From Acuticoccus yangtzensis (lineage in GTDB: Bacteria; Pseudomonadota; Alphaproteobacteria; Rhizobiales; Amorphaceae): 64,000 nt of DNA. The DNA lies in contig NZ_MJUX01000003.1 of assembly GCF_001927245.1 (NCBI RefSeq), positions 248,001 through 312,000 on the forward strand. The letters are read 5' to 3'. Both the position numbers and the translations under genes were made by a program. Positions within the stretch are counted from its first letter, which is position 1, and each line of letters opens with the position of its first letter. This document shows positions 1 through 64,000 of the stretch, in pieces. Below the pieces are notes generated by a model that was given only the letters and a program-made list of their open reading frames with translations, ran no database searches and was not told where the DNA came from.

Positions 1-7
1 CGTCTTC

Positions 8-910
8 ATGGAGTACGAGACGGTGATCGAGGCTTTCATGGCGAACCCGATCCTGAACGGGTTGATCATCGCCGTGGGGGTCTGCGGTATTGTGCTGGCC
101 GTGTTGATGGTGGCCGCGCTGTTCCGCGAAATCGCCTGGGTGAACCGCTTCCGCACCGGCCAGCCGGCGGGGCGGCGACCGCCCGTCCTCCTGGCGCCGA
201 TGGCGACCTTGCTGCGCGACGGGGTGGAGGAGACGGTGATGAGCCCCGTCACCATGCGGGCGATGCTGGACACCATCGGGCTGAGGCTGGACGAGAAGCG
301 GGACATCCTGCGCTATCTCATCGGTCTTCTGGTCTTCCTCGGCCTTCTTGGCACCTTCTACGGCCTGCTGCAGACGGTGGGGTCCGTTGGCGCCACGATC
401 CAGTCGCTGGACGTGACGAGCGGCGATTCCTCGGTGATCTTCCAGAACCTGAAGACTGGGCTGGAGGCACCGTTGGTGGGCATGGGGACGGCCTTCTCGT
501 CCTCGCTCTTCGGCCTCACCGGCTCGCTCGTCGTGGGCTTTCTGGACCTCCAGGCGGGCCAGGCGCAGAACCGCTTCTATACCGAGCTGGAAGACTGGCT
601 TTCCACGCTGACCGACATCGTCGACGATATGGAAGCGTCCGGCGTCGGGCAGGCGACGCTGGACCTTCAGCACGCGGTCGACCGGCTGACACAGTTGATG
701 GGGACCATCAATGCGGGCGGGACCGCCGACCGGCAAACCGCGAAGGCGCTGGGGACGCTCGCCGAGGGCATCCAGGCGATCGTGAAGAACACGCGGCGCG
801 AGCAGAAGGTGTTGATCGACTGGGCCGAGGCGCAGGGCGCGCAGAACGAGCGCATCGAAGAGCTTCTGGTGCGCCTCAACCGCGCGCTGGAAGCGGACGA
901 GCGCGCGTGA
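8..910 (+). CDS. MotA/TolQ/ExbB-family proton channel protein
   Basis: A 300-residue inner-membrane protein of the MotA/TolQ/ExbB type, which forms the proton-conducting partner of a MotB/TolR/OmpA-like protein. Three hydrophobic segments are visible at about residues 18-39, 103-123 and 155-178. The last two carry the family signature: a GLLGTFYGLL stretch, then GLEAPLVGMGTAFSSSLFGL. A soluble stretch with a coiled-coil-like tail follows. The next gene, 25 bp downstream, is an OmpA/MotB-like protein, so the two probably form one stator-like complex. The first visible ATG is used; an upstream start outside the window cannot be excluded. The exact process driven (flagellar, Tol-like or envelope) is not shown by the sequence; no flagellar or tol genes are nearby. 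Confidence 0.85.
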   Translation: MEYETVIEAFMANPILNGLIIAVGVCGIVLAVLMVAALFREIAWVNRFRTGQPAGRRPPVLLAPMATLLRDGVEETVMSPVTMRAMLDTIGLRLDEKRDILRYLIGLLVFLGLLGTFYGLLQTVGSVGATIQSLDVTSGDSSVIFQNLKTGLEAPLVGMGTAFSSSLFGLTGSLVVGFLDLQAGQAQNRFYTELEDWLSTLTDIVDDMEASGVGQATLDLQHAVDRLTQLMGTINAGGTADRQTAKALGTLAEGIQAIVKNTRREQKVLIDWAEAQGAQNERIEELLVRLNRALEADERA

Positions 911-935
911 GCGCTGCGCAGTGACGGGGGCCTGA

Positions 936-1961
936 ATGCCGCTCTCCCAACGCCGCCGCGACGTTCGCGCCGACTATTGGCCCGGCTTCGTCGACGCGAT
1001 GGCGACGCTCCTGCTCGTCATCATCTTCCTCTTGTCGCTGTTCATGCTGTCGCAGTTCTTCCTCAGCCAAGAGCTGTCGGGGCGTGAGACGGCGCTCCAA
1101 CGGCTGAACGCGCAGATCGCCGAGCTGTCGGACCTCCTCGCCTTGGAGCGGGCGGGCAACACCCAGGCCGAGGACGAGGTGGCGGCGATGTCGGCCAGCC
1201 TCAACGCGCTGGTGGAGCAGCGGGACCAGCTTCAGGGCATCGTCGCGGGCGGCGAGGACGCTGGCGCGGCCGCCAACGCCGAAGTGACGGCGCTGCGCCG
1301 CGAGCTGGACGAGGAGCGCACGCTCGGCGCCGACGCGCTGTCGCGGGTGGCGCTGTTAAACCAGCAACTGCGGGCGCTGCGCCAGCAGATCGCCGCGCTC
1401 GAGGAGGCGCTGGAGGCGTCCGAGAGCCAGGGACGCGAGAGCGAGACGCGGCTTGCCGATCTCGGCCGGCGGCTCAATCTGGCGCTGGCCGAGCGGGTGC
1501 AGATCCTCAACCGCTTCCGGTCCGACTTCTTCGGCCGCCTGCGCGAGATTTTGGCCGAGCGGTCGGGGGTGGAGATCGTCGGCGACCGCTTCGTGTTCCA
1601 GTCGGAGGTGCTCTTCCCGTCCGGATCGGATGTTCTGAACCCGGCCGGACAGAGCGAGATGGCGACCTTGGCGCGTGAGCTGATCGAGCTGAACACCGAG
1701 ATCCCGGACGATATCGACTGGGTGTTGAGGGTCGACGGGCACACCGATTCGCGGCCGATCTCGGGCGGGCGCTTCCGTTCCAACTGGGAGCTGTCGGCGG
1801 CGCGCGCCATTTCGGTGGTGCAATATCTGATCGCCCAAGGCGTCCCGCCCGAGCGGCTGGTGGCGGCCGGCTTCGGCGAGTTCAACCCGCTCGTCGAGGG
1901 GGAGACGCCGGCGGCCTATGAGCGCAACCGGCGCATCGAGCTGAAATTGACGGAGCGCTGA
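936..1961 (+). CDS. OmpA/MotB-like peptidoglycan-binding membrane protein
   Basis: A 341-residue protein with MotB-like layout: one N-terminal membrane helix (about residues 22-43) preceded by WPGFVD, whose Asp20 matches the proton-accepting Asp of MotB-type stators. A long charged coiled coil (about 50-185) and a C-terminal OmpA domain (about 205-341) follow. The OmpA domain shows DGHTD, RSNWELSAARA, GFGE and RNRRIELKL, the residues that contact diaminopimelate in peptidoglycan. It would anchor the channel encoded just upstream to the cell wall. The unusually long coiled coil separates it from standard MotB and from ExbD/TolR, so the pair may be a specialised envelope energiser. Function beyond this is inference. 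Confidence 0.85.
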   Translation: MPLSQRRRDVRADYWPGFVDAMATLLLVIIFLLSLFMLSQFFLSQELSGRETALQRLNAQIAELSDLLALERAGNTQAEDEVAAMSASLNALVEQRDQLQGIVAGGEDAGAAANAEVTALRRELDEERTLGADALSRVALLNQQLRALRQQIAALEEALEASESQGRESETRLADLGRRLNLALAERVQILNRFRSDFFGRLREILAERSGVEIVGDRFVFQSEVLFPSGSDVLNPAGQSEMATLARELIELNTEIPDDIDWVLRVDGHTDSRPISGGRFRSNWELSAARAISVVQYLIAQGVPPERLVAAGFGEFNPLVEGETPAAYERNRRIELKLTER

Positions 1962-1968
1962 GCCGCGC

Positions 1969-2301
1969 TCAGTGGCCCGCGCTGGAAAAGACGTTGATGA
2001 CGACGACGCCGGCGAGGATGAGGCCGATCCCGGCAATGGCGGCGGCGTCCAGCGTCTGGCCGAACCTCAGCCAGGCGATGAGCGAGATGAGCACGATGCC
2101 GAGGCCGGACCACACCGCATAGACGATGCCGGTGGGAAGCGTGCGCATGACCACCGCCAGGCTGGCGAAGCAGATCACATATCCGGCGATGGTGATGAGG
2201 GTGGGGCCAAGCCGCGTCAGCGTCTCGGAGCGGGACAGGGCGAGCGTTGCGATGACCTCGGCGAGGATGGCGAGGCCGAGAAAGGCGTAGGTTTGCAGCA
2301 T
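1969..2301 (-). CDS. Small multidrug resistance (SMR) family transporter, EmrE-like
   Basis: A 110-residue, four-helix protein starting at MLQTYAFLGL. The conserved membrane-embedded Glu is present in LAEVIATLAL (about residue 15), and YAVWSGLGIVLISLIAW followed by FGQTLD and GVVVIN closely matches the EmrE pattern. EmrE-type proteins are homodimeric proton antiporters for cationic drugs. The open frame continues 26 codons upstream, but those codons are Arg/Ala-rich and the family starts at this Met, giving the usual 105-110 residues. No clear ribosome binding site is visible. It converges on the OmpA-like gene with 7 bp between stops. Substrate is unknown; the SugE/guanidinium subgroup is less likely because of the EmrE-like motifs. 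Confidence 0.85.
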   Translation of the reverse strand: MLQTYAFLGLAILAEVIATLALSRSETLTRLGPTLITIAGYVICFASLAVVMRTLPTGIVYAVWSGLGIVLISLIAWLRFGQTLDAAAIAGIGLILAGVVVINVFSSAGH

Positions 2302-2392
2302 GGGGAGGGAGTGCGCCGCGCTGCCGTGCGGGTCAATCCACGCCGACCACGCCGCGCTGCGCCTGCGTCCCCGTATCACCCGGCGTGAGGGA

Positions 2393-4231
<1,839 letters not shown>

Positions 4232-4245
4232 TGCGGTTTGAGAGC

Positions 4246-4273
4246 TTGCATCGCCGGGATCAAAGGTTTAGAT
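4246..4273 (+). promoter_or_regulatory. Candidate sigma-70-type promoter for rpmE
   Basis: TTGCAT at 4246-4251 and TTAGAT at 4268-4273 are separated by 16 bp in the divergent gap upstream of rpmE. This is a visual match only; the downstream gene is expected to be strongly expressed, which fits. Confidence 0.3.
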
Positions 4274-4375
4274 CCGTGCGGTTTCCCGGGATCGGCGAGG
4301 GTGGACGGTAGCGCGGCGTCATGCGGCGCGCTGTGGTTCGCATCGGTATCCCGCCGCAATCCAACGAGGCGAGTT

Positions 4376-4600
4376 ATGAAAAAGGACCTTCACCCGGATT
4401 ATCACGCGGTTACCGTCGTGATGACCGACGGCACCGAGTATGTCACGCGTTCCTGCGCGGGCTCGGCTGGCGACCGCATCAATCTGGACATCGACCCGCG
4501 CACCCATCCGGCGTGGACCGGCGGTCAGCAGACGCTGCTCGACCGCGGCGGCCGCATCTCGCGCTTCAAGAACAAGTTCAAGGGCATTCCGGGCGCGTAA
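4376..4600 (+). CDS. rpmE: 50S ribosomal protein L31
   Basis: A 74-residue protein beginning [19 protein letters not shown] and containing [15 protein letters not shown] and [11 protein letters not shown], which match bacterial ribosomal protein L31. The start is fixed by family alignment and a GAGG ribosome binding site at 4366-4369; the open frame upstream is not part of the protein. A single Cys (SCAGSAG) remains where zinc-binding L31 has a CxxC pair, so this looks like a zinc-independent form, as is usual in alphaproteobacteria. It is divergent from the ABC exporter and followed 11 bp later by a phosphoesterase gene that may be cotranscribed. Confidence 0.95.
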
Positions 4601-4610
4601 GCCGCTCGCG

Positions 4611-5105
4611 ATGGTCGTCGACCCGGTGGCGGTGGCCGCCGGGCCGATCCTCGGTGTCATATCCGATACCCATGGGCTGCTCCGGCCGGAAGCGCTGGAG
4701 CGGCTTTTTGGCGTTTGTTACATCGTTCATGCAGGCGACGTCGGCGGGCCGGACAGGCGCGAGGGCGATATTTTGGCGCGCCTCGCCGCCATCGCTCCGG
4801 TGACGGCGGTGCGCGGGAACGTCGACCGCGACGGACCGCCGGCCGCGCTGCCGCACGATGTGGTGGTGGAGGTGGCCGGCCGGCGCATCTATGTGGTGCA
4901 CGATATTGCCGATGCCGCTCCGCCGGAAGGCGTGGACCTCGTCGTGACCGGTCACAGCCACAAGGTGGCGGTGGTGGAGAAAAGCGGCGCCGTTTGGCTG
5001 AACCCCGGCAGCGCGGGGCCGCGGCGGTTCAAGCTGCCGGTGACGCTGGCGACGGTGCCGCTGGACGCCACGCCGCTGGTGCCGCGGATCCATCATCTGG
5101 TGTGA
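4611..5105 (+). CDS. Metallophosphoesterase, YfcE/MJ0936-type
   Basis: A 164-residue calcineurin-like phosphoesterase. The metal-binding blocks are all present in order: ISDTHG (about residues 18-23), HAGDVGG, VRGNVDRD, the late VTGHSHK and LNPGSAGPRR. Members of the YfcE group are small Mn-dependent phosphodiesterases of unclear physiological substrate. The start at ATGGTCGTC is chosen because it leaves a short lead before the first strand, 11 bp after rpmE. Its 3' end overlaps the convergent DUF1127 gene by 13 bp. Confidence 0.85.
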   Translation: MVVDPVAVAAGPILGVISDTHGLLRPEALERLFGVCYIVHAGDVGGPDRREGDILARLAAIAPVTAVRGNVDRDGPPAALPHDVVVEVAGRRIYVVHDIADAAPPEGVDLVVTGHSHKVAVVEKSGAVWLNPGSAGPRRFKLPVTLATVPLDATPLVPRIHHLV

Positions 5106-5323
5106 CGGGGGCGCAGTGCCGTCCGCTGCGAGGGGGCGGCGTCACCGTCGAGCTCGGCCATGCGCGCCGCGGGGATGTCCCAGAAGGTGCGGCGCGCCTC
5201 ATGGTCGATGGCGGCGCGGCTCAGGCCGAGATCGGTGGCGATGTGCGGGTCGAGGCTCGCGAGGTGGCGGCGTTCGGCGGCCACGCGCAGCGCAAGCGCG
5301 AGGCGGTGCAGAATCGGTGGCAT
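5093..5323 (-). CDS. DUF1127 (YjiS-like) small basic protein
   Basis: A 76-residue protein whose first half has the DUF1127 pattern: a basic amphipathic helix (LALRVAAERRHLASLDPH) followed by ATDLGLSRAAIDHEARRTFW, where 'D(L/I)GLSR' and the terminal aromatic residue are typical. DUF1127 proteins in alphaproteobacteria include small RNA-binding regulators linked to phosphate and carbon metabolism, so a regulatory role is possible but unproven here. An AAGGAC ribosome binding site lies just upstream. It is divergent from an ArsR-type regulator (gap 123 bp), which may control it. The tail beyond about residue 55 is low in conservation cues. Confidence 0.75.
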   Translation of the reverse strand: MPPILHRLALALRVAAERRHLASLDPHIATDLGLSRAAIDHEARRTFWDIPAARMAELDGDAAPSQRTALRPRHTR

Positions 5324-5446
5324 GACGACCGTCCTTTCATGTGACGGATCAGCTCTAGGCGCCGCGGCCGCGGCGATGCTTCGCCCCCGGCCGAAGCGTT
5401 GGCCTGGCCGATGGGGTAGGGTGGCGGCTCATCTGAGGAGCGCCCG

Positions 5447-6154
5447 ATGGCCGAAGGACCCGACATTGCCCGTATCGCCGCGCTGATCGGCGACCCCGCG
5501 CGCGCTGCGATCCTGAACGCGCTGATGGGTGGGCATGCGCTGACCGCGAGCGAGCTGGCGCGCGAGGCGGGGGTGAGCCCGCAGACCGCCTCCGGCCATC
5601 TGTCGCAGCTCCACGACGGCGGGCTTCTGGCGCTGCGCAAGCAGGGGCGGCACCGCTACTTTAGCCTCGTCGGCGATGAGGTGGCGGCGTTGCTCGAGGC
5701 GCTGGACGGTCTGGCGGCGGGGAGCGGCCACCTGCGCACGCGGCCAGGTCCGCGCGATGCGGCGTTGAGGAAGGCGCGGGTCTGCTACAACCACCTCGCC
5801 GGCGAATTCGCGGTGCAGATGTTCGACAGCCTCGTCGCGCGCGGGGCGATCGACCTTTCGGCGGGCGCGGCGCTGACCGGGGTGAACGACGGTGTGTTCG
5901 GCGACCTCGGCGTAGATGTGGCTGCGTTGCGGGCCGGTCGTCCGGTGGTCGTGCGCGAATGCCTGGACTGGAGCATGCGCCGTTCGCATCTGGCGGGCAG
6001 CCTGGGCCGGGCGATCATGACGCGCCTTCTCGAACTCGGCTGGGCGAGGCGCACCCACGGAACGCGCCTCGTCACATTCACACCGGAGGGCGAGCGCCGG
6101 TTTTGCCAGGCGTTCCCGGCGGGGCCGATCACAGAATCAGCGTGTCTTCGGTGA
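5447..6154 (+). CDS. ArsR-family winged-helix transcriptional regulator
   Basis: A 235-residue regulator. Residues 7-85 form an ArsR-type winged helix: GDPARAAILNALMGG, ELAREAGVSPQTASGHLSQL as recognition helix, then GLLALRKQGRHRYF as wing. The 150-residue C-terminal part has no metal-binding CxxC motif, so it is probably not a classic arsenic sensor; larger proteins of this build in proteobacteria often sit beside transporters or DUF1127 genes. The divergently placed DUF1127 gene is the obvious candidate target. The 3' end overlaps the convergent metalloprotease gene by 26 bp. Confidence 0.8.
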   Translation: MAEGPDIARIAALIGDPARAAILNALMGGHALTASELAREAGVSPQTASGHLSQLHDGGLLALRKQGRHRYFSLVGDEVAALLEALDGLAAGSGHLRTRPGPRDAALRKARVCYNHLAGEFAVQMFDSLVARGAIDLSAGAALTGVNDGVFGDLGVDVAALRAGRPVVVRECLDWSMRRSHLAGSLGRAIMTRLLELGWARRTHGTRLVTFTPEGERRFCQAFPAGPITESACLR

Positions 6155-7667
6155 AAAGGCTCGCCGCGACGTCGATGAACAGCACCCGCGCGCCGTCGAG
6201 CTGAAGGACCGTACCGGCGCGGTCCGTCTCGGCGAGGGCGGTGACGGACGCGACATCCTCCAGGCCGAAGGCGGAGAGGTCGAGCATGTCGCGCGCTGTG
6301 AAGTCGGTGATCGTGGCGCGGCCGTCGTCCTCGGTGATGACGAAGGTGTCGCGTCCGGCCCCGCCGGTCAGCGTATCGGGGCCGAGGCTGCCGATCAGCG
6401 TGTCGTTGCCGCTGCCGCCGTCGATGCCGTCGAAGGAGAGGCCGCCGTAGAGGTAATCGTCGCCGCCGTGGCCGAAGATCACGTTGTCGCCGCGGTTGCC
6501 TTCGATGACGTTGTCGGCCTCGTTGCCCTCCGCGTCCAGGTGGCGGCGGCCGAAGAGGGAGATGTTCTCGACGTGCGGCTGATCGGCCAGGCTGATGTCG
6601 ATGCGGCTGGTGCGGATCGTGTCGTTGCCGCCGCCGCGCCCCTCGCTCACCGTGTCGCCCACGCGGTCGACGATGTAGATGTCGTCGCCCTGGCCGCCTG
6701 CCATGGCGTCGGACCCGGCACCGCCGTTCAGCCGGTTGTCAGCGGTGTTGCCGATGAGGGTGTCGTCGCCGCTGCCGCCGATCGCGTTCTCGATGACGAC
6801 GCCGTTGGCGATGGTGAAGCCACCGTGCACGCCGTCGACGTAGGAGACGAAGCCGCCGCCGCCTTCGGCCGCTTTGAGCGAGGCCATGCGCAGGTCGATC
6901 GTCGCGGCCCGGCTGCCGCTGTGGACGATCATGTCGAGACCGCCGGTGTCCCAGATCGCGGCGTAGCCGGTGCCCGGCTCGTCGCTGCCGGGGAGGGTGT
7001 AGGTGTTGCGCCCGGCGCCGGTGGTGGGGTTGGCGCCGTACATCTGCTGCAGCACGGCGATGTCGATGGGGGACGGGGTGAGGTTCCACCCGTAAGCCGC
7101 GCTGTCCGGCCCGCCGGCGGGGTTCTCCGGCCAGCCGTCGTTGTAGGTCATCACGGTGTAGATGCCCTGGTCGAGGCCGTCCCCGTCCGGGTCGATCGCC
7201 GGGATCTGGGTGGAGAGGCCGGTCGCGTCGAACGGATGGTCGAGGCCGAGGCCGTGGCCGAACTCGTGCAGGAAGATGGTGAAGGTGTAGGCGCCGGGAT
7301 CGAGCAGGCCGCTGCCGGGGCCGCCCCAGTCGAAGAAGGTGTTGAACCAGGCGAGGCCCTGATCGTCCCCCAGATCGGGGTCGGGCAGGTTCATGAAGCC
7401 GAGCGAGCCGAATTCGGAGGCGGACTTGGTGAGTTTGAATTCGGCTTCGGTGGCGTCGTCCGTGATGGAGAAGGTGACGTTCGCGAAGCTCGAATAGGTG
7501 GCGAGCGCGCTCATCACCTGGGCTTGCTCGTAGGCCGTCCATTCGCCCTGATTGGTGACGAAGTCGAACGTCTCGCCGTCGTGGGCGAAGTAGACGGCGA
7601 CGTGGCCGCCCTCCACCGCGAGGCCGGTATAGATGGACGACAGGACGGGGTTGTCGGCGGCGGACAT
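6129..7667 (-). CDS. RTX zinc metalloprotease, M10 (serralysin/matrixin) clan
   Basis: A 512-residue secreted-type protease. The zinc site is HEFGHGLGLDH (His134, Glu135, His138, His144), followed by a Met-turn YTVMTYND around residue 170, the metzincin arrangement. From about residue 290 there are Ca-binding glycine-rich nonapeptides in two blocks (about 293-325 and 395-440), for example GGSGDDTLIG, GGAGSDAMAGG and GGSGNDTLIGS. A non-repetitive C-terminus suitable for type I secretion follows. No N-terminal signal peptide is seen, also as expected for type I export. No adjacent HlyB/HlyD/TolC genes are present, so the secretion machinery must be elsewhere. Serralysins degrade extracellular protein for nutrition or interaction with hosts. 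Confidence 0.88.
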   Translation of the reverse strand: MSAADNPVLSSIYTGLAVEGGHVAVYFAHDGETFDFVTNQGEWTAYEQAQVMSALATYSSFANVTFSITDDATEAEFKLTKSASEFGSLGFMNLPDPDLGDDQGLAWFNTFFDWGGPGSGLLDPGAYTFTIFLHEFGHGLGLDHPFDATGLSTQIPAIDPDGDGLDQGIYTVMTYNDGWPENPAGGPDSAAYGWNLTPSPIDIAVLQQMYGANPTTGAGRNTYTLPGSDEPGTGYAAIWDTGGLDMIVHSGSRAATIDLRMASLKAAEGGGGFVSYVDGVHGGFTIANGVVIENAIGGSGDDTLIGNTADNRLNGGAGSDAMAGGQGDDIYIVDRVGDTVSEGRGGGNDTIRTSRIDISLADQPHVENISLFGRRHLDAEGNEADNVIEGNRGDNVIFGHGGDDYLYGGLSFDGIDGGSGNDTLIGSLGPDTLTGGAGRDTFVITEDDGRATITDFTARDMLDLSAFGLEDVASVTALAETDRAGTVLQLDGARVLFIDVAASLFTEDTLIL

Positions 7668-7763
7668 AGTGATCTCGGCTAATTAGGCTCCGAGAGTCTA
7701 TTTCATGGCGTGGCCGTTGCGGCAACCCAGGCTGTCCGTGCGCGGCCGCTCGTGACCGCACGT

Positions 7764-7788
7764 CGGGGCCGCCATCGTGGCGGCCCCG
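7764..7788. terminator. Strong GC hairpin between acsA and the RTX protease gene
   Basis: CGGGGCCGCC and GGCGGCCCCG form a perfect 10 bp stem with a 5-base loop, just beyond the acsA stop codon. It most likely ends acsA transcripts, but the strand read by acsA lacks a T-run after the stem, so it may only block 3' exonucleases. Confidence 0.5.
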
Positions 7789-7796
7789 GTTTGCGC

Positions 7797-9749
<1,953 letters not shown>

Positions 9750-10066
9750 GGGCGTTCCTCCACTCATTTGTGTTGGCCTCTTCGGGCGCTGTGGGCCGCT
9801 GCTCCGGCGTCCCTTGACGGGGAATATGGCGCGGGGGCGGCAGCGACCACAACGCCTGTTGGCGGCCGGACGGGGGCGGGCGCCGATTTTCGTAAGGCGC
9901 GGCCCGTCATGCAGTATTGCGTCCTCCTGTTTAACTGGGGCCGGATGTTGCGCGGCGCCAGTCGCAAATGGTGGTGGCGCTGTGCAAATCGCGCCGGTCG
10001 GCGCGTGCGCTGGCGCCGGGATTGCAGCTGTGGTTCAACAGGGTGCCCCGTCCTGTGGAGCTTTCC
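9750..10066. other. Intergenic gap between divergent acsA and M20 hydrolase genes
   Basis: About 317 bp without a supported gene. It must hold the promoters of both flanking genes. I see the acsA ribosome binding site at its left edge and a GGAG before the hydrolase start at its right edge, but no confident promoter boxes or repeats. Confidence 0.5.
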
Positions 10067-11236
10067 ATGCCGATCGTGAACCGCTTTGCCGAGCTTGCCG
10101 AGGAGATCACCGGCTGGCGCCGTGACCTGCACGCCTTTCCCGAGCTCGGCTATGACACGGTGCGCACGGCGGGCATCGTGGCCGAGAAGCTCCGCGCCTT
10201 CGGCTGCGACGAGGTGGTGACGGGGATCGGCCGCACCGGTGTCGTGGGGGTCATCCGCGGCGCGGCGGAGGGGCCGGTGATCGGACTGAGGGCGGACATG
10301 GACGCGCTGCCGATCCTGGAGAAGACCGGGCGCGACTACGCCTCGAAGACGGACGGGAAGATGCACGCGTGCGGCCATGACGGGCACACGGCGATGCTCC
10401 TCGGCGCCGCGAAATATCTCGCCGAAACGCGCAACTTCGCCGGCACAGTGGTGGTGATCTTCCAGCCCGCCGAGGAGGGTGGTGCAGGCGCCAAGGCGAT
10501 GCTGGACGACGGTCTGTTCGAGCGTTTCGGGGTCGAGCGGATCTACGGGATGCACAATTGGCCGGGTTATCCGGTCGGCAAGTTCATGGTGTGCACGGGG
10601 GCTCTGATGGCCTCGGCGGACCGCTTCACCATCACCGTCGACGGGACGGACGGGCATGCGGCGCGCCCTCATCTGGCGTCCGATCCGATCGTTGCCGGGG
10701 CGGCGATCGTGACCGCGGTGCAGTCGATCGTCGGCCGCAACGTGGACCCGCTGGACGCGGCGGTGGTTTCGGTGACGACGTTCCATGCCGGGACGGCGGA
10801 CAACATCATTCCGCGCACGGCGACGCTGACGGGTACGGTGCGCACGCTGCAGCCCGCGGTGCGCGATCTCGTGGAGGAGAGGCTCGGCGCGGTGGTGGCG
10901 CAGGTGGGTGCGGCCTACGGCGTGTCGGCGGTGCTGAAGTATAGCCGGGATTATCCGGTGCTGATGAACCCGCACGACGAGGCGGTCTTCGCCGGAGACG
11001 TCGCCGCCAAGGTGGTGGGCGAGGCGAACGTGGACCGCGACATGGTGCCGACGATGGGCGGCGAGGACTTCGCCTTCATGCTGCAGGCGCGGCCGGGCGC
11101 GTTCATCTTCGCCGGGGTGGGCGAGGATGTCGCCAATCTCCACAACGAGAACTATGACTTCAACGACGATCTGATTCCGTTCGGCTGCTCCTACTGGACG
11201 CAGCTTGTGGAAAGTGCACTGCCGAGGGCAAGTTAG
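10067..11236 (+). CDS. M20-family amidohydrolase (hippurate/IAA-amino acid hydrolase type)
   Basis: A 389-residue metallohydrolase of the M20D group, which removes acyl groups from amino acids. The binuclear metal motifs are seen: LRADMDALP, HACGHDGHTAMLLGAA, PAEEGGAGA with the general-base Glu, and MHNWPG. The late His is in DFAFMLQARPG...NLHNENYDFND. The dimerisation domain lies in the middle (about residues 185-300). The start at MPIVNRFAELA has GGAG about 7 bp upstream and gives normal length; the 33 codons upstream are not protein-like. Substrate is unknown; hippurate, N-acetyl-amino acids and ectoine-type acyl-diamines are all possible for this family. Confidence 0.88.
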   Translation: MPIVNRFAELAEEITGWRRDLHAFPELGYDTVRTAGIVAEKLRAFGCDEVVTGIGRTGVVGVIRGAAEGPVIGLRADMDALPILEKTGRDYASKTDGKMHACGHDGHTAMLLGAAKYLAETRNFAGTVVVIFQPAEEGGAGAKAMLDDGLFERFGVERIYGMHNWPGYPVGKFMVCTGALMASADRFTITVDGTDGHAARPHLASDPIVAGAAIVTAVQSIVGRNVDPLDAAVVSVTTFHAGTADNIIPRTATLTGTVRTLQPAVRDLVEERLGAVVAQVGAAYGVSAVLKYSRDYPVLMNPHDEAVFAGDVAAKVVGEANVDRDMVPTMGGEDFAFMLQARPGAFIFAGVGEDVANLHNENYDFNDDLIPFGCSYWTQLVESALPRAS

Positions 11237-11315
11237 ACCGACGACGGGGCCGGATCGCGGCCGATGATGAGGGGGCTGTCCGGCCGGAGCCGGGCGACCG
11301 AAGGCGGAGGATGCC

Positions 11316-11942
11316 GTGGAGACGGTCAAGTTCAAGCGGATGGCCGAGGGCGACAAGGAAGATTACGTCTTCCTGGAGGAGCACGAGCGCGCGGCGGCGG
11401 CGTCGGTGTGCGACCGGCTCTATGCGGGGCTGATGTCGCTGGACAGCGCGGAGTCCGGCTACCGGGTCAGCCGGCTGGAGCACTCGGTGCAGTCCGCCAC
11501 GCGCGCTTTTCGCGACGGGGCCGACGAGGATTGGGTGATCGCCGCGCTGCTGCACGACATCGGCGATGTCTACGCGCCTTATAACCACGACGAGTTCGCG
11601 GCGGCCGTGTTGCGGCCATATGTGCGCGAGCAATGCACCTGGGTGGTGGCGCACCACGGCCTGTTCCAGCGCTATTATTATGCACATCACTTTGGCGGTG
11701 ACCGGAACGCGCGCAAGCGGCACGAGGGTCACCCCTTCTACGACGATGCGGTGGCCTTCTGCGAGCGGTGGGACCAGGCCTCGTTCGATCCGGACTATGA
11801 GAGCCTGCCGCTGGAGAGCTTCCGGCCGATGATGGAGTCTGTGTTTGCGCGCGAGCCCTATCACCCGCGTGTCATCGCGACGGGCGTGCGCCGGCCGCTG
11901 GTGGACCCGCAGAACGCCGCGCGACGCCGCTCGGGCGAATAG
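11316..11942 (+). CDS. HD-domain protein, possible di-iron oxygenase (PhnZ/MIOX-like)
   Basis: A 208-residue HD-fold protein starting at GTG with GGAGG 5 bp upstream. Candidate metal ligands are His56 (RLEHSVQSAT), His80-Asp81 (LLHDIGD), His91 (NHDEF), His113/114 (VAHHGLF) and Asp143/144 (FYDDAVAFCERWD). The EH...HD spacing of 24 residues and the LEH-x-x-QSA motif recall the mixed-valence di-iron oxygenases PhnZ/TmpB, while the later spacing is closer to inositol oxygenase. It could equally be an ordinary HD phosphohydrolase. It follows the M20 hydrolase by 79 bp, and its end overlaps a small IGHNGGPPLE-type frame. No phosphonate genes are nearby, so the substrate is open. Confidence 0.6.
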   Translation: METVKFKRMAEGDKEDYVFLEEHERAAAASVCDRLYAGLMSLDSAESGYRVSRLEHSVQSATRAFRDGADEDWVIAALLHDIGDVYAPYNHDEFAAAVLRPYVREQCTWVVAHHGLFQRYYYAHHFGGDRNARKRHEGHPFYDDAVAFCERWDQASFDPDYESLPLESFRPMMESVFAREPYHPRVIATGVRRPLVDPQNAARRRSGE

Positions 11943-12249
11943 GCGGGACGCGGAGGCGGCTGCCGAGGGCGATCCCGCGGCGGAGATCGGCCACAATGGC
12001 GGGCCGCCCTTGGAGCATCGCCCGCCATGGGGCGACCACCTCCACACCTTCTTCGCCTGGCGTGCGGCGCATGCGCGGCAGAAGGCGCCGCCCGCCTCGC
12101 GCGCGGTGCTGATAATGCGTGTGCGAAACGCCGCCGCGCTCGGCCTGACCTACGATGAATATGCCCGTGAGATCGTCGAGCGCGGCCGGCACCTCAGCGC
12201 GGCCGACGCTGCGCGCGTGGCCGAGATCAAGGCGGCCCGGCGCGGCTGA
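11845..12249 (+). CDS. Small IGHNGGPPLE-motif protein of unknown function
   Basis: The last ~100 residues look like a family of short alphaproteobacterial proteins that carry IGHNGGPPLE near the start, then a Trp-rich helix (WGDHLHTFFAWRAAHARQK) and GLTYDEYAREIVERGRHL. I recognise the motif but know no function. The start is uncertain. No ATG, GTG or TTG occurs in this frame between about 11872 and the motif at 11986, so translation would have to begin inside the HD gene at ATG 11845 or GTG 11869, giving an Arg-rich lead. The missing start could mean translational coupling, a rare start codon, or a decayed 5' end. Confidence 0.5.
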   Translation: MRASPITRVSSRRACAGRWWTRRTPRDAARANRRDAEAAAEGDPAAEIGHNGGPPLEHRPPWGDHLHTFFAWRAAHARQKAPPASRAVLIMRVRNAAALGLTYDEYAREIVERGRHLSAADAARVAEIKAARRG

Positions 12250-12560
12250 CGGGGCGGGGCGGCCGATGGGCCGGGTCCATCCGCGCCGGCGCGCCGCTGG
12301 CATAGCTGGCTGGGATGGGGCTTCAGTGGCACTCGTGGATTGGCCTGCGATGTCTGAAAGTTCAGTCCGGGCCAACATCCGTACGGCCTCGCACAAGCCG
12401 CCTGTGGCATCGTCGCAACATCGAAGTGCAATCCGCATGAGCGGGGACACGGGTGACGATGATTGTCCACAGATTGGGGACGGGTGCGGTCGGCGCGCCG
12501 GTCCCGCAGGCACGCAACCGGCGGTCGGCGCCAGTTCGGATGGCGCGAAAAGCCGGCCGC
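12250..12560. other. Intergenic gap with convergent 3' ends
   Basis: About 311 bp between the IGHNGGPPLE frame (plus strand) and the nitroreductase gene (minus strand). I see no supported gene or RNA. An imperfect terminator-like hairpin for the nitroreductase lies at its right edge. Confidence 0.5.
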
Positions 12561-12573
12561 TCAAGCGGGCTTT
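12548..12573 (-). terminator. Imperfect terminator hairpin at the nitroreductase stop
   Basis: Read on the minus strand, AAAGCCCGCT and AGCG-GCC-GGCTTTT can pair with a 3-base bulge, ending in TTTT. The stem includes the stop codon of the nitroreductase. Weak but correctly placed. Confidence 0.35.
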
Positions 12574-13130
12574 GGGGCGAACCGCGTGGTGATGGCGGCC
12601 ATGTCCGGGCGGTCTCGCTCGGTGGGCGTCATCTGCGGCGTGCCGATGTGGATAAACCCCGCGACCTTTTCGCCCGGTTCGACGCCGAGACCGGCGAGCA
12701 CATCGCGATCATAAGCGATCCACTCGGTCAGCCACTGCGCGCTGTAGCCGAAGGCGTAGGCCGCGTGGACGAGGTTCAGGCAGACGGCGCCGGCCGAGAG
12801 GATCTGCTCCCATTCGGGGATCTTGACGTGCGGTCCGGCGGTGCTGACCACGGCGACGACGAGCGGCGCGCGGGTGAAGCGGGCACGCTCTTCCATAAGG
12901 TCGCGTTGGGGGTCCTTCCGCTCGGCGACGCTGGCGACCACCTCGCCCGCCGCCTCTCGCGCCGCGCCCTCGAATACAATAAAGCGCCAGGGCGCGAGCT
13001 TCCCGTGATCGGGGACACGTGCGGCGATCCTCAGCATTTCATCAAGCGTCGCTTGCTCGGGGCTTGGGGAATCGAGGAAGGTTGCCGCTGTGGTCCTCCG
13101 CGTTGCCAAATAGTCACGCATCTCGCGCAT
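12561..13130 (-). CDS. Nitroreductase family protein (YdjA-like)
   Basis: A 189-residue FMN-dependent oxidoreductase. Visible family features are YLATRRTTAATFL near the start, the FMN-phosphate binding ARVPDHGKLAPWRFIVF block (about residues 36-53), the central dimer helix SAGAVCLNLVHAAYAFGYSAQWLTEW, and GFIHIGTPQ near the end. Such enzymes use NAD(P)H to reduce nitroaromatics, quinones or unknown substrates. The short length (YdjA is about 183) supports the YdjA subgroup. It is divergent from a secreted-protein gene. Confidence 0.85.
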   Translation of the reverse strand: MREMRDYLATRRTTAATFLDSPSPEQATLDEMLRIAARVPDHGKLAPWRFIVFEGAAREAAGEVVASVAERKDPQRDLMEERARFTRAPLVVAVVSTAGPHVKIPEWEQILSAGAVCLNLVHAAYAFGYSAQWLTEWIAYDRDVLAGLGVEPGEKVAGFIHIGTPQMTPTERDRPDMAAITTRFAPKPA

Positions 13131-13286
13131 TTTGTGGACTCCTGACTTGGTTTGAGCGCTTTACACTCAATGACCCGTGATCGTTGCAATAGGGTATCAA
13201 CCACGTCAGAGGTTAATGGGCTCGGGATGACCGGGCCGGGTCGCGTCATGGCGCGGCCCGCAACCAGAACGATCGAGGGACGGCCG

Positions 13287-14267
13287 ATGATACGTTGGAC
13301 AGCAATTGCGATCATTGCGCTGGCCGCTGCTCCCTCCGTCGCCGCTGCCAAGGTCCCGATCCCGAAGATGAATCCCGGGCGAGCGGCGGCCTCGCCCGAT
13401 CCCCAGTCCGCCTTCAACAGGCTGATGGGGGGCGAGGCCTACACCTCCTCTTCCGTCAGCGCCTACGCCCCGTCCGGCCCCAGCGCCGGCGAACTGAGAC
13501 CCGACCTCGGCGGCGAAGTCGCCCTCTATCTGGTCGGCAAACTGTCCGAGAATTCCGGCCCGGTCGGATCGGGCATCACCTGGCGCGTTTACCGCGACGG
13601 GCCCACCGTATCGGGACAGCTCCCGCTGGTGGAGAAGGCGCAGGGCGGCGACCTCGAGCTTCGACTGGAGCCGGGCCGCTATGTGGTCCACGCCACCTAC
13701 GGCCGCGCGGCCGTCTCGCGCACCATCGACCTCTTCAAGCCGGTGACCTCGGAGACGATGGTCCTCAATGCCGGTGGCCTGCAACTCGCCGCCGTGCTCG
13801 ACGAAAGCGAGCAGCCGGTGTCGCAGAATGTCGACTTTCAGCTCTACATGGTCGAGGAGGACGAGCGCGTTCTCATCGGCGACATCCGCGCCGGGGCCAT
13901 CGCCCGCCTCCCCGCAGGCGTCTATCACGTGGTCAGCCGTTATGGCGGCATCAATGCGGTGCGCAGCGCCGATGTCACCGTGGACGCCGGCAAGCTCACC
14001 CGTGTTTCGCTGCGTCACGCCGCCGGCACGGTTCGGCTGAAGCTGGTGCGTGACAATGGGGGTGAGGCGCTCGCGAACACCGCGTGGACCGTCTATAGCG
14101 GTGACGGTGAGGCGATCTACGAGCGCGTCGGCGCCCACGCCAACGTCACGCTCGCCGCCGGCACCTACGAGGTCGTGGCCCAGCACCGCGACATCGAATT
14201 CCGCCGTTCCTTCACCGTGAAGTCCGGTGAAGAGGCTGACGTGGTGGTTCGCGCCACGCGGCTCTGA
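13287..14267 (+). CDS. Secreted protein with three beta-rich internal repeats
   Basis: A 326-residue protein with a signal peptide (MIRWTAIAIIALAAAPSVAAA, cleavage near residue 21) and GAGGGA 8 bp before the start. The body shows three related units. Each has a strand such as WRVYRDG or WTVYSGDG, then a turn-strand module: LEPGRYVVHATYGRAAVSR, LPAGVYHVVSRYGGINAVR and LAAGTYEVVAQHRDIEFRR. Each unit ends in a strand with Val/Thr alternation. This suggests tandem immunoglobulin-like or PEGA-like beta sandwiches exported to the periplasm or surface. I do not recognise a named family. An unrelated-looking Ser/Pro/Gly linker (about 35-70) precedes the repeats. Confidence 0.65.
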   Translation: MIRWTAIAIIALAAAPSVAAAKVPIPKMNPGRAAASPDPQSAFNRLMGGEAYTSSSVSAYAPSGPSAGELRPDLGGEVALYLVGKLSENSGPVGSGITWRVYRDGPTVSGQLPLVEKAQGGDLELRLEPGRYVVHATYGRAAVSRTIDLFKPVTSETMVLNAGGLQLAAVLDESEQPVSQNVDFQLYMVEEDERVLIGDIRAGAIARLPAGVYHVVSRYGGINAVRSADVTVDAGKLTRVSLRHAAGTVRLKLVRDNGGEALANTAWTVYSGDGEAIYERVGAHANVTLAAGTYEVVAQHRDIEFRRSFTVKSGEEADVVVRATRL

Positions 14268-14596
14268 GGCACGGGTTCCGACGCGCCTGCGGCTTGAACC
14301 TCTTCTCCGATGCGGTCCGGCGAGGCAACGGCCCCGGACCACTGGGGTGCTGACCCTGTCGCACCTGCCTTCACTCCTGTTCCTGACGACTTGATCCGTG
14401 CGGGCTCGGTGGCGAACATTGATTTCGCGTACCGTTCATCACGCTCGTGCGCCGTTTGGTGAGGAGTGCGGAGCGTGAACGGGGCGAGATCGTTGCCGCT
14501 CGGGTGTTGATCGCACCGCCGCCTTGGGGCAGCGTGCGCCCGACGCCCGCCGGGGAGGGTCCTTCCCGGCCACGACGCACAATTCAGGAGAGTCCG
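14268..14596 (+). other. Intergenic gap upstream of the DUF3126 gene, with two hairpins
   Basis: About 329 bp without a supported gene. A 7 bp stem (GGTCCGG 14314-14320 with CCGGACC 14334-14340) may end the secreted-protein transcript. A second stem-loop, GCCGGG-G-AGG with CCT-T-CCCGGC (14549-14570), lies 26 bp before the DUF3126 start, inside the likely 5' leader. The promoter of the downstream genes must be here, but I cannot place it. Confidence 0.4.
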
Positions 14597-14812
14597 GTGA
14601 AAAAGACCGAGATGGCGAAGGTTGAAGCCTATATGCGCCGCGTGTTCGGCAATGAGACGATCGAGATTAGGCCGCAGCCCCGCAAAGAAGACTCGGCCGA
14701 AGTCTATATCAAAGGCGAGTTCATCGGCGTTCTCTACCGGGATGAGGACGAGGGTGAACTGTCCTGGAACTTCACGATGGCGATCTTGGAAATGGACGTC
14801 GAAGGCGCCTGA
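14597..14812 (+). CDS. DUF3126 family protein
   Basis: A 71-residue protein recognised as DUF3126 by VEAYMRRVFGNETIEIRPQP, DSAEVYIKGEFIGVLYRDEDEGE and FTMAILEMDVE. The family is restricted to alphaproteobacteria and is of unknown function. Translation starts at GTG 14597 with AGGAGA at 14586-14591; the longer frame upstream is non-coding. The downstream carbonic anhydrase starts 10 bp later, so the two are probably one transcript. Confidence 0.85.
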   Translation: MKKTEMAKVEAYMRRVFGNETIEIRPQPRKEDSAEVYIKGEFIGVLYRDEDEGELSWNFTMAILEMDVEGA

Positions 14813-14822
14813 GGGCCATCCG

Positions 14823-15344
14823 GTGCCGGTCTATCGGCTGGACGGGATCGCGCCCGACATCCACCCCGACACGTGGATCGCGCCGACGGCGGTGCTGATC
14901 GGCAGGGTGCGACTGAGGGCGGGCGCCTCGGTCTGGTATGGTGCCGTGCTGCGCGGCGACAACGAGTGGATCGAGGTCGGCGCCGGCAGCAATGTGCAGG
15001 ACAATGCGGTATGCCACACGTCGATGGGCGCGCCGCTGACCATCGGCGCAGGGGTGACGGTGGGGCATAAGGTGATGCTGCACGGCTGCACCATCGGCGA
15101 TGGCGCGCTGATCGGCATGAACGCCGTCGTCCTCGACCATGCGGTGGTGGGGGAGGCGGCGCTGGTGGGGGCGCAGGCGCTGGTGGCGGAGGGGAAGACG
15201 ATCCCGCCGCGGACGCTCGCCTTGGGTGCTCCCGCGCGCCCGGTGCGGCCGCTGACGCAGGCCGATCTGGCCGGGCTCGAGCGGGCGGCGACCGGCTACG
15301 TCGCCAACTGGCGGCATTTCGAGCAAGGTTGCGAAGAGGTTTGA
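14823..15344 (+). CDS. Gamma-carbonic anhydrase family protein
   Basis: A 173-residue left-handed beta-helix protein, starting at GTG. Hexapeptide turns run through the middle (TAVLIGRVRLRAGASVWYGAV, then IGAGVTVGHKVMLHGCTIGDGALIGMNAVVLD). The zinc ligands are in the expected places: His in the VCHTS segment and His in VGHKVMLHGC. These proteins (YrdA/CaiE/PaaY type) are trimers; some hydrate CO2, many have unknown roles. It follows DUF3126 by 10 bp and ends 75 bp before a rhomboid protease gene. Confidence 0.88.
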   Translation: MPVYRLDGIAPDIHPDTWIAPTAVLIGRVRLRAGASVWYGAVLRGDNEWIEVGAGSNVQDNAVCHTSMGAPLTIGAGVTVGHKVMLHGCTIGDGALIGMNAVVLDHAVVGEAALVGAQALVAEGKTIPPRTLALGAPARPVRPLTQADLAGLERAATGYVANWRHFEQGCEEV

Positions 15345-15419
15345 GCACCTTAATTCGTCATCCATGACATTTGACGCAGCGGCTGATGCCGCCTTGCCGG
15401 CCGAGGTTCCGACTGCACG

Positions 15420-16301
15420 ATGAGTCACATTCCGCGCATTCCGCCGCAGACCGGCGCCGCGCGCCCCACCGACGGTCCTTCCGGTCCAGCTCCCGAGGCG
15501 GATCATGCGGCGAGCGCCGGGGGACTGCGCGCGGACGCGTCGCCTTCTGAGCGACGGGGCGGCGGCGGGCCGCATGGGCCGCATGGGCCGGCGCCCGGGG
15601 ATGGGCGCGAGCCGGTGCTGATGCTTCCCGGCGCCGTAGTGGCCATGGTGGCGCTCATCACGCTGGTGCACTTCGCCCGCTCGTTTCTCTCGCCTGAGCG
15701 GGACGTCGTCGTTCAGCTCTGGTTCGCCTTCATCCCAGCGCGCTACGTGGCGGGATTCTTTCCCTTCCCCGGCGGGATCGCGGCCGACGTGTGGACCTTC
15801 GTCACCTATGCGCTGCTCCACGGGTCGTGGGTTCATCTGATCACCAATGCGGTATGGCTGGTGGCCTTCGGCAGCGCCGTGTCGCGGCGCTTCGGCGCCG
15901 TGCGCTTCTGGGTCTTCTCGGCGGTGGCGGCTGCGGGTGGCGCGGCGCTCCATCTGGCGCTTCACATGGGCGACCCGATCCCCGTCGTCGGCGCTTCGGC
16001 GGCGATTGCCGGGCAGATGGCGGCGGCGGCGCGTTTCGTGTTCGACGCGGGGGGGCCGATGGTGCTGCGCCGCGGCGGGACCGACGACAGGGCCTTCAAG
16101 CGTCCGGCGGCGAGCCTTGCCGACACCTTCCGCAATCGGAGCGCGCTCCTTTTCATCGTCATCTGGTTCGGCATCAACCTGGCGGTTGGGTTGGGCTCTT
16201 CGGTGTCGGGCGGTCAGGCGATCGCCTGGGAGGCGCACATCGGCGGGTTCCTGGTGGGGCTGCTGTTGTTTCGCATCTTCGACCCTGTACCGCCGCGTTA
16301 A
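15420..16301 (+). CDS. Rhomboid family intramembrane serine protease
   Basis: A 293-residue membrane protein with six predicted helices. The catalytic dyad is Ser193 in GASAAIAG and His273 in AHIGGFLVG; the oxyanion-type HxxxN motif is His139-Asn143 (HLITN). The first 65 residues are Pro/Gly/Arg-rich and likely disordered in the cytoplasm. Rhomboids usually read GxSGxxG at the active Ser; here Ala replaces the second Gly, a variation seen in alphaproteobacterial members. Substrates are unknown. It stands alone between the carbonic anhydrase and a CBS protein. Confidence 0.88.
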   Translation: MSHIPRIPPQTGAARPTDGPSGPAPEADHAASAGGLRADASPSERRGGGGPHGPHGPAPGDGREPVLMLPGAVVAMVALITLVHFARSFLSPERDVVVQLWFAFIPARYVAGFFPFPGGIAADVWTFVTYALLHGSWVHLITNAVWLVAFGSAVSRRFGAVRFWVFSAVAAAGGAALHLALHMGDPIPVVGASAAIAGQMAAAARFVFDAGGPMVLRRGGTDDRAFKRPAASLADTFRNRSALLFIVIWFGINLAVGLGSSVSGGQAIAWEAHIGGFLVGLLLFRIFDPVPPR

Positions 16302-16413
16302 GCTACAGATGCGCGCCCTATCCGTTGGTCGATGAGCGCGAAACGCAGGCTGGTCATCCCCTTAAAATTGTGTTTCGCTCCGTTGTCTGGCCGATCGGGG
16401 GAGGCAAATAGAG

Positions 16414-16842
16414 ATGACGGTAAAGGCGATCCTTAAGGAGAAGGGCGGCAACGTCTTCTCCATGTCTCCGGATGCGACTTTGGCAGAGGTTGCTCAAGAG
16501 CTTTCTAAACACAAAGTTGGCGCATTGCTGATCATGGATGGCGATCAACTGGTCGGCATCTTGTCGGAGCGTGATATCGTGCGCCACATCGCCTCGGCCG
16601 GGGCCGAGGCTTTGAAGGTGACCGCATCGTCCGTCATGACCAAGAGCGTGCAGACGGCAAGTCCCGACGATCTGGTCGACGACGTGATGCAGCGCATGAC
16701 GAGTTCGCGATTTCGGCACATGCCGGTGGTGGAGAGCGGCAAGGTGGCCGGGCTCATCTCCATCGGCGACGTGGTGAAGGTGAAGATCGAGCAGGCGATC
16801 CGTGAGCGGGATCAGATTCGCGATTATATCCTGTCCACCTGA
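16414..16842 (+). CDS. Protein with two CBS domains
   Basis: A 142-residue protein made of two CBS units (about residues 8-60 and 72-135). Each ends in the typical strand-turn pattern: LVGILSERDIVRHIA and VAGLISIGDVVKVKI. Paired CBS domains bind adenosyl ligands such as AMP, ATP or NAD and act as energy sensors. In alphaproteobacteria, stand-alone proteins of this build are common stress-linked proteins. GGGGGAGG lies 10 bp before the ATG. It converges on hisI. No partner enzyme is adjacent. Confidence 0.88.
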   Translation: MTVKAILKEKGGNVFSMSPDATLAEVAQELSKHKVGALLIMDGDQLVGILSERDIVRHIASAGAEALKVTASSVMTKSVQTASPDDLVDDVMQRMTSSRFRHMPVVESGKVAGLISIGDVVKVKIEQAIRERDQIRDYILST

Positions 16843-16875
16843 CAGGGGAGCGGTGGGGCTGGCGTGCGTCGTGGG

Positions 16876-17301
16876 TCAGTCCGCGCGGGTGAGCGTTCCG
16901 TCCGCGCCCACCGCGCGGTAGAAGCACGTGCGCGCGCCGGTGTGGCAGGCACCACCGTCACCGCCGACGGTGACGCGTAGGATGACCGCGTCCTGGTCGC
17001 AGTCGACGAGGATGCGCTTCACGGTCTGGATCTGGCCCGAGGTCTCGCCTTTCTTCCACTGCGCCTTGCGGGACCGGCTGTAGTAGTGCGCCTCGCCGGT
17101 CGCAAGGGTCGCGGCCAGCGCTTCGGCGTTCATGTGGGCGAGCATGAGGATGTCTCCGCTGGAATCGTCGACCGCGACGGCGGTCACGAGCCCATCGGCG
17201 CCGAACTTGGGGCGGAAGACGGAGCCGCGTTCCTGCTCTTTCGCGTCGGGAGATGGCGGTTGGAGGCTGTTGGAGACAGGTGCCACGACATATATCCTCA
17301 T
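16876..17301 (-). CDS. hisI: Phosphoribosyl-AMP cyclohydrolase
   Basis: A 141-residue enzyme of histidine biosynthesis (third step), opening the purine ring of PR-AMP. It has the family sequence [36 protein letters not shown], and the metal site DCDQDAV with [14 protein letters not shown]. It is monofunctional, lacking the HisE pyrophosphohydrolase half, as is usual in Rhizobiales. The N-terminal 25 residues are variable and a slightly later start is possible. It is divergent from the NifU-like gene and far from other his genes here. Confidence 0.92.
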
Positions 17302-17320
17302 GTGACCGGGGAGAGCCGTT

Positions 17321-17764
17321 ATGCTGACAGACCTCTACAACGACAAGATCCTGGGCTTCGCCGCGAATATCGAGCGGGTCGGCAGGCTGGACAAGCCGGA
17401 TGCCAGTGCCACCCATCGCTCGCGCCTGTGCGGCAGCCAGGTCACCGTCGACCTGACGATGAAGGATGGCCGCGTGGCCGACTTCGCCCACGAGGTGAAG
17501 GCGTGTGCGCTCGGCCAGGCCTCGTCGTCGATCATGGCGCGCCACGTGATCGGCGCCACGGTGGAGGAGCTCGAAACCGTGCACGACCAGATGGAGGCGA
17601 TGCTGAAAGAGGGCGCTCCGCCGCCGACGGGCGAGCGCTGGGAGGAGCTGAAATATCTGGAGCCGGTGCGCGAGCACAAGTCGCGCCACGCCTCCACCAT
17701 GCTGACCTTCGGTGCCACGCTGGAGGCCGCGCGAAAGGCCGCGGCGCTGGCGGAAGCGGCGTGA
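17321..17764 (+). CDS. NifU/IscU-like iron-sulfur cluster assembly scaffold
   Basis: A 147-residue IscU-fold protein beginning [21 protein letters not shown]. Two of the three IscU cluster cysteines are visible ([11 protein letters not shown] and [15 protein letters not shown]). The third position is in [14 protein letters not shown] with no Cys, so it differs from classic IscU/SufU. This form occurs widely in alphaproteobacteria, often next to hisI and yidD as here. The function is probably Fe-S or zinc-related but is inferred only. It lies between hisI (divergent) and yidD (77 bp downstream). Confidence 0.82.
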
Positions 17765-17841
17765 GGTGGCGTCTTCGGCCGTGAGACGCAGCGCGGGACA
17801 GCCCGTGAGGCGGAGCGGGGCCGCGTGAAAGGCGGCGGCGC

Positions 17842-18144
17842 GTGAGGCCGGTGGCCGCAGGGCTGCGCGGCATCTTCTACGTCTACCGGGTGTTCCTGTC
17901 GCCGTTCATGGGGCGGCAATGCCGCTATCTGCCGACCTGCTCGCACTATGGTGACGAAGCCGTCCGCCGGTATGGAGCGTGGACCGGGGGATGGCTGACC
18001 TTGGCGCGCATCCTGCGCTGCAACCCGTGGGGCCCTGCGGGGTTCGACCCCGTGCCCGATCTGCCGCCTGACGCCGCCCGCCGACCATGGCGTTATGCCA
18101 GATGGACCGGGCGGCACATGGACCCCGCGACCCGGCTGGACTGA
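17842..18144 (+). CDS. yidD: Membrane protein insertion efficiency factor
   Basis: A 100-residue protein of the YidD family, recognised by YRVFLSPFMGRQCRYLPTCSHYGDEAVRRYG and ARILRCNPW-GPAGFDPVP, with the conserved Cys trio. YidD assists YidC in inserting inner-membrane proteins and binds the membrane through an amphipathic helix. It starts at GTG 17842. Unlike many bacteria, it is not beside rnpA or yidC here, as is common in this group. A perfect hairpin follows the stop codon directly. Confidence 0.92.
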   Translation: MRPVAAGLRGIFYVYRVFLSPFMGRQCRYLPTCSHYGDEAVRRYGAWTGGWLTLARILRCNPWGPAGFDPVPDLPPDAARRPWRYARWTGRHMDPATRLD

Positions 18145-18167
18145 GGCGGTGCCGCTTCGGCACCGCC
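18145..18167 (+). terminator. Terminator-like hairpin after yidD
   Basis: GGCGGTGCCG and CGGCACCGCC form a perfect 10 bp stem with loop CTT directly after the yidD stop. There is no T-run, so it may be a Rho-linked or RNA-protecting hairpin, and it could serve the convergent gene too. Confidence 0.5.
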
Positions 18168-18215
18168 ATCGGCCCTCTGGTCGCGGCGACTTCGCTGCGG
18201 CGGCCGGGGAACGGC

Positions 18216-18737
18216 TCAGGTCAGCGGGCAGTCGGTCACATCGAGCAGGATGCCGACGCGGCTCGACATGTCGTAGGCGAGGCCTTCGAGGTTCACGTAG
18301 AGGGTGCGGCCGGAGAGGGTGATGTTGTCGTCAGCGATTGGGAGCGTCGTGGCCGCCGCGTCCACCCGCGCGCCGTTGAAGACGAGACAGTCGGGCGTGA
18401 AGGAGAGGACGTATCCGTTGAATTCGGCCGGTGCGATGTCTCCGGGGGGCGAGGGAGAAAAGTTGATGTCGATGCGGCTGGGGCCGATGTCGACGAGGAC
18501 CGGGACCACGTCGAGCCCGTTCTGCACACCCTCCGGGACGAGGCCGAACTCGATCGAGTCGGAGATCGCCGCGGTGTGGATGGCGCCTTGGTAGAGGGGC
18601 GCTGACGGATCGTCGTAGGCGAGGACGCTGAAGGCGGCTGTGCGGCCGACGAGCGAGTCGGCGGCGGCGGGGCCGGAGGCGGGCAGGGCGAGCGCCGCAA
18701 GGGCGGTGACGAGGCCGGCAGTCAGTCGAAACGCCAT
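18216..18737 (-). CDS. Secreted hypothetical protein
   Basis: A 173-residue protein with a signal peptide (MAFRLTAGLVTALAALALPA, cleavage near ADS at residue 26) and GGAGATCG before the ATG. The mature part is acidic and beta-rich (for example FSVLAYDDPSAPLYQGA, EFNGYVLSFTPDCLVF, NITLSGRTLYVNLEGL) with two Cys that may form a disulphide. I do not recognise a family. The longer frame upstream (to 18860) is unlikely coding. It is isolated between yidD and the large gap before parC. Confidence 0.65.
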   Translation of the reverse strand: MAFRLTAGLVTALAALALPASGPAAADSLVGRTAAFSVLAYDDPSAPLYQGAIHTAAISDSIEFGLVPEGVQNGLDVVPVLVDIGPSRIDINFSPSPPGDIAPAEFNGYVLSFTPDCLVFNGARVDAAATTLPIADDNITLSGRTLYVNLEGLAYDMSSRVGILLDVTDCPLT

Positions 18738-19561
18738 TCGATCTCCATCGCGGCAAGGCTTGTGAACGGCGCATGCGACCGGACCGGCCTCGGCCGAACG
18801 GCCGATGGTGCTGGCCTCACGTTCGGCCAGGCCGGACGGCGCATCCGTGCCGCCGCTCACACGTGCGCTCGACGGAAACGAACCGTGGGCGGTCCCAACG
18901 GGACATCACTCTCGACACGCTTTTTCACCGATGGGTGAGATTACCATCCCGAAGGAGCGGGTGCCACCGTTCGGGTGATGTCTCCGGTCGGCTGATGTCA
19001 CCAGTCGGCTGATGTCGATCGGCGCCCTCGCGGGGAGAGCGCCCTGAGGGGGACGGCGGCGCGGCGTTCCGCGCCGACGATAGCGCGTCGGATACTTGGC
19101 GTCGCCGCTCGAGATGAGCCTTTCTCATCCCGAGCGCGCGCGGCGAGGCTCAGCGCTGATGGCGCGCGATGTTCGCCTGTTCACGCGGCGGCGCCAGGAG
19201 GGCCATCGCGGCGTAGAAGGCGCGGCGCAGGGCGGGGGAGGTGGCAAGGTACATGATCACTGGTGGACACTCTGTTTCGTGGTTCGGCGTCGGTGCGGCG
19301 CCACGCCCTATGACATGGGCGATAGCGTTGTGGTTGTGCACCACGATGAGGCGATGGCTGCCTTTCTCCTGTGCATAGCGGGGCACGATGAGGCAGGCAG
19401 CACCGCGAGACCTGGCCTATCCTGCCGGAATTGCTGGCGCGGGTGTGGATCGCAGGGATGAACGCCCGCCGCCCCTGTGAGCGCGGCCGTGCAAGGTGTA
19501 GGACAGCGTCATGCTCGGCGCGCACCCTGCCGCCGATCCCGCGTTGTAACGAGGACCCGCG
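18738..19561. other. Largest gene-poor gap (824 bp) upstream of parC
   Basis: No open frame in this stretch looks like protein; the candidates are Arg- or Gly-rich shadows. It contains a 17 bp tandem repeat (18977 onward), a hairpin at 19108-19134 (CTCG-A-GATGAG with CTCATC-C-CGAG, loop CCTTT), and presumably promoters for parC and the secreted-protein gene. A small RNA is possible but not demonstrated. Confidence 0.5.
18977..19019. repeat. 17 bp direct tandem repeat, about 2.5 copies
   Basis: GATGTCTCCGGTCGGCT (18977-18993) is followed directly by GATGTCACCAGTCGGCT (18994-19010), two mismatches, and a partial third copy GATGTCGATCGGC. It lies in the gene-poor gap upstream of parC. Purpose unknown. 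Confidence 0.7.
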
Positions 19562-21796
19562 TTGAGCGACGACGACACACCCGTTGACCTGAAGGCGGCG
19601 CTGGAAGAGCGCTACCTCGCCTACGCGCTGTCGACGATCATGCACCGCGCGCTGCCGGATGTGCGCGACGGGATGAAGCCCGTGCACCGCCGCCTGCTGT
19701 TTGCCATGCGCCAACTGCGGCTCGACCCTGGACAGGCGTTCAAGAAGTCGGCCCGCGTGGTGGGCGACGTGATCGGCAAATATCACCCGCACGGCGACAC
19801 GGCGGTGTACGACGCGCTGGTGCGTCTCGCCCAGGATTTTGCCGTGCGCTACCCGCTGGTGGACGGGCAAGGCAACTTCGGCACCGTGGATGGCGATAGC
19901 GCGGCGGCGATGCGTTATACCGAAGCGCGCATGACCGACGTCGCCCGCCTGCTGATGGACGGGCTGGACGAGGACGCGGTGGATTTCCGCGACACCTATG
20001 ACGGGTCCGAGCGCGAGCCGGTGGTGCTGCCGGGCGGCTTTCCGAACCTCCTCGCCAACGGCTCGGCGGGCATCGCGGTCGGCATGGCGACGAACGTTCC
20101 GCCGCACAACGCGGCCGAGATCGCCGACGCGGCGCTGCACCTCATCAAGCACCCGAACGCCAAGCTGGAGACGATCTTCGACCCGGACAACGGCCCCATC
20201 AAAGGGCCGGACTTCCCGACCGGTGGCGTGATCGTGGAAAGCGCCGGGTCGATGGCGGAGGCCTATCGCACGGGACGCGGCGGCTTCCGCACCCGCGCGC
20301 GGTGGGAGACGGAGGACCTTGGGCGCGGCGTCTGGCAGATCGTCGTCACCGAGATCCCCTATCAGGTGCAGAAATCGCGGCTGATCGAGCGGATCGCCGA
20401 GCTGTTGGACCAGAAGAAGCTGCCGCTTTTGGCCGACGTGCGCGATGAGAGCGCCGAGGACATCCGCGTCGTCCTGGAGCCGCGCTCCAAGACGGTCGAC
20501 GCTGCGCTTCTGATGGAGAGCCTCTTCCGCGTCACGGACCTGGAATCGCGCATCTCGCTCAACATGAACGTGCTCATGGGCGGGCAGGTGCCGCGGGTGA
20601 TCGGCCTGATCGAGGCGATCCAGGCGTGGCTGAAGCACCTGAAGGAGGTGGCGGTGCGCCGGGCCACCCACCGGCTCGGCAAGGTCGTCCACCGGCTGGA
20701 GATTCTGGACGGTTTTCTGATCGTCTACCTCGACCTCGACCGGGTGATCGCGATCATCCGCTACAAGGACCACCCGAAGGAAGAGCTGATCAAGGCCTTC
20801 ACGCTGTCGGATGTGCAGGCCGAGGCGATCCTGAACATGCGTCTGCGCTCGCTGCGTAAGCTGGAAGAGATGGAGATCCGCCAGGAGCACGAGAACCTCA
20901 CCGCGGAGCGGGCCGAGCTGGAATCGCTGATCGGCTCGGACGAGCTGCAGTGGAAGAAGGTCGCCGGCTCCGTGCGCGAGGTGAAGAAGCTCTTCGGGCA
21001 GGACACCAAGCTCGGCAAGCGGCGGACCACCTTCGGCGAGGCGCCGAGCGCGATCTCGGCGGACATCGTGGCCGAAGCGATGATCGAGCGCGAGCCGATC
21101 ACGGTGGTGCTGTCGGCGAAAGGCTGGGTGCGCGCGCTGAAGGGGCACACCGAGGAGTTCGACAAGCTCGCCTTCCGTCAGGACGACGAGATGGGCTCGT
21201 GGTTCCACGCCCAGACGACCGACAAGCTCCTGATCCTCACAACGGACGGGCGCGTCTATACGCTGGGCGCTGACAAGCTGCCTGGCGGGCGCGGCCATGG
21301 CGAGCCTCTGCGGCTGATCCTGGAGCTGCCGGGCGGGGTCGAGATCGCGTCCATGTTCGTCTACGAGCAGGGGTCGCAGTGGCTCATCGTCTCTCAGGTC
21401 GGGCGCGGCTTCATCGTGGTGGCGGATGATCTGATCGGCACCACCAAGCGGGGCCGTGCGGTGATGTCGCCGGCGGACAAGGACATCGCGATGGCCATCG
21501 TGCGGGCCGATGGCGACCATGTCGCGGTGATCGGCGAGAACCGCAAGCTGCTCGTCTTCCCGATCGAGCAGGTGCCGACTTTGGCGCGCGGGCGCGGCGT
21601 GCGGCTGCAGCGCTACAAGGACGGCGGCCTCAGCGACATCAAGACCTTCAAGGCGGCGGACGGGCTGACCTGGCGTGACACGGCCGGGCGCGAGCATCGC
21701 CGCACCATGGACGACCTCACGGATTGGCGGGGCGAGCGGGCTTCCGCCGGGCGGATGGCACCGCAGGGCGTGCCGCGGTCGAACAAGTTCGGCTGA
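19562..21796 (+). CDS. parC: DNA topoisomerase IV subunit A
   Basis: A 744-residue type II topoisomerase subunit that decatenates daughter chromosomes with ParE. It carries the breakage-reunion domain with catalytic Tyr119 in [11 protein letters not shown], and the quinolone-determining segment [15 protein letters not shown] (residue 80 is Thr, residue 84 Asp). The C-terminal domain is short and beta-propeller-like, which with the length distinguishes ParC from GyrA. Translation begins at TTG 19562 with GAGGA 9 bp upstream; an in-frame stop lies shortly before. parE is not in the window. Confidence 0.92.
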
Positions 21797-21819
21797 GGCG
21801 CTGAACGGCCGGCGCGGCC

Positions 21820-22551
21820 TCAATAAGGGGCGTCGGCGCGGGCGGTGAGGTCGGCGAAAAACGCGGCGTCGTGGTGGCGGAAGGTCGAGACGTCGCGCTC
21901 GCCCGAGATGCCGCGGGCGGCCTGAACCTTCTCGACACCGTTGACGTAGGTGGCGGCCTTCACCCGCTTCGCGGCGCGCCGCAGTTGCGGTGCCAGCTCT
22001 CCCATGCCGTAGAGGTCCAGCACCTTGCGAGCCTCGGTGACGGGATCGTTCACCAGGTCCTCGTAGGCGATGAGGATGCGGCCCGCACGCTCCGGCGCGA
22101 CCCAGCGGGCCATGAAGCCTCGATAGCGGGGCAGCATTTCCTCGGCATAGGCGCGGAAGGCGGCGGCGGTGTCGGTAGACCCGGCATCGCGCACCGTCAT
22201 CTCGTATTGCGAGATCGTCGACGGCAGGAAGGCGCGGTACTGCACGACGAGGCCGACGCCCGCGGGCACCTCGGCCTTGAGGTCGAAGTCGTGCTGCTTG
22301 GACATGTGGATGAGGCCGGTGCGGCTGCAGGGGAAGCGGCCGCAGCAGGGCGCGTCCGGCCCGCGGCGGGGCACGTAGGCCTCGCAATAGCCGAACAGCG
22401 GGCCGAAGGTGCCCTGCAGCAGCCGCACCAGGAGATGATGGCCCGAGCGCGGCCAGCTTACATTGGCGACGTAGGGGAGCGGCGTGGCGGGGTAGTAGCC
22501 GGGCGCCTTGCGGGTGTGGAGGGCCGCGTTCTGGCGGATGCGGAAGATCAT
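21820..22551 (-). CDS. Sulfotransferase-like protein (paralogue A)
   Basis: A 243-residue protein with a sulfotransferase-type PAPS-binding start: ANVSWPRSGHHLLVRLLQ (Pro34-Gly37 loop), and later LIAYEDLVNDPVTEARKVLDLYG, the usual second helix-loop. Between them is a cysteine cluster, CEAYVPRR-GPDAPCC-GRFPC (Cys56, 69, 70, 75), then HMSKQHDFDL. A neighbouring gene encodes a clear paralogue with the same cysteine spacing. Substrate unknown; carbohydrate or peptide sulfation is the general family role. It starts 17 bp after the stop of the upstream paralogue, so the two are cotranscribed. Confidence 0.75.
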   Translation of the reverse strand: MIFRIRQNAALHTRKAPGYYPATPLPYVANVSWPRSGHHLLVRLLQGTFGPLFGYCEAYVPRRGPDAPCCGRFPCSRTGLIHMSKQHDFDLKAEVPAGVGLVVQYRAFLPSTISQYEMTVRDAGSTDTAAAFRAYAEEMLPRYRGFMARWVAPERAGRILIAYEDLVNDPVTEARKVLDLYGMGELAPQLRRAAKRVKAATYVNGVEKVQAARGISGERDVSTFRHHDAAFFADLTARADAPY

Positions 22552-22568
22552 GGCTGGGGCGCGAGGGC

Positions 22569-23351
22569 TCAGGGCGTGTCCTCGCCCACTTTGGCGGCGA
22601 GGGTGCGGAAGAAGCCGGGATCGTAGAAGCGAAAAGCGGTGACGTCGCGCCGGTCGGCGATGCCGGCCCCCGACAGGCGTTGGGTCTTGCCGTTTTCGTA
22701 GCGCAGGGCGTCGATCGTGGTGATGACCTCCTCAATGCGTGCGGCGTAGTCCGGCGCGTCGAACAGGGCGAGCACGTCGCGCATGGCGGCGGCGGGATCG
22801 GCAGTGAAGTCCTCGTAGCGCAAGACGAGGCGGTTGGTGCGCGGGCTCGTCACCCACTTGTCGACGAAGCGGGAATAGAGGCCCGCCTGGGAGCGGGCGA
22901 AGGACTGGAAGCTTTCGGCCGTGTCGGTAACGGGTGAGCCGGTGGCGAGCGCCTGCTCGAAATGAGAGACGACGGACGGCACGAAGGCGCGGTATTGTAC
23001 GATGAGGCGGTGGTGGCGCGGCAACTCGGCATCGAGGGTGAGGTCGTGCTGCTTGGTCATGTGGACGCGGCCGCGGCGCACACATGGAAAGGCTCCGCAG
23101 CAGGGCGTGTCCTCCTGGCGCCTCGGCCTATAATATTCGCAGTAGCCGAACAGGCCCTCGAAGGTTTCGAGCAGGATGCGCGATAGCAGCACATGGCCCG
23201 AGCGCGGCCAGCTGACGTTGGCGACGTAGGGCAGGCGGCGGGACGGGAAAAACCCAGGCACCCCTTTTTCCTCGCGCGGGACGTAGCGCGGCGGAGCCTT
23301 TTGAGAAGCCGGTCTCGCCTCGGAGACGGCGCGGCGGGGTGTCTCGGTCAT
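22569..23351 (-). CDS. Sulfotransferase-like protein (paralogue B)
   Basis: A 260-residue paralogue of the downstream gene product. It shares PYVANVSWPRSGH-VLLSRIL (residues 41-60), the cysteine cluster Cys71, 84, 85 and 90 (CEYYRPRR...PCCGAFPC), HMTKQHDLTL, IVQYRAFVPS and VLRYEDFTADPAAAMRDVLALF. It has a 40-residue Arg/Pro-rich N-terminal extension not present in paralogue A. The start MTETPRRAVSEARP is preferred; the frame is open further upstream but there it overlaps bpt. Tandem duplication is the simplest origin. Function is inferred from the PAPS-loop only. Confidence 0.75.
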   Translation of the reverse strand: MTETPRRAVSEARPASQKAPPRYVPREEKGVPGFFPSRRLPYVANVSWPRSGHVLLSRILLETFEGLFGYCEYYRPRRQEDTPCCGAFPCVRRGRVHMTKQHDLTLDAELPRHHRLIVQYRAFVPSVVSHFEQALATGSPVTDTAESFQSFARSQAGLYSRFVDKWVTSPRTNRLVLRYEDFTADPAAAMRDVLALFDAPDYAARIEEVITTIDALRYENGKTQRLSGAGIADRRDVTAFRFYDPGFFRTLAAKVGEDTP

Positions 23352-23379
23352 CGAACCGTCGCGTTTGGGGCCGGGAAGA

Positions 23380-24189
23380 TCAGGTGCGGACCCAACCTTT
23401 GGTGCTGAGGCGCTCTTGCGGCTGGAACCTCGTCTTATAGGCCATCTTGTCCGATCCATCGACCCAGTAGCCGAGGTAGACGTAAGGCAGGCCCATCGCC
23501 TTGGCGCGCACGAGGTGGTCAAGGATCATGAAGGTGCCGAGCGAGCCGTAGGGGCCTTCGGGTTCGTAGAAGGAATAGACCATCGACAGGCCGTCGGACA
23601 GGACGTCGGTCAAGGCGGAGGCGATGAGCGGGCCGCGGGTGCGTCCGCCCGGCTCGCGATATTCGAAGATGCGCGTGTCGACGTGGGTGTCTTCGACCAT
23701 CATCGCGTAGTCGAGCACGGTCATATCGGCCATGCCGCCGTCGGCGTGGCGGGCGTCGAGATAGGCGCGGAAGACGCTGTATTGTTCCGACGAGGGGAGC
23801 GGCGGACGCTCGCGCCGTTCGAGGTGCGAATTGTCGCGCCAGACGCGCTTGAGGGAGCGGGTCCACTCGAACTCGTCGACGACGACGCGCACGGAGACGC
23901 AGGCGCGGCACCCCTCGCACGCCGGGCGATAGGCGATGTTCTGGGACCGGCGGAAGCCGCCTTGGGTGAGGACGTCGTTCAAGGCGTCGGCCCGGTCGCC
24001 GACGAGGTGGGTGAAGACTTTGCGCTCGAACCGCTCGGGCAGGTAGGGGCAGGGCGAGGGCGCGGTGAGGTAGAATTGCGGATGTTCGGACAGGCGGCGG
24101 ACGGTGACGCGGCGGCGCGGCCGTGCCGGAACGTCCCGCTCGATATCGGCGGCGGCGTCCTGGTCGAATCTGTCGTTCGACTTCACCAT
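23380..24189 (-). CDS. bpt: Aspartate/glutamate leucyl-tRNA-protein transferase
   Basis: A 269-residue aminoacyl-tRNA-protein transferase of the bacterial Bpt type (related to eukaryotic ATE1). It adds leucine to N-terminal Asp or Glu and so marks proteins for ClpS/ClpAP degradation. Seen motifs are [36 protein letters not shown] with the family cysteines, [21 protein letters not shown], and [21 protein letters not shown]. The length is normal (240-270). It lies upstream of the sulfotransferase pair on the same strand with a 28 bp gap, which may be coincidental. Confidence 0.9.
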
Positions 24190-24344
24190 GGGTCTAAGCG
24201 GGCCTCCGCACTACCGTTGGATCCGCCCGCATCATCGGCAAAGCGGTCCTCAACACGCGATCGTCCTGACACTGCCGTCTGCGTCCCCGAGGTGCGTGAT
24301 CCGCGATGGCGCGGGATCGTCGCCGGAACGGGGCGCGGGCGGCA

Positions 24345-26150
24345 TCAGATACCGTACCACCACGGACCGATGATCGTGAACGCGCCCCACAGTAGCAAGA
24401 CGAGCGGACCGCCGGCGATGAGAAAATCCCGGTAACGATAATGGCCGGGTCCCATCACGAGAAGGTTCGTCTGATACGCCACGGGGGTCGCGAACGACGC
24501 ATTGGCCGCAAGGATAACTGTGACGACGAAGGGTTCCGCCGGCAAGCCCAAGCTTGAGGCGATTCCGATGGCGATCGGCGTGAAGAGCACGGCCGCGGCA
24601 TTGTTCGTCATGATGTTGGTGGTCAGCGCGATGAGGATGAAGAGCGCGGACATGACGACGGCGGGCGGCGCGCCGGAGAGGACGCCGAGCATGAGGTGGG
24701 CGATCTCGGCCGCGCCGCCGGTGGCGGTGAGCGCGGTGGACGAGGCGATGGCCGAGGCGATGAGCATGATGATGCGCCCGTCGATGACGCGGGCGGCCTG
24801 GCGCGTGTTGAGGCAGCGCGTGGCGAGCATCGCGAAGGCGCCCAGCATCGCCGCGGCGGCGATCGGCATGATTCCGCTCGCCGCAGCCGCGACCACGCAG
24901 AGGAAGATCGCGAGTGCCACGGGGGCGCGGCGGCGGGCCGGAACGTCGGCCGCGGTCCAGTCGATGAGGAGAACGTCGCGGTTGCCGCGCAGCTCCTCGA
25001 TCGCCTTGCGCGGGCCGGCGAAGAGGAGGACGTCACCCGCCTCCATACGGATATCCACCATCGGCATGCGCGGCATGCGCGAGCGGCGCTCGATGGCGAG
25101 GACGATGCAGCCGACCTCGCCGCGGAAGCCGGACTGGGCGACGGTACGGCCGATGAGCCGCGAGCCGGGCGCGACGATCGCCTCGGCGAGGGTGACGACG
25201 CCGAGCGGCTTCTCGTCGGTCGTCTCGCCGGCCATGACGGCGCCCTTGTGGGAGAGGGCGCGCTCCAGAGCGGGGCGGGTGGCGGCGACGATGACGATGT
25301 CGCCGGGCTGCAGCTTGACCCCCTCGAAGGGCGGCAGGTGGGGCCGCTCGCCGCGCTGGACCAGCCGCACCGTCATGTCCTGAAGCTGGGGGAACATGCC
25401 GTGCTTGCTCTCGGCCCCCACGAGGGGATGGCCGGCGCGGATCGGGATCTCGGCGATGAACTGCTTGCCGCCCTGGGCGCGCATGGCCTCGGCCATGGTG
25501 CGCGTCTCACGCAGGAGGAGGGGCATGATGCCGAGGACGTAAGGCAGGCCGATGCCGGCCACCATCAGCGCGACGGGCGTGAAGGAGAAGAAGTCGAGGT
25601 CCACGGCACCGGCGTCGCGCGCGACGTTGGCGGCGAGGAGGTTGGTGGACGAGCCGATCAGCGTCGTCATGCCGCCGAGGATGGTGACGAAGGAGAGCGG
25701 CATGAGGAAGCGCGAACCGCTTGACTTCAGCGCCGAGGCGAGGGTGGCGATGATGGGGATGAACATCACCACCACGGGGGTGTTGTTGAGGAAGGCCGAG
25801 AGCGCGGCGATGGAGATGAAGGTGACGCAGATGCCGAGGGCGCCGTGTTTCACCACCCAGCCGACAAGGAGGTGGGCGGGGCGCTCCAACGCATCGGTAT
25901 GGAAGAGGCCCTGACCGACGACGAGCAGGCAGACGATGGTGATGAGGCCGGAATTGGCGAAACCGGAGATGATTTCGTTGAGGCCGAACGGCTCATCGCG
26001 CGTCGGCAGGCCGATGACCGCGAACATGGCGATATACGCCGCGAGCACGCCGAGGCTGATGGCCTCGATGGAATAGCGCTCGGTGGCGTAGAGGATGGTG
26101 GACGCGGCGATGACGAGGATCGTCCCCATCATCGCGATATCGGCTTCCAT
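24345..26150 (-). CDS. SLC13-family anion permease with two RCK-C domains
   Basis: A 601-residue transporter of the ArsB/NhaD/DASS superfamily. Two hydrophobic halves (about residues 8-200 and 410-600) flank a soluble middle with two TrkA-C/RCK-C-like domains (about 210-300 and 305-390; GVKLQPGDIVIVAATRPALER and IRMEAGDVLLFAGPRKAIEE). Each half has the SSTNLLA or TNIMTNNAAA helix-break motif of the family. Candidates are dicarboxylate, sulfate or other anions; the RCK-C domains suggest ligand gating. It is separated by 190 bp from the gene upstream and has a short palindrome 86 bp before its start. Confidence 0.85.
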   Translation of the reverse strand: MEADIAMMGTILVIAASTILYATERYSIEAISLGVLAAYIAMFAVIGLPTRDEPFGLNEIISGFANSGLITIVCLLVVGQGLFHTDALERPAHLLVGWVVKHGALGICVTFISIAALSAFLNNTPVVVMFIPIIATLASALKSSGSRFLMPLSFVTILGGMTTLIGSSTNLLAANVARDAGAVDLDFFSFTPVALMVAGIGLPYVLGIMPLLLRETRTMAEAMRAQGGKQFIAEIPIRAGHPLVGAESKHGMFPQLQDMTVRLVQRGERPHLPPFEGVKLQPGDIVIVAATRPALERALSHKGAVMAGETTDEKPLGVVTLAEAIVAPGSRLIGRTVAQSGFRGEVGCIVLAIERRSRMPRMPMVDIRMEAGDVLLFAGPRKAIEELRGNRDVLLIDWTAADVPARRRAPVALAIFLCVVAAAASGIMPIAAAAMLGAFAMLATRCLNTRQAARVIDGRIIMLIASAIASSTALTATGGAAEIAHLMLGVLSGAPPAVVMSALFILIALTTNIMTNNAAAVLFTPIAIGIASSLGLPAEPFVVTVILAANASFATPVAYQTNLLVMGPGHYRYRDFLIAGGPLVLLLWGAFTIIGPWWYGI

Positions 26151-26235
26151 CTATCGGGCGGCTCGCATCATGACTGTATCACCGGCGGTTTTGGCGCACG
26201 GGGCGCCCCTTCGTCAAAGGCTGCGTTGGGAAGAT

Positions 26236-26257
26236 CCTTATCCGGCTGCGGATAAGG
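26236..26257. repeat. Perfect 8 bp palindrome/hairpin upstream of the SLC13 gene
   Basis: CCTTATCC and GGATAAGG with a 6 bp spacer lie in the 190 bp gap between the ilvA stop and the SLC13 start (both minus strand). It may be a regulator site for the permease or a weak terminator for ilvA. No T-run follows. Confidence 0.5.
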
Positions 26258-26340
26258 GCCGAGCGTTGCCGGGATGCGTCGTCGGAGGCGGCGCACCCCT
26301 GTGGGCAGGTTGAGGCGGGGGTGATCGGCGGCGCGCGGGG

Positions 26341-29381
<3,041 letters not shown>

Positions 29382-29519
29382 GACTGTGTCGTTGCTCCGT
29401 TGCTTTCCTTTGGGAAAAGCAATTGGGATGCCATCCGGGCCGCGCGGTCAACGATGCGGCCCCGACGATCCGATTGACGGATGGGGCCGGGCCGCGCTTG
29501 GTGGACGGCGGGAGGACGT

Positions 29520-30668
29520 ATGGATTTCGACCTGACTGAAGAGCAGGCTTCCATCAAGGACATGGCGGCCGATTTCGCACGCGAACAGATGGCGCCGTTC
29601 GCGGCCGACTGGGACCGTGACAACACCTTTCCCGTCGACGTGTTGCGGGCGGGGGCGGCGCTGGGCTTCGGCGGCATCGTCGTCGGCGAGGCGCACGGCG
29701 GCTCTGGCCTGACCCGGCTGGACGGCGCGATCATCTTCGAGGAGCTGTCGCGGGCGTGTCCGTCGACGGCGGCCTATATCTCGATCCACAACATGGTGGC
29801 GGCGCTGATCGACAGGTTCGGCAGCGCGGCGCAGAAGGCGGCCTATCTGCCGGACCTTTGCTCCATGGCGACCTTTTCCAGCTACTGCCTGACCGAGCCG
29901 GGCGCCGGGTCCGACGCCGCATCGCTGCGCACCAGGGCGGTGCGCGATGGCGACAGCTATGTGATCGACGGGGCGAAGGCGTTCATTTCCGGCGGCGGGC
30001 GGTCGGATCTCTACCTCGTCATGGCGCGGACGGGGGGCGAGGGGGCGGGCGGTATTTCGGCCTTCCTGGTGCCTGCCGGAACACCGGGCCTGTCCTTCGG
30101 CGCGCAAGAGCAGAAGCTCGGCTGGCACTCGCAGCCGACGGCGGCGGTGAGCTTCGACGGGGTGCGCGTTCCGGCGGAGAACCGGCTGGGCGCGGAGGGC
30201 GAGGGCTTCAAGATCGCCATGGCCGGGCTCGACGGGGGGCGGCTCAATATCGGCGCGTGCTCGCTGGGGGCGGCGGCCGAGGCGCTGACGCTGGCGGCGG
30301 CGTACATGAAGGAGCGGCGCCAGTTCGGCAAACCGCTGGAGGCCTTCCAGGCACTGCAGTTCCGCCTCGCGGACATGGCGACAGGGCTGGAGGCGGCGCG
30401 GCTCCTCCTCCACAAGGCGGCGTCGGCGGTGGACCGCGGCGCGCCAGATGCGACGGCGCTGGCGGCAATGGCGAAGCGTCTCGCGACGGACACCGGGTTC
30501 CAGATCGTCAACGATGCCCTTCAGCTTCATGGCGGGTACGGTTATTTGCGGGATTATCCGCTGGAGCGGCTGCTGCGCGATCTGCGCGTTCACCAGATTT
30601 TGGAAGGCACCAACGAGATCATGCGCCTCATCATTGCCCGCCACATGCTGAAGGCCTCGAACGGATGA
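29520..30668 (+). CDS. Acyl-CoA dehydrogenase, likely isobutyryl-CoA dehydrogenase
   Basis: A 382-residue FAD enzyme with ACAD signatures CLTEPGAGSDAASL (about residue 123) and the C-terminal LQLHGGYGYLRDYPLERLLRD ... ILEGTNEIMR, where the catalytic Glu is expected. GGAGG lies 5 bp before the ATG. The next genes encode 3-hydroxyisobutyryl-CoA hydrolase and 3-hydroxyisobutyrate dehydrogenase, so this is most likely the isobutyryl-CoA dehydrogenase of valine breakdown. The stop overlaps the following start as ATGA. Electron transfer would go to ETF, which is not in the window. Confidence 0.88.
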   Translation: MDFDLTEEQASIKDMAADFAREQMAPFAADWDRDNTFPVDVLRAGAALGFGGIVVGEAHGGSGLTRLDGAIIFEELSRACPSTAAYISIHNMVAALIDRFGSAAQKAAYLPDLCSMATFSSYCLTEPGAGSDAASLRTRAVRDGDSYVIDGAKAFISGGGRSDLYLVMARTGGEGAGGISAFLVPAGTPGLSFGAQEQKLGWHSQPTAAVSFDGVRVPAENRLGAEGEGFKIAMAGLDGGRLNIGACSLGAAAEALTLAAAYMKERRQFGKPLEAFQALQFRLADMATGLEAARLLLHKAASAVDRGAPDATALAAMAKRLATDTGFQIVNDALQLHGGYGYLRDYPLERLLRDLRVHQILEGTNEIMRLIIARHMLKASNG

Positions 30669-31726
30669 GCGATATCCTGTTCGAGACGGTCGGCCGCACC
30701 GGCCTCGTGACGCTGAACCGCCCGAAGGCGCTGAACGCCTTGACCGAGCCGATGATGGCCGCCCTCGGCGAGGCGCTGGACGAGTGGGCGCGGGACGACC
30801 GTGTCGAGCGGGTGGCGGTACGCGGCGACGGGCCGAAGGCGTTCTGCGCGGGTGGCGACATCCGCTCCGTCTACGAGCGGCGGGCGGGGTCGATCGACTT
30901 CTTCGCCACCGAGTATCGGACCAACCACCGCATCGCGACCTTTCCGAAGCCCTATGTCGCGCTGATCCACGGGGTGTGCATGGGGGGCGGCGTCGGCCTT
31001 TCCGCTCACGGGCCGATCCGCGTGGCGAACGAGACGTTGACCTTCGCGATGCCGGAGACGGCGATCGGCCTGTTCCCGGACGTCGGCGCGACGCATCTGT
31101 TGTCACGCATGGAGGACGAGGCGGGGATGTGGCTGGGGCTGACCGGGCACCGCATCAAGCTCGCCGAGGCGGTGGCCGCGGGATATGTGACGCATCCGGT
31201 GGAGGGATCGCTGGATGCGGTGCTGGACCGGGTTGCGCACGCGCGAACGCTGGAGCCGGCGCTGGACGAGATGACGGTGGAGACCGACCCGATGCCGGCC
31301 GAGACGCGCAAGGTTATGGCGAAGGCGTTCGGCGCGCCCACGCTGGCGGCGGTGATGGAGCGATTGGCGGACATGAGCGCCGACGACGAGTTCGCCAAGG
31401 TGGCGTTCGACGAAATGGCGCTCAGGTCGCCGACCTCGATGGCGGTGACGTTCGAGCAGATCCGCCGCGCGGCCGATCTCGACCCAGCGGGTGTGCTGGA
31501 GATGGACTTTGCCATCGTCTCGCGCATTCTCGACGGGCACGACCTTTATGAAGGGATCCGCGCCGTGCTGATCGACAAGGACAATGCGCCGAAGTGGGAT
31601 CCGGCGGAGATCGACAAGGTGGAGAAGAGCGCGGTGGCGGCGCATTTCGTGACCGGACCGCATGGGCGGCTCGGTCTCGGTGAGACGAAGAGCGCGGGCG
31701 GGAGGGGGGCGGTGCATGCCTCCTGA
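30665..31726 (+). CDS. 3-hydroxyisobutyryl-CoA hydrolase / enoyl-CoA hydratase-isomerase family
   Basis: A 353-residue crotonase-fold enzyme. The oxyanion hole is in CAGGDIRSVYE and the second loop is GVCMGGGVGLSAHGPIRVANE; MPETAIGLFPDVGAT carries the acidic catalytic residue typical of 3-hydroxyisobutyryl-CoA hydrolase (HIBCH). The length (about 350, versus 260 for hydratases) also favours HIBCH. It releases 3-hydroxyisobutyrate in valine catabolism. It starts in an ATGA overlap with the dehydrogenase gene and overlaps the next gene by 11 bp, indicating one translationally coupled operon. Confidence 0.9.
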   Translation: MSDILFETVGRTGLVTLNRPKALNALTEPMMAALGEALDEWARDDRVERVAVRGDGPKAFCAGGDIRSVYERRAGSIDFFATEYRTNHRIATFPKPYVALIHGVCMGGGVGLSAHGPIRVANETLTFAMPETAIGLFPDVGATHLLSRMEDEAGMWLGLTGHRIKLAEAVAAGYVTHPVEGSLDAVLDRVAHARTLEPALDEMTVETDPMPAETRKVMAKAFGAPTLAAVMERLADMSADDEFAKVAFDEMALRSPTSMAVTFEQIRRAADLDPAGVLEMDFAIVSRILDGHDLYEGIRAVLIDKDNAPKWDPAEIDKVEKSAVAAHFVTGPHGRLGLGETKSAGGRGAVHAS

Positions 31727-32816
31727 GGACCCGCGCGATCCGGGCGGCAAAGGCCCGTCCAACCCGTCGCCCCCCGCCAAGGCGCGGACGCCCGCGAAGG
31801 CGCCGCCGAAGGCGAAGGCGCCGAGCAACGATGCCGGATCGGCCGAGGACCGGCCGCGCGGCCTGATGCGATCCACCGCCAAGGCACCGGAGGGCGGGAC
31901 ACCCGGCGGTGCCGCGAAGGACGGCGCGGCGGGCGCAGGAACATCCGGCGCAGGTGGGGCGGCCGGCGGTGCGCCGCGGACGGCGGCACCGCGCGCGGCG
32001 GAGGCGGGCGCACCGCGGCAGGCGCTGGCGCTTCCGGCCCCCGGCGGGGCGGCTCCCGCAGGCGCCGCGACGGCGCCGCGAACGCCTGCGAAGACCACCG
32101 CACCGAAGGCAGCCTCCGGCAGCGCCGCGGCACAGCAGCAGGCACAGCAGCCGGAGCCGAAAGGGGCGCCGGGACGCACCCAGCTTCCGGCGCGGATCGA
32201 CGATCAGGCCGCGTCGGCCGAGGCGAAGGCTCAGCTTCCGGCCAAGGCGGGTGTCGGTGCGGGCGCGGGTGCGGGCACGGGGGACGCGCGCGCCGCTCCG
32301 GCGCGCCCTGCGGCTCGTGCGGCAGGCAAGCCCGCGCGAGAGACGCGGCCGCCGCGCCGTACCGTTTCGCGCACGGCGCCGCTGTCGCTGGCGGCCATTC
32401 ACGCGGCGATGGCGGGGCACAAGGAGGGCCGCGACCGGCTCGGCATCCTCACCGATCTCGTTGTGCGGGTGAGCGCGGTGGCCTGGCTCATCGGCGCCGT
32501 CGTCGTGTGGACCACGCTCATCGGCTACCAGTCGGCGGCGATCGAGGCGAGCTGGCATTCGCCGAGCGGGCCGTGGATCTCGACCTCGGTCGCAGCGGTG
32601 GTGATGCCGGTGATCTCCGTCGGGCTGTGGCTGGCGGGATCGTGGGGCGTCGTCCTGTGGGGCAGCGCCGTGCTGGCGGCGCTGGTGTTCACAATCATTG
32701 CGCCGGGCTCGGTGCCGTTCGGGCCGGTGGCGCTGGCGGCCAACATCGTCGCCTTGGCGCTGGCGGCCGGGCTCGTGTGCTTCAGGGCGTGGAGCGAGCG
32801 GGACGCGCACGCCTGA
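31716..32816 (+). CDS. Membrane protein with long Ala/Pro/Lys-rich N-terminus (DUF6163-like)
   Basis: A 366-residue protein in two parts. Residues 1 to about 225 are low-complexity, rich in Ala, Pro, Gly and Lys, with no predicted fold. Residues about 240-366 hold a basic lead (KEGRDRLGILTDLVVRVSAVAWLIGA) and about four membrane helices. The C-terminal part resembles the Rhizobiales-specific DUF6163 family; this assignment is from memory and not certain. Function is unknown. The gene has GGAGG-type sequence 5-11 bp upstream, overlaps the hydrolase gene and lies 65 bp before mmsB, so it is in the valine operon. The low-complexity half is probably real coding, since it is in frame with the helices. 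Confidence 0.7.
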   Translation: MPPEDPRDPGGKGPSNPSPPAKARTPAKAPPKAKAPSNDAGSAEDRPRGLMRSTAKAPEGGTPGGAAKDGAAGAGTSGAGGAAGGAPRTAAPRAAEAGAPRQALALPAPGGAAPAGAATAPRTPAKTTAPKAASGSAAAQQQAQQPEPKGAPGRTQLPARIDDQAASAEAKAQLPAKAGVGAGAGAGTGDARAAPARPAARAAGKPARETRPPRRTVSRTAPLSLAAIHAAMAGHKEGRDRLGILTDLVVRVSAVAWLIGAVVVWTTLIGYQSAAIEASWHSPSGPWISTSVAAVVMPVISVGLWLAGSWGVVLWGSAVLAALVFTIIAPGSVPFGPVALAANIVALALAAGLVCFRAWSERDAHA

Positions 32817-32881
32817 CGGCGCAGCGGGCAAGCGGAACCATCAGAAAAGGACGGTGCCTCGGGCGCCGCAGGGGAGGAACT

Positions 32882-33778
32882 ATGGCAAAGATCGCCTTCA
32901 TCGGCCTCGGGAATATGGGCGGGCCGATGGCGAAGAACCTCGTGGCGGCCGGTCACGACGTGACGGGCTTCGACCTGTTCGCGGACGCGCGGCTGCACTT
33001 CGCCCAAGGCGGCGGCCGGGCGGCGGAGACATTGGAGGCCGCGGTCATCGGCGCCGAAGTGGTGGTGACGATGCTGCCCGCCGGCCGCCATGTCGCCGAT
33101 GTGGTGGCGGGCGAGGCGGGGGTCCTTTCCTTCGCGGCGCCGGGGACCCTCCTCATCGACTGCTCCACCATCGACGTCGCGACGTCGCGCGAGGTGGCGG
33201 AGAAGGCCGCACAGAAGGGCGTCGCGATGATCGATGCGCCCGTGTCCGGCGGTGTGACGGGTGCTGCCGCGGGAACCTTGACCTTCATGGTCGGCGGGCC
33301 GGACGAGGCGTTTACCCGCGCGCGGCCGCTGCTGGAGGTGATGGGCAAGACGATCGTCCACACCGGCGCGGCGGGGGCCGGGCAGGCGGCCAAGGTCTGC
33401 AACAACATGATCCTCGGCATTTCGATGATCGCCGTCAGCGAGGCCTTCAATCTTGCCGATGCGCTGGGGCTGGACCGGCAGAAGCTGTTCGACGTGTCGT
33501 CCACCGCGTCCGGCCAATGCTGGGCGTTGACGTCCTACTGTCCGGTGCCGGGGCCGGTGCCGACCTCGCCCGCCAACCGGGACTATCAGCCGGGTTTCAC
33601 GGCGGCGATGATGCTGAAGGACCTGAACCTTGCCCGTGACGCCGCCGAAACGACCGGGACGGCGGTGCCGCTCGGCGGCGCGGCGCAGGCGGTCTACGAG
33701 GCGTTTTGCGCCGCTGGGGGGGACGCGACGGACTTCTCCGGAGTCATTCGCCATCTGCGCGGCGAGGGCGGCTCCTGA
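32882..33778 (+). CDS. mmsB: 3-hydroxyisobutyrate dehydrogenase
   Basis: A 298-residue NAD-dependent beta-hydroxyacid dehydrogenase, with the Rossmann loop GLGNMGGPMAKNL (8-20), the substrate loop DAPVSGGVTGAAAGTLTFMVGG (118-139) and catalytic Lys171 in AAKVCNNMILG. It oxidises 3-hydroxyisobutyrate to methylmalonate semialdehyde, the next step after the hydrolase encoded upstream. GGAGGAA precedes the ATG. The last pathway enzyme, MmsA, is not in the window. Confidence 0.93.
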   Translation: MAKIAFIGLGNMGGPMAKNLVAAGHDVTGFDLFADARLHFAQGGGRAAETLEAAVIGAEVVVTMLPAGRHVADVVAGEAGVLSFAAPGTLLIDCSTIDVATSREVAEKAAQKGVAMIDAPVSGGVTGAAAGTLTFMVGGPDEAFTRARPLLEVMGKTIVHTGAAGAGQAAKVCNNMILGISMIAVSEAFNLADALGLDRQKLFDVSSTASGQCWALTSYCPVPGPVPTSPANRDYQPGFTAAMMLKDLNLARDAAETTGTAVPLGGAAQAVYEAFCAAGGDATDFSGVIRHLRGEGGS

Positions 33779-33793
33779 GCCGCCGCACCATGT

Positions 33794-33810
33794 GACGTAA
33801 AAGCCACGTC
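33794..33810. repeat. Inverted repeat upstream of ldtR (possible operator)
   Basis: GACGT N7 ACGTC lies 108 bp upstream of ldtR, in the gap after mmsB. A second dyad, TTAAG N7 CTTAA (33829-33845), follows. Either could be an operator for LdtR or another regulator; the equal 7 bp spacers are suggestive only. Confidence 0.4.
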
Positions 33811-33917
33811 GATTGCGTTCACCATTGGTTAAGGCTGCGACTTAAGATCCGCTTTAGCGCATGGGGCCAACCTCGCGGAAAAGCGCCCGAATGGGCCGAT
33901 AACCAAGAGGCAGACCC

Positions 33918-34436
33918 ATGAACTTTGTGGTGCGGCAGACGGAATGTGACAGGGTGATGGATGCCCCTGTCACCCCACGCGGAAGTGATGCGTACGTGGA
34001 GGCGATCCGGCTCATCGAGCGTGCGCACCGAAGGTTTCTCGACGTGGTGAAGGACGAGCTCGACCGTGTCGGTCGGGACGAGATCAACAACGTGCAGGCG
34101 GTCCTCCTGCACAATCTGGGCGAGGAGGAGCTGACCCCCTCCGAGCTGAAGACTCGCGGCTATTATCTCGGCTCCAACGTCTCCTACAATCTGAAGAAGC
34201 TGAACGAGCTCGGCTATCTGCAGCAGCGAAAGTCCAACCGGGACCGGCGCACGGTGCGCATCTCGGTGACCGAGAAGGGCGCCGAGGTCGCCGGCCTGGT
34301 CGACAACCTGATCAACCGGCATCTGCAGTCGCTGGGGCCGATCGGCGGGGTGGATGCCGCGCAGCTCGGCGAGGCGACGCAGACCTTGCGGCGGCTGGAC
34401 CGGTTTTGGAAGGACCAGGTGCTTTACCGTCTCTAA
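33918..34436 (+). CDS. ldtR: MarR-family winged-helix regulator LdtR
   Basis: A 172-residue regulator. The winged helix is in the middle: ELTPSELKTRGYYLGSNVSYNLKKLNELGYL as helix-turn-helix and QQRKSNRDRRTVRISVTEKG as wing. The context, directly upstream of an L,D-transpeptidase gene, and the overall sequence match LdtR, known in Liberibacter and related Rhizobiales as the activator of ldtP and of osmotic and envelope tolerance genes. The start at MNFVVRQTEC is the longest; MDAPVTPRG fourteen residues later is possible. Inverted repeats on both sides may be its operators. Confidence 0.88.
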   Translation: MNFVVRQTECDRVMDAPVTPRGSDAYVEAIRLIERAHRRFLDVVKDELDRVGRDEINNVQAVLLHNLGEEELTPSELKTRGYYLGSNVSYNLKKLNELGYLQQRKSNRDRRTVRISVTEKGAEVAGLVDNLINRHLQSLGPIGGVDAAQLGEATQTLRRLDRFWKDQVLYRL

Positions 34437-34452
34437 GGCGGGCGGGCTTGCT

Positions 34453-34467
34453 GTGACCTGTTGTCAC
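34453..34467. repeat. Inverted repeat between ldtR and ldtP (possible LdtR operator)
   Basis: GTGAC-CTGTT-GTCAC, a perfect 5+5 dyad, lies 16 bp after the ldtR stop and 175 bp before the ldtP start. Directly beyond is GGCGCC-C-TGATCA-GGCGCC (34469-34488), which could form a hairpin ending ldtR transcripts, though no T-run follows. Confidence 0.45.
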
Positions 34468-34642
34468 CGGGCGCCCTGATCAGGCGCCGGGTGATCGCGG
34501 AGAGGCCGGTTTGCGGACACATCGGGGCTGTTCACCAACGCGTGAACGGCCCCGATCCACGTCCGGCTCCCCGCACGTAACGTTGTTCCTTTACCTTTTT
34601 GGTGGTACCGGCACAGAAGTTTGGCGAGTATGGGGGGGTCGA

Positions 34643-35944
34643 GTGACCATTTTGCCACGTCGTTCCACCGGCGCCCGCTGGGGTGTCCTCGGGTTGGGCT
34701 TTGCGGTGCTGGCGGCACTTGCCGTGCCGGCATCGGCGCAGGATATCGGTCAGAGCCCGCTCGCCGCTTTGCAGGACTACAAGCACCAGGCCGAGTGGTC
34801 GGACAGGTTCGATGCGACCCTGCCCGAGGTCCGTTCGGTCAATTCGCAGCTTCCGACATTGTCGCCTCAAGCGCTGGGGCGGATGCAGGTGGCGATCGAG
34901 CAATATCGCACCATCGCGGCCTCCGGCGGATGGCCCCAGGTGAACTCGCCGCGCACGGCTCTGCAGCTTGGGGCGCGCGATTCCAACGTGCCGGTGCTGC
35001 GCCAGCGCCTCGCGATCACCGGTGATCTTCAGGACCGGGGCGGGCGGCAGGACGTTTACGATTCCTACGTCGCGGCGGCGGTTCGCCGGTTCCAGATGCG
35101 CCACGGCCTGCCGGCGAGCGGCATTCTCGACGCGCCGACCTTGATGGCGATGAACGTCCCCGTTCATGTGCGCCTGCGCCAGTTGGAGACGAACTTCAAC
35201 CGCATCCAGGAGAAGGCGAACGCGGGGCTCGGCGACCGCTATGTTCTCGTCAACATCCCTGCGGCGGAGATCGAGGCGGTGGAGAACGGAATGGTCCGCT
35301 CCCGCCACACCGCGGTGGTGGGCAAGGTGGACCGGCCGAGCCCGATCCTCACCTCGCGGGTGCATGAGATCAACTTCAACCCCTATTGGACGGTGCCGGT
35401 GTCGATCGTGCGGCGCGATCTGATCCCGAAGATGCAGCAGGATCCGTCCTACCTCGCGAACCAGAAGATCCGCATTTACAAGTGGGGCGACGAGTCACGC
35501 GAATATTCGTACAACGAGATCGACTGGTACACGGATGAAGCGGTGGATTACATGTTCCGCCAAGATCCGGGCGAGTTGAATTCGCTGGGGACGGTGAAGA
35601 TCAACTTCCATAACCAGCACCAGGTCTATCTGCACGACACGCCGCAGAAGGGTCTCTTCGGCGAGGGTGCGCGGTTCCACTCGTCGGGCTGCGTGCGGGT
35701 GCAGAATGTGCGCGAGCTGATCACGTGGCTGTTGGCGCCGAACGGGTGGACGCGGGCGCAGGTGGACCAGGTCATCCGCTCGGGCGAGCGGCTGGACGTG
35801 CCGACCGACCTGAAGACGCCGATCATGTTCGCCTACATCACCGCCTGGGTGAATGCGGACGGCGTCGTCCACTTCCGCGACGACATCTACAACATGGACG
35901 GTGCGGCGACGGCCTCCCTCGGCGGCGGCGCCACCTACCAGTAA
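34643..35944 (+). CDS. ldtP: L,D-transpeptidase with peptidoglycan-binding domain
   Basis: A 433-residue exported enzyme. A signal sequence (residues about 10-32, ending ALAVPASAQ) is followed by a helical region, a PG-binding-1 domain (about 110-170, [21 protein letters not shown]) and a YkuD catalytic domain. The catalytic motif is [20 protein letters not shown] with Cys350. The enzyme makes 3-3 cross-links in peptidoglycan or attaches proteins to it. The start at GTG 34643 is chosen because the signal peptide follows at the right distance; upstream codons are not signal-like. LdtR, just upstream, is its likely regulator. A clear intrinsic terminator follows. Confidence 0.9.
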
Positions 35945-35968
35945 TCGCGCGACATTCGGATCGAGAGG

Positions 35969-35997
35969 CGGCGGGGCACCGGGTGTCCCGCCGTTTT
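35969..35997 (+). terminator. Intrinsic terminator of ldtP
   Basis: CGGCGGGGCAC and GTGTCCCGCCG pair over 11 bp (one G-U) with loop CGG, then TTTT. It lies 25 bp after the ldtP stop. Confidence 0.8.
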
Positions 35998-36224
35998 CGT
36001 GTCCGGGATCTCGCGACACGGTCACAGCGCGCGTGCGTGACTTCTATGCGGATAGCGTATGGTCTGGTCATTGCGTGCGAAGCGCACGGTCACTATGGTC
36101 CGCGCGCGCGTCACCGCGCGGCCGCCAGCGCGACGGGACGGGCCGCGGCGACACGCCCCTGCCGCCCGTCCGATCCGACGCCACATCTATGGCGCCAACA
36201 CGTATTGACCATGAGGAGGCGCGT

Positions 36225-37520
36225 ATGAGCCTGCGCGAAGCCGCCCTGACCCGTTCCTTTTTCGACCAGTCGCTGGCCGAGACGGATCCCGAAATCGCCC
36301 GCGCCGTGGCGCTGGAGCTGGAGCGTCAGCAAAACGAGATCGAGCTGATCGCGTCCGAAAACATCGCCTCGCGGGCGGTGATGGAGGCGCAGGGCACGGT
36401 GCTGACGAACAAATATGCGGAAGGCTATCCGGGCCGCCGCTATTATGGCGGCTGCCAGTTCGTCGACATCGCCGAGGAGTTGGCGATCGAGCGGGTGAAG
36501 ACGCTGTTCGGTTGCGATTTCGCCAACGTGCAGGCCAACTCGGGCAGCCAGGCGAACCAGGCGGTGCTGCTGGCCTGCGCCAAGCCCGGTGATACGCTCC
36601 TCGGCATGGGGCTCGATGCCGGCGGTCACCTCACCCACGGCGCCAAGGTCAACCTGTCGGGCAAGTGGTTCAATGCGGTCGCGTATGGGCTGGACCCGGC
36701 GACCGGCCTCATCGATTACGACCAGGTGGCGGCGCTGGCGGCGGAGCATAAGCCGTCCGTCATCATCGCCGGTGGCTCGGCCTATTCGCGGCTGATCGAC
36801 TTCGCGAAGTTCCGCGAGATCGCCGATTCGGTGGGCGCGGTCTTCCACGTCGACATGGCGCACTTCGCCGGTCTCGTGGCAGGCGGGGTGATCCCGAGCC
36901 CGTTCCCGCACGCCCACGTGGTGACGTCGACGACGCACAAGACGCTGCGCGGGCCGCGCGGCGGCATCGTGCTGACGAACGACGAGGCGATGGCGAAGAA
37001 GATCAATTCGGCGATCTTCCCCGGCCTGCAGGGCGGCCCGCTGATGCATGTCATCGCGGCGAAGGCGGTTGCGTTCCACGAGGCGCTGCAGCCGGCCTAC
37101 AAGACCTATGCGCACCAGGTGGTGGAGAACGCCAAGGCTTTCGCCGAGGCGCTGAAGGGGCACGGCTTCGAGGTCGTCTCCAACGGCACCGATACGCACG
37201 TGATTCTGGTCGACCTGCGCCCGAAGCGGGTAACGGGCAAGGACGCGGAGAAGGGCCTCGGCCTGTCGTCGATCACCACCAACAAGAACGGCGTGCCGAA
37301 CGATCCGCAGAAGCCGATGGTGACGTCGGGCATCCGCGTCGGCACCCCGGCCTGCACCACGCGCGGCTTCGGCGTGGCCGAGTTCCAGGACGTAGCGCGG
37401 ATGATCGCCGAGGTGGTCGACGCGATGGACCAGGGCGGCAACGTGGACGAGGCGGTCTCCAAGAAGGTCCGCGAGGAGGCGCACGCTCTGACGGCGCGCT
37501 TCCCGATCTACGCCGACTGA
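36225..37520 (+). CDS. glyA: Serine hydroxymethyltransferase
   Basis: A 431-residue PLP enzyme interconverting serine and glycine with tetrahydrofolate, the main one-carbon source. The PLP lysine is Lys239 in [15 protein letters not shown]; other family blocks are [25 protein letters not shown] and [16 protein letters not shown]. The start has GAGGAGG 6 bp upstream, and the 124 codons of open frame before it are not protein-like. The order glyA-nrdR-ribD is conserved in alphaproteobacteria; nrdR starts 19 bp later. Confidence 0.95.
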
Positions 37521-37539
37521 GCCGGAGGCACGCGGCGTC

Positions 37540-38028
37540 ATGCGCTGCCCCTATTGCGGCGCTGACAACAGCCAGGTGAAGGAATCGCGGCAGACCGAAG
37601 AGGGTGCCGCGATCCGCCGCCGCAGGGCGTGTGCCATCTGCGGCGGCCGCTTCACGACCTTCGAGCGGGTGCAACTGCGCGAGCTGACCGTGGTGAAGCG
37701 GTCGGGCAAGCGCGAGCCGTTCGATCGCGACAAGCTCGCCCGTTCCATCCAGATCGCGACGCGCAAGCGGGCGGTCGGCGAAGAGGTGCTCGAGCGGATG
37801 ATTTCGGGGCTGGTGCGCCAGCTGGAGTCACGCGGCGAGAGCGAGGTGACCGCATCCGAGATCGGCGAGCGGGTCATGGAGGCGCTGAAGGGCCTCGACG
37901 ACGTCGCCTATGTGCGCTTCGCCTCTGTCTATCGCAATTTCTCCGAGGCGCGGGATTTCGAGGCCTTCGTGACCGAGCTCGCCCAGAGTGTCGGCAAGGG
38001 CGGCGCCCACGAGGGCGAGGATGACTGA
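37540..38028 (+). CDS. nrdR: Transcriptional repressor NrdR
   Basis: A 162-residue repressor of ribonucleotide reductase genes. It has a zinc ribbon (Cys3, Cys6, Cys31, Cys34: MRCPYCG and [12 protein letters not shown]) that binds NrdR boxes, and an ATP-cone (about 49-139, [20 protein letters not shown]) that senses ATP/dATP. It is downstream of glyA and overlaps ribD by 8 bp. Confidence 0.95.
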
Positions 38029-39175
38029 CAGGCCACCGGGTGACGAGGCGCCGCGGCCCGAGGACGCGCGGTTCATGGCGGCGGCGCTGTCGATCGGCCG
38101 GCAGGGGAATGGGCGGACGGCGCCCAACCCGTCCGTCGGCGCGGTAATCGTCAAGGACGGCGTGATCGTCGGGCTGGGGCGTACGGCCGATGGCGGACGG
38201 CCGCACGCGGAGGTGGCGGCACTGGCGATGGCCGGCGAGGCAGCGCGCGGGGCGACGCTCTACTGCACGCTTGAGCCGTGCTCCCACTACGGCAAGAGCC
38301 CGCCGTGTGCGGACGCGGTGGTGGCTGCGGGGATCGCCCGTGCCGTCGTGGCGATCGAGGATCCGAACCCCGAGGTGGCGGGGCGCGGCACACGGCGGAT
38401 GCGCGACGCCGGGATCGCGGTCGTGATCGGCGAGGGTGCGGCCCAGGCGACGCGCGACATGGCCGGACATTTGACGCGCATGCGGTTCGGCCGCCCCTTC
38501 GTGACGCTGAAGATGGCCGTGTCGCAGGACGGGGCGATCGGCCGGCGCGGCGCGGGGCAGGTGGCGATCACCGGACCCGAGACGCGGCGGCGAGTTCACC
38601 TGATGCGCGCCGAGCATGATGCGATCGCGGTCGGCATCGGCACGGCGCTGGCGGACGACCCAGCGCTCACCTGCCGGTTGCCGGGCATGGCGGACTTGTC
38701 GCCGCACCGGGTGGTGTTCGACGGCGACGCGCGCTTGCCGCCGGACGCGGCGCTGATGCGAGGGCCCGCGAAGGCGATGGGCGGCGTCCGCGGCCCGACG
38801 GTGATCACGGCAACGGATGCGAATCCGGCGCGGGTGGCGGCGCTGACGGCTGCGGGGGCGCACGTTGTGAGCGTCGCGCGGCACGGTGGCGGGCGGAACG
38901 GGGGCGGGCGGCTCGACGTCGCGGCCGGGCTGTCGGCGTTGGCGGCGATGGGGGTGACCACGCTGATGGTGGAAGGCGGCGCGGCGCTGGCCGAGGCGCT
39001 GTGGGCGGCCGACCTCGTCGACAGGGCCGTATGGATCGAGGGGCCGGTAGCGCTCGGCGGCGACGATCTGATATGCCCCTTCGGCGGAGCGGGGCGGGCA
39101 AGACTTGCCGAACGGCTCAGGTTAAGCCACCTGTCAGCCATCGGCGCAGACCGTTGGACTTTCTGGCAGCGATAA
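38021..39175 (+). CDS. ribD: Bifunctional riboflavin deaminase/reductase
   Basis: A 384-residue enzyme with an N-terminal cytidine-deaminase-like domain (zinc motif HAEVAAL and [11 protein letters not shown]) and a C-terminal reductase domain (about 160-384, [15 protein letters not shown]). It carries out two steps from the GTP-derived pyrimidine in riboflavin synthesis. It starts inside the end of nrdR (8 bp overlap) and its TAA stop touches the ribE start. The GTP cyclohydrolase/DHBP synthase gene is not here. Confidence 0.94.
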
Positions 39176-39784
39176 ATGTTTACAGGCATCATCAGCGACG
39201 TCGGCACGATCGTCGCGCGCGAACCCTTCGGCGACGGGGCGCGCCTCACCATCGAGACCGCGTATGACGCGGCGTCGATCGCCATCGGCGCGTCGATCGC
39301 CTGCGCGGGCTGCTGCCTGACGGTGACGACGTTGGAGGCGCTGCCGTCCGGCTCGCGCTTCACGGTGGACGTGTCGTCGGAATCCATGGACAAGACGACC
39401 ATCGGCACCTGGGCGGTGGGGCAGGCGATCAACCTGGAACGCTCGCTGAAGGCGGGTGACGAGCTCGGCGGGCATCTGGTGTCCGGCCATGTGGACGGGC
39501 GGGCCGAGATCGTGGACCGGGCGGACGAGGAAGGGATGACGACCTTCACCTTCCGGCCGCCGGTGGAGCTTCTGCCGCTGATCGCGCACAAGGGATCTGT
39601 GGCGCTGGACGGCACGTCGCTGACGGTTATCGAGCCCGGCACCACCTTCAGTGTGGCGATGATCCCCCACACTCTGGCGGTGACCACATGGGGGGATCGG
39701 CAGAAGGGCGACCGTGTCAACATTGAAGTCGACACGATTGCGCGGTACGTGGCGCGCCTTGTCGACGCGCGGACGGCGGCCTGA
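39176..39784 (+). CDS. ribE: Riboflavin synthase, alpha subunit
   Basis: A 202-residue enzyme with two lumazine-binding barrel repeats, beginning MFTGIISDVGTIVAREP and the second near GHLVSGHVDGRAEIVD. It dismutates two 6,7-dimethyl-8-ribityllumazines to riboflavin. The ATG follows the ribD stop with no gap, so translation is coupled. Confidence 0.94.
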   Translation: MFTGIISDVGTIVAREPFGDGARLTIETAYDAASIAIGASIACAGCCLTVTTLEALPSGSRFTVDVSSESMDKTTIGTWAVGQAINLERSLKAGDELGGHLVSGHVDGRAEIVDRADEEGMTTFTFRPPVELLPLIAHKGSVALDGTSLTVIEPGTTFSVAMIPHTLAVTTWGDRQKGDRVNIEVDTIARYVARLVDARTAA

Positions 39785-39872
39785 GACGGCCGGATCTGGC
39801 CGGGCCGGCAGCCGCTGACGGACGGCCGGCATGACGCTCGCCGCCTCGGGCGGCACACTTGAGGACGACCCT

Positions 39873-40316
39873 ATGGCTGCACGTGCGCTCATCATCGAGG
39901 CCCGTTTTTACGACGACATCGCAGATATGCTGCTGGAGGGCGCACGGGCCGAGTTCGCCAAGCGCCGCTTCGAGTCGGACGTGATCAGCGTGCCGGGCGT
40001 TTTGGAGATCGCGCCGGCGCTCGCCATGGCGCTGACCTCGGCACGGCGGCGGGACCTGCCTTATTCGGTGTTCGCGGTTCTGGGCTGCGTCATCCGCGGC
40101 GAGACCTATCATTTCGAGATCGTGGCCAACGAGGGCAACCGGGCGGTTGTGGACCTTCAGGTGGCCAACCGTCTGGCGCTGGGCAACGGCATTCTGACGG
40201 TGGAGAACAGGGAGCAGGCGGTGCTGCGGGCCGATCCGAGGAAGAAGGACAAGGGCGGTGATGCCGCCGCGGCCGCGATTGCGCTCTACGACCTGCGCGA
40301 AGCGCTGAACCGATGA
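39873..40316 (+). CDS. ribH: 6,7-dimethyl-8-ribityllumazine synthase
   Basis: A 147-residue enzyme giving the substrate of riboflavin synthase. Family blocks are IIEARFYDDIADMLLEGA, VPGVLEIAPALAMAL, LGCVIRGETYHFEIVANE and GNGILTVENREQA. The catalytic His is in TYHFEI. The start MAARALIIEA has GAGGA 8 bp upstream; a longer frame from 39831 is possible but lacks support. The stop forms an ATGA overlap with nusB. Confidence 0.94.
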   Translation: MAARALIIEARFYDDIADMLLEGARAEFAKRRFESDVISVPGVLEIAPALAMALTSARRRDLPYSVFAVLGCVIRGETYHFEIVANEGNRAVVDLQVANRLALGNGILTVENREQAVLRADPRKKDKGGDAAAAAIALYDLREALNR

Positions 40317-40798
40317 AAGCGCCGCGAAAAGAGCATAAAGCGCGGCCTGCGAACAAACGGGCCGTCGCGCGTCTGGCCGCGGTGCAGGCGCTCTATCAGA
40401 TGGACGTCACCGGATCGGGTGCGCGCGATATCGTGAAGGAGTTCGAGCTGTTCCGTCTGAAGCAGGACATGGACGGCGAGGAGCTTCGGGCGATCGACAT
40501 GAACTGGTTCGACGGCATCGTTTCGGGCGTCGTGGCGCACCAGCGGGCAATCGACAAGGCGGTCGACGAGACGCTGAAGGAGGGGTGGCCGCTGCACCGC
40601 ATCGACCTCACCTTGCGTGCGGTTCTGCGGGCAGGCACGTTCGAGCTGATGCACCGGGAGGACGTGCCGATGCGGGTGGTCGTGTCCGAATATGTCGAGG
40701 TGGCGAAGGCCTTCTTCGGCGGCGACGAGCCGAAGCTGACGAACGGCGTGCTGGATGCCATCGCCCGTCAGGTGCGGCCCGAGCAGGTGAATGGCTGA
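40313..40798 (+). CDS. nusB: Transcription antitermination factor NusB
   Basis: A 161-residue all-helical RNA-binding factor for rRNA antitermination with NusE. It has KRAVARLAAVQALYQMDVTG near the start and RIDLTLRAVLRAGTFELMHREDVPMRVVVSEYVEVAKAF-type blocks near the end. It is coupled to ribH by ATGA and overlaps the next gene by 8 bp, as expected for the rib-nusB cluster. Confidence 0.94.
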   Translation: MKAPRKEHKARPANKRAVARLAAVQALYQMDVTGSGARDIVKEFELFRLKQDMDGEELRAIDMNWFDGIVSGVVAHQRAIDKAVDETLKEGWPLHRIDLTLRAVLRAGTFELMHREDVPMRVVVSEYVEVAKAFFGGDEPKLTNGVLDAIARQVRPEQVNG

Positions 40799-41705
40799 GG
40801 CGCCGGAGCGCTTCACGGTCGAGACGCCGGTGCTGCGTATCGCGGCGGAGGCGTCGGGCCCCGAGGATGGGCGGCCGATCATTTTGCTGCACGGTTGGCC
40901 GGATGGACCGCGCACGTGGGACGCGGTGCTTCCTGCGCTCCATGGTGCCGGCTACAGGACGATCGTCCCCACCCTGCGCGGGTTCGGGGAGACGGAGTTT
41001 CGCGACGGCGCCACGGTTTCGGCGGACCTCGAGGCGCTCGGTCAGGACGTTCTCGATTTCATGGACGGCATGGGGCTCGGCGAGGCCATCGTCGCCGGGC
41101 ACGACTGGGGTGCGCGGGCGGCCTATGTGGCGGCTCATGCGGCGCCCAAGAGGGTGACGGCGTGTATCGCGCTGTCGGTCGGCTGGGGCACCAACACGGC
41201 GGACCAGGTGGTGCCGCTGTCCCAGGTGCAGGCCTATTGGTATCACTGGTTCTTCGCGACGCCTTATGGCGCGGCGCGGCTGCGCGAGGATCCGCGCGGG
41301 CTTGCGCGCTATGTCTGGGACATCTGGATGCCGGATTTCCCGTTCACGGACGCCGACTTCGAGGCGACGGCGCCGATGTTCGACAATCCGGTCTGGCCGG
41401 ATGTGACGATACACTCCTACGCGATGCGCTGGGGCAATGCGGCGCCGAACCCCGACTACGACGGGCTGCGGGCGGCGCAGAAGGCGGACATGACGATCCG
41501 CGTGCCGACATTGATGCTGCACGGCGGGGCGGATCCGGTGACGGATGCGGCGACGTCGGCCGGCAAGGAGGCGCTGTTCGCGGCGCGCTATGAGCGTCAC
41601 GTTCTGCCGGGCGTGAACCATTTTCCGACGCGCGAGGTGCCGCAGGAGACGGCGCGGCTGATGCTGTCTTTCCTGGGCGCTTCCGTGGGCGCTGCCGGTG
41701 GATGA
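40791..41705 (+). CDS. Alpha/beta hydrolase, epoxide hydrolase-like
   Basis: A 304-residue alpha/beta hydrolase. The oxyanion motif is LHGWPDGP, the nucleophile is Asp in VAGHDWGARAAY (about residue 104) and the general base His is in GVNHFPTREVP near the end; LHGGADPVTD provides the acid. An Asp nucleophile points to epoxide hydrolase or haloalkane dehalogenase; DWGA and the cap-domain Tyr/Trp residues (VQAYWYHWFF) favour the former. It lies between nusB and thiL, which are normally adjacent, overlapping each by exactly 8 bp. Confidence 0.85.
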   Translation: MAEAPERFTVETPVLRIAAEASGPEDGRPIILLHGWPDGPRTWDAVLPALHGAGYRTIVPTLRGFGETEFRDGATVSADLEALGQDVLDFMDGMGLGEAIVAGHDWGARAAYVAAHAAPKRVTACIALSVGWGTNTADQVVPLSQVQAYWYHWFFATPYGAARLREDPRGLARYVWDIWMPDFPFTDADFEATAPMFDNPVWPDVTIHSYAMRWGNAAPNPDYDGLRAAQKADMTIRVPTLMLHGGADPVTDAATSAGKEALFAARYERHVLPGVNHFPTREVPQETARLMLSFLGASVGAAGG

Positions 41706-42666
41706 AGACGGGCTGATCGCCACCCTGTTCGCACCGCTGGCGACGGACGAGGGGGCGGACAAGCTGGGCGACGACGCGGCGGCCTTTGCGGGCGGTCCGG
41801 GCGACGTCGTCGTGACCTGCGACGCCTTGGCGGCGGGGGTGCATTTCTTCCCAGAGGACCCGCCTGCGGCGATCGCGGCGAAAGCGCTGAGGGTGAACCT
41901 TTCGGACTTGGCGGCGAAGGGGGCAGAGCCGTTCGGCTATCTGCTCGCCCTTGCGCTGCCGCCCGGCCTTGCGCCGGAATGGGCGGAGGGTTTCGCCCAC
42001 GGGTTGGCGGCGGATCAGGCGCGTTACGGTGTCTCGCTGATGGGGGGCGACACGCTGCGGGCCTCGCCCGGCGGCGGTGTGACGATCACAGTGACGGCGT
42101 TCGGCCGCGTGGCGTCGGGGGCGACGGTGCGGCGCCGCGCGGCGCGGGCCGGCGACGCGGTCGTGGTGACGGGAACGATCGGCGACGCGGCGCTGGGGCT
42201 GCGGGTGCGGCTCGGCGATGCGTTGGGGCTGGGGGCTGAGGATCGTGCGGCGCTGGAGGCGGCCTATTTGTGGCCCGAACCGCCGGTCGCCGCGTGGCGC
42301 GCGGTGGCGGCCCACGCGCGGGCGGCGATGGACGTGTCGGACGGGCTGATCGGCGACCTTGCGAAGATGTGCCGGGCCGCGGGCGTGGGGGCGCGGCTGG
42401 ACCTTGACGCGGTGCCCTTGTCGGCCGCGGTGTGCCGGGCTGTCGCGGCCGATCAGGCGGCCTTCGACCGGGCGGTGACGGGGGGCGACGACTACCAGAT
42501 CCTCGCCGCCGTGGCGCCGGAAAGGCTCAGCGCCTACCTGGCGGCGCTGAGTGCGTGCGGCTCGGAAGGGTCCGTGATCGGCGAGGTGGTCGCGGGGGCG
42601 GGCGTGGCGCTGACGCGCAGCGGCGAGGCGGCGCAGGTCGACGACGGTCGCTTCCAGCACTTCTGA
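41698..42666 (+). CDS. thiL: Thiamine-monophosphate kinase
   Basis: A 322-residue ATP-dependent kinase making thiamine pyrophosphate. Family features are KLGDDAAAF (phosphate/Mg binding), VVTCDALAAGVHF, NLSDLAAKGAEP, MGGDTLRA, AMDVSDGLIGDL and GGDDYQILA. It starts at GTG 41698 within the end of the hydrolase gene. The initial 15 residues are shorter than in E. coli, but all motifs are kept. Confidence 0.93.
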   Translation: MDEDGLIATLFAPLATDEGADKLGDDAAAFAGGPGDVVVTCDALAAGVHFFPEDPPAAIAAKALRVNLSDLAAKGAEPFGYLLALALPPGLAPEWAEGFAHGLAADQARYGVSLMGGDTLRASPGGGVTITVTAFGRVASGATVRRRAARAGDAVVVTGTIGDAALGLRVRLGDALGLGAEDRAALEAAYLWPEPPVAAWRAVAAHARAAMDVSDGLIGDLAKMCRAAGVGARLDLDAVPLSAAVCRAVAADQAAFDRAVTGGDDYQILAAVAPERLSAYLAALSACGSEGSVIGEVVAGAGVALTRSGEAAQVDDGRFQHF

Positions 42667-42761
42667 CCCGCCGGGCGCCTCCGGGTGCGCTTCGACGGGC
42701 TGACAAGGCCGCACGACTTCACTAGGACCGGTACCCAGTATGGTGGTGGTCCAGGTGCCTT

Positions 42762-43433
42762 ATGCGTGAAATCGTGATCGTCGGCTTCCCGAAGTGCGGG
42801 ACTTCGGCGTTGATTCGCCGGTTCGCGGAGGAGGAGGACGTTCACGTTCTTTATGCGGCCAACGGCCATGTGGATGCGCTGTTTCCGGATCGTTCGAATT
42901 TGCCGGCCGACAAAGTCATCGTCCACAAATGCCCCACCTATATTTTGAAGCGCGATTATCTGCTGCGGTTGCGTGAAATGGTCGGGCCGGCGGACATCGT
43001 CGTCTGCTATCGGCGCCTGCCTCGCGTGTTGTTGTCGTGGCACAACATGCACCGGCGTATTGCCCGCACCGGGGTTCAGCCCAACCATTTCGTGCACCGC
43101 GAGCCGGAGTTCTGGGCAAATTGCTCGGTCGATGACTATTATCACAAGAGCGCCCATCGGTTTCGGATGGATATGTTCTTCGACCAGTTGCTGCGGCTGT
43201 TTCCGGACGAGCAGGTGACGGTTGTCGCGCAGGAAAAGATGGCCCGCTCGGTGACGAACGTTGTGAAACTTCTGAAGGGTGAGCCGGAAGTGGAGGACGA
43301 GGCCGAGGCGCACATGGGCTATGCGGACCGGGCGGACGCGGATATTGCGCCCGACGTGCTTGAGATCCTTGAGGAGACCTACCAGCGCTTCCTGGCGCGT
43401 GTGGCGGCGTCGGGCGTGCGGTCGATCACCTGA
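42762..43433 (+). CDS. Sulfotransferase family protein
   Basis: A 223-residue cytosolic protein with the classical PAPS 5'-phosphosulfate loop GFPKCGTSALIRRF (residues 8-21) and the 3'-phosphate region VVCYRRLPRVLLSWHNMH. It belongs to the heparan sulfate/bacterial Stf0-like group rather than to the two paralogues at 22-23 kb, from which it differs throughout. The substrate is unknown. A lone gene between thiL and the cox/pnt genes. Confidence 0.8.
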   Translation: MREIVIVGFPKCGTSALIRRFAEEEDVHVLYAANGHVDALFPDRSNLPADKVIVHKCPTYILKRDYLLRLREMVGPADIVVCYRRLPRVLLSWHNMHRRIARTGVQPNHFVHREPEFWANCSVDDYYHKSAHRFRMDMFFDQLLRLFPDEQVTVVAQEKMARSVTNVVKLLKGEPEVEDEAEAHMGYADRADADIAPDVLEILEETYQRFLARVAASGVRSIT

Positions 43434-43525
43434 GAAAGCCCGACGCGACGGGCACAGCGGACCTTGCCCGAGCCGGACTTATGCAACAGGAGGCGCGCGA
43501 AGGGCCTTGGCTTGCACACGCTTTC

Positions 43526-43554
43526 TTGCCAGCGTTGGCCTCGCCGACTAGAAG
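43526..43554 (+). promoter_or_regulatory. Candidate promoter for the cytochrome oxidase peptide/pnt genes
   Basis: TTGCCA (43526-43531) and TAGAAG (43549-43554) with a 17 bp spacer lie 20 bp before the small CoxIV gene. Visual match only. Confidence 0.4.
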
Positions 43555-43574
43555 GCGCGCAACGGAGGACACCA

Positions 43575-43739
43575 ATGGCCAGCGATCCCACTTTCTCTTT
43601 CGTCGACGAGGACGGAAACCCGCCGCGCACGTCCATGGAGGACCATGTCCGGACGTATGAGGCCTTCATCTCCATCACAAAGTGGGGCATTGGCATTGTT
43701 GTCTTAATCGTCGTGCTTATGGCAATGTTTCTGCTCTAA
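43575..43739 (+). CDS. aa3-type cytochrome c oxidase subunit IV (small membrane peptide)
   Basis: A 54-residue protein: a soluble start (MASDPTFSFVDEDGNPPRTS, MEDHVRTYEAFI) and one C-terminal membrane helix (about residues 34-54). EDHxxTYxxFxxxxKW is the signature of the alphaproteobacterial oxidase subunit IV family. GGAGGA lies 6 bp before the ATG. The gene lies immediately upstream of pntAA, a position I recall as conserved in the group; no other oxidase genes are here. Confidence 0.85.
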   Translation: MASDPTFSFVDEDGNPPRTSMEDHVRTYEAFISITKWGIGIVVLIVVLMAMFLL

Positions 43740-43784
43740 TAAACGACAGTGCCAGCCTAAAAGCTGCGCAGGAGGAGATTGCGC

Positions 43785-44942
43785 GTGAAGATCGCCGTTC
43801 CGGTCGAGACCGAAGACACGCGCGTTGCCGCGACGCCCGACGTCGTGAAGCGCTATGTGGCTGCCGGTGCCGACGTTGCCATTCAAACCGGGGCGGGTGC
43901 GGACTCGCGCATCACCGACCAAGCCTACAAGGACATGGGTGCGACCATCGTCGCATCCGCGGCCGAGGCGGTGGATGGGGCCGATATCATCCTCACTGTT
44001 CGCCGCCCGAGCGCCGAGGTGCTGGGGGCGGCGAAGTCCGGTGCCTTCATCATCGGCGCGTTGGACCCCTATGGCGACCGCGAGGGGCTGCAGGCGATGG
44101 CCGATGCGGGCCTTTCGGCGGTGGCGATGGAGCTGATGCCGCGCATCACCCGCGCCCAGTCGATGGACATCCTGTCCTCGCAGGCCAACCTCGCCGGCTA
44201 CCAAGCGGTGATCGACGCGGCGGCGACCTATGACCGCGCGATCCCGATGATGATGACCGCGGCGGGCACGGTTCCGGCGGCTCGGATCTTCATCATGGGT
44301 GCCGGTGTGGCGGGTCTTCAGGCGATCGCCACGGCGCGCCGTCTGGGTGGCGCGGTGTCGGCGACGGACGTGCGGCCGGCGGCGAAGGAGCAGGTCGCCT
44401 CGCTGGGTGCCAAGTTCATCGCGGTCGAGAACGAGGAGTTCAAGGCGGCGGAGACGGCTGGCGGATATGCCAAGGAAATGTCCGAGGACTACCGCAAGCA
44501 GCAGGCCGAGCTGGTGGCCGCGCACATCGCCAAGCAGGACATCGTGGTGACGACGGCGCTGATTCCGGGCCGTCCTGCACCCAAGCTGATCACGGCCGAG
44601 ATGGTCGCGTCGATGAACCCGGGGTCCGTGATCGTCGACCTCGCGGTCGAGCGTGGCGGCAACGTCGAGGGATCGGTCGCGGGCGAGGTCGTGACGGTGG
44701 GTCCGGCGACGATCATCGGTTACCGCAACGTTCCGGGGCGGATCGCGGCTTCGGCCTCGCTACTCTACGCCAAGAACCTCTACACCTTCATCGACACGGT
44801 GCTTCTCGACAAGGAGAAGGCTTTCGCGCCGAAATGGGACGACGAGCTTTTGACGGCGACCCTTTTGACGCGTGACGGCTCGCTGGTTCACCCGAACTAT
44901 GGCGGGACGAAGCCGGCGGCGATGGCTGCGTCGGCGAGCTGA
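43785..44942 (+). CDS. pntAA: NAD(P) transhydrogenase subunit alpha part 1 (soluble NAD domain)
   Basis: A 385-residue domain I of the proton-translocating transhydrogenase. It begins MKIAVPVETEDTRVAATPDVVKRY and includes the NAD-binding loop MGAGVAGLQAIATARRLGG with the following Asp. It is separated from the membrane part, the Rhodospirillum-type three-gene form. GTG 43785 is chosen because GGAGGAG ends 7 bp upstream; the TTG two codons earlier is too close. The operon continues with pntAB, a small ORF and pntB. Confidence 0.93.
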   Translation: MKIAVPVETEDTRVAATPDVVKRYVAAGADVAIQTGAGADSRITDQAYKDMGATIVASAAEAVDGADIILTVRRPSAEVLGAAKSGAFIIGALDPYGDREGLQAMADAGLSAVAMELMPRITRAQSMDILSSQANLAGYQAVIDAAATYDRAIPMMMTAAGTVPAARIFIMGAGVAGLQAIATARRLGGAVSATDVRPAAKEQVASLGAKFIAVENEEFKAAETAGGYAKEMSEDYRKQQAELVAAHIAKQDIVVTTALIPGRPAPKLITAEMVASMNPGSVIVDLAVERGGNVEGSVAGEVVTVGPATIIGYRNVPGRIAASASLLYAKNLYTFIDTVLLDKEKAFAPKWDDELLTATLLTRDGSLVHPNYGGTKPAAMAASAS

Positions 44943-45008
44943 ACTGACTGACCCGATTATCGAGAGCGCTGGCTGTCCGGGCCGGATGCGCGATCCAAGG
45001 AAAAGAGC

Positions 45009-45530
45009 ATGAACGAGGACAACGCCGGCGCCGCGATGGAAGCGGCCCGCACCGCCGCAGAGGCTGCCGCGCGCTCCAGCGAGGCGGCGCAGGCGGCCAC
45101 CGCTGCGGCCCAGGCGGCGACTCAGGCGGCGGATGCGTCGATGGCCGCCTCCCAGGCGGCGGACGCGGCCGGCCATGCGGCGATGCAGGCCGATGCCTTG
45201 GCCGTCGCGGCGAGCGCGGCGACGGCGGGCGCGATCGACCCGACGATTTTCCGCCTCGCGATCTTCGTGCTGGCCATTTTCGTCGGCTACTATGTTGTGT
45301 GGTCGGTGACGCCGGCGCTGCACACTCCGCTGATGAGCGTCACCAACGCCATTTCGTCGGTGATCGTGGTGGGGGCGCTTTTGGCGACGGGCGTCTCCTT
45401 CGCCGAGGCGGACGGGGCGCTGTGGGCGAAGATCTTCGGCTTCTTCGCGCTGATCCTGGCGTCGGTGAACATCTTCGGCGGCTTCCTCGTCACCCAGCGC
45501 ATGCTGGCCATGTACAAGAAGAAGCGATGA
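45009..45530 (+). CDS. pntAB: NAD(P) transhydrogenase subunit alpha part 2 (membrane), with Ala-rich N-terminus
   Basis: A 173-residue membrane subunit. Residues about 80-173 have the expected helices ([67 protein letters not shown]). The first 75 residues are almost only Ala, Gln, Ser, Asp and Met in a repeating AAxAA pattern ([20 protein letters not shown]), probably a long helix. Usual PntAB proteins are about 100-140 residues, so this extension is unusual in length. The stop forms an ATGA overlap with a 35-codon ORF. Confidence 0.9.
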
Positions 45531-45634
45531 CCTTGCCCGCCCTGCGGTCCGCCGAGGCGGCCCGCGCGTTCCGATTGACCGCAGCCGCGCATGATGTGGC
45601 GGCCAAGACCAAGAAGCGACTGGACGAGCAATGA
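45527..45634 (+). CDS. 35-residue ORF coupled between pntAB and pntB
   Basis: A short frame starting [19 protein letters not shown] and ending [11 protein letters not shown]. Its ATG overlaps the pntAB stop (ATGA at 45527-45530) and its TGA overlaps the pntB start (ATGA at 45631-45634), so it exactly bridges the 100 bp between the two genes. Neither it nor pntB has a good ribosome binding site: upstream of pntB only GGACGAG is seen. This fits a translated linker that hands ribosomes to pntB. The peptide is basic/amphipathic without a membrane helix. It may be a mere coupling device or a real microprotein. Confidence 0.6.
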
Positions 45635-47037
45635 GCCCCAACATCGCAGCGATCCTCTACCTCGTTTCCGGGGTGCTCTTCATTCTGGCGCTCCGCGGCC
45701 TTTCGCACCCGGAGACGAGCCGCCAGGGCAACCGCTTCGGCATGATCGGCATGACGATCGCGGTGCTGACCACGCTGATCTCGGCGGGTCCGGACGTGTT
45801 CGGCTGGATCCTGATCATCGCCGGTCTCGGCATCGGCGGCGGCATCGGCGCGGTGATGGCGAAACGCATCCCGATGACCGCGATGCCGCAACTCGTGGCG
45901 GCCTTCCACTCGCTGGTGGGTCTGGCGGCGGTGTTCGTGGCTGCGGGCGCGCTCTATGCGCCGGAGGCCTTCGGCATCGGCACGCCGTTCCACATCAAGG
46001 GCCTGTCGCTGGTCGAGATGGCGCTTGGCGCCGCGATCGGCGCGCTGACCTTCACGGGATCGGTGATCGCCTTCGCCAAGCTGGACGGGCGCATGTCGGG
46101 CAAGCCGATCCTTCTGCCGGCGCGTCACCTGATCAACGGCGGCCTCTTCGTGCTGCTGATCCTCCTCATGGTCTGGTTCGTGGGCGCGGACGAGCAGGTG
46201 CTGCAGCAGCGCTTCCTGTTCTGGCTCATCGTGCTGGCGGCGCTGGCGCTGGGCGGTCTCATCATCGTTCCGATCGGCGGCGCCGACATGCCGGTGGTCG
46301 TGTCGATGCTGAACTCCTATTCGGGCTGGGCTGCTGCCGGTATCGGCTTCACGCTTGGTAACACGGCGCTGATCATCACCGGTGCTCTGGTGGGGTCCTC
46401 GGGTGCGATCCTGTCCTACATCATGTGTAAGGGCATGAACCGGTCCTTCATCTCGGTCATTCTCGGCGGCTTCGGCGGCGAGAGCGGCGGTCCTGCGGCC
46501 GACATGGGCGACAAGACGGTGAAGATGGGCTCGGCCGAGGACGCGGCCTATCTGATGAAGAACGCGTCGTCGGTCATCATCGTGCCCGGTTACGGCATGG
46601 CGGTGGCGCAGGCCCAGCACGCACTGCGCGAAATGGCGGACGCGCTGAAGGCCGAGGGGGTGAGCGTGAAGTATGCGATCCACCCTGTGGCGGGCCGTAT
46701 GCCGGGGCATATGAACGTGCTCCTGGCCGAAGCGAACGTGCCCTATGAAGACGTGTTCGAGCTGGAGGACATCAACTCCGACTTTGCGCAGACGGACGTC
46801 GCCTATGTGATCGGCGCGAACGACGTGACGAACCCGGCCGCGCGGGACGATCCGTCATCGCCGATCTACGGCATGCCGATCCTGGATGTGGACAAGGCGA
46901 AGACGGTGCTCTTCTCCAAGCGCTCGCTGGGCTCGGGTTATGCTGGCATCGACAATGCGTTGTTCTACAAGGACAACAACATGATGCTGCTCGGCGACGC
47001 GAAGAAGATGGTCGAGGAGATCGTCAAGGCGCTCTGA
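45631..47037 (+). CDS. pntB: NAD(P) transhydrogenase subunit beta
   Basis: A 468-residue subunit with about eight membrane helices (residues 1-265) and the soluble NADP-binding domain III at the C-terminus (about 290-468). Domain III has VPGYGMAVAQAQHALREMA, HPVAGRMPGHMNVLLAEANVPY, VIGANDVTNPAA and GYAGIDNALFYKDNNMMLLGDAKK, all hallmarks. With PntAA and PntAB it couples proton flow to NADPH formation. It begins in an ATGA overlap with the preceding 35-codon ORF. Confidence 0.95.
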   Translation: MSPNIAAILYLVSGVLFILALRGLSHPETSRQGNRFGMIGMTIAVLTTLISAGPDVFGWILIIAGLGIGGGIGAVMAKRIPMTAMPQLVAAFHSLVGLAAVFVAAGALYAPEAFGIGTPFHIKGLSLVEMALGAAIGALTFTGSVIAFAKLDGRMSGKPILLPARHLINGGLFVLLILLMVWFVGADEQVLQQRFLFWLIVLAALALGGLIIVPIGGADMPVVVSMLNSYSGWAAAGIGFTLGNTALIITGALVGSSGAILSYIMCKGMNRSFISVILGGFGGESGGPAADMGDKTVKMGSAEDAAYLMKNASSVIIVPGYGMAVAQAQHALREMADALKAEGVSVKYAIHPVAGRMPGHMNVLLAEANVPYEDVFELEDINSDFAQTDVAYVIGANDVTNPAARDDPSSPIYGMPILDVDKAKTVLFSKRSLGSGYAGIDNALFYKDNNMMLLGDAKKMVEEIVKAL

Positions 47038-47070
47038 CGGCATCTCATCGACTGGAAGGACTTCCCGACT

Positions 47071-48039
47071 ATGCGCGTTGTGACGATCGTTTGCCCGCCT
47101 GCCTTGAGGGAGCGGCTGCCGGCCGCTCTCGGCCCCGATGTGGAGGTGGTGACCTTCCCGCAGGAGGCCTGCAACACGGCCGAGCACGACGGGGACTTCC
47201 GACCCGACGACGTCGTGATCTCGATGGAGATGCGCCGGCCGGGCGGGATGACGCCGAAGCTGGGGCTGGTCCAGCTCTCGGGCGCGGGGACGGACCGGAT
47301 CGACCTTGCGACGGTGGACCCCTCCATTCCGGTCTGCAACGTCTTCGATCATGAGATCCCGATCGCCGAATATGTGATCGCGACGATGCTGGAGTGGCAG
47401 ATCCGGCTGGGGGCGATGCGGCAGGGCTTCACGGCGGAAACGTGGGCGTCGCGGACGGCGGCCCCCGCGACTCACGGTGAGCTTTACGGCAAGACGCTGG
47501 GTGTCGTCGGGTTCGGGCGCATCGGCAAGGAGGCGGCTGTGCGGGCCTCGGCCTTCGGGATGAAGGTGATCGCGGTGGCGCGGCGGCCCGATGGCGGCCC
47601 GGCCGACGAGGTGCACCCGACCGAGGCGCTGGCCGACGTGCTGCCACGCTGCGATTTCGTTCTCGACACGTTGCCGCTGACCGAGGCGACGCGCGGTCTG
47701 TTCGACGCCACGATGCTGGCGGCGATGAAGCCGACGGGCGTGATCATCAATGTCGGGCGCGGCGGGACGATCGACGAGGAGGCGCTGTTCGAGGCGCTGT
47801 CCAAGAAGACGATCGGCGGCGCGATCATTGACGTGTGGTATCAGTATCCGCGTGAGCCGGGCGAAGCGCCGCCGCCGTCGCGGTTCGACTTCTTCAGCCT
47901 CGACAATGTGATCATGACGCCGCATGCGTCGGCGATCACCGACGCCCTGTGGGACCGGCGCGCGGCGACGATTGCCGAGAATGTCCGGCGGCTGCAGGCG
48001 GGCGAGCCGCTTTTGAACGTGGTCCGCGCGGCGCAGTAG
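47071..48039 (+). CDS. D-isomer-specific 2-hydroxyacid dehydrogenase family protein
   Basis: A 322-residue NAD(P) enzyme. The Rossmann loop is VVGFGRIGKEAA (about residue 150), and the substrate/catalytic blocks are NVGRGGTIDEEALFEAL and MTPHASAITDALWDRR with the catalytic His; the usual Arg lies before LDTLPLTEATRGL. Candidate substrates are glyoxylate/hydroxypyruvate, phosphoglycerate or formate relatives; sequence alone does not decide. It follows pntB by 33 bp, possibly a readthrough neighbour supplying or using NAD(P)H. Confidence 0.85.
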   Translation: MRVVTIVCPPALRERLPAALGPDVEVVTFPQEACNTAEHDGDFRPDDVVISMEMRRPGGMTPKLGLVQLSGAGTDRIDLATVDPSIPVCNVFDHEIPIAEYVIATMLEWQIRLGAMRQGFTAETWASRTAAPATHGELYGKTLGVVGFGRIGKEAAVRASAFGMKVIAVARRPDGGPADEVHPTEALADVLPRCDFVLDTLPLTEATRGLFDATMLAAMKPTGVIINVGRGGTIDEEALFEALSKKTIGGAIIDVWYQYPREPGEAPPPSRFDFFSLDNVIMTPHASAITDALWDRRAATIAENVRRLQAGEPLLNVVRAAQ

Positions 48040-48086
48040 GCGCGTGCTGCCCGCTCAGGCGCGCTGAGGGCGGATGTCACGGTGTA

Positions 48087-48124
48087 CCGTTGGCGGTCTG
48101 CAGTGATGTGGAGACCACCAACGG
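48087..48124. repeat. 13 bp near-perfect inverted repeat
   Basis: Arms 48087-48099 and 48112-48124 pair at 12 of 13 positions around a 12-base loop, 47 bp after the dehydrogenase stop. Most likely a terminator or RNA-stabilising hairpin of that transcript. Confidence 0.6.
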
Positions 48125-48288
48125 CCGACCCGCGCGCAAACACCCGAATGATGGACGGCCGGCTTGGACGCCGCCGGTGGTGCGGTGCCCTCCCGGGTCA
48201 GCGCTCGGGCCGTGCGCGCTCAAGCCGTGCTTGAGCTCTGTTCATGGCTTGGGGCGAGCGCTCGCGCTCGCCGCGGGGCACACGGGTC

Positions 48289-48308
48289 GTCGTTGAATAA
48301 TCAACGAC
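48289..48308. repeat. Perfect 8 bp inverted repeat with ATAA loop
   Basis: GTCGTTGA-ATAA-TCAACGAC lies about 80 bp beyond the stop of the Omp10-like gene (minus strand) and downstream of the dehydrogenase gene. Role unknown; terminator or DNA-binding site. Confidence 0.55.
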
Positions 48309-48389
48309 ATGCGCGATGGGCGGCACGGCGGGCGCAGGAGTGCCGTGGCAGAAGGGGAGGTCCGGCGGCTATTCGGGCGCGGTGCTTGG

Positions 48390-48725
48390 TTACCGCACGC
48401 GCGTCATGGTGAAGGGCTGGCCGGCGGACGGAGTGCAGGACAGTTGGCGGCTGGACAGGAACGTGCAGGTTGCCGCACGAGTCTCGTTCGCTGCGATCGA
48501 CGTCCAGGACAGGCTGACGGTGCTTTGGGTGCGAGTATAGCGCCCGTCCGCGACGACGACTTCGCCGGTGCCGGTGAGGCGGGACGTAAAGGCGCCCGTC
48601 TGGAATGTGGCGATGAAGATCCCGTCGTCCGAGGCCCAGTTTCCGTCGATGGTCGACGAGGACCCGCCGCTGACGCAGCCCGCCAACAGGGCCGTGAGGC
48701 CGAGGGTGATGACGATGGCGCGCAT
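48390..48725 (-). CDS. Omp10-like outer membrane lipoprotein
   Basis: A 111-residue lipoprotein with a type II signal (MRAIVITLGLTALLAGC, lipobox LAGC, lipidated Cys17). The mature part (DGNWASDDGIFIATFQTGAF, then VSLSWTSIAANETRAATCTF, then LSCTPSAGQPFTMTR) follows the layout of Brucella Omp10, an immunogenic outer membrane lipoprotein of Rhizobiales. Two Cys in the mature part may form a disulphide. The role in the envelope is not defined. It is divergent from a GNAT acetyltransferase gene. Confidence 0.75.
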   Translation of the reverse strand: MRAIVITLGLTALLAGCVSGGSSSTIDGNWASDDGIFIATFQTGAFTSRLTGTGEVVVADGRYTRTQSTVSLSWTSIAANETRAATCTFLSSRQLSCTPSAGQPFTMTRVR

Positions 48726-48946
48726 GACGGGTTCCTTTCCAGGTAGCGGCGGGTGGCGGGCCCGGTGGGTGGAGAGTGCGCGTGCATGCGGCGGGGTTCA
48801 ACCGGCCGCATGTCGCGGGGGCGGGTCGAGCACACGATTTGAGTGGGTTTGCGGTGCTGATGCAACGATCCCTTATGGAGTTCGAACAGGCGGTGCGGCA
48901 TGTGTCGGGCGCCGTATGAGCACGGCGGGGCGAGGGAGGTATGGCG

Positions 48947-49405
48947 ATGGGGCAGATCGTGTTTCGCGAAGCTGAGGCCGGTGATGTCGGCGCCGTTGTG
49001 GCACTTTTGGCGGACGACATGCTGGGGTCGGCGCGCGAGGAGGTGAGCGACCCGCCGCTTGCCGCCTATCTGGAAGCGTTCGAGGCGATGCGGGCCAATC
49101 CGCTGGACCGATTGATCGTCGCCGATCGCGACGGGGCGGTCGTGGGATGCGTGCAGCTCACTGTGTTGAACGGGTTGAGCCGCAAGGGCGCGCGGCGCGG
49201 GCTGATCGAGGGTGTGCGCGTGGCGGCGTCGGAGCGGGGCACGGGCGTCGGCGAGCGGATGATACGCCACGTGATGGATCTGGCGAAAAACGAGGGCTGC
49301 CGGATGGTGCAGTTGACGACGGATGCGTCCCGCACGCGGGCGCAGGCGTTTTACAAGCGGCTGGGCTTCGTGGCGTCGCACGTGGGGATGAAGCTGGAAT
49401 TTTAA
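48947..49405 (+). CDS. GNAT-family N-acetyltransferase
   Basis: A 152-residue acetyltransferase. The acetyl-CoA loop region is IEGVRVAASERGTGVGERMIRHVMDLAKNEGC, and the end YKRLGFVASHVGMKLEF is typical of the fold. The start at ATG 48947 is preferred to 48941 because GAGGGAGG lies at the right distance only for the former. Substrate unknown. It heads a short run of small genes on the plus strand. Confidence 0.82.
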   Translation: MGQIVFREAEAGDVGAVVALLADDMLGSAREEVSDPPLAAYLEAFEAMRANPLDRLIVADRDGAVVGCVQLTVLNGLSRKGARRGLIEGVRVAASERGTGVGERMIRHVMDLAKNEGCRMVQLTTDASRTRAQAFYKRLGFVASHVGMKLEF

Positions 49406-49435
49406 GCGCGGCGCGGCGGGGTTGGAGCTGCTGGT

Positions 49436-49780
49436 ATGGATGCGGCGGATGTGGCGGACCTCTTCGCGCCGTTCGGCCCGGTGCGGATCAAGCGGATGTT
49501 CGGCGGCCTCGGCGTCTGGGCGGACGACGTGATGTTCGCGTTGGTGTTCGACGGCGAAGTCTATGCGCGGGTGGACGACGGCAACCGCGCGCTGTTCGCG
49601 GCAGAGGAATGCGCCGCCTTTTCCTATACGCGCGGCGCCAAGGTGGTGGAGCTCGGCTATCGCCGCCTGCCGGCCGATGCGTTCGACGATGCCGACAGGT
49701 TGGCGCTGTACGCTGAGGCCGCGCTCGAGGCGGCGCGGCGCAAGGCTGCCGCGAAGACCAAGCGGCGCGCTGGGCGCTGA
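49436..49780 (+). CDS. TfoX/Sxy N-terminal domain protein
   Basis: A 114-residue protein with the TfoX-N fold: LFAPFGPVRIKRMFGGLGVWADDVMFALVFDGEVYARVDD, then LGYRRLPADAFDDADRLALYAEAALEAARR. In gammaproteobacteria TfoX/Sxy controls competence; in alphaproteobacteria these short single-domain proteins have no proven role. The start has GGAG upstream, 31 bp after the acetyltransferase stop. Confidence 0.85.
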   Translation: MDAADVADLFAPFGPVRIKRMFGGLGVWADDVMFALVFDGEVYARVDDGNRALFAAEECAAFSYTRGAKVVELGYRRLPADAFDDADRLALYAEAALEAARRKAAAKTKRRAGR

Positions 49781-49821
49781 CGCTTCGCCGTGGGGGCGAA
49801 GAGAGATGGAGGCGATGGCCG

Positions 49822-50307
49822 ATGAAGATCCGCCGGGCAGAGAAGAGCGACCAGGCGGCGGTGTGGGGGATTATCGGCCCCATCATCCGCGGCGGGGCGG
49901 AGTATGCGCTGGACCGCGACATGAGTGAGGGCGACGCGCTGGCCTATTGGTATGGGCCGGAGAAGGAGACGTGGGTCGCCGAAGTGGATGGGGTGGTGCT
50001 GGGTTCCTACTACTTGAAGGCGAACCAGGCTGGCGGCGGACGCCATGTCGCCAACTGCGGCTATACGGTGTCGGACGAGGCGCGGGGCCGCGGGATTGCA
50101 CGGGCGATGTGTGAGCACTCGCTGGAGCGGGCGCGGGAGGCGGGGTTCAGGGCGATGCAGTTCAACTTCGTCGTCGCGACGAATGTGCGGGCGGTGGCGT
50201 TGTGGGAGCGGATGGGGTTCCGCACGCTGACGCGCCTTCCCGGCGCGTTCATGCATCCCGACCAGGGCGAGGTGGATGCGCTGGTGATGTACCAACGGCT
50301 CGATTGA
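49822..50307 (+). CDS. GNAT-family N-acetyltransferase
   Basis: A 161-residue acetyltransferase starting MKIRRAEKSDQAAVWGIIGP. The CoA-binding segment is GYTVSDEARGRGIARAMCEHSLERAREAGF, followed by NVRAVALWERMGFRTL. It differs from the other acetyltransferase of this run in all but the fold. Substrate unknown. It ends 53 bp before the convergent cobN. Confidence 0.85.
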   Translation: MKIRRAEKSDQAAVWGIIGPIIRGGAEYALDRDMSEGDALAYWYGPEKETWVAEVDGVVLGSYYLKANQAGGGRHVANCGYTVSDEARGRGIARAMCEHSLERAREAGFRAMQFNFVVATNVRAVALWERMGFRTLTRLPGAFMHPDQGEVDALVMYQRLD

Positions 50308-50359
50308 GGCGCAGCGGGCAGCGAAAGCGGCGGGTGCGGTGTTCGTCGGCGCGCGTCGA

Positions 50360-53300
50360 TCAGGCGGCGCCGAGGGTGGCGGTGACGCTGTTGGAGCGGG
50401 GGTGCCACAGGTCGCGGCGGATGGCTTCGGCGAAGCGCGCCGTCATGTCGGCCCAGGCGGCGGGGTTGTTGTCTTTCATGAAGGCGGCGGTGGCTTCGTC
50501 GGCGACGAAGGCGTCGTAGGCGGCGTCGAAGTGGTGGTCCTTCACGGCGCCGGTGGTGGCGGCGAAGGCGAACATGTAGTCGACAGTCGCGGCGATCTCG
50601 AACGCGCCCTTGTAGCCGTGGCGCATGACGCCGGCGATCCATTTGGGGTTGGTGACGCGGCCGCGCACGGTGCGGGCGATTTCTTCTTCCAGTGTGCGCA
50701 CGACGGGGCGTTCGGGGCGCGAATGGTCGTTGTGATAGGCGGCCGGGCGCTCTCCGCGCGCGCGGTGGACGGCGGCGGTGAGGCCGCCCTCGAACTGGTA
50801 GTAGTCGTCGGAATCGAGGAGGTCGTGCTCGCGGTTATCCTGGTTGTGAAGGACGGCGTCGATGGTGGACAGGCGCGTGTCGAGCGCGTCGCGGTCGGGT
50901 GTGCCGGTGGCCTTGGCTCCGTAGGCGTAGGCGGACCAGACGGTGAAGGCTTCCGCGAGATCGTCGCGGTGGGTCCAGCCGCCTTCGTCGATGAGGGCCT
51001 GGAGGCCGGCCCCGTAGGCGCCGGGTTTGGCGCCGAAGATGCGGTGACCGGCGCGTGTGGCGGCCTCGCCGGGTGCGGTGCCTGAGGCGACGAGGGCGGC
51101 GGCCTCGGCGGACATGCGCGCGGCGATGGGGTTTTCGGCGGGGTCCTCGTCGAGGGCGCCGATGGCGCGGATGGCACGGTCGACGAGGGCGATCTGGTCG
51201 GGGAAGGCGTCGCGGAAGAAGCCTGAGATGCGCAGGGTGACGTCGATCCGCGGGCGGCCGAGGACGGCGAGCGGCGTGATCTCGTAGCCGGTGACGCGGC
51301 GGGAGGCGGGGTCCCAGGTGGGCTTCGCGCCGATGAGGGCGAGGGCCTGGGCGATGTCGTCGCCGCCCGTCCTCATATTGGCGGTGCCCCAGCAGGAGAG
51401 GGCGACGGAGGACGGCCAGTCGCCGTGGTCCTGCAGGTGGCGGGTGAGGACGAGTTCGGCGGAGCGGCGGCCGATCTCCCAGGCGGCAGGGGTCGGCACG
51501 GCGCGGCTGTCGACGGAATAGAAGTTGCGGCCTGTGGGGAGCACGTCGGGCCGGCCGCGTGAGGGGGCGCCGGAGGGGCCGGGGGGGACGAACCGGCCGT
51601 CGAGGGCGGTGAGGACGCCGGTGATCTCGGCGGGGCCGCAAGCGTCGATGGCGGGGGCGATGTGGTCCGTGACGGTGGCGAGGACGGCGCGGGTGGCAGT
51701 CCATTCGGGCGGACAGGGTTCGCCGTCGATGAGGCGGGCGGCGAGGTCTTCGAGGCGTTCGACGGTGTCGCCGTGGGTGCGCCAGGGGTCGGGGCCTGTG
51801 AGGGCATCCGGGCGCGGGCCGGTCCAGGGGGCGGCCATGGCGCAGTCGAGCGGGTCGAAGGCGAGCGACAGGTCGGCGGCGAGGGCGCGGGTGAGTGAGG
51901 CGTCGCCGGGCGCCTCGCCGCGTGGCGGGCGGGCGAGGGCGGCGATGAGGTCGCGCCGCAGCCGTCCGGTCGGGGACTGGCCGAAGATGTGGAGGCCGTC
52001 GCGGATTTGAAGTTCTTTCAGCTCGCACAGCCAGGCGTCGAGGCGTTCGAGGGCGTCGGCCTCGGGGAGGCCCGCAAGGCCGATGTCGGCGGCGAGGCCG
52101 GAGGAGGCGGCGAGGTCGAGGATCTCGCGCGAGAGGTGGCGGGTGCGGCGGGGGTCGCTGCCGGAGGCGTCGTAGTACTCGTCTACCAGCGCTTCGAGGT
52201 CGCGCATGGGGCCGTGGCTTTCGGCGCGGGTGAGGGGCGGTGTGAGGTGGTCGACGATGACCGCCTGGTTGCGGCGCTTGGCCTGCGCGCCCTCGCCGGG
52301 ATCGTTGACGATGAAGGGATAGATGTGGGGGAGCGGGCCGAAGACGGCCTCGGGGAAGCATTCGTCCGAGAGGGCGAGGGCTTTGCCGGGGAGCCATTCG
52401 AGGTTGCCGTGCTTGCCCATGTGGATGACGGCGTGCGCCTCGCGCCGGAGCGCGATGTAGAAGGCGAGGTAGCCATGTGGGGGCACGAGGTCCGGAGAGT
52501 GGTAGGTCTCCTTGGGGTCGATGTTGTAGCCGCGCGCGGGCTGGATGCCGACGAGGATGTGGCCGAGCCGGGTGAGGGGAAGCGCGAAGGCGCCCGCGGT
52601 GAAGAAGGGGTCCGTCTCGGGCGTACCCCAGCGGGCGGTGACGGCGTCCCGCACCGCTGCGGGGAGGGCGGCGAAGGCGGCGGCGTAGTCGGCCAGGGAG
52701 AGCGTGAGTTCGGCCGGGTTGCCGGGGTGGGCGTTGGTGGGGCCGGCGAGGAGGCGGGTGACGAGGGCGTTGCCGTCCGCCGGAAGGTCGCCGGTGGTAT
52801 AGCCGGCGGCGTGGAGGGCCTGGAGGAGCGTGACGGTGCCGGCGGGAGTGTCGAGGCCGACGCCATTGGCGATGCGCCCATCGCGGTTCGGGTAGTTGGC
52901 GAGGACGATGGCGAGGTGGCGGTCGGCGGGTGTCGTCGAGGGGAGCGTCGCCCACCGGCGGGCGAGTTCGGCGACGAAGCGGACGCGGGCGGGATCGGCC
53001 TCGGAGCGGACGATGTTGGCTTCGGTCGCCGCGTCCCAGCGGGCGACGGACTTGAAGGCGGCGGCGCGGGTGATGATGCGCCCGTCCACCTCCGGGAGGG
53101 CGACGTTCATGGCGAGGTCGCGAGCGGTGAGGCCTTGGGTGGAGGCGGACCAGGCCTCGCGGGTTGAGCCGGAGAGGATGACCTGGAAGACGGGCGCGCC
53201 GGTTTCGTCGAGCACGGTGCCGCTGCCGGAGCCGGGGGTGCTGGCTGCGAAGGCGGTGGTGTTGAGGGTGAGGGCGGGCGGCGCGGCGGCGAAGATCTCG

Positions 53301-54052
53301 CGCAGGACGGCCTGTGAGGCGGGGGCCTTGAGGCTGGCGGCGAAGACCGGGAGAGGGTTGAGGCCCTCTGCGATGAGGGCGGCCGCGAGAGCGTCGACCG
53401 GGCCGGTTTGGCCGGACTGGACGAGGGCGCGGTAGAAGCTGATGGCGGCGACGGGGGCGCCGGGCGTCCATGTGGCGGCGAGGCCGTCGAGGGTGCCGAT
53501 GCCGTGGCCGGGGTGCCAGACGCCGGCCTCGGGGAGGGGCGAGGGCGGGCCGGGGCGGTCTGAGCCATCCAGGATGGCGGCGCAGCGGGTGAGGAAGCGG
53601 GCGGCGTTGTCGGCCCCGCCTTCGACGAGGTCGGCCCAAAGGGCTGCGGCGTCGGCGGGGGGAAGGGTGGAGAGGGCGGCGAGTTCGGGGTCGGGCCGCG
53701 CGTCACCCGGGAGGGCGGCGAAGAGGATACCGTGGTGGCGGGCGGCGGCGTGCAGCGCGTCGAGCCCGTAGGGGAAGTAGCCGCGGCCGCCGAGGACGCG
53801 GGCCACGATGAGCCGCGCGTGGCGTCCCGTGGCGGCGATCCATTGATCGACGCTCATGGGGTGGGCGAGGCGCATCTGGTTGACGAGGCGCAGCGTGGGC
53901 GCGCCGGGGGGGCGGGCGGACTGGGCCGCCGCGAGGGTCGCGAGTTCGGTGTCGGCGGCGGAGAGGACGCAGATGTCGCCCGGCGTTTGGCCGAGGTCGA
54001 TCGCTTCGCCCTCGTCGGCGATGGTTCCGCGCTGCGCGAGGAGGAGGTGCAT
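50360..54052 (-). CDS. cobN: Cobaltochelatase large subunit
   Basis: A 1230-residue subunit of the aerobic ATP-dependent cobaltochelatase, which inserts cobalt into hydrogenobyrinate a,c-diamide with CobS and CobT. The CobN/magnesium-chelatase H fold is recognised by PEDTY-like YNIDPKETYHSPDLVPPHGYLAFY, HMGKHGNLEWLPGKALALSD, YPFIVNDPGEGAQAKRRNQAVIVDHLTPP and ISGFFRDAFPDQIALVDRAI. The start MHLLLAQRGT overlaps the cobW stop by one base. The open frame upstream is only the shadow of cobW. CobS/CobT are not in the window. Confidence 0.94.
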   Translation of the reverse strand: MHLLLAQRGTIADEGEAIDLGQTPGDICVLSAADTELATLAAAQSARPPGAPTLRLVNQMRLAHPMSVDQWIAATGRHARLIVARVLGGRGYFPYGLDALHAAARHHGILFAALPGDARPDPELAALSTLPPADAAALWADLVEGGADNAARFLTRCAAILDGSDRPGPPSPLPEAGVWHPGHGIGTLDGLAATWTPGAPVAAISFYRALVQSGQTGPVDALAAALIAEGLNPLPVFAASLKAPASQAVLREIFAAAPPALTLNTTAFAASTPGSGSGTVLDETGAPVFQVILSGSTREAWSASTQGLTARDLAMNVALPEVDGRIITRAAAFKSVARWDAATEANIVRSEADPARVRFVAELARRWATLPSTTPADRHLAIVLANYPNRDGRIANGVGLDTPAGTVTLLQALHAAGYTTGDLPADGNALVTRLLAGPTNAHPGNPAELTLSLADYAAAFAALPAAVRDAVTARWGTPETDPFFTAGAFALPLTRLGHILVGIQPARGYNIDPKETYHSPDLVPPHGYLAFYIALRREAHAVIHMGKHGNLEWLPGKALALSDECFPEAVFGPLPHIYPFIVNDPGEGAQAKRRNQAVIVDHLTPPLTRAESHGPMRDLEALVDEYYDASGSDPRRTRHLSREILDLAASSGLAADIGLAGLPEADALERLDAWLCELKELQIRDGLHIFGQSPTGRLRRDLIAALARPPRGEAPGDASLTRALAADLSLAFDPLDCAMAAPWTGPRPDALTGPDPWRTHGDTVERLEDLAARLIDGEPCPPEWTATRAVLATVTDHIAPAIDACGPAEITGVLTALDGRFVPPGPSGAPSRGRPDVLPTGRNFYSVDSRAVPTPAAWEIGRRSAELVLTRHLQDHGDWPSSVALSCWGTANMRTGGDDIAQALALIGAKPTWDPASRRVTGYEITPLAVLGRPRIDVTLRISGFFRDAFPDQIALVDRAIRAIGALDEDPAENPIAARMSAEAAALVASGTAPGEAATRAGHRIFGAKPGAYGAGLQALIDEGGWTHRDDLAEAFTVWSAYAYGAKATGTPDRDALDTRLSTIDAVLHNQDNREHDLLDSDDYYQFEGGLTAAVHRARGERPAAYHNDHSRPERPVVRTLEEEIARTVRGRVTNPKWIAGVMRHGYKGAFEIAATVDYMFAFAATTGAVKDHHFDAAYDAFVADEATAAFMKDNNPAAWADMTARFAEAIRRDLWHPRSNSVTATLGAA

Positions 54053-55128
54053 CAGGCGGGTGCGGTCTCTGGCGTGGCTGCGCCCGATGTCGCTGCAGTG
54101 GTGATGGCGGCGCGGACGGCGGCTTCGTCGATGTCGTGCTCGGCGATGACGACGAGGCGGGTGGCGCGCTCGCCGGGCTGCCAGAGGCGGTCGAAGCCGG
54201 AGTTCAGGCGCTGGCCGACGCCTTGGACGACGAGGCGCATCGGTTTGCCCGGCACGTCGATGAAGCCTTTGAGGCGCAGGATGGTGTGGTCGGCGATGAC
54301 GGTTTTGAGGGCGGCGACGAAGGCTTCGGGCGCGGCGATGGCCGGAGCGTCGACGACGAAGGAGTGGAAGTCGTCGTGGTCGTGGGGCTCGCCGTCTTCG
54401 TGCTCGCGTTCGTGGTGGGACTTGCGCGAGGCGATGAGGGTTTCCGTGGCGGCGCCGAGGCCGAGGAGGACGTCCGGCGGGAGGTTTCCATGGGGGGCGG
54501 CGACGTGGGGCGCCTTGGTGGCGTGGTCGACGGCGTGTTTCACAGCGTCGAGGGCGGCGGCGTCGAGGGTTTCGACCTTGTTGAGGACGACGAGGTCGGC
54601 TGCGCAAAGCTGGTCCTCGAAGAGTTCTTCCAGCGGCGATTCGTGGTCGAGGGAGGGGTCGGCGGCGCGCTGGGCGTCGACGGCGGCGGGGTCGTGCGCG
54701 AACTGGCCGGCGGCGACGGCGGCGGCGTCCACCACGGTGACGACACCGTCGACGGTGACGCGTTCGGTGATGCCGGGCCAGTTGAAGGCCTGGACGAGCG
54801 GCTGGGGCAGAGCGAGGCCGGACGTTTCGATGACGATGTGATCGGGCGCCTGGGGCCGGTCGAGAAGGGCGGTCATCGTGGGGATGAAGTCGTCGGCGAC
54901 GGTGCAGCAGATGCAGCCGTTGGTGAGCTCGATGACGTCGTCGTCGGCGCAGCTTTCGATGCCGCAGCCTTTCAGCACCTCACCGTCGACGCCGAGGTCG
55001 CCGAATTCGTTGATGATGAGGGCGATACGGCGGCCGTCGGCGTTGAGGAGAAGATTGCGGATGAGGGTTGTCTTACCGGCGCCGAGGAAGCCGGTGATGA
55101 CGGTCGCGGGGATCTTCTCGGTACGCAC
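54052..55128 (-). CDS. cobW: Cobalamin biosynthesis GTPase CobW
   Basis: A 358-residue G3E-family GTPase thought to deliver cobalt to the chelatase. It has Walker A ITGFLGAGKTTLIRNLL near the start, the metal-binding CxCC motif in NGCICCTVADDF, NKxD-like VVLNKVETL, and a His/Asp-rich stretch HHEREHEDGEPHDHDD that may hold metal. The start at GTG 55128 fits the family and has AAGGA upstream; the frame further upstream runs into the MFS gene. It is directly followed by cobN. No cobalamin riboswitch is evident before it. Confidence 0.93.
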   Translation of the reverse strand: MRTEKIPATVITGFLGAGKTTLIRNLLLNADGRRIALIINEFGDLGVDGEVLKGCGIESCADDDVIELTNGCICCTVADDFIPTMTALLDRPQAPDHIVIETSGLALPQPLVQAFNWPGITERVTVDGVVTVVDAAAVAAGQFAHDPAAVDAQRAADPSLDHESPLEELFEDQLCAADLVVLNKVETLDAAALDAVKHAVDHATKAPHVAAPHGNLPPDVLLGLGAATETLIASRKSHHEREHEDGEPHDHDDFHSFVVDAPAIAAPEAFVAALKTVIADHTILRLKGFIDVPGKPMRLVVQGVGQRLNSGFDRLWQPGERATRLVVIAEHDIDEAAVRAAITTAATSGAATPETAPA

Positions 55129-55195
55129 GGGCGGTGTCCTTCGTTGGCCGTGCGTACCTATTTCATGGGTGTGACGCGATGGGAAGGCGGGGGCG

Positions 55196-56374
55196 TCAGC
55201 CGGTCGCTGCGGTGGTGGCGGTGCGGCTGTCGCTCCGGCCCGCCTTCGCGAGAAGAACCAAGGCGATTCCGGCGAGGGTGAACACGGATGCCGCGATGGG
55301 GATCGCGGCGTAGCCGAGGCCGGCCGAAAGGACGGCGCCGCCGGCGGCCGCGCCGATGGCATTGCCGAGATTGAAGGCGCCGATGTTGATCGACGAGGCG
55401 AGACCGGGGGCCTCGGCGGCTGTGGTCATGACGCGCATCTGAACCGGCGGGACGGTACCGAAGGCGCCGATGCCGAAGAGGAAGAGCCAGAGGGCGGCCA
55501 TGGCAGGCGTCGTGGCGACGAGCGGGAAGGTGAGGAGGACGGCGGCGGTGAAGGCGAGGAAGCCGACGAGGGTGCCGTCGACCGAGCGGTCGGCGAGCTT
55601 TCCGGAGAGGTGGGAGCCGACGGTGAAGCCGACGCCGATGAGGACGAGGCCGACGGTGACGAAGCCTTCGCTGGCATCGGCGAGGGTCATCACGGTGGGG
55701 GTGACGTAGGTGTAGAGGGCGAACATCGCCGAGGCGCCGACGACCGTGGTGGCGAGAGCGTTGAGGACGGCGGGACGGGTGAGGACGGCGAGTTCGGCGC
55801 GCACGTCGGGCATGGCGCCGGGGGCACCGCGCGGCAGGGCGAGGGCGAGGGAAGCCATGGAGGCGAGGCCGAGGAGGGCGATGGCGGCGAATGTGGCGCG
55901 CCAGCCGATGGCGTTGCCGAGGGCGGTGGCGAGGGGCACGCCGCCGATGTTGGCGACGGTGAGGCCGAGGAACATGGTGGCGATCGCGCTGCCGGCTTTG
56001 TCGGCGGGGACGACTTTGGTGGCGAGCACTGCGCCGAGGCCGAAGAAGGCGCCGTGGTTGAAGCTGGTGACGATGCGCGCGCCCATGAGGGTCCAGAAAT
56101 CGGGCGCGGCGGCGGAGAGGATGTTACCGACGGTGAAGATCGCCATGAGGGAGATGAGGGCGGTTTTGGTGCGAAGGCGGGTGAGGGCGAGCGTCATGAC
56201 CGGCGCGCCAACCATGACGCCGACGGCGTAGGCGGTGACGAGCATGCCGGCGGTGGGGATCGTGACGTCGACACCGGCGGCGATCGTGGGCAGCAGGCCC
56301 ATGGGTGTGAACTCGGTGGTTCCGATGCTGAAGGCGCCGACGGCGAGCGCCAGGAGGGTCCAATTGGGCTTCAT
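55196..56374 (-). CDS. MFS transporter, DHA1 (AraJ-like) family
   Basis: A 392-residue, 12-helix major facilitator. The start MKPNWTLLALAVGAFSIGTTEF and MGLLPTIA are typical of the DHA1 branch that includes AraJ and purine/arabinose-type efflux pumps. ARIVTSFNHGAFFGLGAVLA and TVANIGGVPLATALGNAIGWR follow. Substrate unknown. It lies just upstream of cobW on the same strand with a 67 bp gap; a role in cobalamin handling is not implied by the sequence. Confidence 0.87.
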   Translation of the reverse strand: MKPNWTLLALAVGAFSIGTTEFTPMGLLPTIAAGVDVTIPTAGMLVTAYAVGVMVGAPVMTLALTRLRTKTALISLMAIFTVGNILSAAAPDFWTLMGARIVTSFNHGAFFGLGAVLATKVVPADKAGSAIATMFLGLTVANIGGVPLATALGNAIGWRATFAAIALLGLASMASLALALPRGAPGAMPDVRAELAVLTRPAVLNALATTVVGASAMFALYTYVTPTVMTLADASEGFVTVGLVLIGVGFTVGSHLSGKLADRSVDGTLVGFLAFTAAVLLTFPLVATTPAMAALWLFLFGIGAFGTVPPVQMRVMTTAAEAPGLASSINIGAFNLGNAIGAAAGGAVLSAGLGYAAIPIAASVFTLAGIALVLLAKAGRSDSRTATTAATG

Positions 56375-56497
56375 GGTGGGCTCCGCGCGCCGGAATTGGC
56401 GCGGGGTGCAAAATGGGGGCGCGGCAGATTCGTGCTACGCCACTTAATGCATGGCTGCGTCCATTGTGTGTGGTGGCACCTATTTGTCGGGCGTCTC

Positions 56498-57316
56498 TCA
56501 GCGGCCGGTGAAGGTGGGTTTGCGTTTGGTAAGCATGGCGGCGACGGCCTCGGTGTGGTCGGCGGTGGCGTGGGCGAGGGCCTGGCTGGCGGCCGACATG
56601 TCGAGGCAGGCGGAGAGGCTGACCTGGCCGGCCTGGCGCAGGAGCCGTTTGGTCATGCGCACGACGTGGGGCGGATTGGCGGTGATGCGGGCGGCGAGGG
56701 CGCGGGCTTCGTCCATGAGCCGATCGGCGGGGACGACGCGGGAGACGAGGCCGCAGGAGAGGGCTTCGGCGGCGTCGATGGCGTCGCCGGTGAGGGCCAT
56801 TTCGCAGGCTTTGGAGAAGCCGACGACGCGCGGAAGAAGCCACGCGCCGCCGTCGCCGGGGATGATGCCGACTTTGACGAAGCTTTCGGCGAAGCGGGCG
56901 GTCTCGGAGGCGATTCTGAGGTCGCACATGAGGGTGAGGTCGCAACCTGCGCCGATGGCGGGGCCGTTGACGGCGGCGATGACGGGCACCTCCAGCGCCT
57001 CCATGGCGAGGGGGATGCGCTGGATGCCGGTGCGGTAGTTGCGGCGGGTTTGGGCGGGAAGGTCGTCGGCGAGGCCGCCGGGGCCTGACATGGTCTTGAG
57101 GTTGCCGCCGGAGGAGAAGGCTGATCCGGCGCCGGTGAGGATGACGCAGCGGATGGTGATGTCGCGGTCGGCCTCGTCGAGTGCGGCGAGGAGGGCGTCG
57201 ATCATCGGAAGGTCAGAGATGGCGTTGCGCGTGTCGGGCCGGTTGAGGGTGATAGTGGCGATGCCGTCGTCGCTGCGGGCGAAGAGGACGGGGTCGGACG
57301 GGGCGTGATCGGACAC
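56498..57316 (-). CDS. Crotonase / enoyl-CoA hydratase family protein
   Basis: A 272-residue crotonase-fold enzyme starting at GTG with GGAGGAA 9 bp upstream. The oxyanion loops are FSSGGNLKTM and NGPAIGAGCDLTLMCDLRIAS; GIIPGDGGAWLLPRVVG carries only one of the two acidic residues seen in true hydratases, so it may be an isomerase or another member. It lies 123 bp from the MFS gene. Pathway unknown. Confidence 0.85.
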   Translation of the reverse strand: MSDHAPSDPVLFARSDDGIATITLNRPDTRNAISDLPMIDALLAALDEADRDITIRCVILTGAGSAFSSGGNLKTMSGPGGLADDLPAQTRRNYRTGIQRIPLAMEALEVPVIAAVNGPAIGAGCDLTLMCDLRIASETARFAESFVKVGIIPGDGGAWLLPRVVGFSKACEMALTGDAIDAAEALSCGLVSRVVPADRLMDEARALAARITANPPHVVRMTKRLLRQAGQVSLSACLDMSAASQALAHATADHTEAVAAMLTKRKPTFTGR

Positions 57317-57786
57317 GGGGCGGTTCCTCCGGGTGGCGGGCCGGTCGATGGAGCTGGCCGCCGGGTGGCTCGGGTGCTGCGGGATGGCGGTACAGGACTT
57401 TGCCGGTGGTGGCGAACGTCAGCCGGGGGAGTGGATCCGGCGAGGGTCCGGGGCGACACGGCGGGGCGATTAGGCCGCGCGATGCCGGGGGCGCCGCGGC
57501 GGGTGTCGCGGACGGATGAGGCCGGAGGGCGGTGACGTGATTGCGCAGCGTGGACATGAAGCCGGAGAGACGTCCGCGGTGCGACCTCGACATTTCAGGT
57601 CCGATCCGTGAGGATCTTCGAGAGATCGTGGGCCGGCGACGGCTGATGTCTCTCGAAGATATAGGGACGATGACTGAGGTCGGCGCGACTGAAGCGGGCC
57701 CTTTAGCGCAGGTTCTGTTTCACGCAACCCTATCTTTCTGAGGCATGTTCACCTAGTTAGCGTCCCGAACAGGGAATGATCGCTTC
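57317..57786. other. Intergenic region upstream of the NAGGN cassette (470 bp)
   Basis: Divergent gap between the crotonase gene and asnO. No credible gene; short frames here lack family features. It holds a 12 bp perfect inverted repeat at 57614-57660 and presumably the osmotically controlled promoter of asnO. I could not find a convincing promoter box. Confidence 0.5.
57614..57660. repeat. 12 bp perfect inverted repeat upstream of asnO
   Basis: ATCTTCGAGAGA (57614-57625) and TCTCTCGAAGAT (57649-57660) are perfect complements around a 23 bp GC-rich spacer, 126 bp before the asnO start. It could be an operator with two half-sites, or a leader hairpin. Confidence 0.75.
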
Positions 57787-59562
57787 ATGTGTGGCATCTG
57801 CGGAGAAGTGCGGTTCGACGGTCAGTCGGCCTCGGTTCCGGCGGTGATCAAGATGGCGGACGCGATGGCCCCTCGGGGGCCGGATGGCGCCGGCATATTG
57901 GCCCGTGACAGGTTTGCGTTCGGGCATCGGCGGCTGACGATCATCGACCTATCGGTGCGTTCGGCGCAGCCGATGACGGACCCGGAGCTGGGTCTGTCGA
58001 TCGTCTTCAACGGCTGCATTTACAACTACCCGGAGCTGAGGGCCGAGCTGGAGGGAAAGGGCTATCGCTTCTTCTCGTCCGGTGACACGGAGGTGATCCT
58101 CAAGGCCTATCACGCTTGGGGCACCGAGTGCGTGAAGCGCTTCCACGGCATGTTCGCCTTCGTGATCCATGAGCGCGACTCCCAGCGCGTGGTGATGGGG
58201 CGCGACAGGTTCGGCATCAAGCCGTTCTATTATGCCGAAGGGCATAAGAGGATCAGGTTCGCATCGTCGCTGCAGGCGCTGTTGGCGGCGGGTGACGTCG
58301 ACACGTCGATCGATCCGGTGGCGCTCAACCATTATATGTCGTTTCACGCGGTGGTGCCGCCGCCGCGTACGATTTTGAACGGGGTGCGCAAGCTGCCGCC
58401 GGCGACGGTGCGTGTGGTGGAGCCGGACGGGACGTCGAAGGACACCGTTTATTGGCGCGTGGATTATGGGCGATCGGCCGACGACCTGAAGGTGTCGGGC
58501 GAGGAGTGGCGCGACCGGGTGATGGCGGCGCTGAAGCTGGCGGTGGACCGGCGCATGGTGGCGGATGTTCCGGTGGGCGTCCTCTTGTCGGGCGGCGTGG
58601 ACTCTTCGGTGATCGTGGCGCTGTTGGCTCAGGCGGGGCAGAAGGATCTGAAGACCTTCTCCATCGGCTTTGAGGATGCGCACGGCGAGGTCGGCAACGA
58701 GTTCGAGTTTTCCGACATCATCGCCAAGCGGTTCGCGACGGATCATCACCGGATCCACGTGTCGTCGCGCGAGATGATCGAGGAGTTGCCGAACGCGGTG
58801 AACGCGATGCCGGAGCCGATGGTGTCGTACGACAATATCGGTTTCTTCCTGCTGTCGCGGGAGGTGGCGAAGTCGATCAAGGTCGTGCAGTCCGGCCAGG
58901 GGGCGGACGAGATCTTCGGCGGCTACCATTGGTATCCGCCGATGGCGTCGGCGAACGATCCGCTGGCGGCGTACTCCAAGGCCTTCTTCGACCGAGATTA
59001 TGCGCGGATGAAGGCGGAGATCTCGGCGCCTTATCTGGCGGATCATGATGCGGCGCTGGACTTCGTGCGCGAGCAGTTCGCCATTCCGGGCGCGGACGAT
59101 CCGGTCGACAAGGCACTCAGGATCGACTCGACGGTGATGCTGGTGGACGACCCGGTGAAGCGGGTGGACGCGATGACGATGGCCTGGGGGCTGGAGGCGC
59201 GCGTTCCGTTCCTGGATCACGAGCTGTGTGAGCTGGCGGCGCGGATTCCGCCGGAGCACAAGCTGAAGGAGAACGGCAAGGGCGTTTTGAAGGACGTGGC
59301 GCGGCAACTTGTGCCGCATGAGATCATTGACCGGAAGAAGGGATATTTCCCTGTACCGGCACTGAAATATATTTCGGATCCGGTGAAGGAGATGGTCGAG
59401 GACGTGTTGGGCGCTTCGGCCGCGAAGACGCGCGGGTTGTTCAACCCGGCGTATTTGGACAAGCTGCTGGCTGATCCCCCGGCGCACATTACGCCGCTGC
59501 GGGGGTCGGAATTGTGGCAGGTTGCGCTCCTTGAGATGTGGTTGCAGTCCCATCGGATTTGA
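57787..59562 (+). CDS. asnO: N-acetylglutaminylglutamine amidotransferase (asparagine synthase-like)
   Basis: A 591-residue class II glutamine amidotransferase. The nucleophile is Cys2 in MCGICGEVRF; the ATP-pyrophosphatase loop is VLLSGGVDSSVIVALL, and GQGADEIFGGYHW is typical. In the NAGGN pathway it amidates N-acetylglutaminylglutamine to the osmolyte N-acetylglutaminylglutamine amide. Assignment to this branch instead of plain AsnB rests on the next two genes, ngg and the M42 peptidase. The ribosome binding site AGGGAA is weak. Confidence 0.92.
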   Translation: MCGICGEVRFDGQSASVPAVIKMADAMAPRGPDGAGILARDRFAFGHRRLTIIDLSVRSAQPMTDPELGLSIVFNGCIYNYPELRAELEGKGYRFFSSGDTEVILKAYHAWGTECVKRFHGMFAFVIHERDSQRVVMGRDRFGIKPFYYAEGHKRIRFASSLQALLAAGDVDTSIDPVALNHYMSFHAVVPPPRTILNGVRKLPPATVRVVEPDGTSKDTVYWRVDYGRSADDLKVSGEEWRDRVMAALKLAVDRRMVADVPVGVLLSGGVDSSVIVALLAQAGQKDLKTFSIGFEDAHGEVGNEFEFSDIIAKRFATDHHRIHVSSREMIEELPNAVNAMPEPMVSYDNIGFFLLSREVAKSIKVVQSGQGADEIFGGYHWYPPMASANDPLAAYSKAFFDRDYARMKAEISAPYLADHDAALDFVREQFAIPGADDPVDKALRIDSTVMLVDDPVKRVDAMTMAWGLEARVPFLDHELCELAARIPPEHKLKENGKGVLKDVARQLVPHEIIDRKKGYFPVPALKYISDPVKEMVEDVLGASAAKTRGLFNPAYLDKLLADPPAHITPLRGSELWQVALLEMWLQSHRI

Positions 59563-59570
59563 GGGGTGTC

Positions 59571-61331
59571 ATGTCCGAAGTTGCTGACGCTGTGACAAAC
59601 GACGACGCAAAAGAGGCTGTGCCGCGGACGGCGGAGACGACCAACGTTTCGCTCGATTGCGGCTGGGGCACGCTGCATTTCGCGGACACTTACGAGTCCG
59701 CGAGCGTGCTGGCGGACGCCATGCGCGACGAGGGTCCGGGGCGGCGGGACATCGCCTTCTACGTGGAAGAGCCGCATGTGATGCTGTCGGCGGCGCCGCT
59801 GGAGCTTTTCCTGGACCCGAGCCATGCCTTCCGGCTGGAGCTTTCCACCTATCAGCCGTCGGACCGCAAGCCCGAGGGCTATGTCGTGCGCAGGGTGGCG
59901 AACGAGGAGGATGCGGAGGCGGTCAACCGGATCTATTCGGCACGCGGTATGGTGCCGGTGCGGCCGGATTTCTTCTGGCGCCGCCGCGATTCCAGGGCGT
60001 TCACCTATCTGGTGGCCGAGGACGAGGTGACGGGCGCGATCATCGGCACCGTTACCGGGATCGACCATGCGCGGGCGTTCGGCGACAAGCGGATGGGAAC
60101 GTCGCTGTGGTGTCTGGCGGTGGACCCGCAGACGCGCTGCTCGGGCGTCGGTGAGGCGTTGGTGCGGCGGCTGGCGGAGATCTTCAAGGAGCGCGGGTGT
60201 GCGACGTTGGATCTGTCGGTGCTGCACGACAACGACTTGGCGATCCAGCTTTATGAGAAGCTGGGGTTCGAGCGGCTGCAGGTTTATACGCTGAAGCGGA
60301 AGAACCCCATCAACGAGCGGCTGTTCGCGGGACCTGCGCCCGAGGTGGATTTGAACCCTTATGCGCGGATCATCGTCGAAGAGGCGCGGCGGCGGGGCAT
60401 CGACGTCGAGCTGATTTCGGCCGAGCACGGTTATTTCCGGCTGACCTATGGCGGTCGGTCGATCAAGTGCCGCGAGTCGCTGTCGGAGATGACGAGCGCG
60501 GTCGCCATGTCGATTTGTGACGACAAGGCGGTGACGCGCAAGATCGTCGAAGCGGCGGGCGTGGACGTGCCGGACGAGATCGAGGCGGCATCCGCGGACG
60601 ACGTGCGGGCCTTTTTCGAGACGCACGAGAAGATCGTGATCAAGCCGGCGCGCGGCGAGCAGGGGCGCGGGATCGCGGTCGGTCTGACGAAGGACGACGA
60701 CATCGACGGCGCGTTCGCACGGGCGCGCGAGGTGTGCGAGCGCGTTCTCGTCGAAGAATTTTGCGAGGGTGACGATCTGCGGCTTGTGGTGATCGACCAC
60801 CGGGTCGTGGCGGCGGCGGTGCGCCGGGCGGCGCGAATCTATGGCGACGGCCATTCGACGGCGCGGGAGCTGATCCAGAAGCAGAGCCGGCGGCGGGCGG
60901 CGGCGACGGGCGGAGAGGCGAACATTCCGATGGACGCCGAGACCGAGCGGTGCCTGCGCCTGGAGGGCTTCACGATGGCCGACGTGCCCGAGGAGGGGCG
61001 CGAGATCCAGGTGAGGCGCACGGCGAACCTCCACACGGGAGGCACGATCCACGACGTGACGGACCATGTGCATCCGACTTTGGTCGATGCGGCGGTGCGC
61101 ATTTCGCGGGCCGTGGACATCCCCGTGGTGGGTGTGGACTTGCTGGTGCCCTCGCATTTGGGCGCGAAATATAAGTTCATCGAGGCGAACGAGCGGCCGG
61201 GGCTGGCAAATCATGAGCCGCAACCCACTGCCGAGCGCTTCATTGATCTGCTATTCCCGCAGTCGATTCCGCATGCGGCACGCCAGGCGTCCCGCCAAAC
61301 GCTCGACACGGGGGAACAGTGTCCCGACTGA
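59571..61331 (+). CDS. ngg: N-acetylglutaminylglutamine synthetase (GNAT + ATP-grasp)
   Basis: A 586-residue two-domain enzyme. Residues about 105-245 are a GNAT acetyltransferase (SLWCLAVDPQTRCSGVGEAL and YEKLGFERLQVYTLKRK). Residues about 290-575 are an ATP-grasp ligase (KIVIKPARGEQGRGIAVGL, RVLVEEFCEGDDLRLVVID, FIEANERPGL). It joins two glutamines and acetylates the product. The start MSEVADAVTNDD has GAGGGG 5 bp upstream, 8 bp after asnO, and the 3' end overlaps the peptidase gene by 13 bp. This fusion is specific to the NAGGN osmolyte pathway. Confidence 0.93.
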   Translation: MSEVADAVTNDDAKEAVPRTAETTNVSLDCGWGTLHFADTYESASVLADAMRDEGPGRRDIAFYVEEPHVMLSAAPLELFLDPSHAFRLELSTYQPSDRKPEGYVVRRVANEEDAEAVNRIYSARGMVPVRPDFFWRRRDSRAFTYLVAEDEVTGAIIGTVTGIDHARAFGDKRMGTSLWCLAVDPQTRCSGVGEALVRRLAEIFKERGCATLDLSVLHDNDLAIQLYEKLGFERLQVYTLKRKNPINERLFAGPAPEVDLNPYARIIVEEARRRGIDVELISAEHGYFRLTYGGRSIKCRESLSEMTSAVAMSICDDKAVTRKIVEAAGVDVPDEIEAASADDVRAFFETHEKIVIKPARGEQGRGIAVGLTKDDDIDGAFARAREVCERVLVEEFCEGDDLRLVVIDHRVVAAAVRRAARIYGDGHSTARELIQKQSRRRAAATGGEANIPMDAETERCLRLEGFTMADVPEEGREIQVRRTANLHTGGTIHDVTDHVHPTLVDAAVRISRAVDIPVVGVDLLVPSHLGAKYKFIEANERPGLANHEPQPTAERFIDLLFPQSIPHAARQASRQTLDTGEQCPD

Positions 61332-62470
61332 CGATTGATACCGTCTATCTGAAGGATACGCTGGCTGAGTTGCTGTCGATCGCCTCACCGACGGGGTATA
61401 CGGATACCATCGTGCGTGCGGCGGTGGGGGAGCTTCGGCGGCTGGGGCTGGAGATGGAGATCACCCGGCGCGGTGCGATCCGGGCGCGACTTCCGGGCAA
61501 GAGCCCGCTGGGCGCGCGGGCGATGATCGCGCATCTGGACACGCTGGGCGCGCAGGTGAAGATGTTGAAGCCGAACGGGCGTCTGGAAGTGACGCCCGTG
61601 GGCAACTGGTCGGCGCGCTTCGCCGAAGGGGCGCGCACGACGATTTTCACCGACAAGGGCGCGTATCGCGGGACGATTCTGCCTTTGAAGGCATCGGGCC
61701 ACACCTTCAACGAGGAGGTGGATACGCAGCCGGTGGCGTGGTCGAACGTCGAGCTTCGGGTCGATGCAATCGTGAAGGATCAGTATGATCTTGAGCGGCT
61801 CGGCTTTGCGGTGGGCGATCTCATCGCGATCGACCCGATGCCGGAGTTCACCGACAACGATTTCATCGTCTCGCGTCATCTCGACGACAAGGCGGGCGTG
61901 GCGGTTCTGTTTGCGACGATGGATGCGCTGGTGCGGGCCAAGGCCGAGCTGCCGGTGGATCTTTTCTTCATTTTTTCGATCGCCGAGGAGATTGGCATCG
62001 GCGGTGCATCGGTGCTGACGGACGACATTGCGTCGTTGATCACCATCGACAATGGCACGACGGCGCCGGGACAGAATTCGAGCGAGTTCGGTGTGACGAT
62101 CGGCATGGCCGATCAGGCCGGCCCGTTCGACTGGCATTTGACGCAGAAGCTGGTGAAGCTCTGCGAGGAGAATGATATCCGCTACCAGAAGGATATCTTT
62201 AAGTTTTATCGCTCCGATTCGGCGGCCGCGCTGGAAGCGGGGTATGATGTGAGGACGGCGTTGGTGACCTTTGGTGTGGATGCGTCGCATGGATATGAGC
62301 GGATTCATATGCATGCGCTGAGGTCGATCGCCGAGCTTCTGACGGCGTATGCGGTCAGCCCGGTGGAGATCGGGCGCGACCGAGAGATGATGGGCTCCAT
62401 TGCCGGCTTCCCGACGCAGCCGATGGAAGATGCCGATGTGTTTCCGCGTCCCGTGAAGCCGCAGGTCTAG
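61319..62470 (+). CDS. M42-family metallopeptidase of the NAGGN osmoprotectant system
   Basis: A 383-residue co-catalytic metallopeptidase of the aminopeptidase family M42. The metal ligands are seen in order: His in AHLDTLG, Asp in RHLDDKAG, Glu-Glu in IAEEIGIGG, Asp in TIDNGT and a late His in YERIHMHAL. In this gene neighbourhood the family is known to accompany NAGGN synthesis, but its substrate (turnover of the osmolyte or a side product) is unproven. It starts at GTG within the end of ngg and its stop shares one base with the rnd start. Confidence 0.9.
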   Translation: MSRLTIDTVYLKDTLAELLSIASPTGYTDTIVRAAVGELRRLGLEMEITRRGAIRARLPGKSPLGARAMIAHLDTLGAQVKMLKPNGRLEVTPVGNWSARFAEGARTTIFTDKGAYRGTILPLKASGHTFNEEVDTQPVAWSNVELRVDAIVKDQYDLERLGFAVGDLIAIDPMPEFTDNDFIVSRHLDDKAGVAVLFATMDALVRAKAELPVDLFFIFSIAEEIGIGGASVLTDDIASLITIDNGTTAPGQNSSEFGVTIGMADQAGPFDWHLTQKLVKLCEENDIRYQKDIFKFYRSDSAAALEAGYDVRTALVTFGVDASHGYERIHMHALRSIAELLTAYAVSPVEIGRDREMMGSIAGFPTQPMEDADVFPRPVKPQV

Positions 62471-63705
62471 TGGAGACGATCACAACAACCGATGCGCTCG
62501 CCGCGTTATGCGAGCGCTTGTCCGCGGCGCCGTTCGTGACCGTGGACACCGAGTTTTTGCGCGAGACGACGTTCTGGCCGAAGCTGTGCCTGGTGCAGAT
62601 CGCGTCGATGGACGAGTCGGCGATCATCGACCCGTTGGCCGAAGGGCTGTCGCTGGAACCCTTGTTCGCGCTGCTGTCGAACCAGGCGGTGATGAAGGTG
62701 TTTCATGCTGCGCGGCAGGATGTGGAGATCTTCCACCATCTGTCGGGGCAGGTGCCGTCGCCGCTGTTCGACACGCAGGTGGCCGCGATGGTGTGCGGCT
62801 TCGGCGATTCGGTGGCGTACGACCAGATCGTGCAGCGGGTGACGGGCGCGATGGTCGACAAGTCGAGCCGGTTCACGGACTGGTCGGCGCGGCCGCTGAC
62901 GGAGGCGCAGCTCACCTATGCGATGGCCGACGTGACGCATTTGCGGCACGTTTACATCCATCTGCGCGACACGCTGGCGGAAAAGGGGCGCGAGGACTGG
63001 GTGGCGGAGGAGATGGCGCTGCTGGCCTCGCCCGAGACCTACGACCTGAAGCCCGAGGATGCGTGGAGGCGGCTGAAGGCGCGGGCGCGGCAGCCGGTGG
63101 AGCTCGCCGTGCTGCAGGAGCTTGCGGCGCTGCGCGAGCGGGAGGCACGGGAGAGGGACGTTCCGCGCAACCGCGTGATGAAGGACGACGCGATCTACGA
63201 GCTGGCGTTGCAGCGTCCGCGCAATGCGGCGGCGATGACGAAGCTGAGGGCGGTGCCGAAGGGGTTCGAGCGGTCGCGGCTGGGCCAGGCGGTGCTGACC
63301 TTGATCGACGAGGTGATGGGGCGCCCGGCGGATAGCTTGCCGTCGCTGCCGAAGCGCAAGCCGAGCATCGAGGGTGCGAGCTCGGCGGTGGAGTTGATGA
63401 AGGTGCTGCTGAAGCTGTCGGCGGAGGCGCACGGTGTGGCGCCGAAGGTGCTGGCGACGGTGGACGACCTCGAGGCGATCGTGTCAGGCCAGGACGCACC
63501 GGCATTGTCGGGTTGGAGGCGGGTGGTGTTCGGCGATGCGGCGCTGAAGCTGCGGTCGGGGGAGATCGGCATCGCGTTCGACGGTCGAACGCTGCGGACG
63601 ATCGAGTGTGAAAGGCCGGTGAACCCGGTTCCGGCGGGGGCGGGGCGCAGCCGGCGGCGCAAGAAGCGCGGCGAGGCTGACGAGGCGGCGCCGGCGGAAA
63701 GCTGA
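62470..63705 (+). CDS. rnd: Ribonuclease D
   Basis: A 411-residue 3'-5' exoribonuclease for tRNA and stable RNA processing. The DEDD catalytic residues are in TVDTEFLRETTFWPKLCLVQIA (Asp-Glu), VFHAARQDVEIF (Asp) and LTYAMADVTHL (Asp with nearby Tyr). An HRDC domain follows in the middle (LREREARERDVPRNRVMKDDAI), and the C-terminus is basic (RSRRRKKRGE). It starts at GTG overlapping the peptidase stop by one base, so it reads as the last gene of the NAGGN transcript. Confidence 0.94.
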   Translation: METITTTDALAALCERLSAAPFVTVDTEFLRETTFWPKLCLVQIASMDESAIIDPLAEGLSLEPLFALLSNQAVMKVFHAARQDVEIFHHLSGQVPSPLFDTQVAAMVCGFGDSVAYDQIVQRVTGAMVDKSSRFTDWSARPLTEAQLTYAMADVTHLRHVYIHLRDTLAEKGREDWVAEEMALLASPETYDLKPEDAWRRLKARARQPVELAVLQELAALREREARERDVPRNRVMKDDAIYELALQRPRNAAAMTKLRAVPKGFERSRLGQAVLTLIDEVMGRPADSLPSLPKRKPSIEGASSAVELMKVLLKLSAEAHGVAPKVLATVDDLEAIVSGQDAPALSGWRRVVFGDAALKLRSGEIGIAFDGRTLRTIECERPVNPVPAGAGRSRRRKKRGEADEAAPAES

Positions 63706-63728
63706 GGCGCGGCCTTTGGCGTGATGAG

Positions 63729-63775
63729 AGCCCGGTTCGGCGGTCCTTGTGAGGGGCGCCGGGCCGGGCTTTTTT
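63729..63775 (+). terminator. Intrinsic terminator after rnd
   Basis: AGCCCGGTTCGGCG (63729-63742) and CGCCGGGCCGGGCT (63757-63770) form a 14 bp stem with two G-U pairs and a 14-base loop, followed by TTTTTT. It ends the asnO-ngg-M42-rnd transcript. Confidence 0.88.
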
Positions 63776-63781
63776 CGTGGC

Positions 63782-64000
63782 TCAGATCGGGCCGCGGATG
63801 GGCGGCTGGAAGGAGTAGCCGAGGTCCCAGGGGAAGTAGATCCAGGTGTCCTGGCTGACTTCTGTGACGAATGTGTCGACCTGGGGGCGGCCGCTCGGCT
63901 TGGCGTAGACGGTGGCGACGTGGACGCCGGGAAGCTTCTCGCGCACGAGCTGGGCGGTTTTGCCCGTGTCGACGAGGTCGTCGACGATGAGAAGCTTCTT
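63782..64000 (-). CDS. gpt: Xanthine phosphoribosyltransferase (3' part)
   Basis: The last 72 residues of a purine phosphoribosyltransferase; the 5' part lies beyond the window. The PRPP-binding loop is [14 protein letters not shown], followed by [21 protein letters not shown] and DTWIYFPWD, which match Gpt. It salvages xanthine and guanine to XMP and GMP. It is convergent with rnd across the terminator. Confidence 0.88.

Follow-up and report, generated by a model that had tools for sequence, protein, structure and literature searches.

In termination-reinitiation coupling, the stop codon of one gene and the start codon of the next overlap by 4 nt as ATGA, with genes for subunits of one complex among the cases described (PMC10666635; PMC6728339). 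The accessible text of the former study reports that short overlaps are enriched among genes for subunits of one complex, and that in E. coli reporters a stop-to-start distance of 38 nt cuts reinitiation by 80–90% in two gene pairs and abolishes it in a third (PMC10666635). In mycobacteria, small ORFs joined to the next gene by RTGA have been reported that, in the example given, keep this linkage and not their peptide sequence, and a role in ribosome delivery has been proposed for them (Shell et al. 2015, PMC4633059). Mycobacterial interspersed repetitive units (MIRU) are another case: where such DNA is inserted at the start of a gene, it contains an ORF that stays coupled with 4-nt spacing, and expression of the gene is reported to be little disturbed (review, PMC12548453). 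Small ORFs inside operons that, on being translated, benefit the following gene in cis are represented by mgtQ, between mgtC and mgtB (PMC8092293), and by the minigene of axe-txe (PMC8708949). A survey of predicted intergenic small ORFs in Enterobacteriaceae states that, where the downstream gene is co-directed, about 13% of the ORFs end within 10 nt of that gene's start; where the upstream gene is co-directed, about 13% start within 10 nt of that gene's stop (PMC11188072).

Here we describe a 35-codon ORF that is joined to both of its neighbours in the transhydrogenase operon of Acuticoccus yangtzensis. The window, the whole stretch of DNA analysed, is 64,000 nt long and carries the operon pntAA-pntAB-pntB at 43785–47037. 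PntAB and PntB are subunits of one enzyme, and the nearest named PntB proteins among the matches listed are from Hyphomicrobiales (e.g., Rhizobium, Nitratireductor), with identity of up to 78%. The features are as follows.

43785..44942, plus strand: pntAA, transhydrogenase alpha-1, first gene of the operon (AlaDh_PNT_N, AlaDh_PNT_C; PRK09424)
45009..45530, plus strand: pntAB, transhydrogenase alpha-2, upstream neighbour (PNTB_4TM, E 6.5e-35)
45527..45530, plus strand: ATGA in which the pntAB stop (TGA, 45528–45530) overlaps the start of the relay ORF
45527..45634, plus strand: 35-codon relay ORF, translation of 35 residues without internal stop
45610..45630, plus strand: weak Shine-Dalgarno (SD)-like site only, before pntB (best duplex −3.0 kcal/mol)
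45631..45634, plus strand: ATGA in which the relay stop (TGA, 45632–45634) overlaps the pntB start
45631..47037, plus strand: pntB, transhydrogenase beta, downstream neighbour (PNTB, E 6.5e-195; PRK09444)

The pntAA start was assumed to be GTG, with a TTG at 43779 as a possible alternative. The pntAB gene ends in CGA TGA, and the SD duplex before its start has an energy of −5.2 kcal/mol. Upstream of pntAA, beside the transhydrogenase operon, a 54-codon gene (43575–43739, plus strand) matches COX4_pro_2, the subunit IV of bacterial aa3 cytochrome oxidase (E 2e-9).

The ORF thus shares with mgtQ and the axe-txe minigene its position inside an operon. However, mgtQ has a strong SD of its own, starts 51 nt after mgtC and is reported to act through stem-loops and acidic residues (PMC8092293), the axe-txe element has two codons (PMC8708949), and the accessible accounts of the two do not describe them as bridging stop to start on both sides (PMC8092293, PMC8708949). 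The mycobacterial ORFs, as described in the available part of the report, come first on leaderless transcripts and are coupled downstream (PMC4633059), whereas the ORF in the window has an operon gene on either side and is coupled to both. Judged from the sequence, it does not begin a leaderless transcript, its start lying inside the end of pntAB.

The preliminary description of this locus had noted that the ORF fits the gap exactly with an ATGA overlap at each end, and this is correct to the base. Its further argument, that a frame arising by chance would seldom fit both neighbours, was too strong. In the null used here, spacers were shuffled with preservation of dinucleotides and with random phase, NTGA being given at both ends, and the window spacer bridged in 0.30 of the trials. 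For this reason, the ORF of the window alone is weak evidence, and the case becomes strong only when the relatives are added.

The junction was followed through a sample of eight genomes of the genus. Both genes are present in seven of them, PntB of the six relatives being 84–91% identical to that of the window; in the eighth (G001, 89% complete), no match for pntAB or pntB was found at the limits used. The spacers between pntAB and pntB measure 100, 181, 111, 109, 58, 142 and 91 nt, so that all lengths differ, and they are mostly unalignable, having little in common by eye beyond roughly the last 20–25 nt, mainly among near relatives. Nevertheless, the relay geometry, with 4-nt NTGA overlaps at both ends, is kept in 7/7: a start codon overlaps the pntAB stop in every genome (ATGA in four, GTGA in three), and ATGA stands at every pntB start. 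A single open frame of 21–62 codons joins the two genes in six of the seven. In the remaining one (locus L004, genome G005), two ORFs are chained, the first of 15 codons ending in ATGA and the second running 24 codons to the ATGA of pntB. At L005 (G007), pntB has two tandem ATG codons, the first of which is reached by the relay, and both were allowed as starts in the data and in the null. The bridging peptides differ in length (15–62 aa) and in sequence across the seven genomes. As in the mycobacterial ORFs, position and RTGA linkage are kept between species while the peptide varies, and the overlapping stops and starts are those of termination-reinitiation; unlike the single ATGA overlaps in the accessible text of PMC10666635, two or three occur here in series and span 58–181 nt. 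The preliminary description had offered a translational coupler as one reading and had named the absence of conservation in close relatives as the result that would speak against it. The opposite was observed, since the frame and the overlaps are kept in all seven genomes with the junction though the spacer sequence is not.

Several other ways of accounting for the junction were considered and set aside. No in-frame start codon that would place the start of PntB further upstream is present in the spacer, apart from the tandem ATG of L005, and no shared slippery heptamer indicating a frameshift fusion of PntAB and PntB was seen by eye in the junction alignment. A structured RNA was not indicated: a scan of 43500–47200 against Rfam had no match at E up to 1, and fold z-scores were near zero. 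When sigma-70-like sites were scored, no promoter was found in or near the spacer, the one site found lying at 43113–43142. A weak terminator-like hairpin occurs at 45658–45675 (plus strand), where pntB begins; 43000–47200 contains three sites of this kind as compared with 2.6 in shuffles, and the hairpin is probably due to chance. As for a mobile repeat of the MIRU type, the window spacer, the only one searched, has no second copy in the eight genus genomes (best other match listed, 24 nt, E 4.8e-4). The MIRU elements are described in the available part of the review as repeats that are apparently mobile (PMC12548453), whereas no repeat of the window spacer was found in these genomes and the spacers vary between species.

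Chance is the first reading to be weighed against a selected geometry. A GC-rich spacer contains few stops, which makes open frames cheap, and between a gene ending in TGA and one starting in ATGA such a frame could bridge by accident, in a phase that was perhaps inherited. Each genome taken alone indeed bridges with a probability of 0.15–0.31, ends given. The joint probability that all seven bridge is, however, 4.0e-5, with the genomes treated as independent although phase may be shared by descent. On the same assumption of independence, it is 1.35e-4 for the six relatives without the window and 5.3e-4 when the nearest relative of the window is left out as well. Composition was also compared; the genes called in the relative G003 served to train a hexamer model, and shuffles kept open in the same frame served as the reference. 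The z-scores of the relay frames were 3.1, 1.9, −0.2 and −0.2 (both ORFs of L004), 1.0, −0.3, 1.9 and 2.8, and the frame was coding-like beyond its openness over the eight ORFs (Stouffer z 3.5). Four of the eight ORFs are coding-like individually (p 0.005–0.04), and the other four are not (z −0.3 to 1.0). With the weak SD of pntB accompanying the relay, these results make an accidental origin unlikely.

The window ORF is coding-like in composition (z 3.1), was also called as a gene by our home-made gene caller and sits inside the operon, and the preliminary description had raised the possibility that it encodes an uncharacterised microprotein of the transhydrogenase. This reading was not borne out. 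The relay peptide has no match in Pfam, NCBIfam, PHROGs, PDB sequences or plasmids, no relative of it was found in any of 60 other genomes at E up to 0.01, and the peptides at this place in the seven genus genomes are unlike in both length and sequence, except for a short 3' end common to the nearest relatives. A functional small protein is accordingly highly improbable.

The initiation signals were then compared. In each of the seven genus genomes, the strongest SD duplex ahead of pntB lies between −3.0 and −3.5 kcal/mol, while the mean is −6.35 kcal/mol for 131 outgroup junctions and −6.45 kcal/mol for the 91 of them with at least 60% identity over the N-terminal part of PntB. The genus sites are weaker than those of the 91 outgroups (Mann-Whitney p 7e-5), in agreement with the preliminary description, which had stated that pntB has no strong ribosome binding site. 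The SD-like site at the relay start is likewise weak (−1.6 to −4.3 kcal/mol), as expected if the ribosome that ends pntAB also feeds the relay start.

A ribosome translating the ORF might also act by opening the RNA over the pntB start, rather than by being handed over to it. This is a known model of coupling, as given in the available part of a review (PMC12548453), and it would be served by the same ORF geometry. The exact 4-nt overlap would not be needed for it, however, and the pntB start is not unusually folded, with fold z-scores of −0.62 to 0.67 around it at six junctions (L006 was left out). Opening the start region moreover takes less energy in the genus (mean 9.9) than it does in the 91 outgroups (14.6). 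Because the start is neither unusually folded nor harder to open, unfolding is not favoured over hand-over, and we regard it as very unlikely to be the main role.

The preferred reading is that the 35-codon ORF acts in cis as a translated relay, by which pntB stays coupled to pntAB although the spacer has expanded; from the sequence comparisons we put its probability at roughly 0.7. Directly observed are the geometry in seven genus genomes, the absence of sequence conservation, the coding-like composition in about half of the ORFs and the weak SD of pntB. From the E. coli result with 38 nt, coupling of pntB to pntAB would be expected to fail over spacers of 58–181 nt if ribosomes did not translate across them. 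Ribosomes terminating pntAB at its TGA would restart on the overlapping ATG or GTG, translate a peptide that has no conserved sequence and stop at the next ATGA. Those ending the relay would then restart on pntB, whose SD site is weak. On this reading pntB would depend on the relay, and selection for balanced subunits may be what keeps it. The likely history is that a closely spaced coupled pair came first, comparable to the 13-nt gap between pntAB and pntB in the sister-genus genome G009, and that the spacer grew later, its growth being tolerated as long as it stayed translatable.

The pntAA-pntAB junction of the same seven genomes served as an internal control. There, a relay is present in 1/7 (L007), with gaps of 66, 71, 68, 10, 10, 43 and 12 nt, and the SD of pntAB is −4.2 to −6.5 kcal/mol; the pntAB starts in this control were picked by the best fit to length and SD. 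For the outgroups, L141 was dropped from the junction set, its contig ending before pntAB, and L001 and L112–L118 were dropped as duplicates of L002–L008. A start codon overlaps the pntAB stop in 42/131 outgroup junctions, and ATGA stands at pntB in 54/131. Gaps of 25–300 nt occur in 19/131, five of which have NTGA at both ends. Two of these five are relays (L105, L088) and one (L047) is neither a relay nor close to one. At the other two, from other lineages (L016, gap 96 nt; L046, gap 42 nt), a near-relay is seen: an ORF starts on the pntAB stop, and its end falls 1 nt short of the pntB ATG. The outgroup relays are too few for support. At L088, a Brevundimonas record with a gap of 276 nt, the link consists of an 88-codon frame resembling a membrane-protein gene plus 6 codons. 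A 206-codon frame that also resembles a membrane-protein gene lies between pntAB and pntB at L050, a Caulobacteraceae record with a gap of 623 nt.

Four further junctions, chosen for having a relay in G003, were examined in the family; two were drawn from a set of six such junctions and two more from the 24 relays of the genome-wide count given below. At def-fmt (L188–L195, L190 being the window's genome), relays of 24, 27, 26 and 22 codons with different sequences are found in 4/8 genus genomes, a direct 4-nt overlap in 2/8 and neither in 2/8. The joint probability of the four relays, ends given, is 0.007, or about 0.02 once G003, through which the locus was selected, is left out; their hexamer z-scores of 0.2–1.0 are not significant (Stouffer 1.3). 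Neither of two sister-genus genomes has a def-fmt relay, the stops being TAA or TAG and the candidate start gaps 42–77 nt. At the histidine kinase-tsaE junction (L292–L301), where starts are uncertain, G003 has a 31-codon relay, 6/8 genus genomes have a candidate direct 4-nt overlap, and G000 has neither; in the sister genus, one of two genomes has a 19-codon relay (L300). The amiC-amiR relay is present in 1/3 genomes (G003) and is not kept. At comF-grxC, G003 has a relay, G005 has one to an alternative GTG start, and the other 8 of 10 family genomes have none. In two of the four junctions, overlap and relay thus look interconvertible from these comparisons, and the other two look chance-like, their lack of conservation being a point for the accidental reading.

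A genome-wide count was made on 2.4 Mb of G003 with the home-made gene caller (90% coding; commonest spacing, the 4-nt overlap). Among 699 co-directed pairs with gaps of 25–300 nt, 55 have NTGA at both ends, and 24 of these are relays as compared with 13.2 (sd 3.1) or 14.0 (sd 3.2) expected. Two of the 24 resemble real small genes (511772–512016 and 2217927–2218109 of G003:C1). Sorted by first codon, relays number 8/11 for ATGA (expected 2.7), 12/33 for GTGA (7.9) and 4/11 for TTGA (2.6); the ATGA excess is strong and fits translation of these frames. Among the controls, TAA/TAG gave 17/75 (expected 17.0), and CTGA, which should not initiate, gave 45/142 (34.1, z 2.2). This mild CTGA excess, which again speaks for chance, is a warning that the shuffles somewhat understate openness. 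Phase alone is a weak signal in G003, the relay phase being found in 24/55. Taken from sequence counts of this kind, the evidence for relays as a genus-wide habit is mixed.

Coupling with a conserved architecture and an unconserved sequence is known from mycobacteria; double-ended coupling between operon genes looks like a new form of it. In the open-licence literature, as far as its accessible text goes, we found no non-repeated ORF coupled at both ends between operon genes, genus-wide and with unconserved sequence. A broader proposal, which we consider possible and on balance doubtful, is that translated relays are a general and evolvable means of preserving the coupling of gene pairs in this genus as the DNA between them lengthens. 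Growth would survive if it leaves an open frame with NTGA at both ends, seemingly non-coding spacers would be selected for phase and openness only, and a given junction could exist either as a direct overlap or as a relay, def-fmt being an example and histidine kinase-tsaE perhaps another.

If the preferred reading of a translated relay between pntAB and pntB is true, a filler-like stretch with an unconserved peptide would be selected for being translated and not for its encoded product. This would bear on how small ORFs from ribosome profiling are judged, as footprints could then arise without a functional peptide. The junctions would also show, as a natural experiment, over what distance coupled translation can be maintained, and they suggest how operons may tolerate the growth of DNA between coupled genes.
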